A DNA stretch of 64,000 nucleotides from Gordius sp. MW1 (taxonomy: Eukaryota > Nematomorpha > Gordioida > Gordea > Gordiidae), in contig OZ038526.1 of NCBI GenBank assembly GCA_964036665.1, forward strand, positions 6,572,001 to 6,636,000, read 5' to 3'. The position numbers and the translations under genes are program-made. Below, one piece after another: positions 1-64,000 of the stretch. How positions within the stretch are numbered: position 1 is the first letter of the stretch; each line of letters begins with the position of its first letter. The notes under the pieces were generated by a model that was not told the DNA's origin, ran no database searches, and saw only the letters and a list, made by a program, of their open reading frames with translations.

Positions 1-104
1 TTTGTGAATGATGGAATGGCACATTATCCCTTTCAACTATACAATTATGAATATTTTTGTAGCTAATTCATCGAATTACTGAATTAGAAATTTATTAAAT
101 CTTG

Positions 105-600
105 AGCTTTTTAAGCTCCGTTCAAAATTTTATAAAAATGTAATTCATCTTTCGTCATACAGCAGCACATACTTATATCGTTACTTTTCAATGCCTTCAC
201 TTTATTTGCGGCTCTTCTTTTACCTATGGCTCTTCCGTATATGGATCGCATAGAAATATTGAATCCCGTTTCGTCCACGAATAAAGGCCAAAATACGGCA
301 AAAATCCTGCACATAAATACGTCTTTTAATGATGACGTCAACATCATTGCGCTTTTCTGGAATTGTTGCTATACGTTTAACGGTATAATGAAAACCATTA
401 ATTTCCCGGGCAAATGTATTCAAACAAACTTCAATATTGTATTTATCATTCAATTGTTCTTTTCCCGAGGGAAAAGAGCTATTTTGGTCTATTTCATCAA
501 GGATGAAATTTGTATGTTCTCAAACCAATTTTTTTGTCTCCCGATAAATTTTTTAGCGTAATCTCTACCTTCTTCAATAGAACTTTTAATAGCTCGCATT
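105..600 (-). pseudogene. Tc1/IS630-like transposase relic, copy 1
   Basis: This is a remnant of a DDE-family transposase, the cut-and-paste enzyme of Tc1/mariner/IS630-type elements. One minus-strand frame (about 220-453) reads YTVKRIATIPEKRND, followed by a VIIKRRIYVQDF-like segment. A second frame (111-347) reads FVDETGFNISMRSIYGRA and then GKRRAANKV. Together these are the typical central block of the family, with the DE(T/V)GFN motif around the second catalytic Asp. A frameshift lies between the two parts. The N-terminal helix-turn-helix and the last catalytic acidic residue were not found, so the copy is dead. The family call rests on motif recognition only. Confidence 0.7.
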
Positions 601-1230
601 GCTTGAAAGCGCATTATAATCTAATTATTTTGCGATTTCAACAAGATAAAAAAATGGGCAAAATTAGACGAACAATAAAGAATTATAAAAAAGTGCAGGG
701 TCAGTTGCAAGAGTTGCCAAAACACATGTAAAGTAAGGGAAGTTTTATGTTACACGCGGAGAAGGAAAGAGCGTTCTCTGGCAAAAGTTATGACTGATCA
801 CTCTTTTTCTCACCTACTAAATGTGCAGGAAAGATTTAAAACGTGCAAAGGTAATGAAAAAGGCTGTATAACTCGTTATTTTTTTGAAGAAATTTGTTCA
901 TATTTTTGCCCAATTTTATAATGATTAACCAACAAACAGGAAATTTAGCAGTAAAGCTTAGCCCATTATGGTGAAATTTCTATATGATAAAATATATCGC
1001 GATATTGCCCTGAGATCTTAAAATATTTAATAAAAAGTTAAGAACCACTGATCTAAAGTACCTAAATCACATAAATCAATTTTCTGCAAGTGACAATAAA
1101 TCCCTCCTATCCGTTTGCACTTCACCTCTCCTTATGATTATTTTTACTTTACTAAAAGCCTCTTGTATCGGATTTAGAAAAGAGGAATAGGGGGGTAATT
1201 TTAAGGCTTTGATCAAATGCTGATAATGTA

Positions 1231-1700
1231 TTTTTCATTTTGCGAATGATGAATGGCACATTATCCATTAGAATGATATAATTATCAATTTTTTGTGGCT
1301 AATTCTTCGAATAACTCAATTATAATTTGAGCTGTTATGAGCTCCGTTTAATATTTTATAAAAAAGTGAATCCATGCATCAGCACATACTTGTAATTTCA
1401 CTATTTAGTGCTTTCACTTTTTTAATGGTCCTTTCGTTAATCGGGGGTCTTGGATATATAGATCTGCACGAATCAAATTTTTGACTCGAGGGCTAAAAAT
1501 GACAAAACTCCTGCAATTTAAAAAAGTCTTTTATTGATCACATCAGCATCATTGCTCGGGAGTCGTTTGAAATTGTAATGGAAACTTTAATTTATCAGAA
1601 ATTTTTACTTAGATAATATTCAATATTGTACTTATTCTTTAATTTACCTTTGAGAGATGGTGAACAATCGCTGATCATTCATTTTTTCATCTGTTGAGAG
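1231..1700 (-). pseudogene. Tc1/IS630-like transposase relic, copy 2
   Basis: This is a more decayed copy of the same transposase. Its downstream flank (gcgaatgatgaatggcacat at about 1241) closely matches the flank at position 3 of the window. Minus-strand translation gives SNDADVINKRLF, then traces of the DET..FN region and a KVKALNSE-like stretch, with several stops and shifts. It lies about 1.2 kb from copy 1 in the same orientation, suggesting a local duplication or two independent insertions. It is not functional. Confidence 0.55.
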
Positions 1701-1996
1701 TTTTTGGGGGGCATAGTCCCTTTTTTCTTCCGTTAAATATATTTTAACAAATGTAGCTTTTAATAGCGCTATATTTGGTAATTTTAAAGGTGAACCCAAA
1801 GTTTCGCATCTTGGCTAAGGTTTATTGCTAATTTTTTAGTTGATCCCCACCATTATAACTTTTAGCAAAAAAGTGCTCGAAAAAATTATAAGAAATGCGG
1901 TGTAAATTGCAAGGGATGCGTAAGGGAAGGAGAAAGCTAAAACGAAGTGTGGTAAAAGAAAGAGTGATCTTTTTAAAGGCTATGATATTTGTTAGT

Positions 1997-2137
1997 GTTG
2001 TAAAAACGGCTGGGTTTTGTTTGGTCTGTTTTTCAAAATTTCGACTAAGCCTGGAGGTCGACTAATAAAAATAGACTAGAAAAACTTTGGTCCGCCTATG
2101 TTTAGTCGACTAAACAAAACCCAGCTGTTTTTACAAC
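1997..2137. mobile_element. 141-bp MITE with GTTGTAAAAA inverted ends
   Basis: This short non-coding element has inverted ends: gttgtaaaaacggctgggtt on the left and the imperfect reverse complement on the right, ending ccagctgtttttacaac. It is flanked by the direct 4-bp repeat TAGT, which looks like a target-site duplication. The interior contains further GTCGACTA palindromes. Related copies are at about 23537, 36146 and 58191. No coding capacity is seen, and the transposase that moved it is unknown. Confidence 0.6.
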
Positions 2138-2569
2138 TAGTATTTGTACCTGCAAAATTAAAGAGAAACCCGAGCTAAAATATGTCAGAATATTATTAAT
2201 TAATTAATTAATTAATTAAAAGATAAGTTTTAATCGGGATTAAATCAAGATAAATCTTAAATTGTTAAGTTGGGTCATTCGTTTTGATTCCGTTTGCTAT
2301 ATGGCCGCTTTTCGAAGCATATTTCTAAAATGCCAACATTTAAGTATTTAGTGAATATCCACTGCTAACTTGTTATACTAATTTTCAACTTAGAGGACAG
2401 GTCATTAACGAAGATAATTCATTTAATTGACACTTTTAATACGGATTAATTATACCCAAAACCGCCCCAATTACTTAAAGCGATCCGGGCAACAGGAAAC
2501 AATTTTTTTTTTGTTTGTAAACAAATATTGTCAGTATATATATTAAATTAACATGTTTCTTTATTTTAG
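2138..2569. other. AT-rich stretch with a TTAA microsatellite
   Basis: The only structure seen is a TTAA microsatellite (about six units) near 2195-2219. No coding exon or RNA gene was recognised. Confidence 0.45.
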
Positions 2570-2651
2570 AGTGTGTCCAGATGACTATATGGAAACCAGT
2601 CAATTTATCGATAAAATTGCTCAAAACCTAAAGGCGGCATTGCAGCATTAA
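2570..2651 (+). CDS. Possible terminal coding exon of an unidentified gene
   Basis: A plausible acceptor (tctttattttag) is followed by an open frame with one leading base. It translates as VCPDDYMETSQFIDKIAQNL and then KAALQH, ending in TAA. A consensus AATAAA lies at 2836-2841, about 185 nt after the stop. The peptide looks like an amphipathic helix and has ordinary coding composition, but the protein family was not recognised and no upstream exon was found. It could be a chance open frame. If real, this gene would run toward the FHL gene, tail to tail. Confidence 0.3.
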
Positions 2652-2835
2652 TCATTGAAACTTTTTACCCCTTTGTTTTCTAGCCTAAATTGTGTTTATT
2701 TGTTGTGGGTCATTTTATTTTTATGTATACGTCATTGTGATAATCAATATTTATTTAAAAGGTTTTTAAAAACTAACCTATTCATTGTTTTAACGTTATT
2801 TTTTATGTTTTTGTTACACAAGATGGCATTTATTT

Positions 2836-2841
2836 AATAAA
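2836..2841 (+). terminator. Candidate poly(A) signal AATAAA
   Basis: This is a consensus hexamer downstream of the possible last exon at 2570-2651. In AT-rich DNA it occurs often by chance. Confidence 0.3.
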
Positions 2842-2934
2842 AAGTGGACACAAGCGTTTTTATTGTATCGAATAAGATCATCAATTGTTTAAAAAGAAAA
2901 AATAGGGCTGTACTAGAGAACTGCAAAGTTACTT

Positions 2935-3060
2935 TTTTTCAACCCGAACCCGACCCGAAAGCAATTTAAAAATTTTCAACCCGAACCCGACCCGACCCAT
3001 TTTAAAATTTTTAACCCGACCCCAAGACATTTCAAAATTTTATCGGGTCGGGTTTCGGGG
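2935..3060. repeat. CCCGACCCGA-type simple repeat cluster
   Basis: Degenerate CCCGAACCCGACCCG units alternate with AT-rich spacers, and the last unit is inverted (tcgggtcgggtttcgggg). Such GC-rich motifs in AT-rich surroundings often mark the subterminal regions of hAT-type DNA transposons; that assignment is inference. Similar tracts are at 7810-7915, 26280-26350 and 58350-58490. Confidence 0.45.
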
Positions 3061-3605
3061 CTGTACTTTGGCTTAAAATTTAACAGTAACATTTATGTCT
3101 GCTTAAACCTTATAAATATGATTGTCACACTTTTGTTTCTTGTTCATTAATTATTATAATTGTTTTATGGTGGCATCATTATTAACTCGTTAGAGTAATT
3201 GCTCTGCAATATAGGGGTATTGCCGATATTTTATATTTACCAATTAAAAATAAAATCTTAAACATCCTAGCCTCCACATCGATTGATATTTATATTTGTG
3301 AATATAATTATTTATAATGTCAAACATTAGGTATTGAATGGTAACTATGATCGTCGATGTTGATAACTCGCGAAAAGTCGGGTTAAATAAGTTCGGATGA
3401 AATGGTGCGAAAAAATTAAAAATATTTTAACAATGGCGGGGTATTAAGTATTGTAAGGCCACCTCCCCTGCGAGAGATTCAAGATCCCTTATAATACCTA
3501 ATGCAAAATTTAACGTGGTGAGGTGGGAACTTTGCAGGGAACCAGTGAATTGTAGGAGAATTAGGTAGCTGAGAATGAGGTGGAGTCGTGACTGGGTTAA
3601 GCGAT
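3061..3605. other. 3' flank of the FHL gene
   Basis: This AT-rich DNA downstream of the FHL stop codon probably includes its 3' UTR. No clear poly(A) signal, exon or repeat was identified. Confidence 0.4.
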
Positions 3606-6600
3606 TTAGGGCTTTTTGTAGCATTCAGGACACATGATGTCGCTGCCTTTGAGATTGAATCCACTATTTTCGAGTGATTTCCCGCACTTACTGCATAGGA
3701 AACATTGGCTATGCCAGTGTCGATCTTGGTAGGATATGTACTGCATACCACCGGCCCCTATGTAGGCGACACATTATTTTATGAAATTTATTGCATTTCG
3801 GCCAAAAAATTAGCGTTTTTTAAATGAGTAAGCCCGTTTTAAGTTTTCTATAAAGTTTAACGATTTTTAATCTTGAGTTTAGAATGAAAGACTGCGTGGT
3901 CGATCAGACGGATAGTTAAAAACGTGTCTCTAGCTTAATTTTGCAACTTATTTTATGTTTGAAAAGTATATTATTATCAGAGCTAAGATTTATAAATTTT
4001 GTAATAAAAATGACCTTCAGCTAGTTGACTTCAACTCAATTTTTTGATCCTTAATGTTGCAAAGTTCAACTTACCAATCATGAGTGTAAAGGTTTATCAG
4101 CTATAAATTTAACTGCAAATCATAACCTAGGTTAATAATTTTTCCCTTAAAACTTGCTCAAATAAAAATGGTTTTTCAAAGTCAATTGTTTAGCTGATTA
4201 TAATTTAAGAGTGTGTAAATCTTTAAATTAATCCTAATCAACCCGAAATAAATTTCTAAACCTCCATCTAGGCAAGCTTAACTTTAAATCTCAAATTTGT
4301 GAAAAATTATATGCTGACTCCTGGGCATCCTGATTGTAAAATGAAATTCCTTCCCCGATGCTTGTTCATTTGTAATTCAAAGGTTACAATAATTCCATGT
4401 ATATAAGCTTCGCGTCTTATCTACTACACCTTATTTAAAGTTTATGTAAAATTTTTTTTTTGTCTTTTACCACTTATGGGCTGTTTGCAAGCGGCGCATC
4501 TGTGTGCAAACATTTTCCCATAACATTCCACGCAGTAGGGTTTGTCATCTTTAGCCGCGACACTTTTGCCAGACAGCTCGGTCCCACAACCAAAGCATGT
4601 GAAGCATTCCTTGTGGTAAACTTCGCCTTTAGATTTGACACCAACATCCGTTATCGGCTAAGCAATGATAAAAAATGAAATGAGCGATATTACGTAGGAT
4701 TACTAAGTTTCTGTGGTGTTTAAGTCTCTCATTACACATTGCTGCAAATACAATGAGTTTAAACAAGCCAAGGTCAGCACTTAAGAAACCTTGTGTGCTG
4801 AAGATAAAACTTGATAAATGATTCTAAATAAGTTATTAAAAACTAGCCAAGAAATTATTTTAAACTTTCACAACTCCATCAAAATATAAATAAATATTAC
4901 CACCTGACTTTATTTAAGACAACGTTATCGATTAATAAATATAAAGCCAATACTTAAGTGAATATTTAACGACGCCATTTTTTGCATCTCAATGGACAGT
5001 GTTTTTGTCATCAAGTTTGTATAAAAATTTTGGAGGGTTTTAAAATTGAATGCGAAAGTTGTTAAGGAAGGACTAGTATAAAATCTAATTTTTGTGGAAG
5101 TTAAAAGTTTAATTTTGTAAAATTAAAAAAAATTTGCCCGCGAAAAAATTTACCTTGCCACATTTTTTGCACTGTTGGGCCACGTTGTTTTGGTAACAAG
5201 GGATGCAAATGTTTTTGCCGTCTTTTGAATAAAAGCGTTCGTTACCGAGGCTTTTCTTACAGATTGAGCACACAAAACAAGTTTCGTGCCATTGCTTACC
5301 TTTGTATTCTAAGCGAGGTTGTCCTTTAGTTAAATAAATTAATTTATATAAAAGTATGAATTTTTCAGGTAATTTATGCAATTTATTATTTTACTAATGT
5401 ACTAACTTATAAATTGAAAAATTTGCATCGTAATTGAAATTAAGAGTATATTTTAAAATTTGGCTTAAAATCATTTAAAGAGTTAACTATGTCCTAAAAA
5501 GCCTGGAGTTACCCCCCTCAAATTTTGAATTATTTTAAGAGTTATAATATGACGTTATAAATAGAAAAGCTTTTTTGGTGCATTTAAGAAGTGTTTTGCG
5601 ATTTTATCAAATATTTTAAAATTAAAGGGTTTATATGGTAGTAGTATGGAATAAAAAGCCTAAATTAGAGGATTTTTTTTTAAACAATATCGATGTAAGT
5701 CGGAATAAATTTAAGAATTTATTTTTTAAATTTAGAGTCAAGATGCAAAATATTACCTGATTTTAGGTTCTGGTTACAGCCGGGGCATATGCCACCCCCT
5801 GGTAATTGGCCCTCATAGCAAGTTGTGCAAACGGGTTTTTTGTCGAGCGTTTCATAATTGTTGACATCAAGGTAGGCCTTGCATAAGTTGCAACGAAAAC
5901 ATTTTTCGTGGTAATGTCCTTCGTCACCGAAAATTAATTCCTAGCCAAATATAAACAATGTTGCTTGATTTTTGTTATAAAAAAACCCCTTAACTTTTCA
6001 ATTTAAACAATTTTGAAACTCTTAAAATGCCATATTACATGTAATTAGTTCCTGAAACTAGTTCCTTTTCTTCACTAAAGTAACTGTAGCCAGTTACTTT
6101 TACTTCAGGGTAACTGTAACTGTAGTTAGTTACATTATTTCAGTAACTATGTAACTAAAGTTACAGTTACTTTTTATAAATTAATTTTTTTTAATTAAAT
6201 ATTAAAATTACACGTCTAGTTTGTGTACTTCACTTTAATTTAAATTTCCTTCGGGGATCAAATTTGAAAACTTGAATTTCGAATAGATAATCTATTTTAT
6301 CAGTAAATTACCAATATTATATAAAATATTATTTTAGTACAAATTTGTATTCCAAAAATTTAAAGAAGTGACACAACAGGTAAAAAATATAATGAACATT
6401 TAATGAATTTTAATTGGTTATCTTTTATCAATTGTTAAGTTCTTTTTATATATATTTGAAACAAATTTTTACCAACTTAAAATATCATATGATTTTGGCC
6501 CAACCTCTAAATTTAAATTTTGAAAGCCATTTGATAAATTACTTTAGTACAATATTAATGAATGTTATTGAAATAATAATATATTTTAATGGATTAATTA

Positions 6601-9600
6601 AAGGGATTAATAAAAGGTACAAAGCTATACATGTTAAATTTAAAATATTATAGATTTCCCGATCTATATAGTTTGGATAATTTGGTTGCAACGATCCTCC
6701 ATCCAATTTTTAAAACAAGTTGGCCGTGGATCCGTCTCGAAAAATGTAAGAGATAAGGAAAACACCTTAAATTACATTAATTCATTGATCCCTAACCAGG
6801 AGGAAAGACAGGACCTAGAGGAACCAAATACGTTGGATTTTTTTATTCTTTTAAAATTCACACATTTATAAATTCGAATAATAGTGATTTGTTAATATAT
6901 AATAATATCCCTAAATTGAAATCTAGCGCCCCCGTCGAGCGTCTTTTTAGTCTTGGTAAATTAATTTTCAGTTAAAAGCGAACTAGCTTATTAGATGACA
7001 ATATAGAAAATAACGTATTATTGAAATCGAATCATCATTTATTACCTTCTGATATTATATAAATGTTTAAATAAATAATATCAAAAAATATTATTTTTTG
7101 TAACTTTAGGTGTAACTAAATCCATCAGGTAAGTGATTGGAACTGTAATCAGTTACATTTGAAAATTTGTAACTGTAACTGTAATTAGTTACATTTTTTG
7201 TGAAAGTAACTATAACTTAACCAGTTACTGTGGTAAAGTAACTTTAACAGCCTGCATATTTCATAATAAAATTACATAGTATAAATACGTTTAAATATAA
7301 GGACGTTTCCTATATAGAACAATTTTATTTAAGCTTCTTTAATATTCTTGGGCAGTCTATAATTAGCAAGTTAACTTTATCAGCATTTGTTGTTCGGGAA
7401 TTGAGACCAGCTAATTTTAATAGACGTAAAATTTTCAGCTTTAGACTCATGTTTGTGATTCATTGAAAATAAATATATCTTTTTATGTGGCAGGCGGCCA
7501 TATACGGGCCAGGCTTGAACATACATTAACAAAATAAAGGCTTCGGGCAGGACTGGACCATTTTTGTTCAAAATTGTTAAATTTTATTTTTCAACATATG
7601 TATAAATAAATAAGCTAGTAGATCTTTAAAAAATGATTAATTTATAATAACAAGTTTGATTAAAAAAATAGTTGATTTAAATGTAGCAAGATCAATTGAA
7701 TTTTTAATTTTTTGCACATCCTATTTATCCGTGTATTAAAATTAGCTATTAATAACAATCCAATTTATTATTTAAGGTAAAATAAATATGAAATGTAAAA
7801 TTTGAATATTGAATTTCAAAAAAGATGTCGGGTCGGTCTTGAGATAAAATTAAAAAGGAGTTTGGACTCAGGTCGAGCTTGAATAAATTAATAATATAAA
7901 CATCGGGCCGGGCAACACAAAAATTAGAGTAATATTTTGCTTGTTATAATTAATCTAAAAATTTAAACTTGGTGCTCACCCTGCTCCTTATCAATAGCCT
8001 CATTTATATCCTCCCACCTTTCTTCAAAATCCATCGTGGCAAAATTAATCCCATACCCCTCCGATAAAACATTCGTCAAGGCCCTATCACACTGGAACCT
8101 TAATGTTATTCCAGAAACCTCCTATTCACATACATCAATTCAAATGGATTGGGATGCTTGTTTGGTTTCGCGCTCCGTTGCTCACCTACTTACGAGCAGC
8201 GATACCAAACAACATTACAACCTTCGGTCATTGGTGTTTGATAAATCTGGCCACGAATGGCTTGACGCTTACCCCAGTAAGTATTCAACATGATGTTGGA
8301 GGATTCCGAACTAACTTACAGTATAGCTCTACGCCTTGGTATCAAATACACCAAACCATATGCCTGTAGGAATTGCGACCTGCCAGTTGACGAAGAAGCC
8401 CTTCATCCATTACATTGCAGGTTGAACAAATACAGACACGTGCGGCATTTAAAAATCAACTCCATCATCCAGTCGGCCCTGAAATAGGCTAAAATTCCCT
8501 CCATTCTTGAGCCGTCAGACCCTTCTCTTGAGGGTCGAATACGCCCTGACGGCTCCTCACTTGTGCCTTGGTAACACGGTCTATTTCTAAAATGGAACTT
8601 TACAGGCATTGATCTATTTGCTTTTTCAAAATTATGACCCAATGGTTCTCGCCAAGGGGCGCAAATAAATACAAGGCTCTTTTAAACTCAAGTATTTTTA
8701 TCCCCATAGTTTCATCCTGTTCCGGCTGGGAAAATGGCATTGTCCTTTTTTAAAGAAATAGGCAGACGATCTCCTCCTTCAAAATATTCTCCCGCATTTC
8801 TACTATAACAATCAATTGCGATTTTAATCGCAAAATTCAACTTTAAATCCTTTTTGGATCCTTGTCGTTCTTTAAAAGAGGAAGATGAAGATATATTAGC
8901 TACTTACTCTCTTTTATAATTATTTTTAATATACTAAATTTGTATTACATTTTATCGTATTTTAATTAGCAATATATTAATAAACTTTTTTTATATTAAA
9001 AAAAAAATTAAATAACGCTTGATAACTCGAAGTGATTTAACATGTATCAGGCTATTAGCGATTTGTTCATGACTGGATCTGAAGCTTCTTTCCTCTGTAA
9101 AAAATATATATGGTGCCCGGTCATGAATTATAAATTTAAAGGTCATGTTGCGTGTTTAAAATATTTGAAAATAATCTACCCCAAAAAGGGGGGGTATTCA
9201 CCTAGCAAAATGCTAAAACTAACCGACCCTTCTATTAATAATTATCTATCTATTGATGTCGGAAAATATATTTACATCATTACATGAAAGGCTAATATAA
9301 TCAATAACCAATTAATTCTTTAAAATGCTAAATTCTTAGCATGTATATGCATGCACAAACCCAAGTCATGGTCAAAACATTTGATGCTAAAACCTGGATC
9401 ATAGCCATAAAAAAACTTATTTTTTAAACGCTGTTGATTTTCTCATATTTTTCATTTAGATTTAGTATATACTTTAGAATAACACATTTATCACATCTGG
9501 GATAAATGTACAAACTAAACAAAAACATTTTTGCAAGCTATACTTTTATACTATATATTTGTAATAAGTTTATCAAATTAAATCATAATTTAAAAATTGT

Positions 9601-10921
9601 TTAAGGTGGTTTTTGTATTAATTTTCTAAGTGCTTAATGACTCAGCCGTATAATCTAAACTTTACATCGAACCCAAGGGCCCAGCTTTTCCCCCTGCCCA
9701 AAGTTTATAAAACGGCGTATTCTTTGAGCCGGCTTTATGGTATGTTCTGGAGTGGGTGATACTACTTTAAAAATCAATGATAATATTAAACATTTTTTCT
9801 TAAAATTACATTTTTCGCCTTTGGCAACCTTGATTTTTAGGATTTATTATATTTTTTAATGCATATCATCTGCTTTAAGGTAACATGACAACCGGGAATT
9901 GAAAAAAGGAGGGAGGCGTAAAATTTAATTGGTGGTTCCGGTTTTTTATAATCTTCAAACAATTTTGTAATAGGTAGGGTTTGCCGTATGAAATAAGTGT
10001 GTTTCAATTTTTCTATATTCCCCTCACTTCCAAAACCGCCGTGTGATGTCCATCGGTCTTTTTAAAATTTAGGTAATGGTCTCGCTTTAATTTATCCTTC
10101 TATCCTACCAAATGCTATTAGCTTATTAACGATAATAAGACGACAATGGTAAAATAATTAATTTTGGAAGGAAAATTGGAGCAAAATTTTAAGCCAAATG
10201 ATAAGCACGAAAAACGCTAGAGACTGGTTTTCTTGATTAATAATTTTATTAATATGGCAAAAAAAATGAAATATTGAGAAATTTTACCTTGATTTAATTA
10301 TAATTATGGATTGTTGTGGGTGAGGATTAGGATGATAAAGCGCCAAAGGCTGACTAGAAAAACAGTGGTCAAAAAATATTGACACCCTTGTGTGTATTAA
10401 TTGACGAACCAGTAGTTTTTAATGCATATATTATTAAAATAACTTTTTGATTTCGATTAACCATATAAATTTTCAACACTCCGTAAGTTTATAATAGATG
10501 TGAGTTGGAGCAAAATATCGTGTGCCTGTAATTATTGTAAAGCTCTTACCATTATGTCTTTAATAAGAGTAAGAGACGAAAGAAAGGTAAATTTTAGTCT
10601 CTTTTGCAAATCTAAACTAGGTTATAGTTCTCCTTAATTTGGAATTCCCTTGTTTTTTTTAAAGACTCTCCGAGTATATCTTACTCGTAAAAAACGACCT
10701 TGCCATAAAGGAAATACATTTTGAAAGCATTTTAAAATAAATATTGCATAAATACGATATCAATATTGTTAAAATACCCTTTGGCCAGCGGAAATTACGT
10801 TGCCGCATTCCTTGCAGCGGCTAGCGAATTTATCGTCATAACAGGTTAAGCAATAATTTTTGTTCTTCCTTTCAACATACTCTTTGCCCATGAGATCTTT
10901 GTTACATGATTGACATTCCAT
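3606..10921 (-). CDS. FHL: Four-and-a-half LIM domains (FHL-type) protein, five coding exons
   Basis: FHL proteins are LIM zinc-finger adaptors that bind cytoskeletal, signalling and transcription partners, notably in muscle. Coding exons in transcript order are 10778-10921, 5757-5940, 5154-5323, 4471-4657 and 3606-3757. Junction phases are 0, 1, 0, 1, and the total is 837 nt (278 residues), close to the ~280 of vertebrate FHL1/2. The protein opens with a half LIM domain (MECQSCNKDLMGKEYVERK...CLTCYDDKFASRCKECG). Four full LIM domains follow, with the expected zinc ligands, for example HYHEKCFRCNLC, QWHETCFVCSIC, VYHKECFTCFGC and HWHSQCFLCSKC. It ends CPECYKKP. The chosen ATG aligns with the family start, but the frame stays open upstream, so an added 5' exon is possible. 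Intron 1 (5941-10777) carries two dead transposons. Which FHL paralogue it represents cannot be told. Confidence 0.93.
6060..7255 (+). mobile_element. hAT transposon relic in FHL intron 1
   Basis: This degenerate hAT-superfamily element is bounded on both sides by clustered subterminal repeats of the type GTAACTGTAACT/AGTTACAGTTAC (6075-6175 and 7105-7250, inverted relative to each other). A decayed C-terminal dimerisation region of the transposase lies inside: the frame at 6686-6871, then about 6876-7060. The latter contains SSAPVERLFSLGKLIF followed by KRTSLLDD and NNVLLKSN, which matches the hAT signature. A TAA interrupts it just before KRT. The N-terminal catalytic part is missing or unrecognisable, so the copy cannot move itself. 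Confidence 0.8.
7800..7930. repeat. GGGTCGG-type motif cluster
   Basis: Scattered gtcgggtcggt, aggtcgagctt and tcgggccgggc motifs lie in AT-rich DNA. They resemble the cluster at 2935-3060 in inverted sense and may be the end of a decayed DNA transposon. Confidence 0.3.
8030..8760 (+). pseudogene. C-terminal relic of a retroelement polyprotein (nuclease-like tail)
   Basis: Three overlapping frames (8036-8293, 8290-8487, then about 8480-8740) reconstruct a tail seen in many invertebrate reverse-transcriptase polyproteins. Landmarks are ALRLGIKYTKPYACRNCDLP with VDEEALHPLHC (a Cys/His cluster), then RHVRHLKINSIIQSAL, then EPSD..EGRIRPDGSSLVPW and KWNFTGID. The E...RPDG...W(D/N).T pattern resembles PD-(D/E)XK-type nucleases, which is an inference. 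Stops and frameshifts show it is dead. No reverse transcriptase is found beside it. Confidence 0.6.
8761..10777. other. Remainder of FHL intron 1
   Basis: This is AT-rich intronic DNA. An 81-residue open frame at 9042-9287 has no recognisable features. No further exon, RNA gene or clear repeat was seen. Confidence 0.45.
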
Positions 10922-12489
10922 TCCTGTGGTGGCTTGTTGATTTGTCAATGCTTCTGCCCGAATTAGTGGTTTTAAGTAGATGGCAGAGCGTGAGTATATA
11001 TAGATTTTATGAATATAAGGTAGAGAATTGAAAATCGTACTGTTTAAAGAAATATAATCATGGTTATCGTTGTAGAACTATGGGGAAAACAAATAATCGG
11101 TCATTTGATAGAATTCGCGGTACTAGTTCAGTTTTGAACGTTCTAAGCGTTAATAACATTGAAAGATCAATTTTGCATTGTCGGGGCATTAAGGGAAATC
11201 TTAAATTTTTACGAAGTTGAACCTAAAAACGGGTTAGGATTATGAGAATTGGCTCTGAGACAAAAGAGTCGTCATTTGAGCTAGTTATTAATGGATGGGT
11301 GGCTCCCATAAATCTAGTCGCGTGGGGTATTATGATTGAGACGTCTTTCCCAATGCGATTAAATAACTAACGCAGCGAAAAGATTGGCATTAAGTAGTGG
11401 GAAGGGAAAAACGCGGAAGGATGGCACGGAGATTTTTTGTATGTATGTTTAAATATAAACGTTAGAGAAAGGATTACTTAACGTGAACACCGTTTCGTTT
11501 TAAAGTTGCTCAAAAAATATCAAAATATTGAATTTCTCTTATAGATCGATGCCTCATCTGCCCCAACCCCTTACTTTCTACCACCCCGTCGCGTCGCAGC
11601 GGTTCGATAAATTTAGTGGCGCATACAGAGAATTGGAACTTTACAGCGATGTCGAGCGCTGTTATTAATTGGGAGCCGCCAAAATTATATTTTATTTCTG
11701 ACTAAACTTTCCATAATCCATCCATCACCCCCCCCCATAATTCTAAAGGTCTTAATCCTCTCTCCTCACCCCCGCCCCCAGTTCGGAGGTTTAAAGTGAG
11801 TTATTCTGAGCCTATTTTATCGACTATTAAATAAAAATTCGCTAGAGTTTATTTAGAACTTATTTCCCCTAACCTTGCCTCATTAGTCTCCCCTCCCCCC
11901 CCTCCGCCCTACGTAAGGGTGAATTGATGATGATAAAGAAATCTTAGAAATTAGAACTTCTCTAAAAATGTCACAGATTAATCAAAACTCTTTTGGACCG
12001 ATTATATTTTTGGAGGAGGGGAGTATACATATGTTAGTTTTTACTCGTTAATCCTTAATTTTAAAAAATCTTTCTTTCCCGATAAATTTCATCGCTCCAT
12101 GTGGAATTAAGATGCACTGAGGTGGCCCCCACTAATTGTGTTTAATTGACAAAATAAATATTGCAGGACCGGGGGGCCGCATAACAAGGCTCAACTCCAC
12201 CCGCTCGATTCCCCATCCCGTTATCAGTTCAAAATTTGTATCAATAAATGAAAATTATTTTTAATTTTAATTGACGAAATATTAAATTTTGATGTAAACT
12301 AAATCAGCTTTTTTTGTTTATTCGTTATATCCTCTCAATCGACCCAATTATTAAGTTTTAAGCCGAACTCTAGCCAAAGAATTAAATGCATGCTTTTTGA
12401 CTTGTTAGGTGTTGTAATTAATACGAACACAACAAAGTTCATGAAACTTCAAATGGACAACGTTATGTCCATCCATCCTTTTAGTCAAC
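10922..12489. other. 5' flank of the FHL gene
   Basis: The frame of FHL exon 1 stays open past 10922 to about 11020, so 5' UTR or another coding segment may lie here. A more GC-rich patch at 11560-11680 could be promoter or 5' exon sequence. No definite exon, TATA box or repeat was identified. Confidence 0.35.
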
Positions 12490-12710
12490 TAACCCCATGG
12501 GCGTACCCAGGTTTTGAATTAGGGGGGAGGGGCAGATTAAAAAAAAAAGGTTTCGACTATCCCAAATTTTCATGAGATCAAAAAAAAGCAACTGCACTAA
12601 ATTAGGCAGTGGGGGCAGCCAGATCCCCTGCCCCCCCCCCCGGCAAATTAGGGGGGGGGGGCAGGGGGTCCTGAAATTTTTTTTTTAATTAGGGGGCCAT
12701 GACTAACCCT
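12490..12710. mobile_element. Degenerate member of the GGGCGTAGCCAGG MITE family
   Basis: It begins gggcgtacccaggttttgaa, runs into G-rich and poly-A/T segments, and contains a cagtgggggcagccagatcc core followed by long C and G tracts. The layout matches cleaner copies at 36933 and 39157, but the right inverted end is not recognisable. Confidence 0.4.
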
Positions 12711-15360
12711 CTAACTTACCTTCTCATGTATTTTTACCTTAATGCTTTTTTACGCCTATTTTTAATCACATAAGGTATGAGGAAGATATGTAATACACTT
12801 ACTATAGCTTTAATCGCCAAAAGAAATAAGATTTATACATCATTATAGACTCCCCTGACAAAGTAGCTTCCTAATTTTTAAGAATTTATGTACAGGTGAA
12901 TTTATAAATTTAGGGGATTCTTATACTTTATAAATATAAATGTTATTATGGCGATCACCAATTTTTAAATTTGTAGAATCAAATGAATATTTTTGTTTGC
13001 TCAAACAATGTTTGATTTTCTTGTATTCTACATCGGGCTTAAAAAACATAAACTTTTATGTCAGCTTTTATGAAAAATCTTTAATTTTATGGGCTCTTTA
13101 TGTAAAGTATTAAGAATTTTGATTTTGTTTAATATGATTTAATGTTAATGATGTCATTTTTGAATTTATTATTCCGCCTCGAAATATATTAATTTTGATA
13201 AAATAGTCTTTTTACCATTCTAATAGCTTATCCAAGGTTTTATAGTAATAATGAAGTCAATGTATGGTTAGAACATCCATACCATTAATAAAAATTTGGC
13301 ATATTATACCTTTTAATATCGGTTCTTTAGAATGTAGCCGTCATTGTATTTGGCAATTCAATTTCTCATAGATTATAAAAGTCATTTCATTTGTAGATAT
13401 TTCGGGAACTGTTTTAAACGATCTCTTTTGCGGATGTGCAAAATGTGAAAGGTAAATTTTCACAAATAAAATTAATCAATTGAGATTAGCCTCAAGGTAA
13501 AATTCATTCATAACTCCCCTATTTTGAACAACGCTGGTAAGGAGCGAGAGAGATAACATTGCAAGAATAAAGGCAAATTTTGTACAGTGTTATTTAACCT
13601 CTAAATTGCACTCTTAACTCTCAAGCAATCATGAAACGAAATGTCGTGATGCATTTAACTGGGGATTGCATGACAATGTTGCCTTTTTACAATGTGCACA
13701 CACTTTCGATTAAAACACCTTATTTCAAAATGAATTTCGATGAATACGGTTAAAAGCTGTCCATAAACTTCATGGCGAAGGTGGAGGCAAAGGGGTCTGG
13801 TCCCAAAGATCTTAAAAAAGGTATCAAATGGGAAATATTGATTACATCTACTTTTATTCAACACATGAATTCCCCCACAATTTTAGCCCAGGGGCTTAGA
13901 ATGGGGGTGGGTATGCTATGCACTAAGTGTAAATTGTAATACACTATCTGGGGTGTTTTCCGCCCGCTGCAGAAACCAATTTAATAAAAGCTACTTTGTC
14001 ATATTGTTTTACCCAACCTAGTGAGAGATGGATGATAAGGAAAGGAATGAGGTAAAGAGAGAGTGAAAAAAAATATTAGCACATTTAGGGGTTGTTTGAC
14101 GCTCTGCCGCTTACATAATTATAATGGGAAATGTAATGGAAATCAAGTAAGTAGTTTTATAAATAGTGCTCTATTACCCCCTTAAGCAAAATATTATCTT
14201 ACAAGTTGATATTTATTCATCTGAGTCAATTTAAACGAGCGAGAGCTGCGGTAATAAATTAATCCATTTTATTCCATCCCATAATAAATGAGTAGAATAG
14301 GTTATTTAATTTAGTTCCAAAATTACCAGACACAATTCGTTTTTTTTAATTTCGCCCTTTGACTCCTGACACATTGCTATTTATAACTATAAACTAATAA
14401 ATCTAACTTTTTACAGAGACATCAATGAGCAACTTTTACGAAAATTTGGGATTTTTATGGAATTTTCGTTTTAAGTAACATAGAAACATGAAGTTAGAAT
14501 AAATATGTCATAATAAATGGCAAGATTTTCGATTCGCCATTGTTTTTTAAGTTTAGCTCTTCGAGCCGCTTAAAATAGTCTAAAAGGTGAAATGAAAATA
14601 AGCTTAAATGTACTCAATGTTAGAGACTAATTTACTTTATAAAGATGAAAAAAATATGTTATAAAACTATATCTAAAATACTACAATAATAGAAATAATG
14701 AAATATAATTTTATATTTACTGAATTATTTAACTTTGTTTAAATTGAGGCTTCATAGCAAAAATTCCACAAGCAGAAGGTGCGTCGTTGAAGATTGCAAA
14801 ATTATAAATTACCACCTTAAGTAGATTTTGTACGATTTTTTTGGCTAAAAAGTTTATTTTAAAACTTTTAATTAAAGATATACAAATTGCCATGCGCATG
14901 ATAAATATAAACCTGTGATAACGCGTCCAAGAATTAAGATGGTTTTATTGGTCCTAGCACAATAAGATAGAACATTAACAAAAAATTTGTTTTAAAAAGG
15001 AAAATAGAACTTTTTGTTCTATTATACTTCGTTCTACTAGTTTAATCGTTATTTCGACCAAATTTTTAAATCTAAGAAAAATAAACTACGAATTAATAAC
15101 ACCGACATACTCTTTTTGCTCAAATATTTTTATAACCTCAAAAGAAGTGAAGATTAATGTTATAGAATTTGTTAATTCTCATCCCACCATGTTTTTCTAA
15201 ATTTTTATGAGAAAACTTAAATTCAATAATTAATTGCTGTTTTATGTTATATACATAAAAAATATATTATTGGATCAAAAAGGAGCTTTTTGTCTATTCT
15301 TATTTAGAATCATTAATTTACCTCTTAAAACTTTGAGCAAATATATTTTTACAATATTTA
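12711..15360. other. AT-rich intergenic stretch
   Basis: Only short open frames are present, including a 69-codon minus-strand frame at 13655-13864 with no recognised domain. No gene, RNA gene or obvious repeat was seen. Confidence 0.5.
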
Positions 15361-15361
15361 C

Positions 15362-15510
15362 GGGCATAAGCCAGGATTGGAGCTAGAACGGGGCAATAAT
15401 GCTTTATGGAGAGGCAAAATAATAATTTTAAAAAATTAAGCCTATTTATATTAAATTTTTAAGGATTTCTGGCATTTAGAGCGGGGCAGCCGCCACCCTC
15501 TGCTACTTTT
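15362..15510. mobile_element. Degenerate GGGCGTAGCCAGG-family MITE
   Basis: The sequence gggcataagccaggattgga is followed by an AT-rich core with a gcaataatgctttatggaga-like segment. It ends with ggcatttagagcggggcagc and then cgccaccctctgctac. This closely parallels the copy at 36933-37095. The right end has decayed. Confidence 0.5.
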
Positions 15511-15516
15511 TATGAG

Positions 15517-17675
15517 TTAATTGCTATGCAATTTATGGGCTCGCTTTTGGTTGTCCGTCTATCCCACCGTTGTCCGTCCTGACCAAATTGTAATTTTTCA
15601 ATAATTGATGTGGAAACTTATGGGAAGGGCTGTGGACTTATACATTTTGCTTTCGCAAATAGACTAGCTAATGACCGCTAGTTGGCTTTAATTTTTTTGA
15701 CCTCGCCCGAGCTCAATATCCATTAATTTGTCTATACTTATTAATTGTTTATATATATATATATATATATAAACTCGGGCCTTTGGCCCTCGTGGGAAGG
15801 GGGAGAAGGGAAGGGAAGAGGGGAAGGGAAGGGGGGACGACTCATCTGTACTTCGTATAAATGTATCATATTTGCTATGCAATTTATGGGCGAGAAAGGT
15901 GGGAAGGGGCGAGAATGCCTACAGGGGGGTATTAAATGCCTAATGATTAATTAATTATTTACACAAATTTTCCATTATAGGCAAAATGTAAGGCAAGGGT
16001 TAGGGTTAGATTTAGTGTTTGCATCTAGTTGCGTATTACATTAGTTTTTATGGCCTTTAGTGATTATGGGTCTAACAAACATTATATTATAAAACAACAC
16101 AATGTTAAGAATTTGCAGAATTGTTGGGAGAAATTTTTTGTTACATTTGAACAATTTTTAATTAAAAAAATCAAAAATTTGGCCAATGGTCACTTTTTCT
16201 CTATTGGTCAGTACCAACAGATACTCTATAAGTCAATGATAGCCAAAAAAAACGGAAAAAAAAAATTTTGATGCTCACTTTGGCCAATGGTCATTTTTTT
16301 CCATTGGTCAGCAGCCAGCACACGGTAAAAGTGGATATACATTCATAAGAGTAAAAAAAACGAAAAAAAAATTTTCGAATCACATTTTGGCCAATGGTCA
16401 TTTTTTTCCATTGGTCAGCAGCCAGGACACGGTAAAAGCGGATATAAATTCATAATAGTCAAAAAAAAACGAAAAAAAAAGTTTTCGAATCACATTTTGG
16501 CCAATGGTCATTTTATTCCATTGGTCAGCAGCCAGCGGACGGCCAAAAAGTCATAATAGCAATGGTAGGAACAGGAACAATCATAATAGTCAAAAAAAAC
16601 GAAAAAAATAATTGCGATTCACATTTTGGCCAATGGTCATTTTTTCCATCGGTCAGGAGCCAGCGGACGGCCAAAAAGTCATAATAGCAATGGTAGTAAC
16701 AGGAACAATCATAATAGTCAAAAAAAAACGAAAAAATAAACTCGGATTCACATTTTGGCCAATGGTCATTTTTTTCATTGGTCAGCAGCCAACGGACGGC
16801 CAAAAAGTCTTATTATCAATGATAGTAACAAGAACAATCATAAGAGTCAAAAAAAACTCCGGGACTCTAACCCAAAAACTAGTTAAATTGCATAGCAATT
16901 AGAAGTAAACAACTTTTATTTATGTTTATTATATAACATTGGTCAGCAGCCAGCGGACGGCCAAAAAGTCATAATAGCAATGGTAGAAACAGGAACAATC
17001 ATAATAGTCAAAAAAAAAACGAAAAAAATAATTTCGATTCACATTTTGGCCAATGGTCATTTTTTTCATTGGTCAGCAGCCAGCGGACGGCCAAAAATTC
17101 TTATTATCAATGATAGTAACAAGAACAATCATAAGAGTCAAAAAAACTCCGGGATTCTAACCCCAAAACTAGTTAAATTGCATAGCAATTAAAAGTAAAC
17201 AACTTTTATTTATGTTTATTATATAACTAGTTAAATTGCATAGCATTAAAAGTAAACAACTTTTATCTATGTTTATTATATAACAAAAACTAGTTAAATT
17301 GCATAGCAAATAAAAGTAAACAACTTTTATTTATGTTTATTATATAACTAGTTAAATTGCATAGCAATTAAAAGTAACCAACTTTTATTTATGTTTATAT
17401 AATAAATAATTTAACAAATCTTATATATAACACACCGAGGGAGATAGAGATGAGGGGTGGGGCACCTCTTATGCATAGCAATTAAAAATAACACAGCGAG
17501 GGAGATAGAGATGAGGGGTGGGGCACCTCTTTCTCATGCATTAATTTAAAAAAGCGATAACCTAATATACCCAATGCAAATAGATAGGGAGGGTAACGGA
17601 CGGACGGACGGACAACGGACGGACAACGGACGGACGGACAACAAAAAACGAGCCCATAAATTGCATAGCAATTAA
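15517..17675. mobile_element. 2.16-kb composite element with inverted ends and internal minisatellite
   Basis: The left end (ttaattgctatgcaatttat, then gggctcg and ttgtccgtc motifs) is the inverted complement of the right end (ggacggac motifs, then cgagcccataaattgcatag and caattaa). Inside are an AT microsatellite (about 15750-15770), a CTCGGGCCTTTGGCCCTCG hairpin, a purine-rich G-run tract (15790-15835), and a telomere-like agggttagggttag stretch. About eight ~110-140-bp minisatellite units follow (16190-17150), then repeats of ctagttaaattgcatagcaa, two copies of a GAGGGAGATAGAGATGAGG block and a (GGAC)n microsatellite. There is no coding capacity. A close relative is present twice in tandem at 41042-44376. 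Confidence 0.7.
16190..17150. repeat. Minisatellite with paired CCAAT/ATTGG boxes
   Basis: Each unit carries TTTTGGCCAATGGTCATTTT then TTCCATTGGTCAGCAGCCAG, so a CCAATGG and its complement CCATTGG face each other across a short T-rich loop. An A-rich block with aacaatcataatagtc and acgaaaaaa follows. Open frames reading through it (for example 16525-16803 minus and 16612-16902 plus) come from the repeat and are not genes. Confidence 0.75.
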
Positions 17676-18741
17676 TAAATTTTAAAATTGGGAATAAGAA
17701 AAAAAAGAACTGATTAGGAAGGAGGCGTTAGCGTATAAAGCCCTATAATGCATATGCCTTATGTACGATATTTATTTTAAATATACTTGTGTGTTAATCA
17801 AAATAATGTTGATTTAAGCCTCGAATCGGGACCCATCAAGCTTTAGCTCTATTGTTATATGCATTACCAGTGAAGTGATTAGAAATTTATATTTTTTTAT
17901 TATACGATTGTTCAAGCTGAGATTCAACTAATCTAATTGGATCATGGAAATGGATTATTACAAAATTTATCGTCAATTCCTTATAATATTAAGGGAGGTG
18001 ACTACATTTTGACATATCTTTTTTTTAAATAGTGTTCCTTTATAATGTTTATAGTATCTGTTAAAGGTGTGGTTTGAAGTTTTGCAAGCATTTTGCAATG
18101 CCATTGTCCATTGTTTTTTAAAAGATTTTTTGCTAATTAAATAAATAAATAGAAAGGAAAAAACTTTGGTGTTCTTATAAAAACATTACAGCTATTTTTG
18201 TCTTAACAGCTCACCCAATTAAAATTAAGTATGTTACGTCTAATTAAAATAAATCATTTTAAATAACAGTTCAACATTCTAAAAGCAAACTTCGTGATCT
18301 TCTTTTGCCCTAAGGCTTAATTTAAATAAAACATAAATATCAAATCAATATTTTCCATTATCAGACTGGGGAAACACCTAAATGATTAATAACCGTCCTC
18401 TTTATTTAAATCATGCAAGACAATATTTTTACAGCAAAGCGAATTTAGACATAATGAGATCTGTTGTAGCACTTTTTCTGTAATCTTAAAATCGGGTTTA
18501 GACAGTCATCTGTTTTGCAAGCAAAGCGTAAACATTGTAATGTGACAAACATAACAACGAAGATTGCGATAAGATTTTATTTATATTGCCGTAATTTTAA
18601 GATAGCAAATATCTTTCAAAAGCTATTAATTCACAATGATAAATTTTATTTATAATTTGAGTTATGTGGAATGCATTTTTAAAGTTTTTTAAATAATGCT
18701 CCAAAATAATTTAAATATTCCTATAAAAATTAATGGGAGGG
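17676..18741. other. AT-rich intergenic stretch
   Basis: No exon, RNA gene or repeat was recognised between the two transposable elements. Confidence 0.5.
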
Positions 18742-20403
18742 TAGGGGAGACCGGGGCTATACGTAGCTCGGGGCTATACTTATCTTCTCAAATAATTTCC
18801 ATGTTATTAATTTGTACCCAGTCAAATTTATATACAAAATGTACTTTATAAAGGCGCATATCATATTTAAAAAATTTTTGGAAAAAATTATATAGGGAAA
18901 AAGTAAGAGAGAAAATAAGGTTTTTCGGGGCTCAAAGCTCCTTTTTCTAATTTTTCTATTTTGCTAATAACTTTAAAACTATTTAATCTCTAAGCTCGAA
19001 ACTAATTTTAGGTAAAAACGTATGAATTTCTATAAAAATCCACTCGGAATAAATAATTTTGTATGATGTTTTTTTATATGTCACAATTGTAAACAATAAA
19101 ATATTTAAAACAATATGTGTTGGTTATAATTTTGTTATTTTAGTAGTTCAATATCTTTCAATCAAAGGTTTATTAAGTTTAAATACAAAACATTACAAAA
19201 GCACATGAACTTGTTGCAATAAAGATATTTTTTATATGTCAAAATTGTAAACAATAGAAAAAGCATTTTAAACAATGTGTGTGGTCATAATTTTGTTAAT
19301 TTAGGAGTTTAATATCTTTGAATCAAAGGTTTATTAAGTTTAAATACAAAACATTACAAAAGCACATGGATCTTGTTGCAATAATGATATTTTTTATATG
19401 TCAAAATTGTAAACAATAGAAAAGCATTTTAAACAATGTGTGTGGTCATAATTTTTTTAATTTAGGAGTTTAATATCTTTCAATCAAAGGTTTATTAAGT
19501 TTAAATACAAAACATTACAAAAGCACATGGATCTTGTTGCAATAATGATATTTTTTATATGTCAAAATTGTAAACAATAGAAAAGCATTTTAAACAATGT
19601 GTGTGGTCATAATTTTGTTAATTTAGGAGTTTAATATCTTTGAATCAAAGGTTTATTAAGTTTAAATACAAAACATTACAAAAGCACATGGATCTTGTTG
19701 CAATAATGATATTTTTTAAATGTCAAAATTGTAAACAATAGAAAAGCATTTTAAACAATGTGTGTGGTCATAATTTTTTTAATTTAGGAGTTTAATATCT
19801 TTCAATCAAAGGTTTATTAAGTTTAAATACAAAACATTACAAAAGCACATGGATCTTGTTGCAATAATGATATTTTTTATATGTCAAAATTGTAAACAAT
19901 AGAAAAGCATTTTAAACAATGTGTGTGGTCATAATTTTTTTAATTTAGGAGTTTAATATCTTTCAATCAAAGGTTTATTAAGTTTAAATACAAAACATAA
20001 CAAAAGTACATGGATCTTGTTGCAATAATGATATTTTTTTAAATGTCAAAATTGTAATAGAAAAAGCATTTTAAACAATGTGTGTGGTCATAATTTTGTT
20101 AATTTAGGAGTTTAATTTCTTTTAATCAAAGTATTAAGTTTAAATACAAAATAATACAAAGGATAATATAGCCTCGCTTAGGGATAAGAATAGCCCCGGG
20201 CATTTTTCGAATTTATACAAGTTGTCTTTTTTTTGAAACCTTATTACTAAAAATCTATTATCTGTGTTGCTATAATTTTTTTCCCCCTTTATAAACACTG
20301 CTGACAAGAACATTTTTCTGAAAAAAGTATATGAAAATAGGTTAATATGTTTTGTCCAGGCCTCTTTGAAATTTTATGGACACGATAGCCCCGGTCTCCC
20401 CTA
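18742..20403. mobile_element. 1.66-kb element with exact TAGGGGAGACCGGGGCTAT ends
   Basis: The left end TAGGGGAGACCGGGGCTAT (18742-18760) is an exact inverted copy of the right end ATAGCCCCGGTCTCCCCTA (20385-20403). Both are bounded by TA, compatible with a TA target site as used by Tc1/mariner-type elements (inference). A second inverted pair lies just inside (gctcggggctatacttatc against gataagaatagccccggg). The interior is mostly a ~160-bp tandem array and encodes no protein, so this is a non-autonomous element. Confidence 0.75.
19060..20165. repeat. ~160-bp tandem repeat array, about seven copies
   Basis: The unit contains atgtcaaaattgtaaacaat, aatgtgtgtggtcataattt, aatcaaaggtttattaagtt and cacatggatcttgttgcaat. 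Successive copies start near 19063, 19223, 19386, 19547, 19706, 19867 and 20026, spaced 159-163 bp. The outer copies are the most divergent and the inner ones nearly identical, as expected of an array expanding from its middle. Confidence 0.85.
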
Positions 20404-21601
20404 TATGTAATGATCATTAAATAAGTTAGTATAATTAAAAGTTTATTATATTAAGTTATAACATTATTAAAAATTGCCCCTGTGTCATATTTATTTTACA
20501 TAAGATCATTTATGACCTAAATTTTTCAATAATCTCTTTTGGCTTTTTTAATTGTTTTTAAGCGCAAATTTCGTTTGATTTGATTTACCCCTTAGCACTA
20601 TAATTTAAAAATGCTTTCACCAACTTTAGCAAGACCCTAGACAGGGTCACAGGATTATGAGGGGTGAGGGGTTTAAGGCAATAATAAAATAAAAAAACTT
20701 TGTGGAATGAGCGTATGAATAGATTTTTGTTTATAGTTGATAATATTATCAAGATAATAAGTCAATTAAACTGCAAGCAAATAATAAAACCAATAGCGCT
20801 TTTATATTAAACAAATGAAGTTATAATTAAGCTGTAAACGTTTTGGGCCCTTTATCTAACAGTGTTTTACTTTGACATAATAGATAAAAAGGTTTCTGCC
20901 AAAATTTTTGAAGTCAACCAGTGTCGTAAATGTTAGATTATATTTTTGACAACTATACCCTTTATTTAGCCTTCACTATTTTTGGAGAGGTATCTACAAA
21001 ATTTATTTATTATATGTGTAATTATCCGATCCACTAAAAAATATCTATATATTTATAAAATGTGTAATATTATTAAAAATTCATAAAAGTTATTCAATAA
21101 AATTTATATAATATGAGTTGCGTGTACATTGTTTGATTGTGAGATTATTATTATTCATAAAAACATATTTGAATTTAATTCTTTTTTTAATAGTATTAAT
21201 CATTAGTTATTTAAAATACATCAGTAAGAGATTTTATATCAATTTTGAATTATATTCGAAGCGTTTAAAAATGCATCACAACGTGAGGAGTTGTAACTGG
21301 TCTATTTTAAATCCTTGGCTTAATTCTAATACAAAAGTTGAAGTCGATTCCTACACAAATGGAGGAATAAGTGATTTAGATGAACATTGAAATTGTTGGA
21401 GAGTTGAAAAGACTCAACCTAGCTGAGACTTTGGAAGGGGTTGAGAGCATTGAAGAGGCTGAAAGTTACCTTTTTAACTATAACAAATTTTTGCCCCCCC
21501 CCCCTCTCTAGCTACGCCACTAGTTCAAAAGTGATGAATTGGATAGAATTTAAAATACCTAAATGTTACCAGAGGCCGTGTAGCACGTCTGTAACCATAT
21601 G
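20404..21601. other. Upstream flank of the VIRMA gene
   Basis: This AT-rich DNA presumably includes the VIRMA promoter and 5' UTR. A fragment resembling the right end of the GGGCGTAGCCAGG MITE family (c-tract, then tctagctacgccactag) is at 21494-21530. An open frame at 21118-21390 has no recognisable features. Confidence 0.4.
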
Positions 21602-23633
21602 ATGCTTAAATTTGAGTATGAAAAATCTGAGATTAAGTTAGTAGCTTTTGAAACCTTTTCTCATCACCAAGGCGATGTTTATACTTTATTACATGCATAT
21701 TATATTAATTATAGGTTATGAGATTGGATGTGGTTAAATTTTTTCAACCTGTAATTATACAGGAAATTAGAATAATACCACTTGGGACTGTTATAAAAGC
21801 AAATATGATTGGCGGGCTTCGTTTAGGGTATATTTAGTAAATTTTCAATTTACCTCCTCTTTATAGAGCTACGGTTCCATTAAAATTTGACCTTGAGTTT
21901 TATGTAAACAATATTAAGAATACCTCATTATCTACATTTCAAAAAGTTGCTATGTAAGTTCATTTTATTAAATAATAGAATTTATTACTCTCCTAGGTTA
22001 AATTATGAGCACAACATTAATATAATGATTTTAACTAAAGAAGAAATTGCCACTGATATGCTGGTCATTAAGGGATGCTACACATCTATAACAATTGCTA
22101 TCTATGGAAATATTGTGTACTCAAGAGACTTACTTGACGCTATAGAACCAAATTTAGACAATGAATTTAACGGAATAGGTATACATTTTTGGTTTTTTAT
22201 GTTGTTAATGTGCAGACAGAAGCTTTTGTTTTACTTTATTGCCCTTTAACTTTGAATTCATATGATCTTAATCTGATGGACTAAAATCATTTTGTTTTAT
22301 ATAACTATATTGTTGAATCTTTGATTGTATGTTAAAACATTCTTGGTCAAATATTTAAGATAGTTAATTTAAATTTTATATGAATTAAGTGTGACTAATT
22401 AGAGCTGGATTCTATAGGGACTCACACATTTTTCAATTATAGTTGAAGACTTATACTTTATCTTAATATTGTCTTTATTATTCTAAAGATATGTTAAATG
22501 GCATTTATTTAAGCACCACATTTCATAAACAGTCTCCCAAGAGGAACTATTAACTGTGTACTTTGTCAATGAGTTTACTTTATATTCTGATTAAAATTAC
22601 GATGTTGGCTGTTCAAAAATTTAAACATTAAACTTTTATGCCAACTTAGTTCTTTTAAAGTTTAGTCATATTCCCAAAATTTATTTGGTCAGCCCCAACA
22701 TTTTCCCATGGTCAAGAATAGTCTTTTAGCATCATATATAAAAGATGGCTATTTATAAATAACTAATAAAACGCCAAAATTGTGTATGAAGAGACACTCA
22801 TAAGGATTTAATTAGCGACTTGTACAAAAAAAATATTTAAACAAAGTCTGACGTGAAAATTTTTACTGATGCTCTAATACTGAAATGTGCTTATGATTTT
22901 ATTAAGCATTTAGCATGCAATGAAATAAACTGTCAAATTGATTCTGTCTCTCCCATAATCACATTGAGTCACTCATTAAAACCAATTTATCCTTCACACC
23001 ATCTTGGTTACCTGGGGTCCCTTAGACCCAAAGGGGTTATTTTAGGGGTTCGTTCCTATCATTGATTAATAATACTAGAAAAAAGTGAACTTTAAATATT
23101 ATGCGTACAAAGTATGCAAAGTTAATCCTTTAAAATAATAATTCTAAATGTTAAATTTAACGTTTCCATAAATTGTGAGTGTTAACTATTTTTCTTCATC
23201 TTGTCCCAAAACCTCGACCCTAATAGGTAACAATTTAGGAGACGACAAAGACAATGGCCAACTCGATGACAAATATTGCAAACCCATCCTAACCATTCCA
23301 CCCCTAAACGACCACACCCACACCAACGGGTACGGGGGTGTTGGGGATGTTTGCATGGAAATCCTCCCTACCGAAAATTCCTCCAAAACCGGCCACAGTC
23401 CCCTTTTGACAAGCAACGAAGCGCAAAAATGCAAGGAGCAGACCGACGTCAGGTATTATAAACTTCAGTGTGAGTGTCTTATGCTTATGACCCCTTTTAG
23501 CTTTGTTTTGTCTCACCCCACGTGGTATAAACTAGTGTTGCATAAGCTTAGCCAGCTTTTGGATTGGGGGGGGGGGGGCGAAAGTTGTTTAAGTTCAATT
23601 AGGGGGGGGGGTATTAAATTTTTTTTTGTCATG

Positions 23634-23666
<33 letters not shown>

Positions 23667-26600
23667 CTTGGGTCTGGGTATGTTTAGTCGACTAAAACCA
23701 AAGGTCGACCAAACAAAACCCAACCCTTTTTACAACATTAGTATAAGCAATTATTTTGCCTACCTTTTGAAATTCCCTTTTGCCCGTTATATATTTGTTG
23801 AGAGCGTTTTTTAAGCCGACTGATTCCCGTTAATTCAGTGACGGGCGAATATTATATAGTAAAAGGAAAAAATGTTAAAGATGATAGTAGTTCGCGCCTT
23901 TAAACAGCATTTCATTTACTAACACTCACTCCTTTCGTGCTCATCACGAATCTATAATCATACTTTGGTCTGTTAGATTTATGCGCGATTGTGCTTGACA
24001 AGGACCCTTGTAAGTAATCACGCCTAAATTTATTTGGTAGCCATTGTAATTAAGGTCAATGAGACCCGTTTTTAAAAAGTAGTATGGAATAGAGGTGTTA
24101 TTAATTACATATTATTCCAGATATAATTTATGCTCACGACTGTGTTTGGTTGTTAAAACAACATTGATTTTTTACCCTTCAAAGAGTTTCGGCCTGGAGG
24201 GGGGGGGGCAGGTATATTTCAACAAATACGGGTTAGGTGCGGGCCTGAATTTTTGCAATTTTAAAAATTTGCCGTAAAGATAAGTAGTTCAATTTATTAT
24301 TAAAACTACCAACCTTTTCAATGGCACACGATCAAATTAAATAATAATTACCTTAGAAACGTCAAATCGCCTTGTTACAATTGGAAGAAGGCCTTACTCC
24401 TATCTCCCACCCGAGGACGCAGTTCTTCTCCTCAAGTATCGGTCGAAACCAATCGGCCCCTCAGCAGCGAGCCCTCAGTGACCCCGCAATCTCCTATACG
24501 AGCCACGACGTTGGAAACGGACAATTTTGCCAGCCATATTACCCACCAAGAAATTAATAGTAACACGATGATTTTTTCTCGATATAGGTTTTAAACTGAT
24601 TAATCAATCATGCGACTTATAATGTAGTTGATTACATCTCAACCCTAAATTTCATGCCCGTGATATAATTATATTGATAACCTATTTATAACCTTTTTTA
24701 TATGAATATTAGGGGGCGGTCTTGTTGAGAATTTAGATGACCCATTTTCCTTCGTGCCTTTTCCATTCGAAACCCTGTCTCCCTACGAGCAAGAGGCAGT
24801 GGTGCCCAGCGCAGAAAATTACAAAGCCTCTCACAGGGCTAAGCAACGAATGGTCTCCGCTGACGAAGAGGACCGCGTTTCAAACACCCGCATTAGAGGT
24901 CTAATCGCAGATTTATCGGATGGGAAGGAGTCAATCTTAACCAATGGATACGGTCTCGTCGATTTCCTAACCCCTTGGTGTTATGGTATGAAGGAGTTAG
25001 GCGACATTTTGAGCCGCGAATTAGTGTCCTGCCTTTACTGGACTCATTCGAAGTTCGCAAAGGAGGATGTTGACGGTTGGAAATCTGAAGTTTTGGCCCT
25101 AGTTGGGGCTCTTGGCAATTTAATCAGTTTCGGACTGAATCTCGAAAACGTGCGGGGTCGTGCTTTGGAAACGAAATACTTGGAGAACGCTCTCCACTCT
25201 GTTCGTGACGTGTTCTCTTCTTTGCTAGGGATAAATGAATCCCTTTGCGATCTTTTAAAATCGGCAGGACAGGATTCTTTTGTAATGGGAATAAGGGAGC
25301 TATGGGTGTATTGGTTGGAAACCTCGTACACAGCCATGTTTAGCTGCATACTAAATTCATCTCACAGTGAAATGGGGGTACCGAAACTTATAATAGCGGC
25401 TGCGCGATCAACCCAATTTTTAAATTATGTGCTGTACGGACCTACCTCAATGATATCAAGACAAGTATCCGAAACGAAATTTGTTTCTAGCCCTACTATC
25501 TACCAAAATATGACTGATCAACTTGGGGATATTTTAACTGTCGACGATGCCAAAACCACCTTAAATCTTGGCACCTTGACACCCCTCTTTTACAACCTCG
25601 AATTTTATCACCTCACCACGAGCCTCCAGACCGCGGTAAATAAATTGTGTAACGACGAGCAAACTACTCGAAATTTCGAGCAGAATTTTAAGACTCTAAT
25701 CGATCAGGTGGATTGTTTAAGCTGGATGTACGCTCGCCTAAGCAATCTCGCATCGGTCCCTCTCAATACTATGTCGGAAATGGGAATTTTGGACATTTTT
25801 ATTTTACTTTTGATTTTGGCCCACAAGCTAATTGCCCAGCATAACTCTTCCATCGTCGGTCCAAAACACGAAATCACTGTGCTGGTGGACACCGTTTTAG
25901 AAGCCATACGAGTCATGTATCTCCAATCCAACGACACCATTGCCTTGTTGCTCCGAACCCCTGAAACTCTCCGAGACCTCATGGGGACGATCGTAGCCCT
26001 GGGGACCTCCTTAGGTTCGACGGAGCAAGTCGACAAATACGAAACGCGAGCTTTGCAGATTTACTTCACGATTTACGCCTACCACTGCACTAGATTGATT
26101 CTAAACCCTAAGAAGTAGGAATATTTTGCGGCGCCTATGTTAAGTGTCTTACTGCTATAAAAACGTTGTTTGCCGTTGAAATATTAGCTTTTCGCGAAAA
26201 ATTTATTATTTATTTTTAAATTTTTTGGATAACTCTGCAAAAATACGATATTAAGTTTATAAGGTATACCTAGAATCTTGCACGGGTGGCCCGAGGCCCT
26301 ACGAGGCCAATTTGGCTGAAAATAATAAAGCATTTGGGCCTCGAACTCAGGCTTGATGGGCCACATCGATCAGAGACTCGAGTCCACCCTGATGCAATTT
26401 CTAGCCACCATTTAAAATGTTTTTTAAATACATTTAACTATTTTTTAAAGAAGTAGAGCCCTCCTAAAGGATACATTATTTACTTTAAAACACCAGCCCT
26501 TCTTCCCCGGTTTTTTACATTTTTTGTCACAATTTTATGATTTTGTCTTCATTTTTATCAAATATGGATTTACAATATTGATATAAAGCTATCAAAATTT

Positions 26601-29600
26601 AAAAGCCTCGTATCGGACTCGGATAAATTTAAAATAATATATCAATTTTTCAGAGCTTTTGATACAGTTATTATTCATTCCTTATAAATTGTAAAATAAC
26701 TTAGAATAATATGTCTTTGGTTGAGCAGCCTACCTAGTCTATGATATTATTACAGCTCGCCTCCCAACCCCACTCCTGCTTACAAAACCCTCCTAGCCTT
26801 AATGAACCCCGACACCTCGACCTTCCCACATTCTGTTACGAACGACGGTAAACTTAATTTGTCACAAAAGGCGACCCTTTTGGTCCTGTCCTTGGGTGAC
26901 AATTTTGACTGCTGTCTCCGACCACTTTTCGAGAAGGGCAAGCCCGACCTTGCCCAAAATCTGTTTTGGTCCACCCTGACTCACGCTACCTTTAATGACC
27001 GCCGGCAAGCCTTCATTCAACGTTACATCAAAAGACTGGCCATCGGTACGCTTAATTTTTCCTCTCACATTTTGTTCAGATTTAGTAGCACATGTACGTA
27101 AAATATTTGATTAACTTTTTATAAAGGTGTCGCTGAATTGGAACCTAACACCGCCCTAAATAGCGACACCAGTCGCCTTATTGCTTACATCAAGCGTGTT
27201 CACATCCCCCCTAAAGCACCTTCTAACACGTCTCTAGTCCCGTCTGCACCAGCCATCCACGAATGTTTGAAGGAGGAAATAGAATTGCTGAAATTGACCT
27301 CCTGCAATCAGATCTTTGCCCCTGCCCCAGCGTTTTGTAACCAATGTGGTAATTACATAATTTGTAGGCGCATTTATGAGTTAAAATGGTATTCTTTGCT
27401 TTAAATAGCTTTGGCGATCAAAAATTACTTGACAAACGAATTTTGCACCATTTTTTTTGCCCCCAACAACAATCTTCCTGAAACTTGAAATGTATAAATC
27501 ATTTTTGAAAGTTTTTTGTAGGGTTTTGTTGGCCGTCAATTATTTTTAGGGCAACGCAAAATAATTATATGATGATTATATATTGATTTGAGTGTCATAA
27601 TATTATATCCCTAACATTTTCATAAATTAATCGGTCTTCACTATTCACTTAAACACTTAAACCCATCTATTCATCTATATAGTGATTACGATGGTGCTCG
27701 TCCTCGCACTCGACAAAGTGTGTGCTGGTAAGATGGAGTCGCCAGGAACTGAGAAAACGTGGGATATCAGTGTAAACTTTTTCAAAGTAAGTCAGATTAA
27801 ATACTGTTTGATCAATATTTACAGACAACTGAATCTACCCCCTTTTATATGATCTGTTTTCTAAATTTAGTGGACCACCAAACAACTGAATCGCCAGGCT
27901 ACGACCCTCCAAAGTCCCACAAAACCCCTTCCTAGCCCTCTAAAAACCGGCCGTCCTTTTTGGCTCATCTTAAAGCTCGTTGAAGCTTGGTTGAACCTTT
28001 TAAAAAATCAATTTCGACTTCCTCCTCCCAATAACGCCTTTTCACCAAACCTGCACTTAAAGTAATGATTTTACACTTTAATATTGGGGATAACGTATGG
28101 TAGATTAGCTTAATAGTTTTTTTGACCGCTCTACAATTATAGTTTTGATGTAGAAAAATTAAAAATGGCGTTGAATAGCGTTTTCAAGTAGTGTTGGTTT
28201 CATTTAATTTGTCCTTATTTTTGTCGTCACTAGTTTATTAATCATATTATATCGACTAAAGGAGAAGTTATGCGAACGCGATTATTTTAGTTTTCGCTTA
28301 TTTTACTTCGCTCTAGCGACTCCTCGAAAGAACCGGCTTCTCCGCGCACACTTGTGATGGCCCTTTTGGAATTGTACGTGTGCTTAGATAAGTTCAGCAA
28401 AGATTCGCTCCAACACGAAAATTCGGAGCAATTACTAAACCTTAATGTAAATATTGTGAGCATTTTTCCAAAGTTATACACGATATTTTAACAATGCTAA
28501 ATTAACAAAATCTTTATAAGTTGAGTAAGTTGACGGCAATATATATTTTTCGAAGTTAGATAATAATTAGTAAAATTTACTCTTTTATAAACACACAAAA
28601 CGTTTTTACAAAATAAAAAGGGTGCCATACAAAATCAAATATACGATTGCCTATCGACGTGGGCATCTCAATCCCATCCTAGAGGTGGTCATTCAATGCG
28701 GCACACTCCCTTGGCCCTGATATTGGGTAGCCTTGTAACTATGGCTCAGCAAGAGGTCAATCGAAAACACACCATTTGCATCGAACCCAACCCTGAAAAT
28801 TCCGTAACTTGCGTTCTCAACTTGTTTAGCCTATTCTTGCCTCTCACCCTACCCATGTCCCACGATCAAAACTTCAAAGTAATTACCAGCATAACGTTGT
28901 GAAAATTTTTTGAATCGCACATGATCATAAAGTTAGATTTGTACCTTTTTGACTAGGCCAAAGGTGTTTAATGAACTTGAATTAAATCTTGCTATACCTT
29001 TACCATAACCTTCTTACTATCGAATTTTTAAGTGTTAAAATTGTTTATATAATTAGCCCAAAGATATGTCGAAAATCAAAGAAAAAGTTTTATCGATGCG
29101 AAAAACATGGAGTTCAGCTTTGTCCACGATAACTAAACCATTGGTCGATTTATTCGTCACTCTTTTTTGGGGTAAATTTCCTCTAATTGAAAGCTATCCC
29201 AAAAATCTTTTTAAAATAATAAAAAAACTAAGAAAAGTAGTTATGTTTTTTGTTAACATTTAATCTTACTTCTGAATTTTTAGCATAACCTACAACTTTA
29301 TTATAATTTAAACTTCACGTTAAGTTTACAAATGAAGTTTGCTAATTAATTAAATCACGATTATTGTTTACACCATTTCTCGCGTCAAGATTTATAATGA
29401 ATAGAGGTCTAAAGGTGAAAAGGGCGACCTCAAGTCTGGGGTAATTATCTAATGTAAAAAGATAGGGATAAGTTAATTTTGTGTATAATTTAAGAAGTAA
29501 ATGTGGTAGGATAAAAAAAATTGTAAATACATTCCTCTCCCCTTTATTTACGAATTAAATCTATTAAATAAAATTTTTACCTATTAATTTGCAAGTTATT

Positions 29601-32600
29601 GACTTTTTAAAAACGCTAAAATCGCTGTTTTTGCCAACTTTGACGTCGAATATTTAAAAAACTTGACGTATAGGGGAAAAACATATTTGTGTTCACCGTG
29701 AAAAACTCTTCAGGATCTGCAAACAGTTTGCTGGTTGATTTTTCTTGTTGAACCGTGTGATAGTTAAAAAAGACATATTTTGTGAAGTTGAATAAAATAA
29801 AGTTTGTCCCAAGAATTCTTCACGTTGAAAATCGTTTTATGTGATTTTACTGGTATTTTTCTCACGGTTAGGGAGTAACGGGGACAAGCGCGTGGTGGTC
29901 GACCTCTTTGCCCAGCTTTGTGACGTGTCCGCAAGCCTGAGTGGCGATTTGGTCCAGGGTTTAATAGCGACCCATTCGGCCTTAGTGGATAAGCCTGATT
30001 GGGAAGAAGCTTTTGATGACCCGCTCCAGGCCGGAGCCATCATCGATTGGCTCTTGGCTTTCAAACGCGTTTTTACGCTCTTGAATAAGCTCATCGAATA
30101 TCCCAGCTTAAAAGCGGCTTTCCTTCACCCGCAAGATAGCAAGGCATCTTCACACGGATCTCAGTGAGCTTGTATTTTTCTCTCATTGCACGATGCAATG
30201 TGTTACTGAGATTTTTATATTCTTGGAATCACATTTGCAAAGTTGAGTCCTCTATTAATAATGGTTTGGTATTCAGTGTTTATAGAATTTACCTATGTTC
30301 TATATAACATCGATTTTGATGAACCTAGCTGAGGGCGTTTCATCATCTCGATATGTAAATTTTTGAAGAAAAATTTCTTGTTTGTTTAAAATAAAACTGG
30401 TAGGCGAAAACTCACGTTTTAGGATTATTGTGATCACACATTTTAATTGTAAATTTTCGAGGTACTAAAGGTTGAATAGTTTTATCTTATTTGATTTTTA
30501 AACACATATTAGTAAAATGTGGTATAATGATTATTTCTATCATTACTAAGTGCCGAGCTTATTCGACACCTCATTTCAAACGGCCCCATTTATATCGCCA
30601 TTACATTCATTCGTTATATGTTTTTTTTTCAAATCAATAAATTGCCTCAACTTTTTAAACTATTCAGTGTAGCCATTTCAGTAAATTCAACCTCATATCA
30701 TTAATCTTAGCGCGCCCAAGCATGGCACTCCCGGTCAAGCCTTAGTTTCCCCCTACCTTCGTCAAGTTCTAGAAATCCTCTACAATCCCCGCATCCGAGA
30801 ACCCGTCATTTATCGTTCGACCGAATTAGCGGAAAGCTGTCGCCGAACCAAGCACCCCCTTCTAGACTCGCTGGACCGTGAGGCTTACCACTTCTTGACC
30901 ACCCTCTTAGATCCTTTTGTCGCCCTGAATCCGCCCCAATTAAACAACCCAACTTTTAGCCGGTCGACCCTTAGACAGGTCTGTGTGTGTTCATGTTTTT
31001 TAAGGTGTACTCGGATTTTAGAGCTGCTTGATTGGTAACTTAATCATAGTACATTTGAGAATGTATTATTATTTATTAAGAGATTAGAATCTGAGGCCTG
31101 GACTTTCTCCTGTTTTGACCCATGCCATATTGTTATCTATCTTAAAAAGGACGAGCTAAGGTTAATAATCGTGACTTTATTGCAGACGTTTTGAGTTGAT
31201 GCGCTGCTGGAAATATTGACTGACATGGTTGAGAAAGCCTAATTACGGGTGATTGGGTGTACAGAATACTTCTACTATATATGATCTAAATATCACAGAG
31301 CTTTGCGAATACGATGGGTTTAATTACAAATATTTTTTCATTTAAGTATGATATTATAATTTTTAAATTACTTGTAAATATCACTCACAATTTTTATCTA
31401 AATTATATTATGGCCATGCATACCTAAATTTTGGAAATGCAAACCTCTTTCTATCAAACCTTTAAATAACCAATATACAAAAAAGTGATTTTAGTTATTA
31501 TTGAAATTGATCATTTGCTTGCTCTAGAATCTTGCTATTGACAATTAAAGAATTTGCAGTCAATGCTTTATAAATTTACTCTAACAAGCTAATTTATTTT
31601 TTTATATAGACCCGACTTACCGTTGATAATTTCTTCCAGAGGAGTTAAGGAATACGCTTTGCGTTGGTCTTAATTTGCAAAATTATTATTTAAAGTTCAC
31701 GACTACTAAATATATATAAAAAAAATATATGATTGATTTTAATAATCGCATAGATCGCCAACGCCCTGCCTGGTCCTCAAGATCTTCAACTCATCGCCAA
31801 AACGTACACACTCTTGCCTTCGCAAGTTAAAAAGCGATTGACCGCCAACAACCTGGACGAAAGTTACACCAAACTCAAGCACAGCCTAGCGGCCATGGGT
31901 TCACTCACCACCAACGACATCACCTTTGCTAACCTTAAATAGTTAGTTTGGCGTCTCTCTTTCCCATCATTCTATTGCAAATATTTCATTATTACTTATA
32001 ATTCTTATAACAAGGCATCCTTTTTCTATTTTGTGTTGTCAAGGTTAATACACTAAAAATTTGATATTAGTTGTATAGAGTTTTATATCTTTTGTTTGAG
32101 TTAAATGCAAAATTTTATAGGTTAAATTACTGATTTGAACGTTTATATAATATATTGTGCACTCTGATTATAGTACGATTGAAAATGATCAGCCGCGCGT
32201 CTTTCTAGACGTACTCGACGTCTCCTATTCTGTGATATCTAAAACAACCCCGTTGCAAGCCATCGAAACAATTGGCGCTTGCTTGGAATTTTTAAAAGAC
32301 ATCCTCATATGTGGTAGGTTATGGCGCGTGAAAGTCAAAATATATTGTTATTTTTTAAACTTTGTTAAAATTTATATTGACTGCCGCTGGCTGTTTTTAA
32401 ATTTTAACGGTTTATATAGTGTATACAAAATTGATTCTAGATATGTCCCTACCCGCGACCCCTAGCCATAGAACCCTGAGATATGGTGTACCAAAATTTA
32501 AGGCTCAAATATACTGGGGCAAACCGGGTCTAAAGCACCCTTTGGTTTCGATGAAAATTTTTCTCATGGTAATTAAGTTATTTAATCATAGATCATTTGA

Positions 32601-33400
32601 TGTATTTTGCCTAAATTAGCGGTGTTTGCGCGTCTCTTCAAACTTTATCATTTATCCTATGATTGATTTTCTCGTTTTGCTTATGCTTTTGCTGGTTTCT
32701 ATTTAAATTTGCTTAACTCATACCTTTCAGTTGAATTGGGTTTAGATTATACTGGTTAACTTTTTTGAATGCAATTTTAATAAACGGAAAAGTTATGTTA
32801 GAATAAATAATCGAAATTTGAACATGTAAATAGTATAAAACAACATAATTTTTGTGATATAAAAACTAAAAGATTTGAAAATCTATTTTTTAATTTAAAT
32901 TATTGACATAACCGCAATCTATTTGTGTTATAGGAACTTACAACGAGCACTGATTTCAAAGTCAAAAATTTAGCTACCCAGTTATTGGAGGACGTAAACT
33001 CGTTCATCACATTTTTGAACAAAGATGTCCCCACTACACCTCTTAGTAAATTAGCCTTTAGAATATGGATTTGATGATAAATTAGCAGTTATAAATCAAT
33101 TTTGTTTTATTTTGAATTCATCCTAAATTTTATAATTTCGCTGGAAAAAATTAATTAAATTACCGGGATTAGTAATTTTTTTATCGCTAAAATGGGCTTT
33201 ATATATATTTTGGAGTTAGATCTTGTTGATTATTCATTTACCTTAAAAACATAAATTTTTACTGTGTACGATTAGAAAAAGATAGCGATAAAGATTATTT
33301 GGAAATCGTGAAGGAATACAAACCCGACTCTCTAGACCATCAATTCGAAAGACGTGCTATGTTTATTACTATCGATAATCGTGTCATAAATGAATCTTAA
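21602..33400 (+). CDS. VIRMA: Virilizer/VIRMA homologue, m6A methyltransferase-complex scaffold, 21 exons
   Basis: Virilizer/VIRMA scaffolds the nuclear METTL3-METTL14-WTAP complex that methylates adenosines in mRNA. Exons: 21602-21676, 21715-21827, 21867-21953, 21997-22178, 23227-23452, 24423-24559, 24713-26114, 26756-27045, 27127-27348, 27683-27786, 27871-28061, 28317-28446, 28621-28878, 29057-29171, 29872-30163, 30711-30978, 31754-31941, 32174-32313, 32441-32568, 32934-33045, 33276-33400. All phases agree, and the total is 4785 nt (1594 residues). The N-terminal domain is diagnostic: VVKFFQPVIIQEIRIIPLG, KFDLEFYVNNIKN, LNYEHNINI and TDMLVIKGCYTSITIAIYG. Later landmarks are a FLPLTLPM block, then RKTWSSALSTI and LFAQLCDVS. 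Residues about 150-275 are S/T/P-rich, and the rest looks like helical solenoid. The product is shorter than human (~1800); the basic RGG-rich tail is absent. The starts of exons 6 and 13 are the least certain. Confidence 0.9.
22179..23226 (+). other. VIRMA intron 4
   Basis: This 1048-bp intron lies between exons 4 and 5. A 70-codon frame at 22853-23065 is open but has no usable junctions into the VIRMA frame and no recognisable domain. No transposon was recognised. Confidence 0.5.
23537..23736. mobile_element. MITE (GTTGTAAAAA family), expanded by homopolymer tracts
   Basis: The right half ends gtttagtcgactaaaacc...caaacaaaacccaaccc and ttacaac, matching the element at 1997. The left end is weaker: TAGT then gttgcataagcttagccagc. 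Between them are long G and C tracts, including 30 consecutive C at 23635-23664. It lies in VIRMA intron 5. Confidence 0.4.
24713..26114 (+). CDS. VIRMA: VIRMA exon 7, the largest coding exon (1402 nt)
   Basis: This exon starts after gaatattag and ends at a phase-2 donor, CTAAGAA|GTAGGA. The first in-frame stop (26116-26118) overlaps that donor and is removed by splicing. The exon begins with an acidic segment (ENLDDPFSFVPFPFETLSPY) followed by a long run of predicted amphipathic helices, the start of the solenoid body. An intronless reading would wrongly give a free-standing 454-residue protein. Confidence 0.85.
26115..26755 (+). other. VIRMA intron 7 with GGCCC-rich patch
   Basis: The intron contains a GC-rich patch at 26280-26400 with gggtggcccgaggccctacg and gggcctcgaactcagg motifs. 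This resembles the other GGGTCGG-type clusters and may be a decayed transposon end. No exon was seen. Confidence 0.35.
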
Positions 33401-33535
33401 TGTTTAATCATGTAATACTAACTTTCTTATTTATTTAGTAAAATCATGTAATATATTTAATTGTGCCTCATAGCTACGTTGGTTAAAAAAGTTAGAAAAA
33501 TCTATATAAAATGAAAGATTATGAAGTTAAAGTTA

Positions 33536-33541
33536 AATAAA
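33536..33541 (+). terminator. Candidate VIRMA poly(A) signal
   Basis: AATAAA lies 136 nt after the proposed VIRMA stop codon. The position is plausible for a 3' end, but the hexamer is common by chance in AT-rich DNA. Confidence 0.4.
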
Positions 33542-34869
33542 TTATTTGTTTATGAATATGCTCCGAATCTATGCGCTTTTTGGATCAAATATTTTATAAA
33601 TTATTAGCCAAATGAGTTGCTATTTTAATTCAAAATTTTATATATAATATGGGTCCTATATACTTTAATTAACATCATAATTACCAGTTTATTAATTACT
33701 TGGCATATATATTATTAATTGTATATTAATTAATATATTGTTTATTAAATTTGTTTTGAATGAATTATAATATTTATTCTAAACTATAAAGGAAATATTA
33801 TAGCTCAACGTGAATTCGATGTGAAGTTTCAAGTGATCATATATAGGAATGGCTTAAATAGCAGATTCAAAAATGATCTAATAAAGTCTTCAAGGACCAA
33901 TGTTTTAAAAGACAGGCCTTAGAAATTTTAATTAGGTTAAATTTACGAAATAGGTTTTAATACGAAATTTATATGAGCTAGCTGTCTTAAAAACAGATTT
34001 CCTCTTTCTACCTGTCAAAATTCGATTACTTAGCGCATAAAGCTTAGTTTTTTTTTCTAAGTTTAAATGTTCGATTTCATGAGAAGTTTGAAAATGATGG
34101 AAAGGGGGACAAAATAATAATTTTGTAAATGTAGGGATTTTGAGTCCTTCCTTCCCACTGCTGCCGCCCGTGTAAGATATTTGTGCAATATTGCGGTTAA
34201 GGCAAAACCTCGTTTGTTTTAAAGGCGAAAAAACAAAGTACTACTCTAGATTTAGTTTTGGGAAATCAGTGTTTTTGAAAAAATGTCTAAACCATCGTAA
34301 ATTTAAATTTGTCTAAAACTGAACCAATACATAAATAAAATGTATCTACCCGAAATATCGCGTTCCATTTCCCTCTACCTACGCCATCAATCCAAACCCA
34401 CCGATTTTATACAACAATATTCTTATAAACGAATCGACAATTCTCAATGTATCTAAATATGTTTTGTCTATTATGAATATTACACATAATCATTTATTCA
34501 ATCATAATTTGATACATATCAATTTTGAGTATCTATAACAAGTTCTGGGCACCTTCTGTATCACTAATTTTATTGGAAAAAATGTTTGGTTTAAGGTATG
34601 ATATTTGGTAAAAATCTGAGAAGGCAATTTCAAAAATTATCAAGGCTTTAAAATAATACGAAGGAAAGTAATCACGTGTTACACAGTGTACATTAAAGTG
34701 TAATCTAGGGTAAGAGCTCAAAATAAATAAGAGGTAAAATGTCTACAATTGTCATTTGCTAGGGATACAAAAATTAACAATAACGAATATAATAAAATAA
34801 TTAATATTATTGAGATGAGTATTTAAGACTTAATGAATATGAATAGGTATTTAGAGGCCGAATGGGTTT
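33542..34869. other. Tail-to-tail intergenic region between VIRMA and ACOT9
   Basis: This AT-rich spacer lies between the two convergent genes. A short plus-strand frame at 34341-34457 (MYLPEISRSISLYLRHQSKP..., 38 codons) looks coding-like in composition. It has no acceptor in front that would join it to VIRMA, so it is left unassigned. No other feature was seen. Confidence 0.4.
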
Positions 34870-37800
34870 TCATGCTTGATTAAGGAAATGGCGCTGACCC
34901 ATGATGTATAGCATCGCTTCTGCAAAATTAAATTTATAAACATTCATCGAACTGAACATATCAAAAGGCATAAAGTAAAATCAATGAAACCCCTTAGCTT
35001 CCGTCCTAATCTTGGGCCCCTCAATGCAGGAATTCTTTCAAAGAAATTAAAAACGTAAAGCGACTGAATGACCTTAGTCAAGTGAAATGGTTTTCCTTAC
35101 CCACAGTACATCAGGGAATACCTGGATCGTTCACAACTTTGTCCATTGTAACCCTCCAATTTTACTTCAACCTTGCTTATTTGACGTAATAAGTCAACAT
35201 TAGAGGTTGTAAAAACAAATCAAATGCGATTTTTGAATTTATCTGACGCTAACCAAATCCAAAGCACGTGAACGACTAACCAATTATTAAAATGATAAAG
35301 TCAAAATACAGGAATGACGGCTACACACGCTTAAGCTGCAGAGTTCGCTCGTCTTAAATCTATCCAAAGCAACTTAATTGCAAAAATAGAAAGTACCCCA
35401 AAGGTGACAATAAAAACTAGTAATTATGTCCTTACGGTCCCAGCACATAAAAATCTGAATTCCCGTCATAAGCTCGAAACATATACGTTAAACTATTTTA
35501 AACCCGACCTTTCAATTAAAATTATTACCTTGATCAGGCTGTAATACTTATGCGAATCTTTTTAACATTTATAAGATACGCCATTTTTTGCCTATCTAAC
35601 TAAGATTTGAGTTTAAAAACATTATAAAAATTTTAACCCGACCCGAGGGTTTCGCATAACCCGTGCACTAATACCTGAATAGGAGCGAGGAATGACGCTG
35701 GACAGTACGACTTCCTCGTTTTCATCTTCGCCGACCGTCATGTTGGCCGGTTGGAAAAGGATGTGCAGTATGGTGCATGTCGAGGTTTCGGACGTTTTCA
35801 AATTTTTAACCTCTGAGTGTACCTTGACCATTACTTTGCAGCCGGACGTGTAAACGACCTAAAATTTGATATTATTATTATAAATAAATGAATTTATGAG
35901 CTAAAAATTTAATAATAAACAATTTGCTGTTAAGTTAAGATATAAAATTTTTGTAAGATGGTATCACATTTTTAAATTCCTGTGCAAGTGGTGTCATCGT
36001 GATAACGCCTCTCAGAGAATGAATGATATTGTCTGCTTTCCATCTAAATTTTTGTACTGTAAATAATGGATTAAAAGTCTGGAAAGCCTAATCTAAACTC
36101 AACTTCATATACATGCCTACCAGCCCTTATTGGCAGTCGACTAGCGTTGTACAAACGGGTGCGTTTTTTGGTCGACCTTTGGTTCAATCAAAAATAACGG
36201 TCGACTCTGGTCTGTTTTGCAAATTTCGACTAGCCCAGGGGTCGACTAAGGAAAAACAGACCAAAGCAAATGAAGAATGAATATTAAGGACAAAAAGGCA
36301 CTTCTGTGCAAAATGTAATATAGGCAAAATGTAATACAGGCAAGAATTGCTTATGCGCATGCGCAGTTATAAGTGTGACTGAAACCCTCCGCGTTTGGTA
36401 AGTTTTCCAATATTATTATCGTTCTATTTTGTAATTATTATCGTTTATTTTGTAAATTTCATGTATTATAGGCAAAATGTAATATAGGCAAGGGTTAGGG
36501 TTAGATTTAGTGATTTATTTGATAATATGTATTTACTTCTGGCATTTTGCCTATATTACAATTTGCACCAGATTCCAAAAAGGCACCTTATTCTGCTCAC
36601 AATAAAGGTTAGATAATTATTATCAAGTCATTTCGTAACGCTGAGCACTACATAATTTATTGGACACAAGCGAAAAGGGAGTAGTTGAAAAACAAATTGC
36701 CACAAACCTGGCCTGATAGGTAGAGGATGGATCCGATTTTGACGGGTCTTTTAAATACGATATCGTCGACTCGGATAACTTTGGGTCGGGTCTTCATGAA
36801 GGAATAGGCCGTTACCCAGCCTAGTTCATAGCCTTGCCGCATTAAGAAGCCACCGAATATCGTGTTATTCAGGTTGCGTTCCTTTGCCACGTCATAAATA
36901 ATATTGTTGAACGAAAATGACAAACATGTATACATGGGCGTAACCGGGTTTGGAATCAAAGGGGGGCAATAAGGATTGAGGGAGGGGCAAAATAATTTTT
37001 AGAAATTTAGTCATAATTTTATGAAATTTTAAAAGATTTCTGGTCTTAAAGGGGGGCAGCCGCCACTCCCTGCCACCCCCTGGCTACGCCCCTGCAGTTG
37101 GTGTGCTGAGTGTTATTATCAATATGTTATGTTTTAAAAAATTATAACAGCTTGAGCGTAGATTGATGTTTCTGAAGGTATTATGGCACTAAGATACCAT
37201 GGCAAAAAATTCTTCGGAGTAAATTGTGTAAGTAACTCGATAGAATTTTAGTTCCTTTGAATAAGGGCTTAAATGTAAAACAATTTCCTATTCCCATTAT
37301 AGCTCTTATTTTATGATTATTTCGAAAATTGCAAAATATTTAGGAGTAAAACAATAAAATTTAAATTTGCCACCATTAAAAGTAAGCTATAGTTTAAGTA
37401 GCCTTGGCATGCAATTCCCAGGGAAGCCGGTTAGGTGTTGAAAGGTTCCAAAAACTCAAATCTTATATTCTATTTAGGGCTGTCCCAACAAGCACAAAAT
37501 TAAGCAAGCTATTATTGAAAAAACAACACAAAACATTTTATAGCATTCTTGCGGGCAAATTGCTCCCTATTACTATTACACAATATTAGAAAAACTTATA
37601 TGATGTTATCAAACATCCTGTTCTCATAACGGGTACCAAACTAACAACCCTTTATCACATTCACAAATGTAAAATTGTGGTGCATACCCGTTTACCAACT
37701 CAACTTGAGATCTATCGCAATTTTAATACCACGTATACAACCTACCAAGCATATCTAAACACGCATTCAATTCAATCGTCCACACTAGAATTATTACTAT

Positions 37801-40800
37801 AATGGGCGTAGCCAGCAGTGGAATTAAAGAAGGGCAATAATGATTTAGGGAGAGGCTCAACAAATTTGTTTGGATTTAGATAGGGGAAGCCGCCCCTCCC
37901 TGCCCCCCCTGGCTAGGCCCATGATTACTATCCTTAACCCCCTCACAAATCTAAAATTAATTGACAACCTTAAGGGTCTCAGGTACTTAAATTACCACAA
38001 TGTACTTGGGGGTGGCAGATGAGGACCGTTTTGAGCAAAGTATCTTCCATCCAAACCGAATGGGGGGGCAGGTGCCGATGCCTAAAAGTACCGGCGGCCG
38101 GGTCTATCGTCTCAACAAACAGGTCGTGTATACGTTGCCGTTCGGCCTCGGAGGGTGCCTGCTTAAGCAATGATTCCAAACTGGCCGCCTGTCGATGCTT
38201 GTTTCTCGAAACAGCCATCGCGAATAGCTCCGCCTCGGGCGGCTCCAATTGGGCCGGAGCCCGAAGCGGGTTCACGAATACACCCTTGGAGGAGTTGCTA
38301 CGATCGCGAGCCACCATGAGAAACTTGCACTCTAGGATCGGGTCCCAAACGGCCTCCTTGCTCGGGCCGCTCTAAATGCCATCAAGTATTGAGCGTAAAT
38401 TAAGGTGCATTCATAAATATATTAATAGGAAATATAATATGTAGTAATAAATAGAATAAGAAGGATAATTAAAATGAATCTTTATGAAATGATAGGGCCA
38501 GGCAAGGGTAGGGAATGTAGACAAAAGAATAATTAAAATAATAAAATCATATGGTTTTTACCAACTCGGCTTTGGCTTAAAATATTAAAACATATAATTA
38601 TAGCAATAATATAATCTGTGGAAAATGTTAGACAAATAAAAGTTAAACGAAATTAAACTATTCCTCTTTCACGTATTCACATTTACAACAGGGCCTGTAT
38701 AACTTTTTAAGCGAAATGCCGAGTAGGGTTAGGTATTAAAACCGCAACTCAGATCGCCCCCTCCCCTTACATGATGAAATGTATCCGCAAACAATTAATG
38801 CCATGTCTTTAAAACTTGTGCCCGAAAATGCATTTGGGGCTTATTAGAAATTCGGAGGATATTTAAACGGAGGCCTGGAGTGAGGGGAGATGCAATACGA
38901 CACGAGTGTAATGTAGTTTTTATTGCACCCCAAATCCTTGCCCCGAAACGATAGAAATATATAGGAACATGAAAGCTTCATGTTAAGCTTAGACTTGTTT
39001 ATAAGTAGTTGGTGAGAGAACAATCTTTAATGGCACTTATACACGTTTGATTACAACGCTACCTACGACGGTCCTAACTAAATGCATGTGCAAAAAGTGA
39101 TGGGTTGACGTTAGGTCGCAAACCCGATGTAATAATTTACTCCAAAATGATGAATGCATGGGCGTAGCCAGGAGATGGGGCAGGGAGGGGCGTTTATTAA
39201 AATTATGGCTAAAATTACAAAAAAATAATTTACCCCCCCCCCTAAATCATTATTGCCACCCCCTCTAATCCCAATGCTGGCTACGCCCATGAATGATTGT
39301 ATTAAATAAGATTATATAACAAAAAGATAGCCGGCGTCTTTCAGAAACGACGCGCAGTGCATCTTCCGCACGCACAATGCGACAAATATACTAGGGCTAG
39401 CGCCTGACTCACAATGAGGGTGGTTTAGGAAATTAGGAGTGGATATGATGCGAATAGCATGCTAGAGTGTGGGCACGTTAATGGAAAAGAGCAACTAGGC
39501 TGTGTAAAATTAGAAAGAAACACATTGCCAGCTTGCAAAAGACGAGGTGGAACGTAAACAAAGTTCGGGAGTTTGGAGAGAAGCTATGATATAATGGGTC
39601 ACCACGCATAAAGAGGGTCGATGTCGTGTTAAGCAATCTTTCAAGGACCAGGTGGTGGAAAACAAACTATGTGTATGTAAACATAGGTTGATGTGGGTAA
39701 GATTGCAGATCAAGGAAGTCTTCTAAGGACTATGTAAGCCCATGCTCCACAAATTGTGTTTGGAAAAGGAGATACCATGAATATGACAGGATTAAATTCT
39801 AATTATTGGGACATACTTCACGTGGGCAAAGATCGTCACGAGCGAAATCATGAAGACTATGAGCATGGCCAAAAGGAGCAAGGGAAATAACTTCTCCAAA
39901 TTTCCCACGCATACGACATGGCAATCGTCAAGATTATTAAAAGCGCGAAGATTTTATTGTGACTTATAGATGTCGTATGCATTTTAGTCAAATTGACTAT
40001 CTATGCTTATATGGCGAAAGGATTTATGGAAGATTGAATATCGCAAAACAATATCGAAACAAGAGATCGCCAGGCAACATCGTCCACTTGTTATAATATA
40101 AAAGAAGGGTATTTAAAGGATACGTCGACGATCGATATACCATCAAAAAGCCTCCACACTTTTAATAGACATGAACGGAACGTAACGATTATTGGGAGAC
40201 AAAGGGAACGGCGATAAGTATCTAGCTAGGACAGACCAAAGAAGGCAAAGCCGCCCTTAAGAGAGTGTAGAGGTGGAATCAATAGGTTAGGCATTCCATC
40301 GAAACAAGTAAAACAAACGGTGACATAAATCTAAAAGTCAGAGAATCAAGCATGTTTGGAGGCAAAAAAAGCCACGAAGAAAGCCGTCGCAATAGCTAAG
40401 AATGGCACTACGTACACCAGAGTGGCTAGCAAACGCCTTTCCTAAAGGGGGTGGCAAACTTATGTACGAGTTAACAAAAATAAGAAAGAAAATTTGGAAT
40501 GTTGGGGATTTTGAAATAGTCAACAACAAGGAGGCTCACATTCAAGCTGGATCAATTGATAGAAATCTTAAGGAAATTTTGAATGTGGCAAATGACAAGG
40601 ATCCCCTTCCCATTATATAGTCAGACAAATATATGGTCTCTCTTTCAGCACAATGAAGTTAGAGTATAATTAAAAAAGAAGCAAATAAAGGTAAAGCTAA
40701 TGGTCTAGATGGAACTTCAACGGATGCAAGGGTAGGATGCCAGAAGAAGGAGTCGCGACCATGATAAAGTTCTTTAAGAAGGTATTAACAGAAGAGAAAC

Positions 40801-43800
40801 TTCCCACAATGGAGAGCAAGCAGGATTATATCCTAATTTATAGGCAAAGAGGAGCATTAAAAATATTGCAATATGTAGCAAGCGTTGTCAATTCTTGAAA
40901 CTTTTTAAACTAATCTTGCAAACACGACTATAGAATGAAGTAAACGGACTTATCGGCTAATCAGTTTGGATTTATGGAGGGGAAACCTAAAAAGGGTGCG
41001 GTCTTCACAATAGGACAAATGAAAAATGAACATGATAAAAGAACTCGGGCCTTCGGCCCTCGTGGGAAGGGGGAGAAGGGAAGGGAAGAGGGGAAGGGAA
41101 GGGGGGACGACTCATCTGTACTTCGTATAAATGTATCATATTTGCTATGCAATTTATGGGCGAGAAAGGTGGGAAGGGGCGAGAATGCCTATAGGGGGGT
41201 ATTAAATGCCTAATGATTAATTAATTATTTATACAAATTTTCCATTTATAGGCAAAATGTAATATAGGCAAGGGTTAAGGTTAGATTTAGTGTTTGCATC
41301 TAGTTGCGTATTATATTAGTTTTTATGGGGTGATTATGGGTCTAACAAACATTATATTATAAAACATCACAATGTTAAGAATTTGCAGAATTGTTGGGAG
41401 AAATTTTTTGTTGAATTTGAACAATTTTTAATTAAAAAAATCAAAAATTTGGCCAATGGTCATTTTTTCTCCATTGGTCAGTACCAACAGATACTCTATA
41501 AGTCAATGATAACCAAAAAACGGAAAAAAAAATTTTGATGCTCACTTTGGCCAATGGTCATTTTTTCCATTGGTCAGCAGCCAGCACACGGTAAAAGTGG
41601 ATATAAATTCATAAGAGTAAAAAAAAACGAAAAAAAAAATTTTCGAATCACATTTTGGCCAATGGTCATTTTTTTCCATTGGTCAGCAGCCAGGACACGG
41701 TAAAAGTGGATATAAATTCATAATAGTCAAAAAAAAAAACGAAAAAAAAGTTTTCGAATCACTTTGGCCAATGGTCATTTTATTCCATTGGTCAGCAGCC
41801 AGCGGACGGCCAAAAAGTCATAATAGCAATGGTAGGAACAGGAACAATCATAATAGTCAAAAAAAACGAGAAAAATAATTTCGATTCACATTTTGGCCAA
41901 TGGTCATTTTTTCCATCGGTCAGGAGCCAGCGGACGGCCAAAAAGTCATAATAGCAATGGTAGTAACAGGAACAATCATAATAGTCAAAAAAAACGAAAA
42001 AATAAACTCGGATTCACATTTTGGCTAATGGTCATTTTTTTCATTGGTCAGCAGCCAGCGGACGGCCAAAAAGTCTTATTATCAATGATAGTAACAAGAA
42101 CAATCATAAGAGTCAAAAAAAACTCCGGGATTCTAACCCAAAAACTAGTTAAATTGCTTAGCAATTAAAAGTAAACAACTTTTATTTATGTTTATTATAT
42201 AATAAAATGAAACAATAATAGAACAAGCGGACGGCCAAAAAGTCATATTATCAATGGTAGTAACAGGAAAAATATATTAATTTAATTTAAAAAATAAAAA
42301 AAAATTTTGCCCTCTCCGGGAATCGAATTAGCAATTCAGAACGTTCGCCGGGGTTCGAACCCACATTAATAGAGGCATAGGCTTTTGTAGGGGCACAGGG
42401 ACCCATATCAGTAGAGGCATAGGCCCTTGTAGTGGAGGGCATAGGGTAATTATAGCAATTAATATCAATGTTACCCAATTCAAAAACGAATAGATATACT
42501 TATGCATTAATTTAACATAGCAATTAAAACCCGACCCCGCCCGAAAGCGAGGGAGATAGAGATGAGGGGTGGGGCACCTCTTATGCATTAATTTAAAAAT
42601 TAACACAGCGAGGGAGATAGAGATGAGGGGTGGGGCACCTCTTTCTCATGCATTAATTTAAAAAATCGATAACCTAATATACCCAATGCAAATAGATAAA
42701 AGGGTAGACAACGGACAACGGACGGACGGACGGACAACAAAAAAACTCGGGCCTTCGGCCCTCGTGGGAAGGGGGAGAAGGGAAGGGGAGGAGGGGAAGG
42801 GAAGGGGAGGGGAAGGGGCGCCGACTCATCTATACTCCGTATAAACGTATCATATTTGCTATGCAATTTATGGGCGAGAAAGGTGGGAAGGGGCGAGAAT
42901 GCCTATAGGGGGGTATTAAATGCCTAATGATTAATTAATTATTTATACAAATTTTCCATTTATAGGCAAAATTTAATATAGGCAAAATGTAATATAGGCA
43001 AGGGTTATGGTTAGATTTAGTGTTTGCATCTAGTTGCGTATTACATTAGTTTTTATGGCCTTTAATGATTATGGGTCTAACAAACTTTATATTATAAAAC
43101 ATCACAATGTTAAGAATTTGCAGAATTGTTGGGAGAAATTTTTTGTTGAATTTGAACAATTTTTTAATTAAAAAAATGAAAAATTTGGCGAATGGTCATT
43201 TTTTCTCCATTGGTCAGTACCAACAGATAATCTATAAGTCAATGATAGCCAAAAAAACGGGAAAAAATTTTTGATGCTTACTTTGGCCAATGGCCATTTT
43301 TTTCCATTGGTCAGCAGCCAGCACACGGTAAAAATGGATATAAATTCATAAGAGTAAAAAAAAACGAAAAAAAAATTTTCGAATCACATTTTGGCCAATG
43401 GTCATTTTTTTCGATTGGTCAGCAGCCAGGACACGGTAAAAGTGGATATAAATTCATAATAGTCAAAAAAAAAACGAAAAAAAAAATCTTCGAATCACAT
43501 TTTGGCCAATGGTCATTTTATTCCATTGGTCAGCAGCCAGCGGAGGGCCAAAAAGTCATAATAGCAATGGTAGGAACAGGAACAATCATAATAGTCAAAA
43601 AAAAACGAAAAAAATAATTTCGATTCACATTTTGGCCAATGGTCCTTTTTCCATCGGTCAGGAGCCAGCGGACGGCCAAAAAGTCATAATAGCAATGGTA
43701 GTAACAAGAACAATCATAATAGTCAAAAAAAACTCCGGGATTCTAACCCAAAAACTAGTTAAATTGCATAGCAATTAAAAGTAAACAACTTATTAAAAGT

Positions 43801-46800
43801 AAACAACTTTTATTTATGTTTATTATATAACATTGGTCAGCAGCCAGCGGACGGCCAAAAAGTCATAATAGCAATGGTAGGAACAGGAACAATCATAATA
43901 GTCAAAAAAAACGAAAAAAATAATTTCGATTCACATTTTGGCCAATGGTCATTTTTTCCATCGGTCAGGAGCCAGCGGACGGCCAAAAATTCTTATGATT
44001 GTAACAAGAACAATCATAAGAGTCAAAAAAAACTCCGGGATTCTAACTAAAAAACTAGTTAAATTGCATAGCAATTAAAAGTAAACAACTTTTATTTATG
44101 TTTATTTTATAATAGCTAATTTAACAAATCTTATATATAACACACCGAGGGAGATAGAGATGAGGGGTGGGGCACCTCTTATGCATTAAATTAAAAAATA
44201 ACACAGCGAGGGAGATAGAGATGAGGGGTGGGGCACCTCTTTCTTATGCATTAATTTAAAAAATTGATAACCTAATATACCCAATGCAAATAGATAGGTG
44301 GACGGACGGACACCAAAAAACGAGCCCATAAATTGCATAGCAATTAAAACGAGCCCATAAATTGCATAGAAATTAAAAGGAACTTACTATTGTCTTGGTG
44401 GTGCGCGATTTGATTGAGAAGACAAAATATTCCTGAAGCATATGTACAGTCTATGAAAATTATTTATGAAGTCACCTCAATTTCTTGCGTTAAGAAGAGC
44501 CGGAGAGAAATATTTTGGGGTTAGAAGTAGATTAAATCAAGAATGCTCTAAGCCCCTTATTATTTAAAATAATTATGGACATGATAACAGAGGACACACA
44601 AACCCGTTTCCTTGATGTATGTTTTATGCCGATATGCCAGCAGACTAAAAGAAAGTACTCGAAAATGCCAAAATATCATCAAAACGGTTAGCCGGATATG
44701 GTCTAAATCGAAAAACGATATCGACGAAGGTGAACTTCACATTTTTTAATTTAGCCGCTTTTTATAGACGAAATTACGAGGCTTACTTCAGAGGAGATGG
44801 AGGATTTGGGAAATAATTTCACTCCAGAAATAAGCCTGAATACCATGTTTAACAAATGAAGTTATCGTATCCGGAGATACGAAGATGAAGATATCTTCCC
44901 ACACCCCCCCCCCCCATCTCATCTCATTCAAAAGTTGAAGTTAAGAGTTCAACACGCGGTACAATTCTCTTGATCTTACACATTGTACACTCATAGCGTA
45001 GACCATTATTCTTTTACATTTAATTCCTAGTACGCGTATGTTACCCCCCCCCGACGCGCTTATACGTTTGTGTTATTTATTTCTCCCCATATATGATTGT
45101 TTATCAACATGAATACGTATGAGTGATTTGTAGTAAGGAGATTGATACACAATATAATTTTTTTTGTAATAAAATAGATTGGCGAAATGTAGAGAGGTAG
45201 AGTTATCTTTATTTAGTGGCATTAAGCCCGACCATCCCACAACAATATTTCCCCCTGAATTATTAGGAATTAATTGGGGGAATTTAAAAGAAGGATAGGG
45301 GGAAATATTGTTGTGGGATGGTCGGGCTTAATGCCACTAAATAAAGATAACTCTACCTCTCTACATTTCGCCAATCTATTTTATTACAAGAAAAATTATA
45401 TTGTGTATCAATCTCCTTACTACAAATCACTCATACGTATTCATGTTGATAAACAATCATATATGGGGAGAAATAAATAACACAAACGTATAAGCGCGTC
45501 GGGGGGGGGGGGGGTAACATACGCGTACTAGGAATTAAATATAAAAGAATAATGGTCTACGCTATGAGTGTACAATGTGTAAGATCAAAAGAATTGTACC
45601 GCGTGTTGAACTCTTAACTTCAACTTTTGAATATGATGAGATGGGGGGGGGGGGGGGGGGTGGGAAGATATCTTCATCAAATTATTCGGATAAAATTATT
45701 CCAGGAACATCCCGTGTGCCATGAACAACCGTCACAGCGCAGGGATATTGGATAAAATTATTCCAGTAAAACAATCGAACCACTTCGTCGGGATTAAAAA
45801 GCAATCGAACCACGTACTAGAACAATCGAACCAATCCATGATTCGGAAATATTGGGAGACGGAGGAAGAAAACAATTCCTTCGAACAATTGGCTACCAAA
45901 TTTAAACCGCAAACATAATTCAGTGGAAATTCCAATATGTCTGAGAACGATGGCGGAATTCTTCGAACAAATGAAAATCCCGAAACTGATTTAAATCAAA
46001 ATATCAATTATGCAGAATCATCCCCAACTAATTCTCAAGGCCTAAATTCTTAATGTGCCGCTAAAATATTATTGTAAGACAGAATATACACTTGATTTAT
46101 TTACATATATTAATTATATGACGATTATATTGTTAACCAATATTTAAACCCCCCCCCCCCCCGCAGTTTCTTTGACTATTATTTGACAGTCTGCGCGTGG
46201 GCAAGAAAGGATAATTTCAAGATGGCAGTTTACACTCTATATTAATTATAAGTTTTGTCAAGGCTGTTGCTAGGTGAGTCACAGAGCTGGAAGAAAAATC
46301 CGTTAGCCATGACGTTGCCTTTTTATCACTGATTTTTACATATATCAGTCGTCGTGTGAGCAAAGGCCAGGGTTGGTATTCGATGCCAGATGTTTGAGAC
46401 TTATATTAATAACGCCGCCTTGATAGTTGCACTCAACAACACAGGACTCTATCAAAAATACATTAAGTCTTCGACTTTTAAAAGGGAAAGGTATCGTATC
46501 CGGAGATACGAAGATGAAGATATCTTCCCACACCCCCCCCCCCCCCCCCCCCCCCATCTCATCTTATTCAAAAGTTGAAGTTAAGAGTTCAACACGCGGT
46601 ACAATTCTTTTGATCTTACACATTGTACACTCATAGCGTAGACCATTATTCTTTTACATTTAATTCCTAGTACGCGTATGTTACCCCCCCCTGACGCGCT
46701 TATACGTTTGTGTTATTTATTTCTCCCCATATATGATTGTTTATCAACATGAATACGTATGAGTGATTTGTAGTAAGGAGATTGATACACAATATAATTT

Positions 46801-48112
46801 TTCTTGTAATAAAATAGATTGGCGAGATGTAGAGAGGTAGAGTTATCTTTATTTAGTGGCATTAAGCCCGACCATCCCACAACAATATTTCCCCCTATCC
46901 TTCCTTTAAATTCCCCCAATTAATTCCTAATAATTCTTCCTTCAAATATTTGTAAATCATATTCCTTTTCCCAGGAATGCGATAGAAGTTTTAATTATAA
47001 GAATGGCTACTAACCACTCTAGAAAGGCAATTAATAATGACTTACATATAAAGCTGGTTTAAATCATCAAACAGGATATTAGTTGGGTTGCTTAGATAAA
47101 CAATTTTTTAAGTAAAAGCATAAGCAATTTTTTGAGGAAATTGTTATCAGATCATTAAGGCCCTGAGTGGCCACCCCCCTCCCCACAATACATTTGACCA
47201 ATACAAACAAATCAAACAAATTTATGTACATAATCTTTCATCGCCGTATAAACTATGAAGGGATATTTCTAATGATGCTCTGTCATTTATACATGTTATA
47301 AATTCTATAAATAGGTTATTAAGATTGGGTCAGTGTGACTCAATAATGAAAATAAAACCTAAAACATATTTTTATCTGTGATAATTAATGATGTGAATTC
47401 AATCATGCATTTATTTAAATCCCATTTTAGACTGTGTATAAAACATACCATTTGATCCACTTGCATGGTTATTTCCATAGAGGTTGATCCAACCCATGTG
47501 GTCATGCCAGAAAACTTTATATTTAAATTTGGAGAAGGTGAATAATTAGTCAAATCTATAAAAATTCAAAAAGTAACAATATCATTATCCAAAACTATAT
47601 TAAATTAAAAATTAAAAGAAAACTAAAAATATTTAATACTTTTAATTTACCTATTTTGTCAACTAAAGCAGTAACCATATTAAAAGGTACACGCCCAGGT
47701 TCTATATTTGGTCTCTGATTATGTTTGTACCCAATCCATACTAAATTAATCATTTGAAATATAAAAACTTTGAATAAAAATCATATGTTACCAGCAAAAG
47801 CATCCAAATCTTCAAGTATTCTTCCAAATCGTACCTTCTTGTCAGAGAGTATATAATAATCCCTTAAAGTCACATCTTCCGCCAAAGGGACAATTGCTGT
47901 GCTGAAACTATCTTTCATTGATCTGATAGGTAAGTCACTCTGAGACTTTGGGTTAAGAAATTGTATGTTTTCTGTGTATGATTTAGGTGGGTCCAAACTA
48001 AAAAAAATTGCATTGTATAAATTTTGATGAATAAGTCAAGGAAAATCTATTGAGTCATTTCATTACCTCCATGATCTTTGAGGTTGTACCCAGTCAATGA
48101 TTTTTTCTCTAA
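34870..48112 (-). CDS. ACOT9: Acyl-CoA thioesterase 9-type (ACOT9) gene, eight recognised exons
   Basis: ACOT9 is a mitochondrial double-hotdog thioesterase that hydrolyses acyl-CoAs to free acid and CoA. Exons in transcript order: 48067-48112, 47792-47997, 47651-47740, 47449-47555, 38006-38371, 36708-36881, 35675-35858, 34870-34919. All phases agree, and the total is 1223 nt (about 407 residues; ACOT9 is about 440). Landmarks in order are REKIIDWVQPQRSW, RSMKDSF, KVRFGRILEDLDAF, FNMVTALVDKI, IKFSGMTTWVGSTSMEITMQ, MVARDRSNSSKG, VWMEDTLLKTVLICHPQ, NNTIFGGFLMRQGYELGWVT, KVIRVDDIVFKRPVKIGS, VKVHSEV and EAMLYIMGQRHFL, then stop. The first exon, with start codon and mitochondrial targeting peptide, was not found and should lie above 48112. 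A 9077-bp intron (38372-47448) holds most of the gene's transposons. Confidence 0.92.
36146..36276. mobile_element. MITE (GTTGTAAAAA family), right end lost
   Basis: The left end is gttgtacaaacgggtgcgtt, with internal gtcgacctttgg and gtcgactaaggaaaaacaga motifs as in the copy at 1997. The right inverted end is missing, probably displaced by the neighbouring element at 36290. It lies in an ACOT9 intron. Confidence 0.5.
36290..36590. mobile_element. ~300-bp MITE with TGCAAAATGTAATATAGGC ends
   Basis: The left part (tgtgcaaaatgtaatatagg) is an inverted match to the right part (cctatattacaatttgcacc). Direct AAAAAGGCAC repeats lie outside both ends, probably the target duplication. Inside are a perfect GCGCATGCGC palindrome, flanked by ttat and ataa, and an agggttagggttagatttag stretch. 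That stretch is shared with the composite elements at 15517 and 41042, which therefore contain a piece of this family. Confidence 0.6.
36933..37095. mobile_element. MITE, GGGCGTAGCCAGG family
   Basis: The inverted ends are catgggcgtaaccgggtttg and ccccctggctacgcccctg. The core carries gggggcaataaggattgagg and ggggggcagccgccactccc. It lies in an ACOT9 intron, about 50 bp from the 36708-36881 exon. Confidence 0.65.
37800..37923. mobile_element. MITE, GGGCGTAGCCAGG family
   Basis: The inverted ends are aatgggcgtagccagcagtg and cccctggctaggcccatg, with the gggcaataatgatttaggga core. It is a shorter copy of the family, in the intron next to the 38006-38371 ACOT9 exon. Confidence 0.65.
38372..39156 (-). 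other. Start of the 9-kb ACOT9 intron
   Basis: Unremarkable AT-rich intronic DNA; no exon or repeat was recognised. Confidence 0.4.
39157..39291. mobile_element. MITE, GGGCGTAGCCAGG family (best-preserved ends)
   Basis: The ends catgggcgtagccagg and gctggctacgcccatg are inverted matches, and both sides are flanked by AATG. The core (ccctaaatcattattgcca) is in the opposite orientation to the copy at 37800. It is non-coding. Confidence 0.7.
39690..41041 (+). pseudogene. RTE-like LINE relic, 5' part (endonuclease and start of reverse transcriptase)
   Basis: Broken frames reconstruct an apurinic-type endonuclease: HVGKDRHERNHEDYEHG, then a SHAYDMAIV segment, then FSQIDYLCLYGERI, then ARQHRPLV. 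A connecting region is open at 40402-40620, followed by the first reverse transcriptase block (GKANGLDGTS..., then SANQFGFMEGKPKKGAVFTI and MKNEHDKR). Many stops and shifts show it is dead. The frame is cut at about 41042 by the composite element and resumes at 44377. The RTE assignment is from motif memory. Confidence 0.65.
41042..44376. mobile_element. Tandem pair of the composite minisatellite element, nested in a LINE
   Basis: Two ~1.65-kb units (about 41042-42744 and 42745-44376) match the element at 15517-17675. Each has a CTCGGGCCTTCGGCCCTCG hairpin, a purine-rich G-run tract, an aagggttagatttagtg-like stretch, CCAAT/ATTGG minisatellites, GAGGGAGATAGAGATGAGG blocks and (GGAC)n. The right end is a duplicated cgagcccataaattgcatag. 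The far-left inverted end seen at 15517 is missing, so the insertion is 5'-truncated or rearranged. It interrupts the LINE reverse transcriptase, losing some codons at the junction. It has no coding capacity. Confidence 0.7.
44377..44800 (+). pseudogene. RTE-like LINE relic, 3' part (reverse transcriptase)
   Basis: Continuation of the relic at 39690-41041. Frames read WWCAI, then RRQNIPEAYVQSMKIIYEVT, then traces of the region before the catalytic box, where YADMPAD sits at the place of the FADD motif. IIKTVSRIWSKSKNDIDEG follows. Internal stops are frequent. The catalytic Asp pair is not intact. Confidence 0.6.
44863..45678. repeat. Near-perfect palindrome with ~0.38-kb arms
   Basis: The left arm (44884-45256) and right arm (45297-45678) are inverted copies with a 40-bp spacer. 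Each arm contains gatgaagatatcttcccac, a long C or G tract, gttcaacacgcggtacaatt, a second C/G tract beside gacgcgcttatacg, and attaagcccgaccatcccac. Arms differ at scattered bases and in homopolymer length. The spacer is the terminal part of the same ~0.43-kb unit, present only on the right-arm side, so the palindrome is two units in inverted orientation. Open frames in it (68 codons at 45274-45480) are probably incidental. Confidence 0.85.
45721..46053 (+). pseudogene. Coding-like ORF remnant with one internal stop, unidentified
   Basis: One frame runs 45721-45918 (65 codons) to a TAA, then stays open to a TAA at 46051-46053, with an ATG at 45937. The first part contains a repeated QSNH motif and IRKYWETEEENNSFEQLATK; the second reads MSENDGGILRTNENPETDLN. 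Acidic, Asn/Gln-rich composition suggests real but decayed coding sequence, perhaps a transposon accessory or gag-like protein. The family is not recognised. It lies between the palindrome and the third arm copy. Confidence 0.35.
46492..46936. repeat. Third copy of the palindrome-arm unit
   Basis: It has the same orientation as the left arm at 44863, starting tatcgtatccggagatacga and ending aattaattcctaataattc. The first C tract is longer here (about 27 C at 46530-46556). A 68-codon minus-strand frame (46713-46919) mirrors the one in the palindrome because the DNA is a copy. Confidence 0.8.
46937..47448 (-). other. End of the 9-kb ACOT9 intron
   Basis: AT-rich intronic DNA; nothing recognised. 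Confidence 0.4.
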
Positions 48113-48338
48113 CTATTCAAAAATCACAATAAACCAATAATTTATTAACTTTCTTTCATGGTAAAAACTTGATTTGAAAATAAATTTGGATGTTTCATGG
48201 TACAACTAATATATGATTTGTTTTTTACATTAAAACTTACTATCGTGCAGAAAATGTGAACACTTTTATCCTTGTCCCAAAACCCATAGTTAATAGAATT
48301 GATTTATCAGCTGTTTATCATATGGTATATAAATTTTA

Positions 48339-48555
48339 GGGTGCCCAATCAACTCGCCGAAAACAATCTTGCCGAATTCATCCTAGGACATTAACGACCA
48401 TCTCCCCATTACATAAAGAAGGCCCTAAATTTAGTACCTTTTATAATAATTATCAATTCTATTATAATACCTAAATTATAACTTTAATCCGAAATTGAAT
48501 AATTAATTTGCTTTTTAGTTAGGGGACATTCAATTCGGCAAGTTGACGGGCCACC
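48339..48555. mobile_element. 217-bp MITE with 8-bp target duplication
   Basis: The left end gggtgcccaatcaactcgcc (then gaa) and the inverted right end (reverse complement ggtggcccgtcaacttgccg, then aa) form ~22-bp imperfect inverted repeats. The element is flanked on both sides by AAATTTTA (48331-48338 and 48556-48563). An 8-bp duplication is typical of hAT-superfamily insertions. It is non-coding and lies just upstream of the first recognised ACOT9 exon, probably in an ACOT9 intron or promoter. Confidence 0.7.
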
Positions 48556-48563
48556 AAATTTTA

Positions 48564-49389
48564 GGTATTTGCAGCATGAAATAAATGCCTATAATTTTTT
48601 GGTAAAAATTGAAATATTAACTATTATTATTTCAAAAACCTTGTTCTCATCCCAATTAAAACACTAGAAAGGGACAAAACCACCAGTCATATGTTTTTAA
48701 TATTAAGTATTCGATCTTTCTTCAACATTTGCTTCAAACTATTCAATGTTTCTCGTTTTTCTATCGCTTAAGAATTTTATCTATCCTGCTACATACCAAA
48801 TATAATTGAGGGGCATATACAACAAAGTACTCAATATAAGATGAGTCGATAAAAACGTTGTTGCATAGCTAAAAACCAATTGTCTTTCTAACAAAGCTGT
48901 GCTTAGGTATCATAATTTACATTTCTAATCTCATCGCATAATTAAAAGGCATTGGATTTCAAAATATTTTAATAATAAATTGGTTTTAAATTAGATATCA
49001 TGAAGGCTATTAAAAAAGTTTTAAACTTGCAATTTTAAACTCACAAAAAGTTGGATAAGTACTATGTTCTCAATGAGATTAAGATCTATATGATGTGTAC
49101 TTAGTTTTATAAAGTTATTACTTAAATTTAAAGCAGGTTTACCCTAAATTATAGTTTTTGAGATTTAATTTTATGGAGGCTATTAAAATAAAAACGAATT
49201 CTTTTTAATTTAAATTCAATCTTTAAGCGCAATTTCACAAAAATTAAATTATTTATAATTAGCCTTTCTTTACCAGCTAAAATATTACGCGGTAATGTTT
49301 AGTGCACCATAAAAGAATAAAACAGCATGAAACATCTTATTTTCAATAAAAGGTAACATAGTCTTAACGGTATGTTGCCCATTAATAGT
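48564..49389. other. AT-rich stretch, possible 5' region of ACOT9
   Basis: The missing first ACOT9 exon may lie here or further upstream, but no candidate with a correct junction could be supported. No repeat was recognised. Confidence 0.35.
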
Positions 49390-49525
49390 GATGCGGAAAA
49401 ACCGAGAAAAATCTCGGTCTCGTCTCGAAAAACAGAGACGAGAATTTGAAAAATGGAGTCGAGATCGAGACGAGAATTGATGTCGAGAAGAGACTTTTTC
49501 GGCGAGATCTCGACTTTTTATTGAT
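49390..49525. repeat. TCTCGTCTCG / CGAGACGAGA motif cluster
   Basis: Dense, partly inverted units (atctcggtctcgtctcg, gagacgagaa, gagatcgagacgagaa, gcgagatctcgac) stand out in AT-rich DNA. Such clusters are common near the ends of hAT-type elements, but the transposon boundaries are not visible. Confidence 0.4.
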
Positions 49526-50136
49526 CGGTAGATTTTAGTAAATTATTGTATCTTTTGATTTGCATGATTTACATTTAAGGTATTAAGTGTAAATCAATAT
49601 ATAATGGAATATATTTTATATTAAAAAAATTCCGAAGTGTTGTAAATATTATATATTTTTGCAATTTAAAATTTGGCAATCATTACCTAAGTATGGTTGA
49701 CTTTTTGGGTATGCGAATAATTGTATAATATATTTATCACATATTTATATCCATAGCATTATTAAATATTACAAAAGTTTAGGCTTAAAATGAGTTCTGA
49801 TAGAAAAGTAAATATTACTAAAGCATATTTGAATTTCGCAGTTACTCATTCTGCATGATGCGGTAATTATAAATTTGAACCTTAATAAGACATTATGTGA
49901 ATACATAGTTTTGTCATATGCATTACTTTTCACATTACAAGCTGGGTAATTTATTATAATTTTTATAATTGTGCAATATAAAATAAATACACGAACTTAT
50001 ATTGTATTCGATAAATAACTATTTAATGGAAATGTTAGTTAGGATTGGAAGGTAATTATTTGGAATGTAAATTTGATTATAATGATTTTTGTCACAAATT
50101 TAAATACGTGCACTTTAATTTAAAGTTTAGAACCTT
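49526..50136. other. AT-rich stretch before the LINE relic
   Basis: Nothing recognised. Confidence 0.45.
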
Positions 50137-52451
50137 ATGTTCTTAATCCTATATAATGCTGCTTTTAATGTTGTTTTTATCGACGCTGAGAGTATTAAAT
50201 TATTCAACGAAAACCTGCAAAAGAGAATTGAGTCAACACCACAACCAATTAACATGACCATCGAAGAACAAAGCGCTTGGATAACAGAAAGCCTAATTAC
50301 ATCATCGCTTAACTTAAAACCCACCCCCCCCCCCATCACAACAAATCACTCTCCTTTGAATCCCTTCGCCTTATGAACGAGAGGAGCGCAATAACCAGAT
50401 CATCAGCCAAATTTAAGAAAGAACGTCTTAAAGCAATCAACAAGCTTATAAAGGCCAGTGTGCAACGCGATAAGAGGATATACGCGGCTGATATAGTAAA
50501 AGAAGCCGAAGTTGCGAGTAAAACGAACAATACCCACAAACTTTATAAGAAACTTAAAGGCTTAACTAAAGGCTTGAACCTAAGTTACAACGAGCATCCA
50601 ATTGCAACCTCCAACCCCAAAGATTCCATAGTTCAACTGAAATCATGGGAAAACACTTCCGCGACATCCTTTCCTTCCCCACCCCATTCCCATATACAGA
50701 TATTTATGCAGGTTTCATCAAGGACTTCAAAGGCCCTGGCGAGGCCAACATAGATTATCAACCCCCTAGCGGTACGAAATCATGCAAACCACAAGCTACC
50801 GACAAAGAAGGAATCTCAGCCGAACTCTACAACCTCTTCCCAGCTCCTACATACAACCATTATTCGAAAGGATATGGACGAACGAACAATTGCCCGAATC
50901 ATGGTCTAGCAGTGTTCTGATAAAGATCTTCAAAAAAGGCAACCACCTTGACCCCAATAACTAGAGAGGTATAGCATTAATAAATGTCACCTCAAAAATT
51001 TTCATAAACATACTCTACCACCGAGTGAAATCGTACATGGACAATAAAATAAATCACACACAAGCAGGCTTCAGCAGCTCGCGCACAACACCCGAGCATA
51101 TCTTAACCATCAAAAACTTGATCGACGAATCAAACTCAAAAAGCCCCCTGTACATACTCTTCCTTGACATCTCCAAGAACCCTTTGTCTACTGGGACTAC
51201 AAAAAAAAATCATAAGACTTATTTTCATGCTATATGAAAACCAAAAACTCTTTGTCAGACATTACCAGCTGCTCTCAAACCCCATCACTCCAAACTCAGG
51301 TGTTAGGCAGGGGTGCCCCTTATCCCCTATGATCTTCATCTCGGATTTGAACCTAATACTGAAGAGATCCATATTCCCAAGCGATGGCTTGCTGTTGAGT
51401 AACAGCACGAGGATCTCGTCTCATTTGTTTGCCGATGATATCTGCTTAATCTCCGACTCGTTGACCAACCTACAAAACATGCATGATAAATATGCTCAAG
51501 AAGCAGCCCGGGGGATTCAGTTGCAATTGACCAAAGAGCAAATAAATGTCTACGAAAATGCATTTGTCGATTAAAATGTGTGCCTCTATTCCTAACCCAA
51601 ACCTAAAACACTAACCCTAACGTTTTGGTCTCTGTAAACCCCTCTCAAGGGGCATTTTCGTTAAATATTTATAGACATTCATAGATATTTGGTCAGTTAA
51701 ACTTTGGTTGAATGCACCGATACGAGCCTGAGGAGGCCTGATCATCAACGCAGAAAAATCCACACTACTTGCCCTTAACCCGCAACCCAATGCGAGTATC
51801 ATGAGCCATAATTCTATTATTAAACCCTCGGACAAAGCTAAATACGTTGGTGTGTCTCTGTGCGCGGACAAGCACACCACGCTGGATGTCTCAGAAAAAA
51901 AAACAAAGGCTACCAACAAGGTCAAACAATGCAACAGAATTTGGAACTGCAAAATGTTCTCAAGAAACACCAAACTTCGCCTATACAAAACCTTAATTCT
52001 CCCAGTACTCTTTTACGGCTGCGAGACCTGGAACCTCAAGACAAGCTCAATCAAAAGCATACAAACAAAGGCGAACAAAATGTTGAGAATTGTCTGTCAA
52101 ATCTTCTACCCAAGAATAATTAGGAATGAGAATATATGGTTTCTATGCAAACTTCCCCCGCTCAAATACATGATTTTGGCTAAAAAGTGGAACTTCTTAG
52201 CGCACCAGTTTCGGAGAGGCTCCCCCAACCTCTGCATGTCTACTTTACTATGGAGACCCCCCCCCCCCTTCAATAAGGATACCGGAAATGCCGTGGAACT
52301 ACAACACGTCGAGAGATTTAAACGGCATAGTACTTGTTGTAGTCTTACTACACGAGTATTGCCTTCCTTCCACCCTTATCTATCTTCACGATTAATTACG
52401 CAGCAAAACCAGCTGCGCTGTGAAGGAGAGCACGGGGCATTGATTCTGTGA
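50137..52451 (+). pseudogene. LINE reverse transcriptase relic
   Basis: Overlapping plus-strand frames give successive blocks of a non-LTR retrotransposon polymerase. These are a linker with KFKKERLKAINKLIKASVQR and KLYKKLKGLTKG, then RGIALINVTSKIF, QAGFSSSRTTPEHILTIKN, YILFLDIS, and the SGVRQGCPLSPMIF block. HLFADDIC, which carries the catalytic Asp pair, and LILPVLFYGCETW follow. Frameshifts occur at about 50640, 50960 and 51190. A 200-bp MITE separates the catalytic box from the thumb region. The endonuclease is not seen. The clade is not assigned. Confidence 0.8.
51513..51714. mobile_element. ~200-bp MITE inserted in the LINE reverse transcriptase
   Basis: The left end (gattcagttgcaattgacca, then aataaatgtctacgaaaatg) is an imperfect inverted match to the right end (cattttcg..atttatagacattcatagat, then atttggtcagttaa). 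Protein homology to reverse transcriptase stops at the left boundary and resumes soon after the right one (GLIINAEKSTLLAL). The interior has acactaaccctaacg, a telomere-like run. Confidence 0.6.
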
Positions 52452-52902
52452 ACTCTCACACGCACACAACCCCCCCCCCCATCATCTTTCTCTTATTTAT
52501 TAGCGTCTGTATACGCATCTAAGGTATACGCATTTTAATGTATACACATCGCGCTTGCATACGCGTAGTCCCTCTCCCCCCATTGCTATCTACGCGATAT
52601 ATTATAGTGAGATTTTAACACGATTTATTTGTCGACGCTTAGTAACGCTTATCTCGATTATTATTTTATGTTAGAGTTGTGCTCATAGTTTTAAATGTTT
52701 TTCTACTAATCTTTTGTCACATTTCACTATTTTTATTCACCTTTGGGTTATTTTTTACATTATATAATATCTGTTACAACTAAATAATTAAAAACCGTAA
52801 AACATCAAAAATTTTATAATATAAAAAAGACGCGTGCTCTGTTAAAGGTTTACGTATCTAAATGTTTGACGTGAAAATAATAATCAAAGCGCGCATCAAA
52901 TT
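52452..52902. other. Stretch between LINE and Helitron palindrome
   Basis: A few GTATACGCA-type direct repeats occur at 52506-52570. Nothing else was recognised. Confidence 0.4.
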
Positions 52903-53310
52903 GTTTTTAGAGCTTCACTGCCAACTTTTTAGAGCTTTATTGAAAACAAAATTTTTTACTAACAGGTAATAACAATTTAAATTCATAATTCAATTTTTAT
53001 AATTGTTTTTAGAGCTTTATTGACAACAATCCTTATCAATTCTTATAACTGGAATTTTTATCCCTGTGATTTTACTAACAGGTAATAACAATTTAAATTC
53101 ATAATTAAATTTTTATAATTGTTTTTAGAGCTTCACTGCCAACTTTTTAGAGCTTTATTGACAACAATCCTTATCAATTCTTATAACTGGAATTTTTATC
53201 CCTGTGATTTTACTAACAGGTAATAACAATTTAAATTCATAATTAAATTTTTATAATTGTTTTTAGAGCTTCACTGCCAACTTTTTAGAGCTTTATTGAC
53301 AACAATCCTT
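52903..53310. repeat. ~136-bp tandem repeat, about three copies (left arm)
   Basis: Units contain agagcttcactgccaacttt, aacaatccttatcaattctt, gtgattttactaacaggtaa and taacaatttaaattcataat. Copies of the last motif begin near 52965, 53083 and 53219; the first unit is shortened. Confidence 0.8.
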
Positions 53311-53438
53311 ATCCATTCTCAAAATCCACCCGAAGTTGGATTAGCAGGTTATAGATATATCATTATAAATCTTATTTTTGCCCACAGACCTGTATACATT
53401 TTTAAATTTCTTTTTCTTTGTATATCGACTTTAGATTC

Positions 53439-56400
53439 ATGCGCCCCAAGAAAACATCTATTGGACGTAAAACACGAAATACGGATCGAGTGCGCCGATT
53501 GCGTGCTCTTGAGCTTGAAAATGAACTACAGCAGTCTGCAACTCTGCCTCAGCCACCTTCACGTGCTCAGCCATTACCCGCAGGCAACCGCCTAGCATTT
53601 TCTTACCCATCTAATATTGAAAGTTTACGTCGCCATGTTCTCATTGGTACTATGTCTATTGTGTGTCCTCACTGCAATGCCTTGAAATTTGCTGGAGAAA
53701 CGACTGGAATGTGTTGCGCAGCCGGAAAAGTTAAACTGCCTCACCTTGCAGAACCGCCTGAGCCATTAAAAACATTGCTGGCTGGTTATACCACTGATTC
53801 TAAACATTTTCTATCTAACATCAGGAAATACAACTCCTGTTTCCAAATGACGTCGTTTGGCGCTGATGTTGTAACCACACAATTCATGCCTACATTCAAG
53901 GTAAAAGATCAAATTTATCATAAAGCCGGTTCCCTCCTTCCATTGCCAGAAGGGCAACATAAGTTCCTACAACTATATTTTATCGGAGATGATGAGATAG
54001 GATTAGGTGCACGCCTCGACATTTTTAGCGGTTTAAAAAGATCCATCGTTTCACAGCTTTGCTGCTTCATGCTAATAATAATTTAGTGCGTTTATTCAAA
54101 ACTGCACTGGACATAATGCCTTCAGATACCCATAAAATAGTCATTCATGCTGACAAAACTCCTCCGGGAGAACATGGGAGAAGATTTAATGCCCCAACTA
54201 TACATGAAGTCGCCATTGTTATAGTTGGGGATCAATTTCAACCTAGAGACATTGTGCTTCATAGGAGAAACAATGCTTTGACACAAGTTTCTGATACTCA
54301 TCGCTGCTATGGCCCCTTACAATATCCAATTATATTTTGGGATGGTGCTGACGGATATCACTGTAACGTTAAGATGATAAATCCAATCAATGGCGAACCT
54401 ACAAACTCAAAATGCAGCGCTATGAACTATTATTCATACATAATAATGATTCGAGCGGACGGGGACAATTTATTTTAAAATGCCGGCAATTATTCCACCA
54501 ATACATCGTGGATATGTATGCCAAAATTGAATCGGAGCGTTTGCTATACATCCGCTTAAATCAGACTAAACTTCGCTCAGAAGAATATATCCATTTGCGA
54601 GATGCTCTTCGTAACGACTCTAATACCATTAACGTTGGGAGATCAACCATTTTGCCTTCATCTTATACAGGAAGTCCACGCCATATGCATGAATACGCTC
54701 AAGATTCAATTGCGTATGTTCGTAAATACGGTCGTCCGGACCTATTTATAACTTTTACATGCAACCCAGCGTGGGACGACATAAAAGACCTTTTGTTTCC
54801 TGGTCAATTACCTCTCGATAGGCATGACATTACCGCCCGTGTTTTCCGGCAAAAACTTAAATCAATGATTAATCTCATTGTTAAGCATGAGGTATTTGGG
54901 TCTGTGCGTTGCTGGATGTATTCAGTCGAATGGCAAAAGAGAGGTTTGCCTCATGCCCATATACTCATATGGCTATATAGCAAGATTACGTCAAACCAAA
55001 TCGACGCTTTAATATCTGCTGAAATTCCCGACCCCAACTTAGATAACGATTTGTACCAAATTGTTACGAAAAATATGATACACGGCCCTTGCGGAACACT
55101 TAATCCAAGATCGCCATGCATGATAGACGGCAAATGCTCAAAGCGATATCCTCGAAGCTTAGTATGCAATACAATTACCGGCAACGATGGATACCCTTTG
55201 TACAAAAGAAGATCAATAGCAGATGGTGGTAACGTAGCAACCATCCCCATACGCAATGCAACGGTCGAGGTGGACAACCGATGGGTTGTTCCATATAGTC
55301 CTCTGCTCTTAAATTTATACAAAGCTCACATCAACGTTGAGTATTGTAACTCCGTTAAATCTATCAAATATATTTGTAAATATGTAAACAAAGGCAGTGA
55401 TTTGGCAGTTTTCACTGTTCAACCAGATAGCATAGCCCAATTAGGGAGCCTTCACACCGATGAAATCGCACAGTATCAGGCTGGAAAATACATTAGCAGT
55501 AATGAAGCTGTGTGGCGTATTCTATCTTTCCCCATACATGACCGTAGTCCTGCTGTGGTTCACTTAGCCGTGCATCTAGAAAATGGGCAGCGAGTTTATT
55601 TTACAAATGCTAATATCCAACAAATCGCCTTAAACCCCCCCGACACAACGCTCACAGCTTTCTTCAAGCTATGCCAACATGATGTTTTTGCGCAGACGCT
55701 GCTCTATTCAGAGGTACCTACCTACTACACATGGAATTCGCGTAGCAGATCGTTTTGCCGTCGCAAACGTGGAAAGCATGTCGATGGACGCCCTGACATA
55801 TTCGAAGATGATGCGATAGGCCGACTATACACTATCCATCCCAATCAAGATGAATGTTTCTTTCTTCGCATGCTTTTAATTAATGTACGTGGTCCTACAT
55901 GTTTCCAAGAATTAAAAGTGGTCGACGGTGTTGTACATCCCACTTTCCGCAGTGCATGCCAAGCTATGCATCTATTAGAACACGATAATCATTGGGATGA
56001 ATGCATCAGTGAAGCCTGTCATACTACAAATCCAAAACAAATCCGTGCATTATTTGCGATTATATTGACTTCATGCTCTCCGTCAAATCCTAAATCTTTA
56101 TGGGATAAATATAAAGCACACATGGCAGAAGATATTATTCATCGGAATAGTACTTCACATCCTATCATTAACATGCCTCAAATGTCACATTATAATCAAA
56201 CTTTAATTATTCTTGAAGATTTATGCTTACAAATCGGGAATAAGGTTTTAATACAATTGGGGATGCCTGCGCCTAATCGCTCTTCTGCCGCTCCATTACA
56301 TGCCGAATTCTACCGTGAACTTAATTATAACCAAGAAGATCTTTTGTTTTATGTGCGCTCTAATATTCCAAGGCTAACACTCCAACAAAAAGCCATTTAT

Positions 56401-56550
56401 GATACAATATTATTAGCTGTTAATAAAGGCTCTGGAGATATATTTTTCTTAGATACTCCTGGCGGAACTGGTAAAACATTTTTACTGACTTTACTTCTTG
56501 CAACTGTTCGATCCCAAAATGAAAATGGATATAGCCTGGATTTTAATTAG
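53439..56550 (+). pseudogene. Helitron Rep gene, left arm, truncated in the helicase domain
   Basis: Helitrons transpose through a rolling-circle RepHel protein. The ATG at 53439 starts MRPKKTSIGRKTRNTDRVRR. A zinc-finger-like segment follows (CPHCNALKF...MCCAAGKVKL), then ADGDN and FHQYIVDMYAKIESERLLY, then RPDLFITFTCNPAWDDI. The HUH motif is in GLPHAHILIWL, the catalytic-Tyr region in YICKYVNKGSD, and the start of a Pif1-type helicase in LTLQQKAIYD and DTPGGTGKTFLLTLLL. The protein stops about 20 residues after Walker A, so helicase motifs II-VI are missing. A small deletion near 54050 and a shift near 54475 break the frame into three pieces. Confidence 0.88.
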
Positions 56551-57779
56551 AGTGGGGAAACAGTAATTTACCGAGGCCGAATAATTACTTTTAAAATTAA
56601 AGATTTAAGGAAGGAAAAAATGATAATTTTTAGTATTAAATTTGAAAGAATTTTTGAATTAGATGGAGGCCGCCCGCCCCTCCCTTCCACCTCTTGCCTA
56701 CCTCCCTGTTGTTTCATGCTTGGTATTAACTGCAATTATAAATAAGATATTAATTAACTCATGAGGGATGGTAAGCACTTCGTTAAAAAAGATTTTAAAG
56801 CAACACTACTCTTTATATTTATTTTGAAAACAACAGCCTAATAAAAACCATTCACAATTTTCATATAAAAAATTACAAGGTTAATTTGAAATAACGTGGG
56901 TTAACATTTTTCTAAACATTTTTTTAACATCTATTTTTAAATTACCTTGTAAAACATCTCCGGTTTTTCCTGATCCCAGATGCTTGACACATCGAATAAT
57001 AGATTTTGAGTCTAACATGAATAAATTGCTAATCAATTTCTAGGTATTTTTAAGTTGAATTAAAAAAATTATTTTCATTTTATATGTTTTGATTTTATAA
57101 ATTTATTATAAAATATATTAAAATATTTAAATCTTTATGTTGTACCAGGTAGGGAACCACTAGATCGTGTTCTTTCTTCTTTCGCTGGGGTTGCCAATGA
57201 TATCTATCAATATTATTTTTATATAAGCACAATGCTGAATCTGAAATACTTTTAAAAATTAATTAATATATATGCTCTTAGAAGATTTTACCCTCATAAT
57301 TAATGTTCTTCATATCTATATTTTCGGGAATTATCGAAAATATATCTATGAAGAATATTTGCTTTTATTTTAAATATTCTTTTGTAATTTTATAAACAAG
57401 CTAAAATTAGTGCAATTAAAAACATTAATATGGACAAATACTTTGGTATTTGTTTGTTTGCTTTTTCTGGGGATGCAACAAAAAAAGTTACCCATATCTA
57501 GAAAAATATTAATTTAATTTATAATATAAAAGAAAGGTAATACTAATTTTTATATAAAAAATATATAACAATAGATTTTTAGTTGTGATTTTTAATATCT
57601 ATTTATCTATATATATAAAAATCTTATTTAATATAAATTACTTGATTTTTTCTCTGGCAACTTTTTTAAATTTGAGAAAGCAATCTAACCACTAAGAATG
57701 ATAAAATGTCAATTAATTACTAATTAATAATACAACTATCATACATTAAAGCTCTAATCAGCAAATTAATGTCATTGTT
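56551..57779. other. 3' flank of the truncated Helitron, left arm
   Basis: A GC-tract segment (56545-56715, with ggaggccgcccgcccctccc) resembles the GGGCGTAGCCAGG MITE family and begins where the helicase reading frame ends. The rest is AT-rich. The whole stretch recurs in inverted form at 58568-59796. Confidence 0.5.
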
Positions 57780-57904
57780 GGTTATGACGTTCATTGAATG
57801 TTTACCTCGCATATGATTTTTATAGTTTCATTTAATAAAAAAAGCCTATTATAAAAAAAAAATTAAACGAAATTGTACTAATAAAAAATGAGAACAAATT
57901 ATTG

Positions 57905-58095
57905 TGCTCAGTATTTAATTCAATTTTTGCTCAGTAGAATAATCAATTGCTCAGTAGAATAATTAAATGATCAGTAAAATATTAAAATGCTCAGTAAATA
58001 ATTTAATGTTCAGTAATTTAATTATTTGCTCAGTAATTAATTCATTTGTTCAGTTATTATTTCTATGTTATTCAGTAAATTTTTGCTCAGTAACT
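57905..58095. repeat. Interspersed TGCTCAGTA repeats
   Basis: About ten copies of (T)GCTCAGTA or close variants (gatcagta, gttcagta) occur at roughly 20-bp intervals within AT-rich sequence. Such short, spaced, same-orientation motifs resemble transposase-binding subterminal repeats. Confidence 0.6.
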
Positions 58096-58190
58096 GAAAT
58101 TTAATTTTAAAATAAAATTAATATTTAGGCGAGATTTGAACCAGCAATGTCAATTCGTAGATGTCCTGTGTGTTATCTATGTGGTAAAAA

Positions 58191-58280
58191 GACATGGGTT
58201 TTGTTTAGTCGACTAAAAGTTCGACTAAGAAAAAGGACAGAATTCATTTTTGTCTGTTTTGGTGACATTCGTCAAAATTA
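58191..58280. mobile_element. Fragment of the GTTGTAAAAA MITE family
   Basis: gggttttgtttagtcgacta is followed by gttcgactaagaaaaaggac and ttgtctgttttggtgac, the internal arrangement of the element at 1997. The ends are incomplete. Confidence 0.4.
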
Positions 58281-58349
58281 TTGTTTACAGAGCTAATTAA
58301 ATTCTTTAAATGAAAATTGGTGAGCTAGATATCAGAGGTCAGATTTGTT

Positions 58350-58490
58350 AAAATTTTTCTGCCCGAACCCGGCCCGGCCCGATTTTATAATTAATCTGCC
58401 CGCCCGAGCCCGCCCGAACCCTTCCATGTGTCCGCCCGGCAATGCCCGAATTATCAGAGCTGCCCGAACTGCCCGGCCCGAAATCGTGTG
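58350..58490. repeat. CCCGGCCCGAACCC-type repeat cluster
   Basis: Clustered gcccgaacccggcccggccc and cgcccgagcccgcccgaacc motifs, as at 2935-3060. This may be the end of a decayed DNA transposon. Confidence 0.45.
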
Positions 58491-59796
58491 TTTTAAAATT
58501 ATTAGCACTAATATCGTTGTATTTTTTAAAAATTTTATCTTAATTTTTGATTTTTTTTAAAATGAGAAACAATGACATTAATTTCCTGATTAGAGCTTTA
58601 ATGTATGATAGTTGTATTATTAATTAGTAATTAATTGACATTTTATCATTCTTAGTGGTTAGATTGCTTTCTCAAATTTAAAAAAGTTGCCAGAGAAAAA
58701 ATCAAGTAATTTATATTAAATAAGATTTTTATATATATAGATAAATAGATATTAAAAATCACAACTAAAAATCTATTGTTATATATTTTTTATATAAAAA
58801 TTAGTATTACCTTTCTTTTATATTATAAATTAAATTAATATTTTTCTAGATATGGGTAACTTTTTTTGTTGCATCCCCAGAAAAAGCAAACAAACAAATA
58901 CCAAAGTATTTGTCCATATTAATGTTTTTAATTGCACTAATTTTAGCTTGTTTATAAAATTACAAAAGAATATTTAAAATAAAAGCAAATATTCTTCATA
59001 GATATATTTTCGATAATTCCCGAAAATATAGATATGAAGAACATTAATTATGAGGGTAAAATCTTCTAAGAGCATATATATTAATTAATTTTTAAAAGTA
59101 TTTCAGATTCAGCATTGTGCTTATATAAAAATAATATTGATAGATATCATTGGCAACCCCAGCGAAAGAAGAAAGAACACGATCTAGTGGTTCCCTACCT
59201 GGTACAACATAAAGATTTAAATATTTTAATATATTTTATAATAAATTTATAAAATCAAAACATATAAAATGAAAATAATTTTTTTAATTCAACTTAAAAA
59301 TACCTAGAAATTGATTAGCAATTTATTCATGTTAGACTCAAAATCTATTATTCGATGTGTCAAGCATCTGGGATCAGGAAAAACCGGAGATGTTTTACAA
59401 GGTAATTTAAAAATAGATGTTAAAAAAATGTTTAGAAAAATGTTAACCCACGTTATTTCAAATTAACCTTGTAATTTTTTATATGAAAATTGTGAATGGT
59501 TTTTATTAGGCTGTTGTTTTCAAAATAAATATAAAGAGTAGTGTTGCTTTAAAATCTTTTTTAACGAAGTGCTTACCATCCCTCATGAGTTAATTAATAT
59601 CTTATTTATAATTGCAGTTAATACCAAGCATGAAACAACAGGGAGGTAGGCAAGAGGTGGAAGGGAGGGGCGGGCGGCCTCCATCTAATTCAAAAATTCT
59701 TTCAAATTTAATACTAAAAATTATCATTTTTTCCTTCCTTAAATCTTTAATTTTAAAAGTAATTATTCGGCCTCGGTAAATTACTGTTTCCCCACT

Positions 59797-62700
59797 CTAA
59801 TTAAAATCCAGGCTATATCCATTTTCATTTTGGGATCGAACAGTTGCAAGAAGTAAAGTCAGTAAAAATGTTTTACCAGTTCTGCCAGGAGCATCTAAGA
59901 AAAATATATCTCCAGAGCCTTTATTAACAGCTAATAATATTGTATCATAAATGGCTTTTTGTTGGAGTGTTAGCCTTGGAATATTAGAGCGCACATAAAA
60001 CAAAAGATCTTCTTGGTTATAATTAAGTTCACGGTAGAATTCGGCATGTAATGGAGCGGCAGAAGAGCGATTAGGCGCAGGCATCCCCAATTGTATTAAA
60101 AGTTTATTCCCGATTTGTAAGCATAAATCTTCAAGAATAATTAAAGTTTGATTCTAATGTGACATTTGAGGCATGTTAATGATAGGATGTGAAGTACTAT
60201 TCCGATGAATAATATCTTCTGCCATGTGTGCTTTATATTTATCCCATAAAGATTTAGGATTTGACGGAGAGCATGAAGTCAATATAATCGCAAATAATTC
60301 ACGGATTTGTTTTGGATTTGTAGTATGACAGGCTTCACTGATGCATTCATCCCAATGATTATCGTGTTCTAATAGATGCATAGCTTGGCATGCACTGCGG
60401 AAAGTGGGATGTACAACACCGTCGACCACTTTTAATTCTTGGAAACATGTAGGACCACGTACATTAATTAAAAGCATGCGAAGAAAGAAACATTCATCTT
60501 GATTGGGATGGATAGTGTATAGTCGGCCTATCGCATCATCTTCGAATATGTCAGGGCGTCCATCGACATGCTTTCCACGTTTGCGACGGCAAAACGATCT
60601 GCTACGCGAATTCCATGTGTAGTAGGTAGGTACCTCTGAATAGAGCAGCGTCTGCGCAAAAACATCATGTTGGCATAGCTTGAAGAAAGCTGTGAGCGTT
60701 GTGTCGAGGGGGTTTAAGGCGATATGTTGGATATTAGCATTTGTAAAATAAACTCGCTGCCCATTTTCTAGATGCACGGCTAAGTGAACCACAGCAGGAC
60801 TACGGTCATGTATGGGGAAAGATAGAATACGCCACACAGCTTCATTACTGCTAATGTATTTTCCAGCCTGATACTGTGCGATTTCATCGGTGTGAAGGCT
60901 CCCTAATTGGGCTATGCTATCTGGTTGAACAGTGAAAACTGCCAAATCACTGCCTTTGTTTACATATTTACAAATATATTTGATAGATTTAACGGAGTTA
61001 CAATACTCAACGTTGATGTGAGCTTTGTATAAATTTAAGAGCAGAGGACTATATGGAACAACCCATCGGTTGTCCACCTCGACCGTTGCATTGCGTATGG
61101 GGATGGTTGCTACGTTACCACCATCTGCTATTGATCTTCTTTTGTACAAAGGGTATCCATCGTTGCCGGTAATTGTATTGCATACTAGGCTTCGAGGATA
61201 TCGCTTTGAGCATTTGCCGTCTATCATGCATGGCGATCTTGGATTAAGTGTTCCGCAAGGGCCGTGTATCATATTTTTCGTAACAATTTGGTACAAATCG
61301 TTATCTAAGTTGGGGTCGGGAATTTCAGCAGATATTAAAGCGTCGATTTGGTTTGACCTAATCTTGCTATATAGCCATATGAGTATATGGGCATGAGGCA
61401 AACCTCTCTTTTGCCATTCGACTGAATACATCCAGCAACGCACAGACCCAAATACCTCATGCTTAACAATGAGATTAATCATTGATTTAAGTTTTTGCCG
61501 GAAAACACGGGCGGTAATGTCATGCCTATCGAGAGGTAATTGACCAGGAAACAAAAGGTCTTTTATGTCGTCCCACGCTGGGTTGTATGTAAAAGTCATA
61601 AATAGGTCCGGACGACCGTATTTACGAACATACGCAATTGAATCTTGAGCGTATTCATGCATATGGCGTGGACTTCCTGTATAAGATGAAGGCAAAATGG
61701 TTAATCTCCTAACGTTAATGGTATTAGAGTCGTTACGAAGAGCATCTCGCAAATGGATATATTCTTCTGAGCGAAGTTTAGTCTGATTTAAGCGGATGTA
61801 TAGCAAACGCTCCGATTCAATTTGGCATACATATCCACGATGTATTGGTGGAATAATTGCCGGCATTTTAAAATAAAATTGTCCCCGTCCGCTCGAATCA
61901 TTATTCTGTATGAATAATAGTTCATAGCGCTGCATTTTGAGTTTGTAGGTTCGCCATTGATTGGATTTATCATCTTAACGTTAAAGTGATATCCGTCAGC
62001 ACCATCCCAAAATATAATTGGATATTGTAAGGGGTCATAGCAGCGATGAGTATCAGAAACTTGTGTCAAAGCATTGTTTCTCCTATGAAGCACAATGTCT
62101 CTAGGTTGAAATTGATCCCCAACTATAACAATGGCGACTTCATGTATAGTTGGGGCATTAAATCTTCTCCCATGTCCCGGAGGAGTTTTGTCAGCATGAA
62201 TGACTATTTTATGGGTATCTGAAGGCATTATGTCCAGTGCAGTTTTGAATAAACGCACTAAATTATTATTAGCATGAAGCGGCAACTGAAGCTGTGAAAC
62301 GATGGATCTTTTTAAACCGGTAAAAATGTCGAGGCGTGCACCTAATTCTATCTCATCATCTCCGATAAAATATAGTTGTAGGAACTAATGTTGCCTTTCT
62401 GGCAATGGAAGGAGGGAGCCGGCTTTATGATAAATTTGACCTTTCACCTTGAATGTAGGCATGAATTGTGTGGTTACAACATCAGCGCCAAACGACGTCA
62501 TTTGGAAACAGGAGTTGTATTTCCTGATGTTAGATAGAAAATGTTTAGAATCAGTGGTATAACCAGCCAGCAATGTTTTTAATGGCTCAGGCGGTTCTGC
62601 AAGGTGAGGCAGTTTAACTTTTCCGGCTGCGCAACACATTAAAGTCGTTTCTCCAGCAAATTTCAAGGCATTGCAATGAGGACACACAATAGACATAGTA

Positions 62701-62909
62701 CCAATGAGAACATGGCGACGTAAACTTTCAATATTAGATGGGTTAGAAAATGCTAGGCGGTTGCCTGCGGGTAATGGCTGAGCACGTGAAGGTGGCTGAG
62801 GCAGAGTTGCAGACTGCTGTAGTTCATTTTCAAGCTCAAGAGCACGCAATCGGCGCACTCGATCCGTATTTCGTGTTTTACGTCCAATAGATGTTTTCTT
62901 GGGGCGCAT
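59797..62909 (-). pseudogene. Helitron Rep gene, right arm, truncated in the helicase domain
   Basis: This is the second copy of the Helitron gene, read on the minus strand from an ATG at 62907-62909. It retains the zinc-finger-like start, the HUH motif (GLPHAHILIWL), the YICKYVNKGSD region and the truncated helicase start. Its lesions differ from those of the left arm. A Lys codon is a stop at about 62386. A frameshift follows VDMYAK near 61820. A stop lies just after NMPQMSH near 60155, and Walker A reads DAPGRTGKT with Arg in place of a conserved Gly. The left-arm deletion near 54050 is absent here. The copy is non-functional. Confidence 0.88.
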
Positions 62910-63039
62910 GAATCTAAAGTCGATATACAAAGAAAAAGAAATTTAAAAATGTATACAGGTCTGTGGGCAAAAATAAGATTTATAATGATATATCTATAAC
63001 CTGCTAATCCAACTTCAGGTGGATTTTGAGAATGGATAA

Positions 63040-64000
63040 GGATTGTTGTCAATAAAGCTCAAGTTGGCAGTGAAGCTCTAAAAACAATTATAAAAATTTA
63101 ATTATGAATTTAAATTGTTATTACCTGTTAGTAAAATCACAGGGATAAAAATTAAAGTTATAAGAATTGATAAGGATTGTTGTCAGTAAAGCTTTAAAAA
63201 CAATTATAAAAATTTAATTATGAATTTAGATTGTTATTACCTGTTAGTAAAATCACAGGGATAAAAATTCAAGTTATAAGAATTGATAAGGATTGTTGTC
63301 AATAAAGCTCTAAAAAGTTGGCAGTAAAGCTCTAAAAACAATTATAAAAATTTAATTATGAATTTAAATTGTTATTACCTGTTAGTAAAAACACAGGGAT
63401 AAAAATTCAAGTTATAAGAATTGATAAGGATTGTTGTCAATAAAGCTCTAAAAAGTTGGCAGTGAAGCTCTAAAAACAATTATAAAAATTTAATTATGAA
63501 TTTAAATTGTTATTACCTGTTAGTAAAATCACAGGGATAAAAATTCAAGTTATAAGAATTGATAAGGATTGTTGTCAATAAAGCTCTAAAAAGTTGGCAG
63601 TGAAGCTCTAAAAACAATTATAAAAATTTAATTATGAATTTAAATTGTTATTACCTGTTAGTAAAATCACAGGGATAAAAATTAAAGTTATAAGAATTGA
63701 TAAGGATTGTTGTCAGTAAAGCTCTAAAAAGTTGGCAGTGAAGCTCTAAAAACAATTATAAAAATTTAATTATGAATTTAAATTGTTATTACCTGTTAGT
63801 AAAATCACAGGGATAAAAATTCATAAGAATTGATAAGGATTGTTGTCAATAAAGCTCTAAAAAGTTGGCAGTGAAGCTCTAAAAACAATTATAAAAATTT
63901 AATTATGAATTTAAATTGTTATTACCTGTTAGTAAAATCACAGGGATAAAAATTCCAGTTATAAGAATTGATAAGGATTGTTGTCAATAAAGCTCTAAAA
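63040..64000. repeat. ~136-bp tandem repeat, seven or more copies (right arm)
   Basis: Inverted counterpart of 52903-53310, with motifs such as atgaatttaaattgttatta, aaaatcacagggataaaaat and aggattgttgtcaataaagc recurring every ~114-147 bp. It continues beyond the window. The copy number is more than twice that of the left arm. Confidence 0.85.

What the first reader, a model, noticed from the sequence alone, without database searches (positions are those of the whole stretch)
52903..64000. Giant (>11 kb) inverted repeat with a Helitron Rep gene in each arm
Two arms of about 4.9 and at least 5.4 kb are reverse complements around a 788-bp spacer. The duplicated piece includes a Helitron gene already cut off after Walker A, its flanks and a tandem array, so truncation came before the inverted duplication. 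Helitrons normally insert as single copies, and an inverted pair sharing host-side flanks suggests a segmental inverted duplication or template switch. Such a palindrome could extrude a cruciform and be a local instability hotspot.
Basis: partly seen in the sequence, partly recalled or inferred. Interest (0 to 1): 0.72.

Follow-up and report, generated by a model that had tools for sequence, protein, structure and literature searches.

The report
Old inverted duplication of truncated Helitron
A mirror-image repeat of about 11.6 kb is real: a broken copy of a jumping gene, fused to a piece of DNA from a kinase gene cluster, was copied backwards long ago, leaving a structure shaped like a known plant transposon silencer, although silencing was not tested here.

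Summary
The inverted repeat is real and slightly larger than reported: left arm 52729-57779 (5,051 bp), spacer 57780-58567 (788 bp), right arm 58568 to window-equivalent 64301 (5,734 bp, 301 bp beyond the window). Each arm is the 5' part of a dispersed Helitron cut at 56524, joined to a 1.26 kb segment X (56525-57779). The 138-bp array and 5' flank are not host flanks but the Helitron's own 5' region. X plus spacer is collinear (about 96%) with an inverted-duplicated kinase-gene cluster 18.8 Mb away on the same chromosome, so the left arm has the source order and the right arm is the inverted copy. Both new junctions show 0-1 bp of microhomology. The arms are sisters among eight Helitron copies compared (7 shared-derived sites; private sites 10 and 18), so an artefact is unlikely and the event is old. 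The innermost 1.3 kb is identical, suggesting arm-to-arm gene conversion. Best reading: template-switch inverted duplication. Most novel reading not excluded: a natural hairpin-RNA silencer of the Helitron family, like maize Mu killer.

The parts
52335..52645 (+). Fragment of a dispersed repeat, also present in direct orientation at window-equivalent 64652-64967; left flank, not part of the mirror
   Evidence: 97% direct match; dispersed copies
52644..53405 (+). Helitron 5' region of the left arm with 2.3 copies of the 138-bp unit; cut at 52644 (other copies continue further 5'). The mirrored part starts at 52729
53406..56524 (+). Left-arm Helitron Rep-Hel coding part (Rep plus start of PIF1 helicase), cut at 56524; frame open from 54373 on, broken upstream
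   Evidence: ORFs; Pfam PF14214, PF05970; family copies
56525..57779 (+). Segment X, left arm: matches DNA next to kinase exons at C8:25.42-25.46 Mb
   Evidence: 96-97% to four B-cluster copies including gaps; 9, 12, 14 and 14 substitutions, gap columns left out
57780..58567 (+). Unpaired spacer at the centre, collinear with the B cluster; holds a dispersed repeat at about 57890-58333
58568..59822 (-). Segment X, right arm (inverted copy), 1 substitution from the left arm
59823..62941 (-). Right-arm Helitron Rep-Hel coding part, same cut point; frame broken into pieces
62942..64000 (-). Right-arm Helitron 5' region with an expanded 138-bp array; continues to window-equivalent 64301, where another dispersed repeat starts

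Best explanation
A truncated Helitron copy was joined at 56524/56525 to a 2.04 kb piece (56525-58567) copied from, or sharing a source with, the kinase-gene cluster at C8:25.42-25.46 Mb. At 58567 the copying strand then switched back to its own product at 57779 and copied X and the Helitron outward in reverse, giving an inverted duplication with a 788-bp spacer (replication-based repair by template switching, MMBIR/FoSTeS type). Shown: the anatomy, the shared junction, left-is-source-order polarity, sister arms, near-blunt junctions. Inferred: the replication mechanism; that joining and fold-back were close in time; that later arm-to-arm gene conversion kept the innermost 1.3 kb identical.
For: In one search only the two window arms match across the Helitron/X junction; four X copies lie in the B cluster and the listed Helitron pieces stop at the junction. 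The spacer is collinear with B up to 58568, where B continues differently. Junction overlap 0-1 bp. Among eight Helitron copies (two arms, L021-L026) the arms share 7 derived sites, private sites are 10 left and 18 right, and none of the 13 two-state patterns conflicts with sister arms (columns with a gap or three states left out). Arms differ at 29 of 3,118 Helitron positions but 1 of 1,255 X positions (Fisher p = 8e-4); 56465-57761 has no difference. X of the arms differs from the four B copies by 9-15 substitutions, about the same level as the Helitron arm divergence, so joining and fold-back may be near in time.
Against: No relative genome or empty site was available, so the order of events rests on one genome. 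The fall in divergence toward the centre within the Helitron part is marginal: quarters 12, 7, 4, 6 for the arms against 34, 28, 36, 36 private sites in six other copies, p = 0.052. A lower substitution rate in X is not excluded, since X also differs little from B. B is rich in inverted duplications, so X could have arrived already rearranged. Arm-to-arm difference (29) is hardly below left arm to L022 (31).
Confidence: 0.72

Rival explanations
1. Natural hairpin-RNA silencer: read-through from the Helitron's own 5' region, facing inward from either end, yields a long self-complementary RNA that Dicer cuts into siRNAs against the Helitron family (a Mu killer analogue). This is a possible function and is compatible with the template-switch origin.
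For: Topology equals that described for Mu killer: partial transposase gene copies ending in an inverted duplication, both outer ends from the same element end (PMC3440606, passages). 63-84% of the 21-mers of six other family copies, over the 53407-56524 part, occur exactly in the arms. A family copy with an uninterrupted 1,441-codon Rep-PIF1 frame exists (L022). The genome has 22 Piwi-domain matches (21 over cut-off) in about five regions and two Dicer_dimer matches over cut-off.
Against: No RNA data and no promoter was identified. X, spacer and inverted X hold many AATAAA/ATTAAA hexamers on both strands (22 and 21 in 56525-60000), as AT-rich DNA would, which could stop read-through. PMC3440606 found short antisense transcripts, not the long hairpin, in silencing plants. 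The RdRP search did not complete.
Confidence: 0.12
2. Two independent Helitron insertions in opposite orientation.
For: The family is dispersed, with 45 listed matches, and arm-arm difference is close to that between left arm and L022 (29 versus 31 substitutions).
Against: Both arms share the junction to X seen only here among the rows, seven derived sites and the same cut.
Confidence: 0.05
3. Assembly or library artefact (hairpin read, misplaced haplotype).
For: Inverted arms are a classic artefact form (recalled); no reads could be inspected.
Against: Arms carry 10 and 18 private substitutions, different array copy numbers, different outer flanks and an unpaired spacer, with no N.
Confidence: 0.05
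4. A Helitron that captured X and moved as a palindromic unit by rolling-circle transposition.
For: Helitrons are known to capture gene fragments (recalled).
Against: The outer ends are not element ends: six matches in five other loci continue 5' of 52644 with a shared sequence; the right end stops 85 bp earlier, where another repeat begins; the helicase 3' half was not found in window plus 30 kb. No second copy of the unit is among the listed matches.
Confidence: 0.06

Closest known systems
Mu killer (Muk) of maize
   Same: Partial inverted duplication of a transposon's transposase gene, with both outer ends from the same element end (PMC3440606, passages)
   Different: Helitron rather than Mutator; about 5 kb arms with a 788-bp spacer and an added host segment; no expression or silencing data; host unnamed, with a TTAGGG-type telomere repeat at the two contig starts read, whereas most plants have TTTAGGG (recalled)
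Template-switch inverted duplications (MMBIR/FoSTeS; recalled)
   Same: Near-blunt junctions, a distant segment from the same chromosome, spacer at the fold-back centre
   Different: Mechanism inferred from sequence only; old and possibly homogenised in part
Large palindromes kept by arm-to-arm gene conversion (such as Y-chromosome palindromes; recalled)
   Same: Inner part more alike than outer part
   Different: Only a 1.3 kb identical inner stretch; Helitron parts of the arms differ by about 1%

Membership tests
Helitron (autonomous Rep-Hel element) | Helitron Rep domain plus PIF1-type helicase in one reading frame | tested here: met
   Family level only: L022 frame of 1,441 codons has Helitron_like_N (9.9e-57), PIF1 (9e-63) and Pif1_2B (6.4e-19). 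The arms have Rep plus only the start of PIF1: truncated members
Helitron (autonomous Rep-Hel element) | Both element ends present in the structure | tested here: not met
   Arms end inside the element 5' region and lack the 3' half in window plus 30 kb; the palindrome as a whole is not a Helitron
Helitron (autonomous Rep-Hel element) | 5' TC and 3' CTRR terminal letters, insertion between A and T (recalled) | not tested
   True element ends were not mapped for this family
Template-switch inverted duplication | One arm and spacer collinear with a source; inverted second arm; short microhomology at the switch | tested here: met
   0-1 bp overlap
Template-switch inverted duplication | Ancestral state without the duplication in a relative | not testable with these tools
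   No relatives held for this assembly (tool text)
Mu killer-type silencing locus | Tail-to-tail inverted duplication of a truncated transposase gene | tested here: met
Mu killer-type silencing locus | Transcripts and small RNAs that silence the active family | not testable with these tools
   No RNA data

The most novel reading that the evidence does not exclude
The locus is a natural, long-lived Helitron killer: an accidental inverted duplication, joined with a host kinase-cluster segment, that makes hairpin RNA silencing the Helitron family and perhaps the kinase cluster through X, and that is kept effective by arm-to-arm gene conversion at its centre.
Probability: 0.1. Interest if true: 0.78.

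Novelty: new member of a known kind. Interest (0 to 1): 0.36.

Why it matters
It is a sequence-resolved transposon inverted duplication whose likely source, junctions, polarity and relative age can all be read from one genome. If it is transcribed, it would be a Helitron counterpart of Mu killer and would let one ask whether chance palindromes help to end transposon bursts.

Tried and rejected
Host flanks duplicated with the Helitron: rejected, since array and flank belong to the Helitron 5' region. Direct repeats 52335-52645 / 64652-64967 as a target-site duplication: rejected, since they are pieces of a dispersed repeat; 26 of the 69 non-self rows start exactly at window-equivalent 64302, the base after the right arm's end, so the right edge is the edge of another repeat. 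The missing Helitron 5' sequence was sought in the 30 kb downstream and not found by exact probes or a word-7 blastn. X as part of the Helitron: rejected, since family copies continue with helicase after 56524. X-like fragments at C8:5.51-5.54 Mb and C3:21.83 Mb: a crude motif screen of ORFs of 70 codons or more showed no kinase exon. Organism: CCCTAA repeats at the starts of C8 and C1, another repeat at the far end of C8; no name found. A scan of the whole genome for other long inverted repeats could not be run; in the 277.5 kb held and scanned, long inverted pairs appear in this locus, in the kinase cluster, in repeats of the window and once in L031. Papers, listings only: Helitron with inverted duplication (12 of 14 listed), palindrome (8), hairpin RNA (11 of 12), head-to-head/tail-to-tail (5); no title or abstract opening shown there describes such a Helitron locus, and none of those papers was opened. 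Listings on inverted-duplication silencing; only passages of PMC3440606 were read.

Full report
OBSERVATION. The window is C8:6572001-6636000 of a 211.8 Mb, 12-contig assembly. The inverted repeat is real: pairs 54524-57779/58568-61823 with 788 nt between, and after adding 30 kb downstream one block 53006-57779 against 63316-58568 at 98.5% over 4,779 columns, with outer blocks to 52729 and 64301. The left arm is 5,051 bp and the right arm 5,734 bp, the surplus being mostly copies of the 138-bp unit. There is no N.

ANATOMY. Each arm, read inward, is Helitron 5' region, 138-bp array, Rep-Hel coding sequence cut at 56524, then X. Pfam finds Helitron_like_N and the start of PIF1 in both arms. The left arm has one open 725-codon frame (54373-56550) but is broken upstream; the right arm is broken into more pieces. 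The array and 5' flank belong to the Helitron: L021 and L022 carry both, and six matches in five other loci (L021, L022, L025, L026 twice, L027) hold the 5' region and continue beyond 52644 with a shared sequence. At the cut, L021, L022, L024 and L025 continue into helicase; L023 continues briefly and then has an insertion; the exact probe did not find the spot in L026 and L027. The genome search listed 45 matches to the Helitron part (40 of 682 candidates scored, a lower bound); in that list the window pair is the only opposite-strand pair within 100 kb. One family copy, L022, keeps a 1,441-codon frame with Rep and full PIF1 domains.

SEGMENT X. X and the spacer, 56525-58567, match four places in C8:25.42-25.46 Mb at about 96% with gaps counted, in alternating orientation. 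Two of the four span the whole piece, one reaches 58330, and one is split by about 2.2 kb. Kinase exons (PK_Tyr_Ser-Thr, 4e-18 and 7e-11 for the two peptides scanned) lie beside them. That cluster has several inverted duplications of its own: nine rows of 1.1 to 5.9 kb plus one 0.9 kb palindrome. In the 45 rows (40 of 285 candidates scored) only the two window arms match across the Helitron/X junction. The spacer also holds a dispersed repeat at about 57890-58333 (35 further rows at 85-95%).

HISTORY. At the centre the sequence follows the B cluster up to 58567 and then turns into the reverse complement of 57779 leftward, with 1 bp overlap; the Helitron/X joint has 0-1 bp. So the left arm plus spacer is in source order and the right arm is the inverted copy, if B shows the ancestral order. 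The arms were aligned with six other copies, those held of the many listed. Over columns without gaps and with two states, 7 sites are shared only by the arms, 10 and 18 are private to left and right, 6 are shared by L021 and L022 alone, and none of the 13 patterns conflicts with sister arms. The arms differ by 29 of 3,118 positions in the Helitron part but by 1 of 1,255 in X (Fisher p = 8e-4), and 56465-57761 is identical. Gene conversion of the inner part is the simplest reading. Against it, X may change more slowly: the arms differ from the B copies by only 9-15 substitutions, and the B copies differ from each other by 10-19. The gradient inside the Helitron part is marginal (12, 7, 4, 6 by quarter against 34, 28, 36, 36 in six other copies; p = 0.052).

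EDGES. On the left the Helitron is cut at 52644 against a fragment of a dispersed repeat, itself next to a reverse-transcriptase element. On the right the arm stops at 64301, where another dispersed repeat begins: 26 of 69 non-self rows start at 64302. The direct pieces flanking the structure belong to dispersed repeats and are not a target-site duplication.

FUNCTION. The origin looks like ordinary repair; the consequence may not be. The topology equals Mu killer, which silences MuDR in maize (PMC3440606, passages; in that paper silencing plants had short antisense transcripts and the long hairpin remained a proposal). Here 63-84% of 21-mers of six other family copies occur in the arms, an uninterrupted family copy exists, and the genome has 22 Piwi-domain matches (21 over cut-off) and two Dicer_dimer matches. 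The RdRP search did not complete. Against it: no RNA evidence, no promoter identified, and 22 and 21 polyadenylation-like hexamers on the two strands of 56525-60000. I give the silencer reading 0.10-0.12.

VERDICT. A true, old, inverted duplication of a Helitron/kinase-cluster chimera; a new example of a known kind, with one testable and more interesting possibility.

Noticed in passing
window 44884-45678: A second, nearly spacerless palindrome of about 800 bp (93%), with related pieces at 46534-46936.
   Followed up: partly
C8:25.42-25.46 Mb (L013-L017): Kinase-gene cluster with four alternating inverted copies; two inverted pairs are centred on a short microsatellite that reads as a Tyr-Ile-His-Thr repeat.
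   Followed up: partly
C5:18.49 Mb and C6:4.53-4.55 Mb (L021, L022): Closest Helitron relatives lie beside several direct, same-strand repeats of their own 5' region and array.
   Followed up: partly
window 57890-58333: Dispersed repeat of about 440 bp in the spacer, with 35 further listed matches at 85-95%.
   Followed up: no
L031 (C3:21.83 Mb) 7547-9557: X-like fragments in a diverged inverted pair (77%), a few kb from an ORF that looks like an OTU-type protease (recalled label).
   Followed up: no
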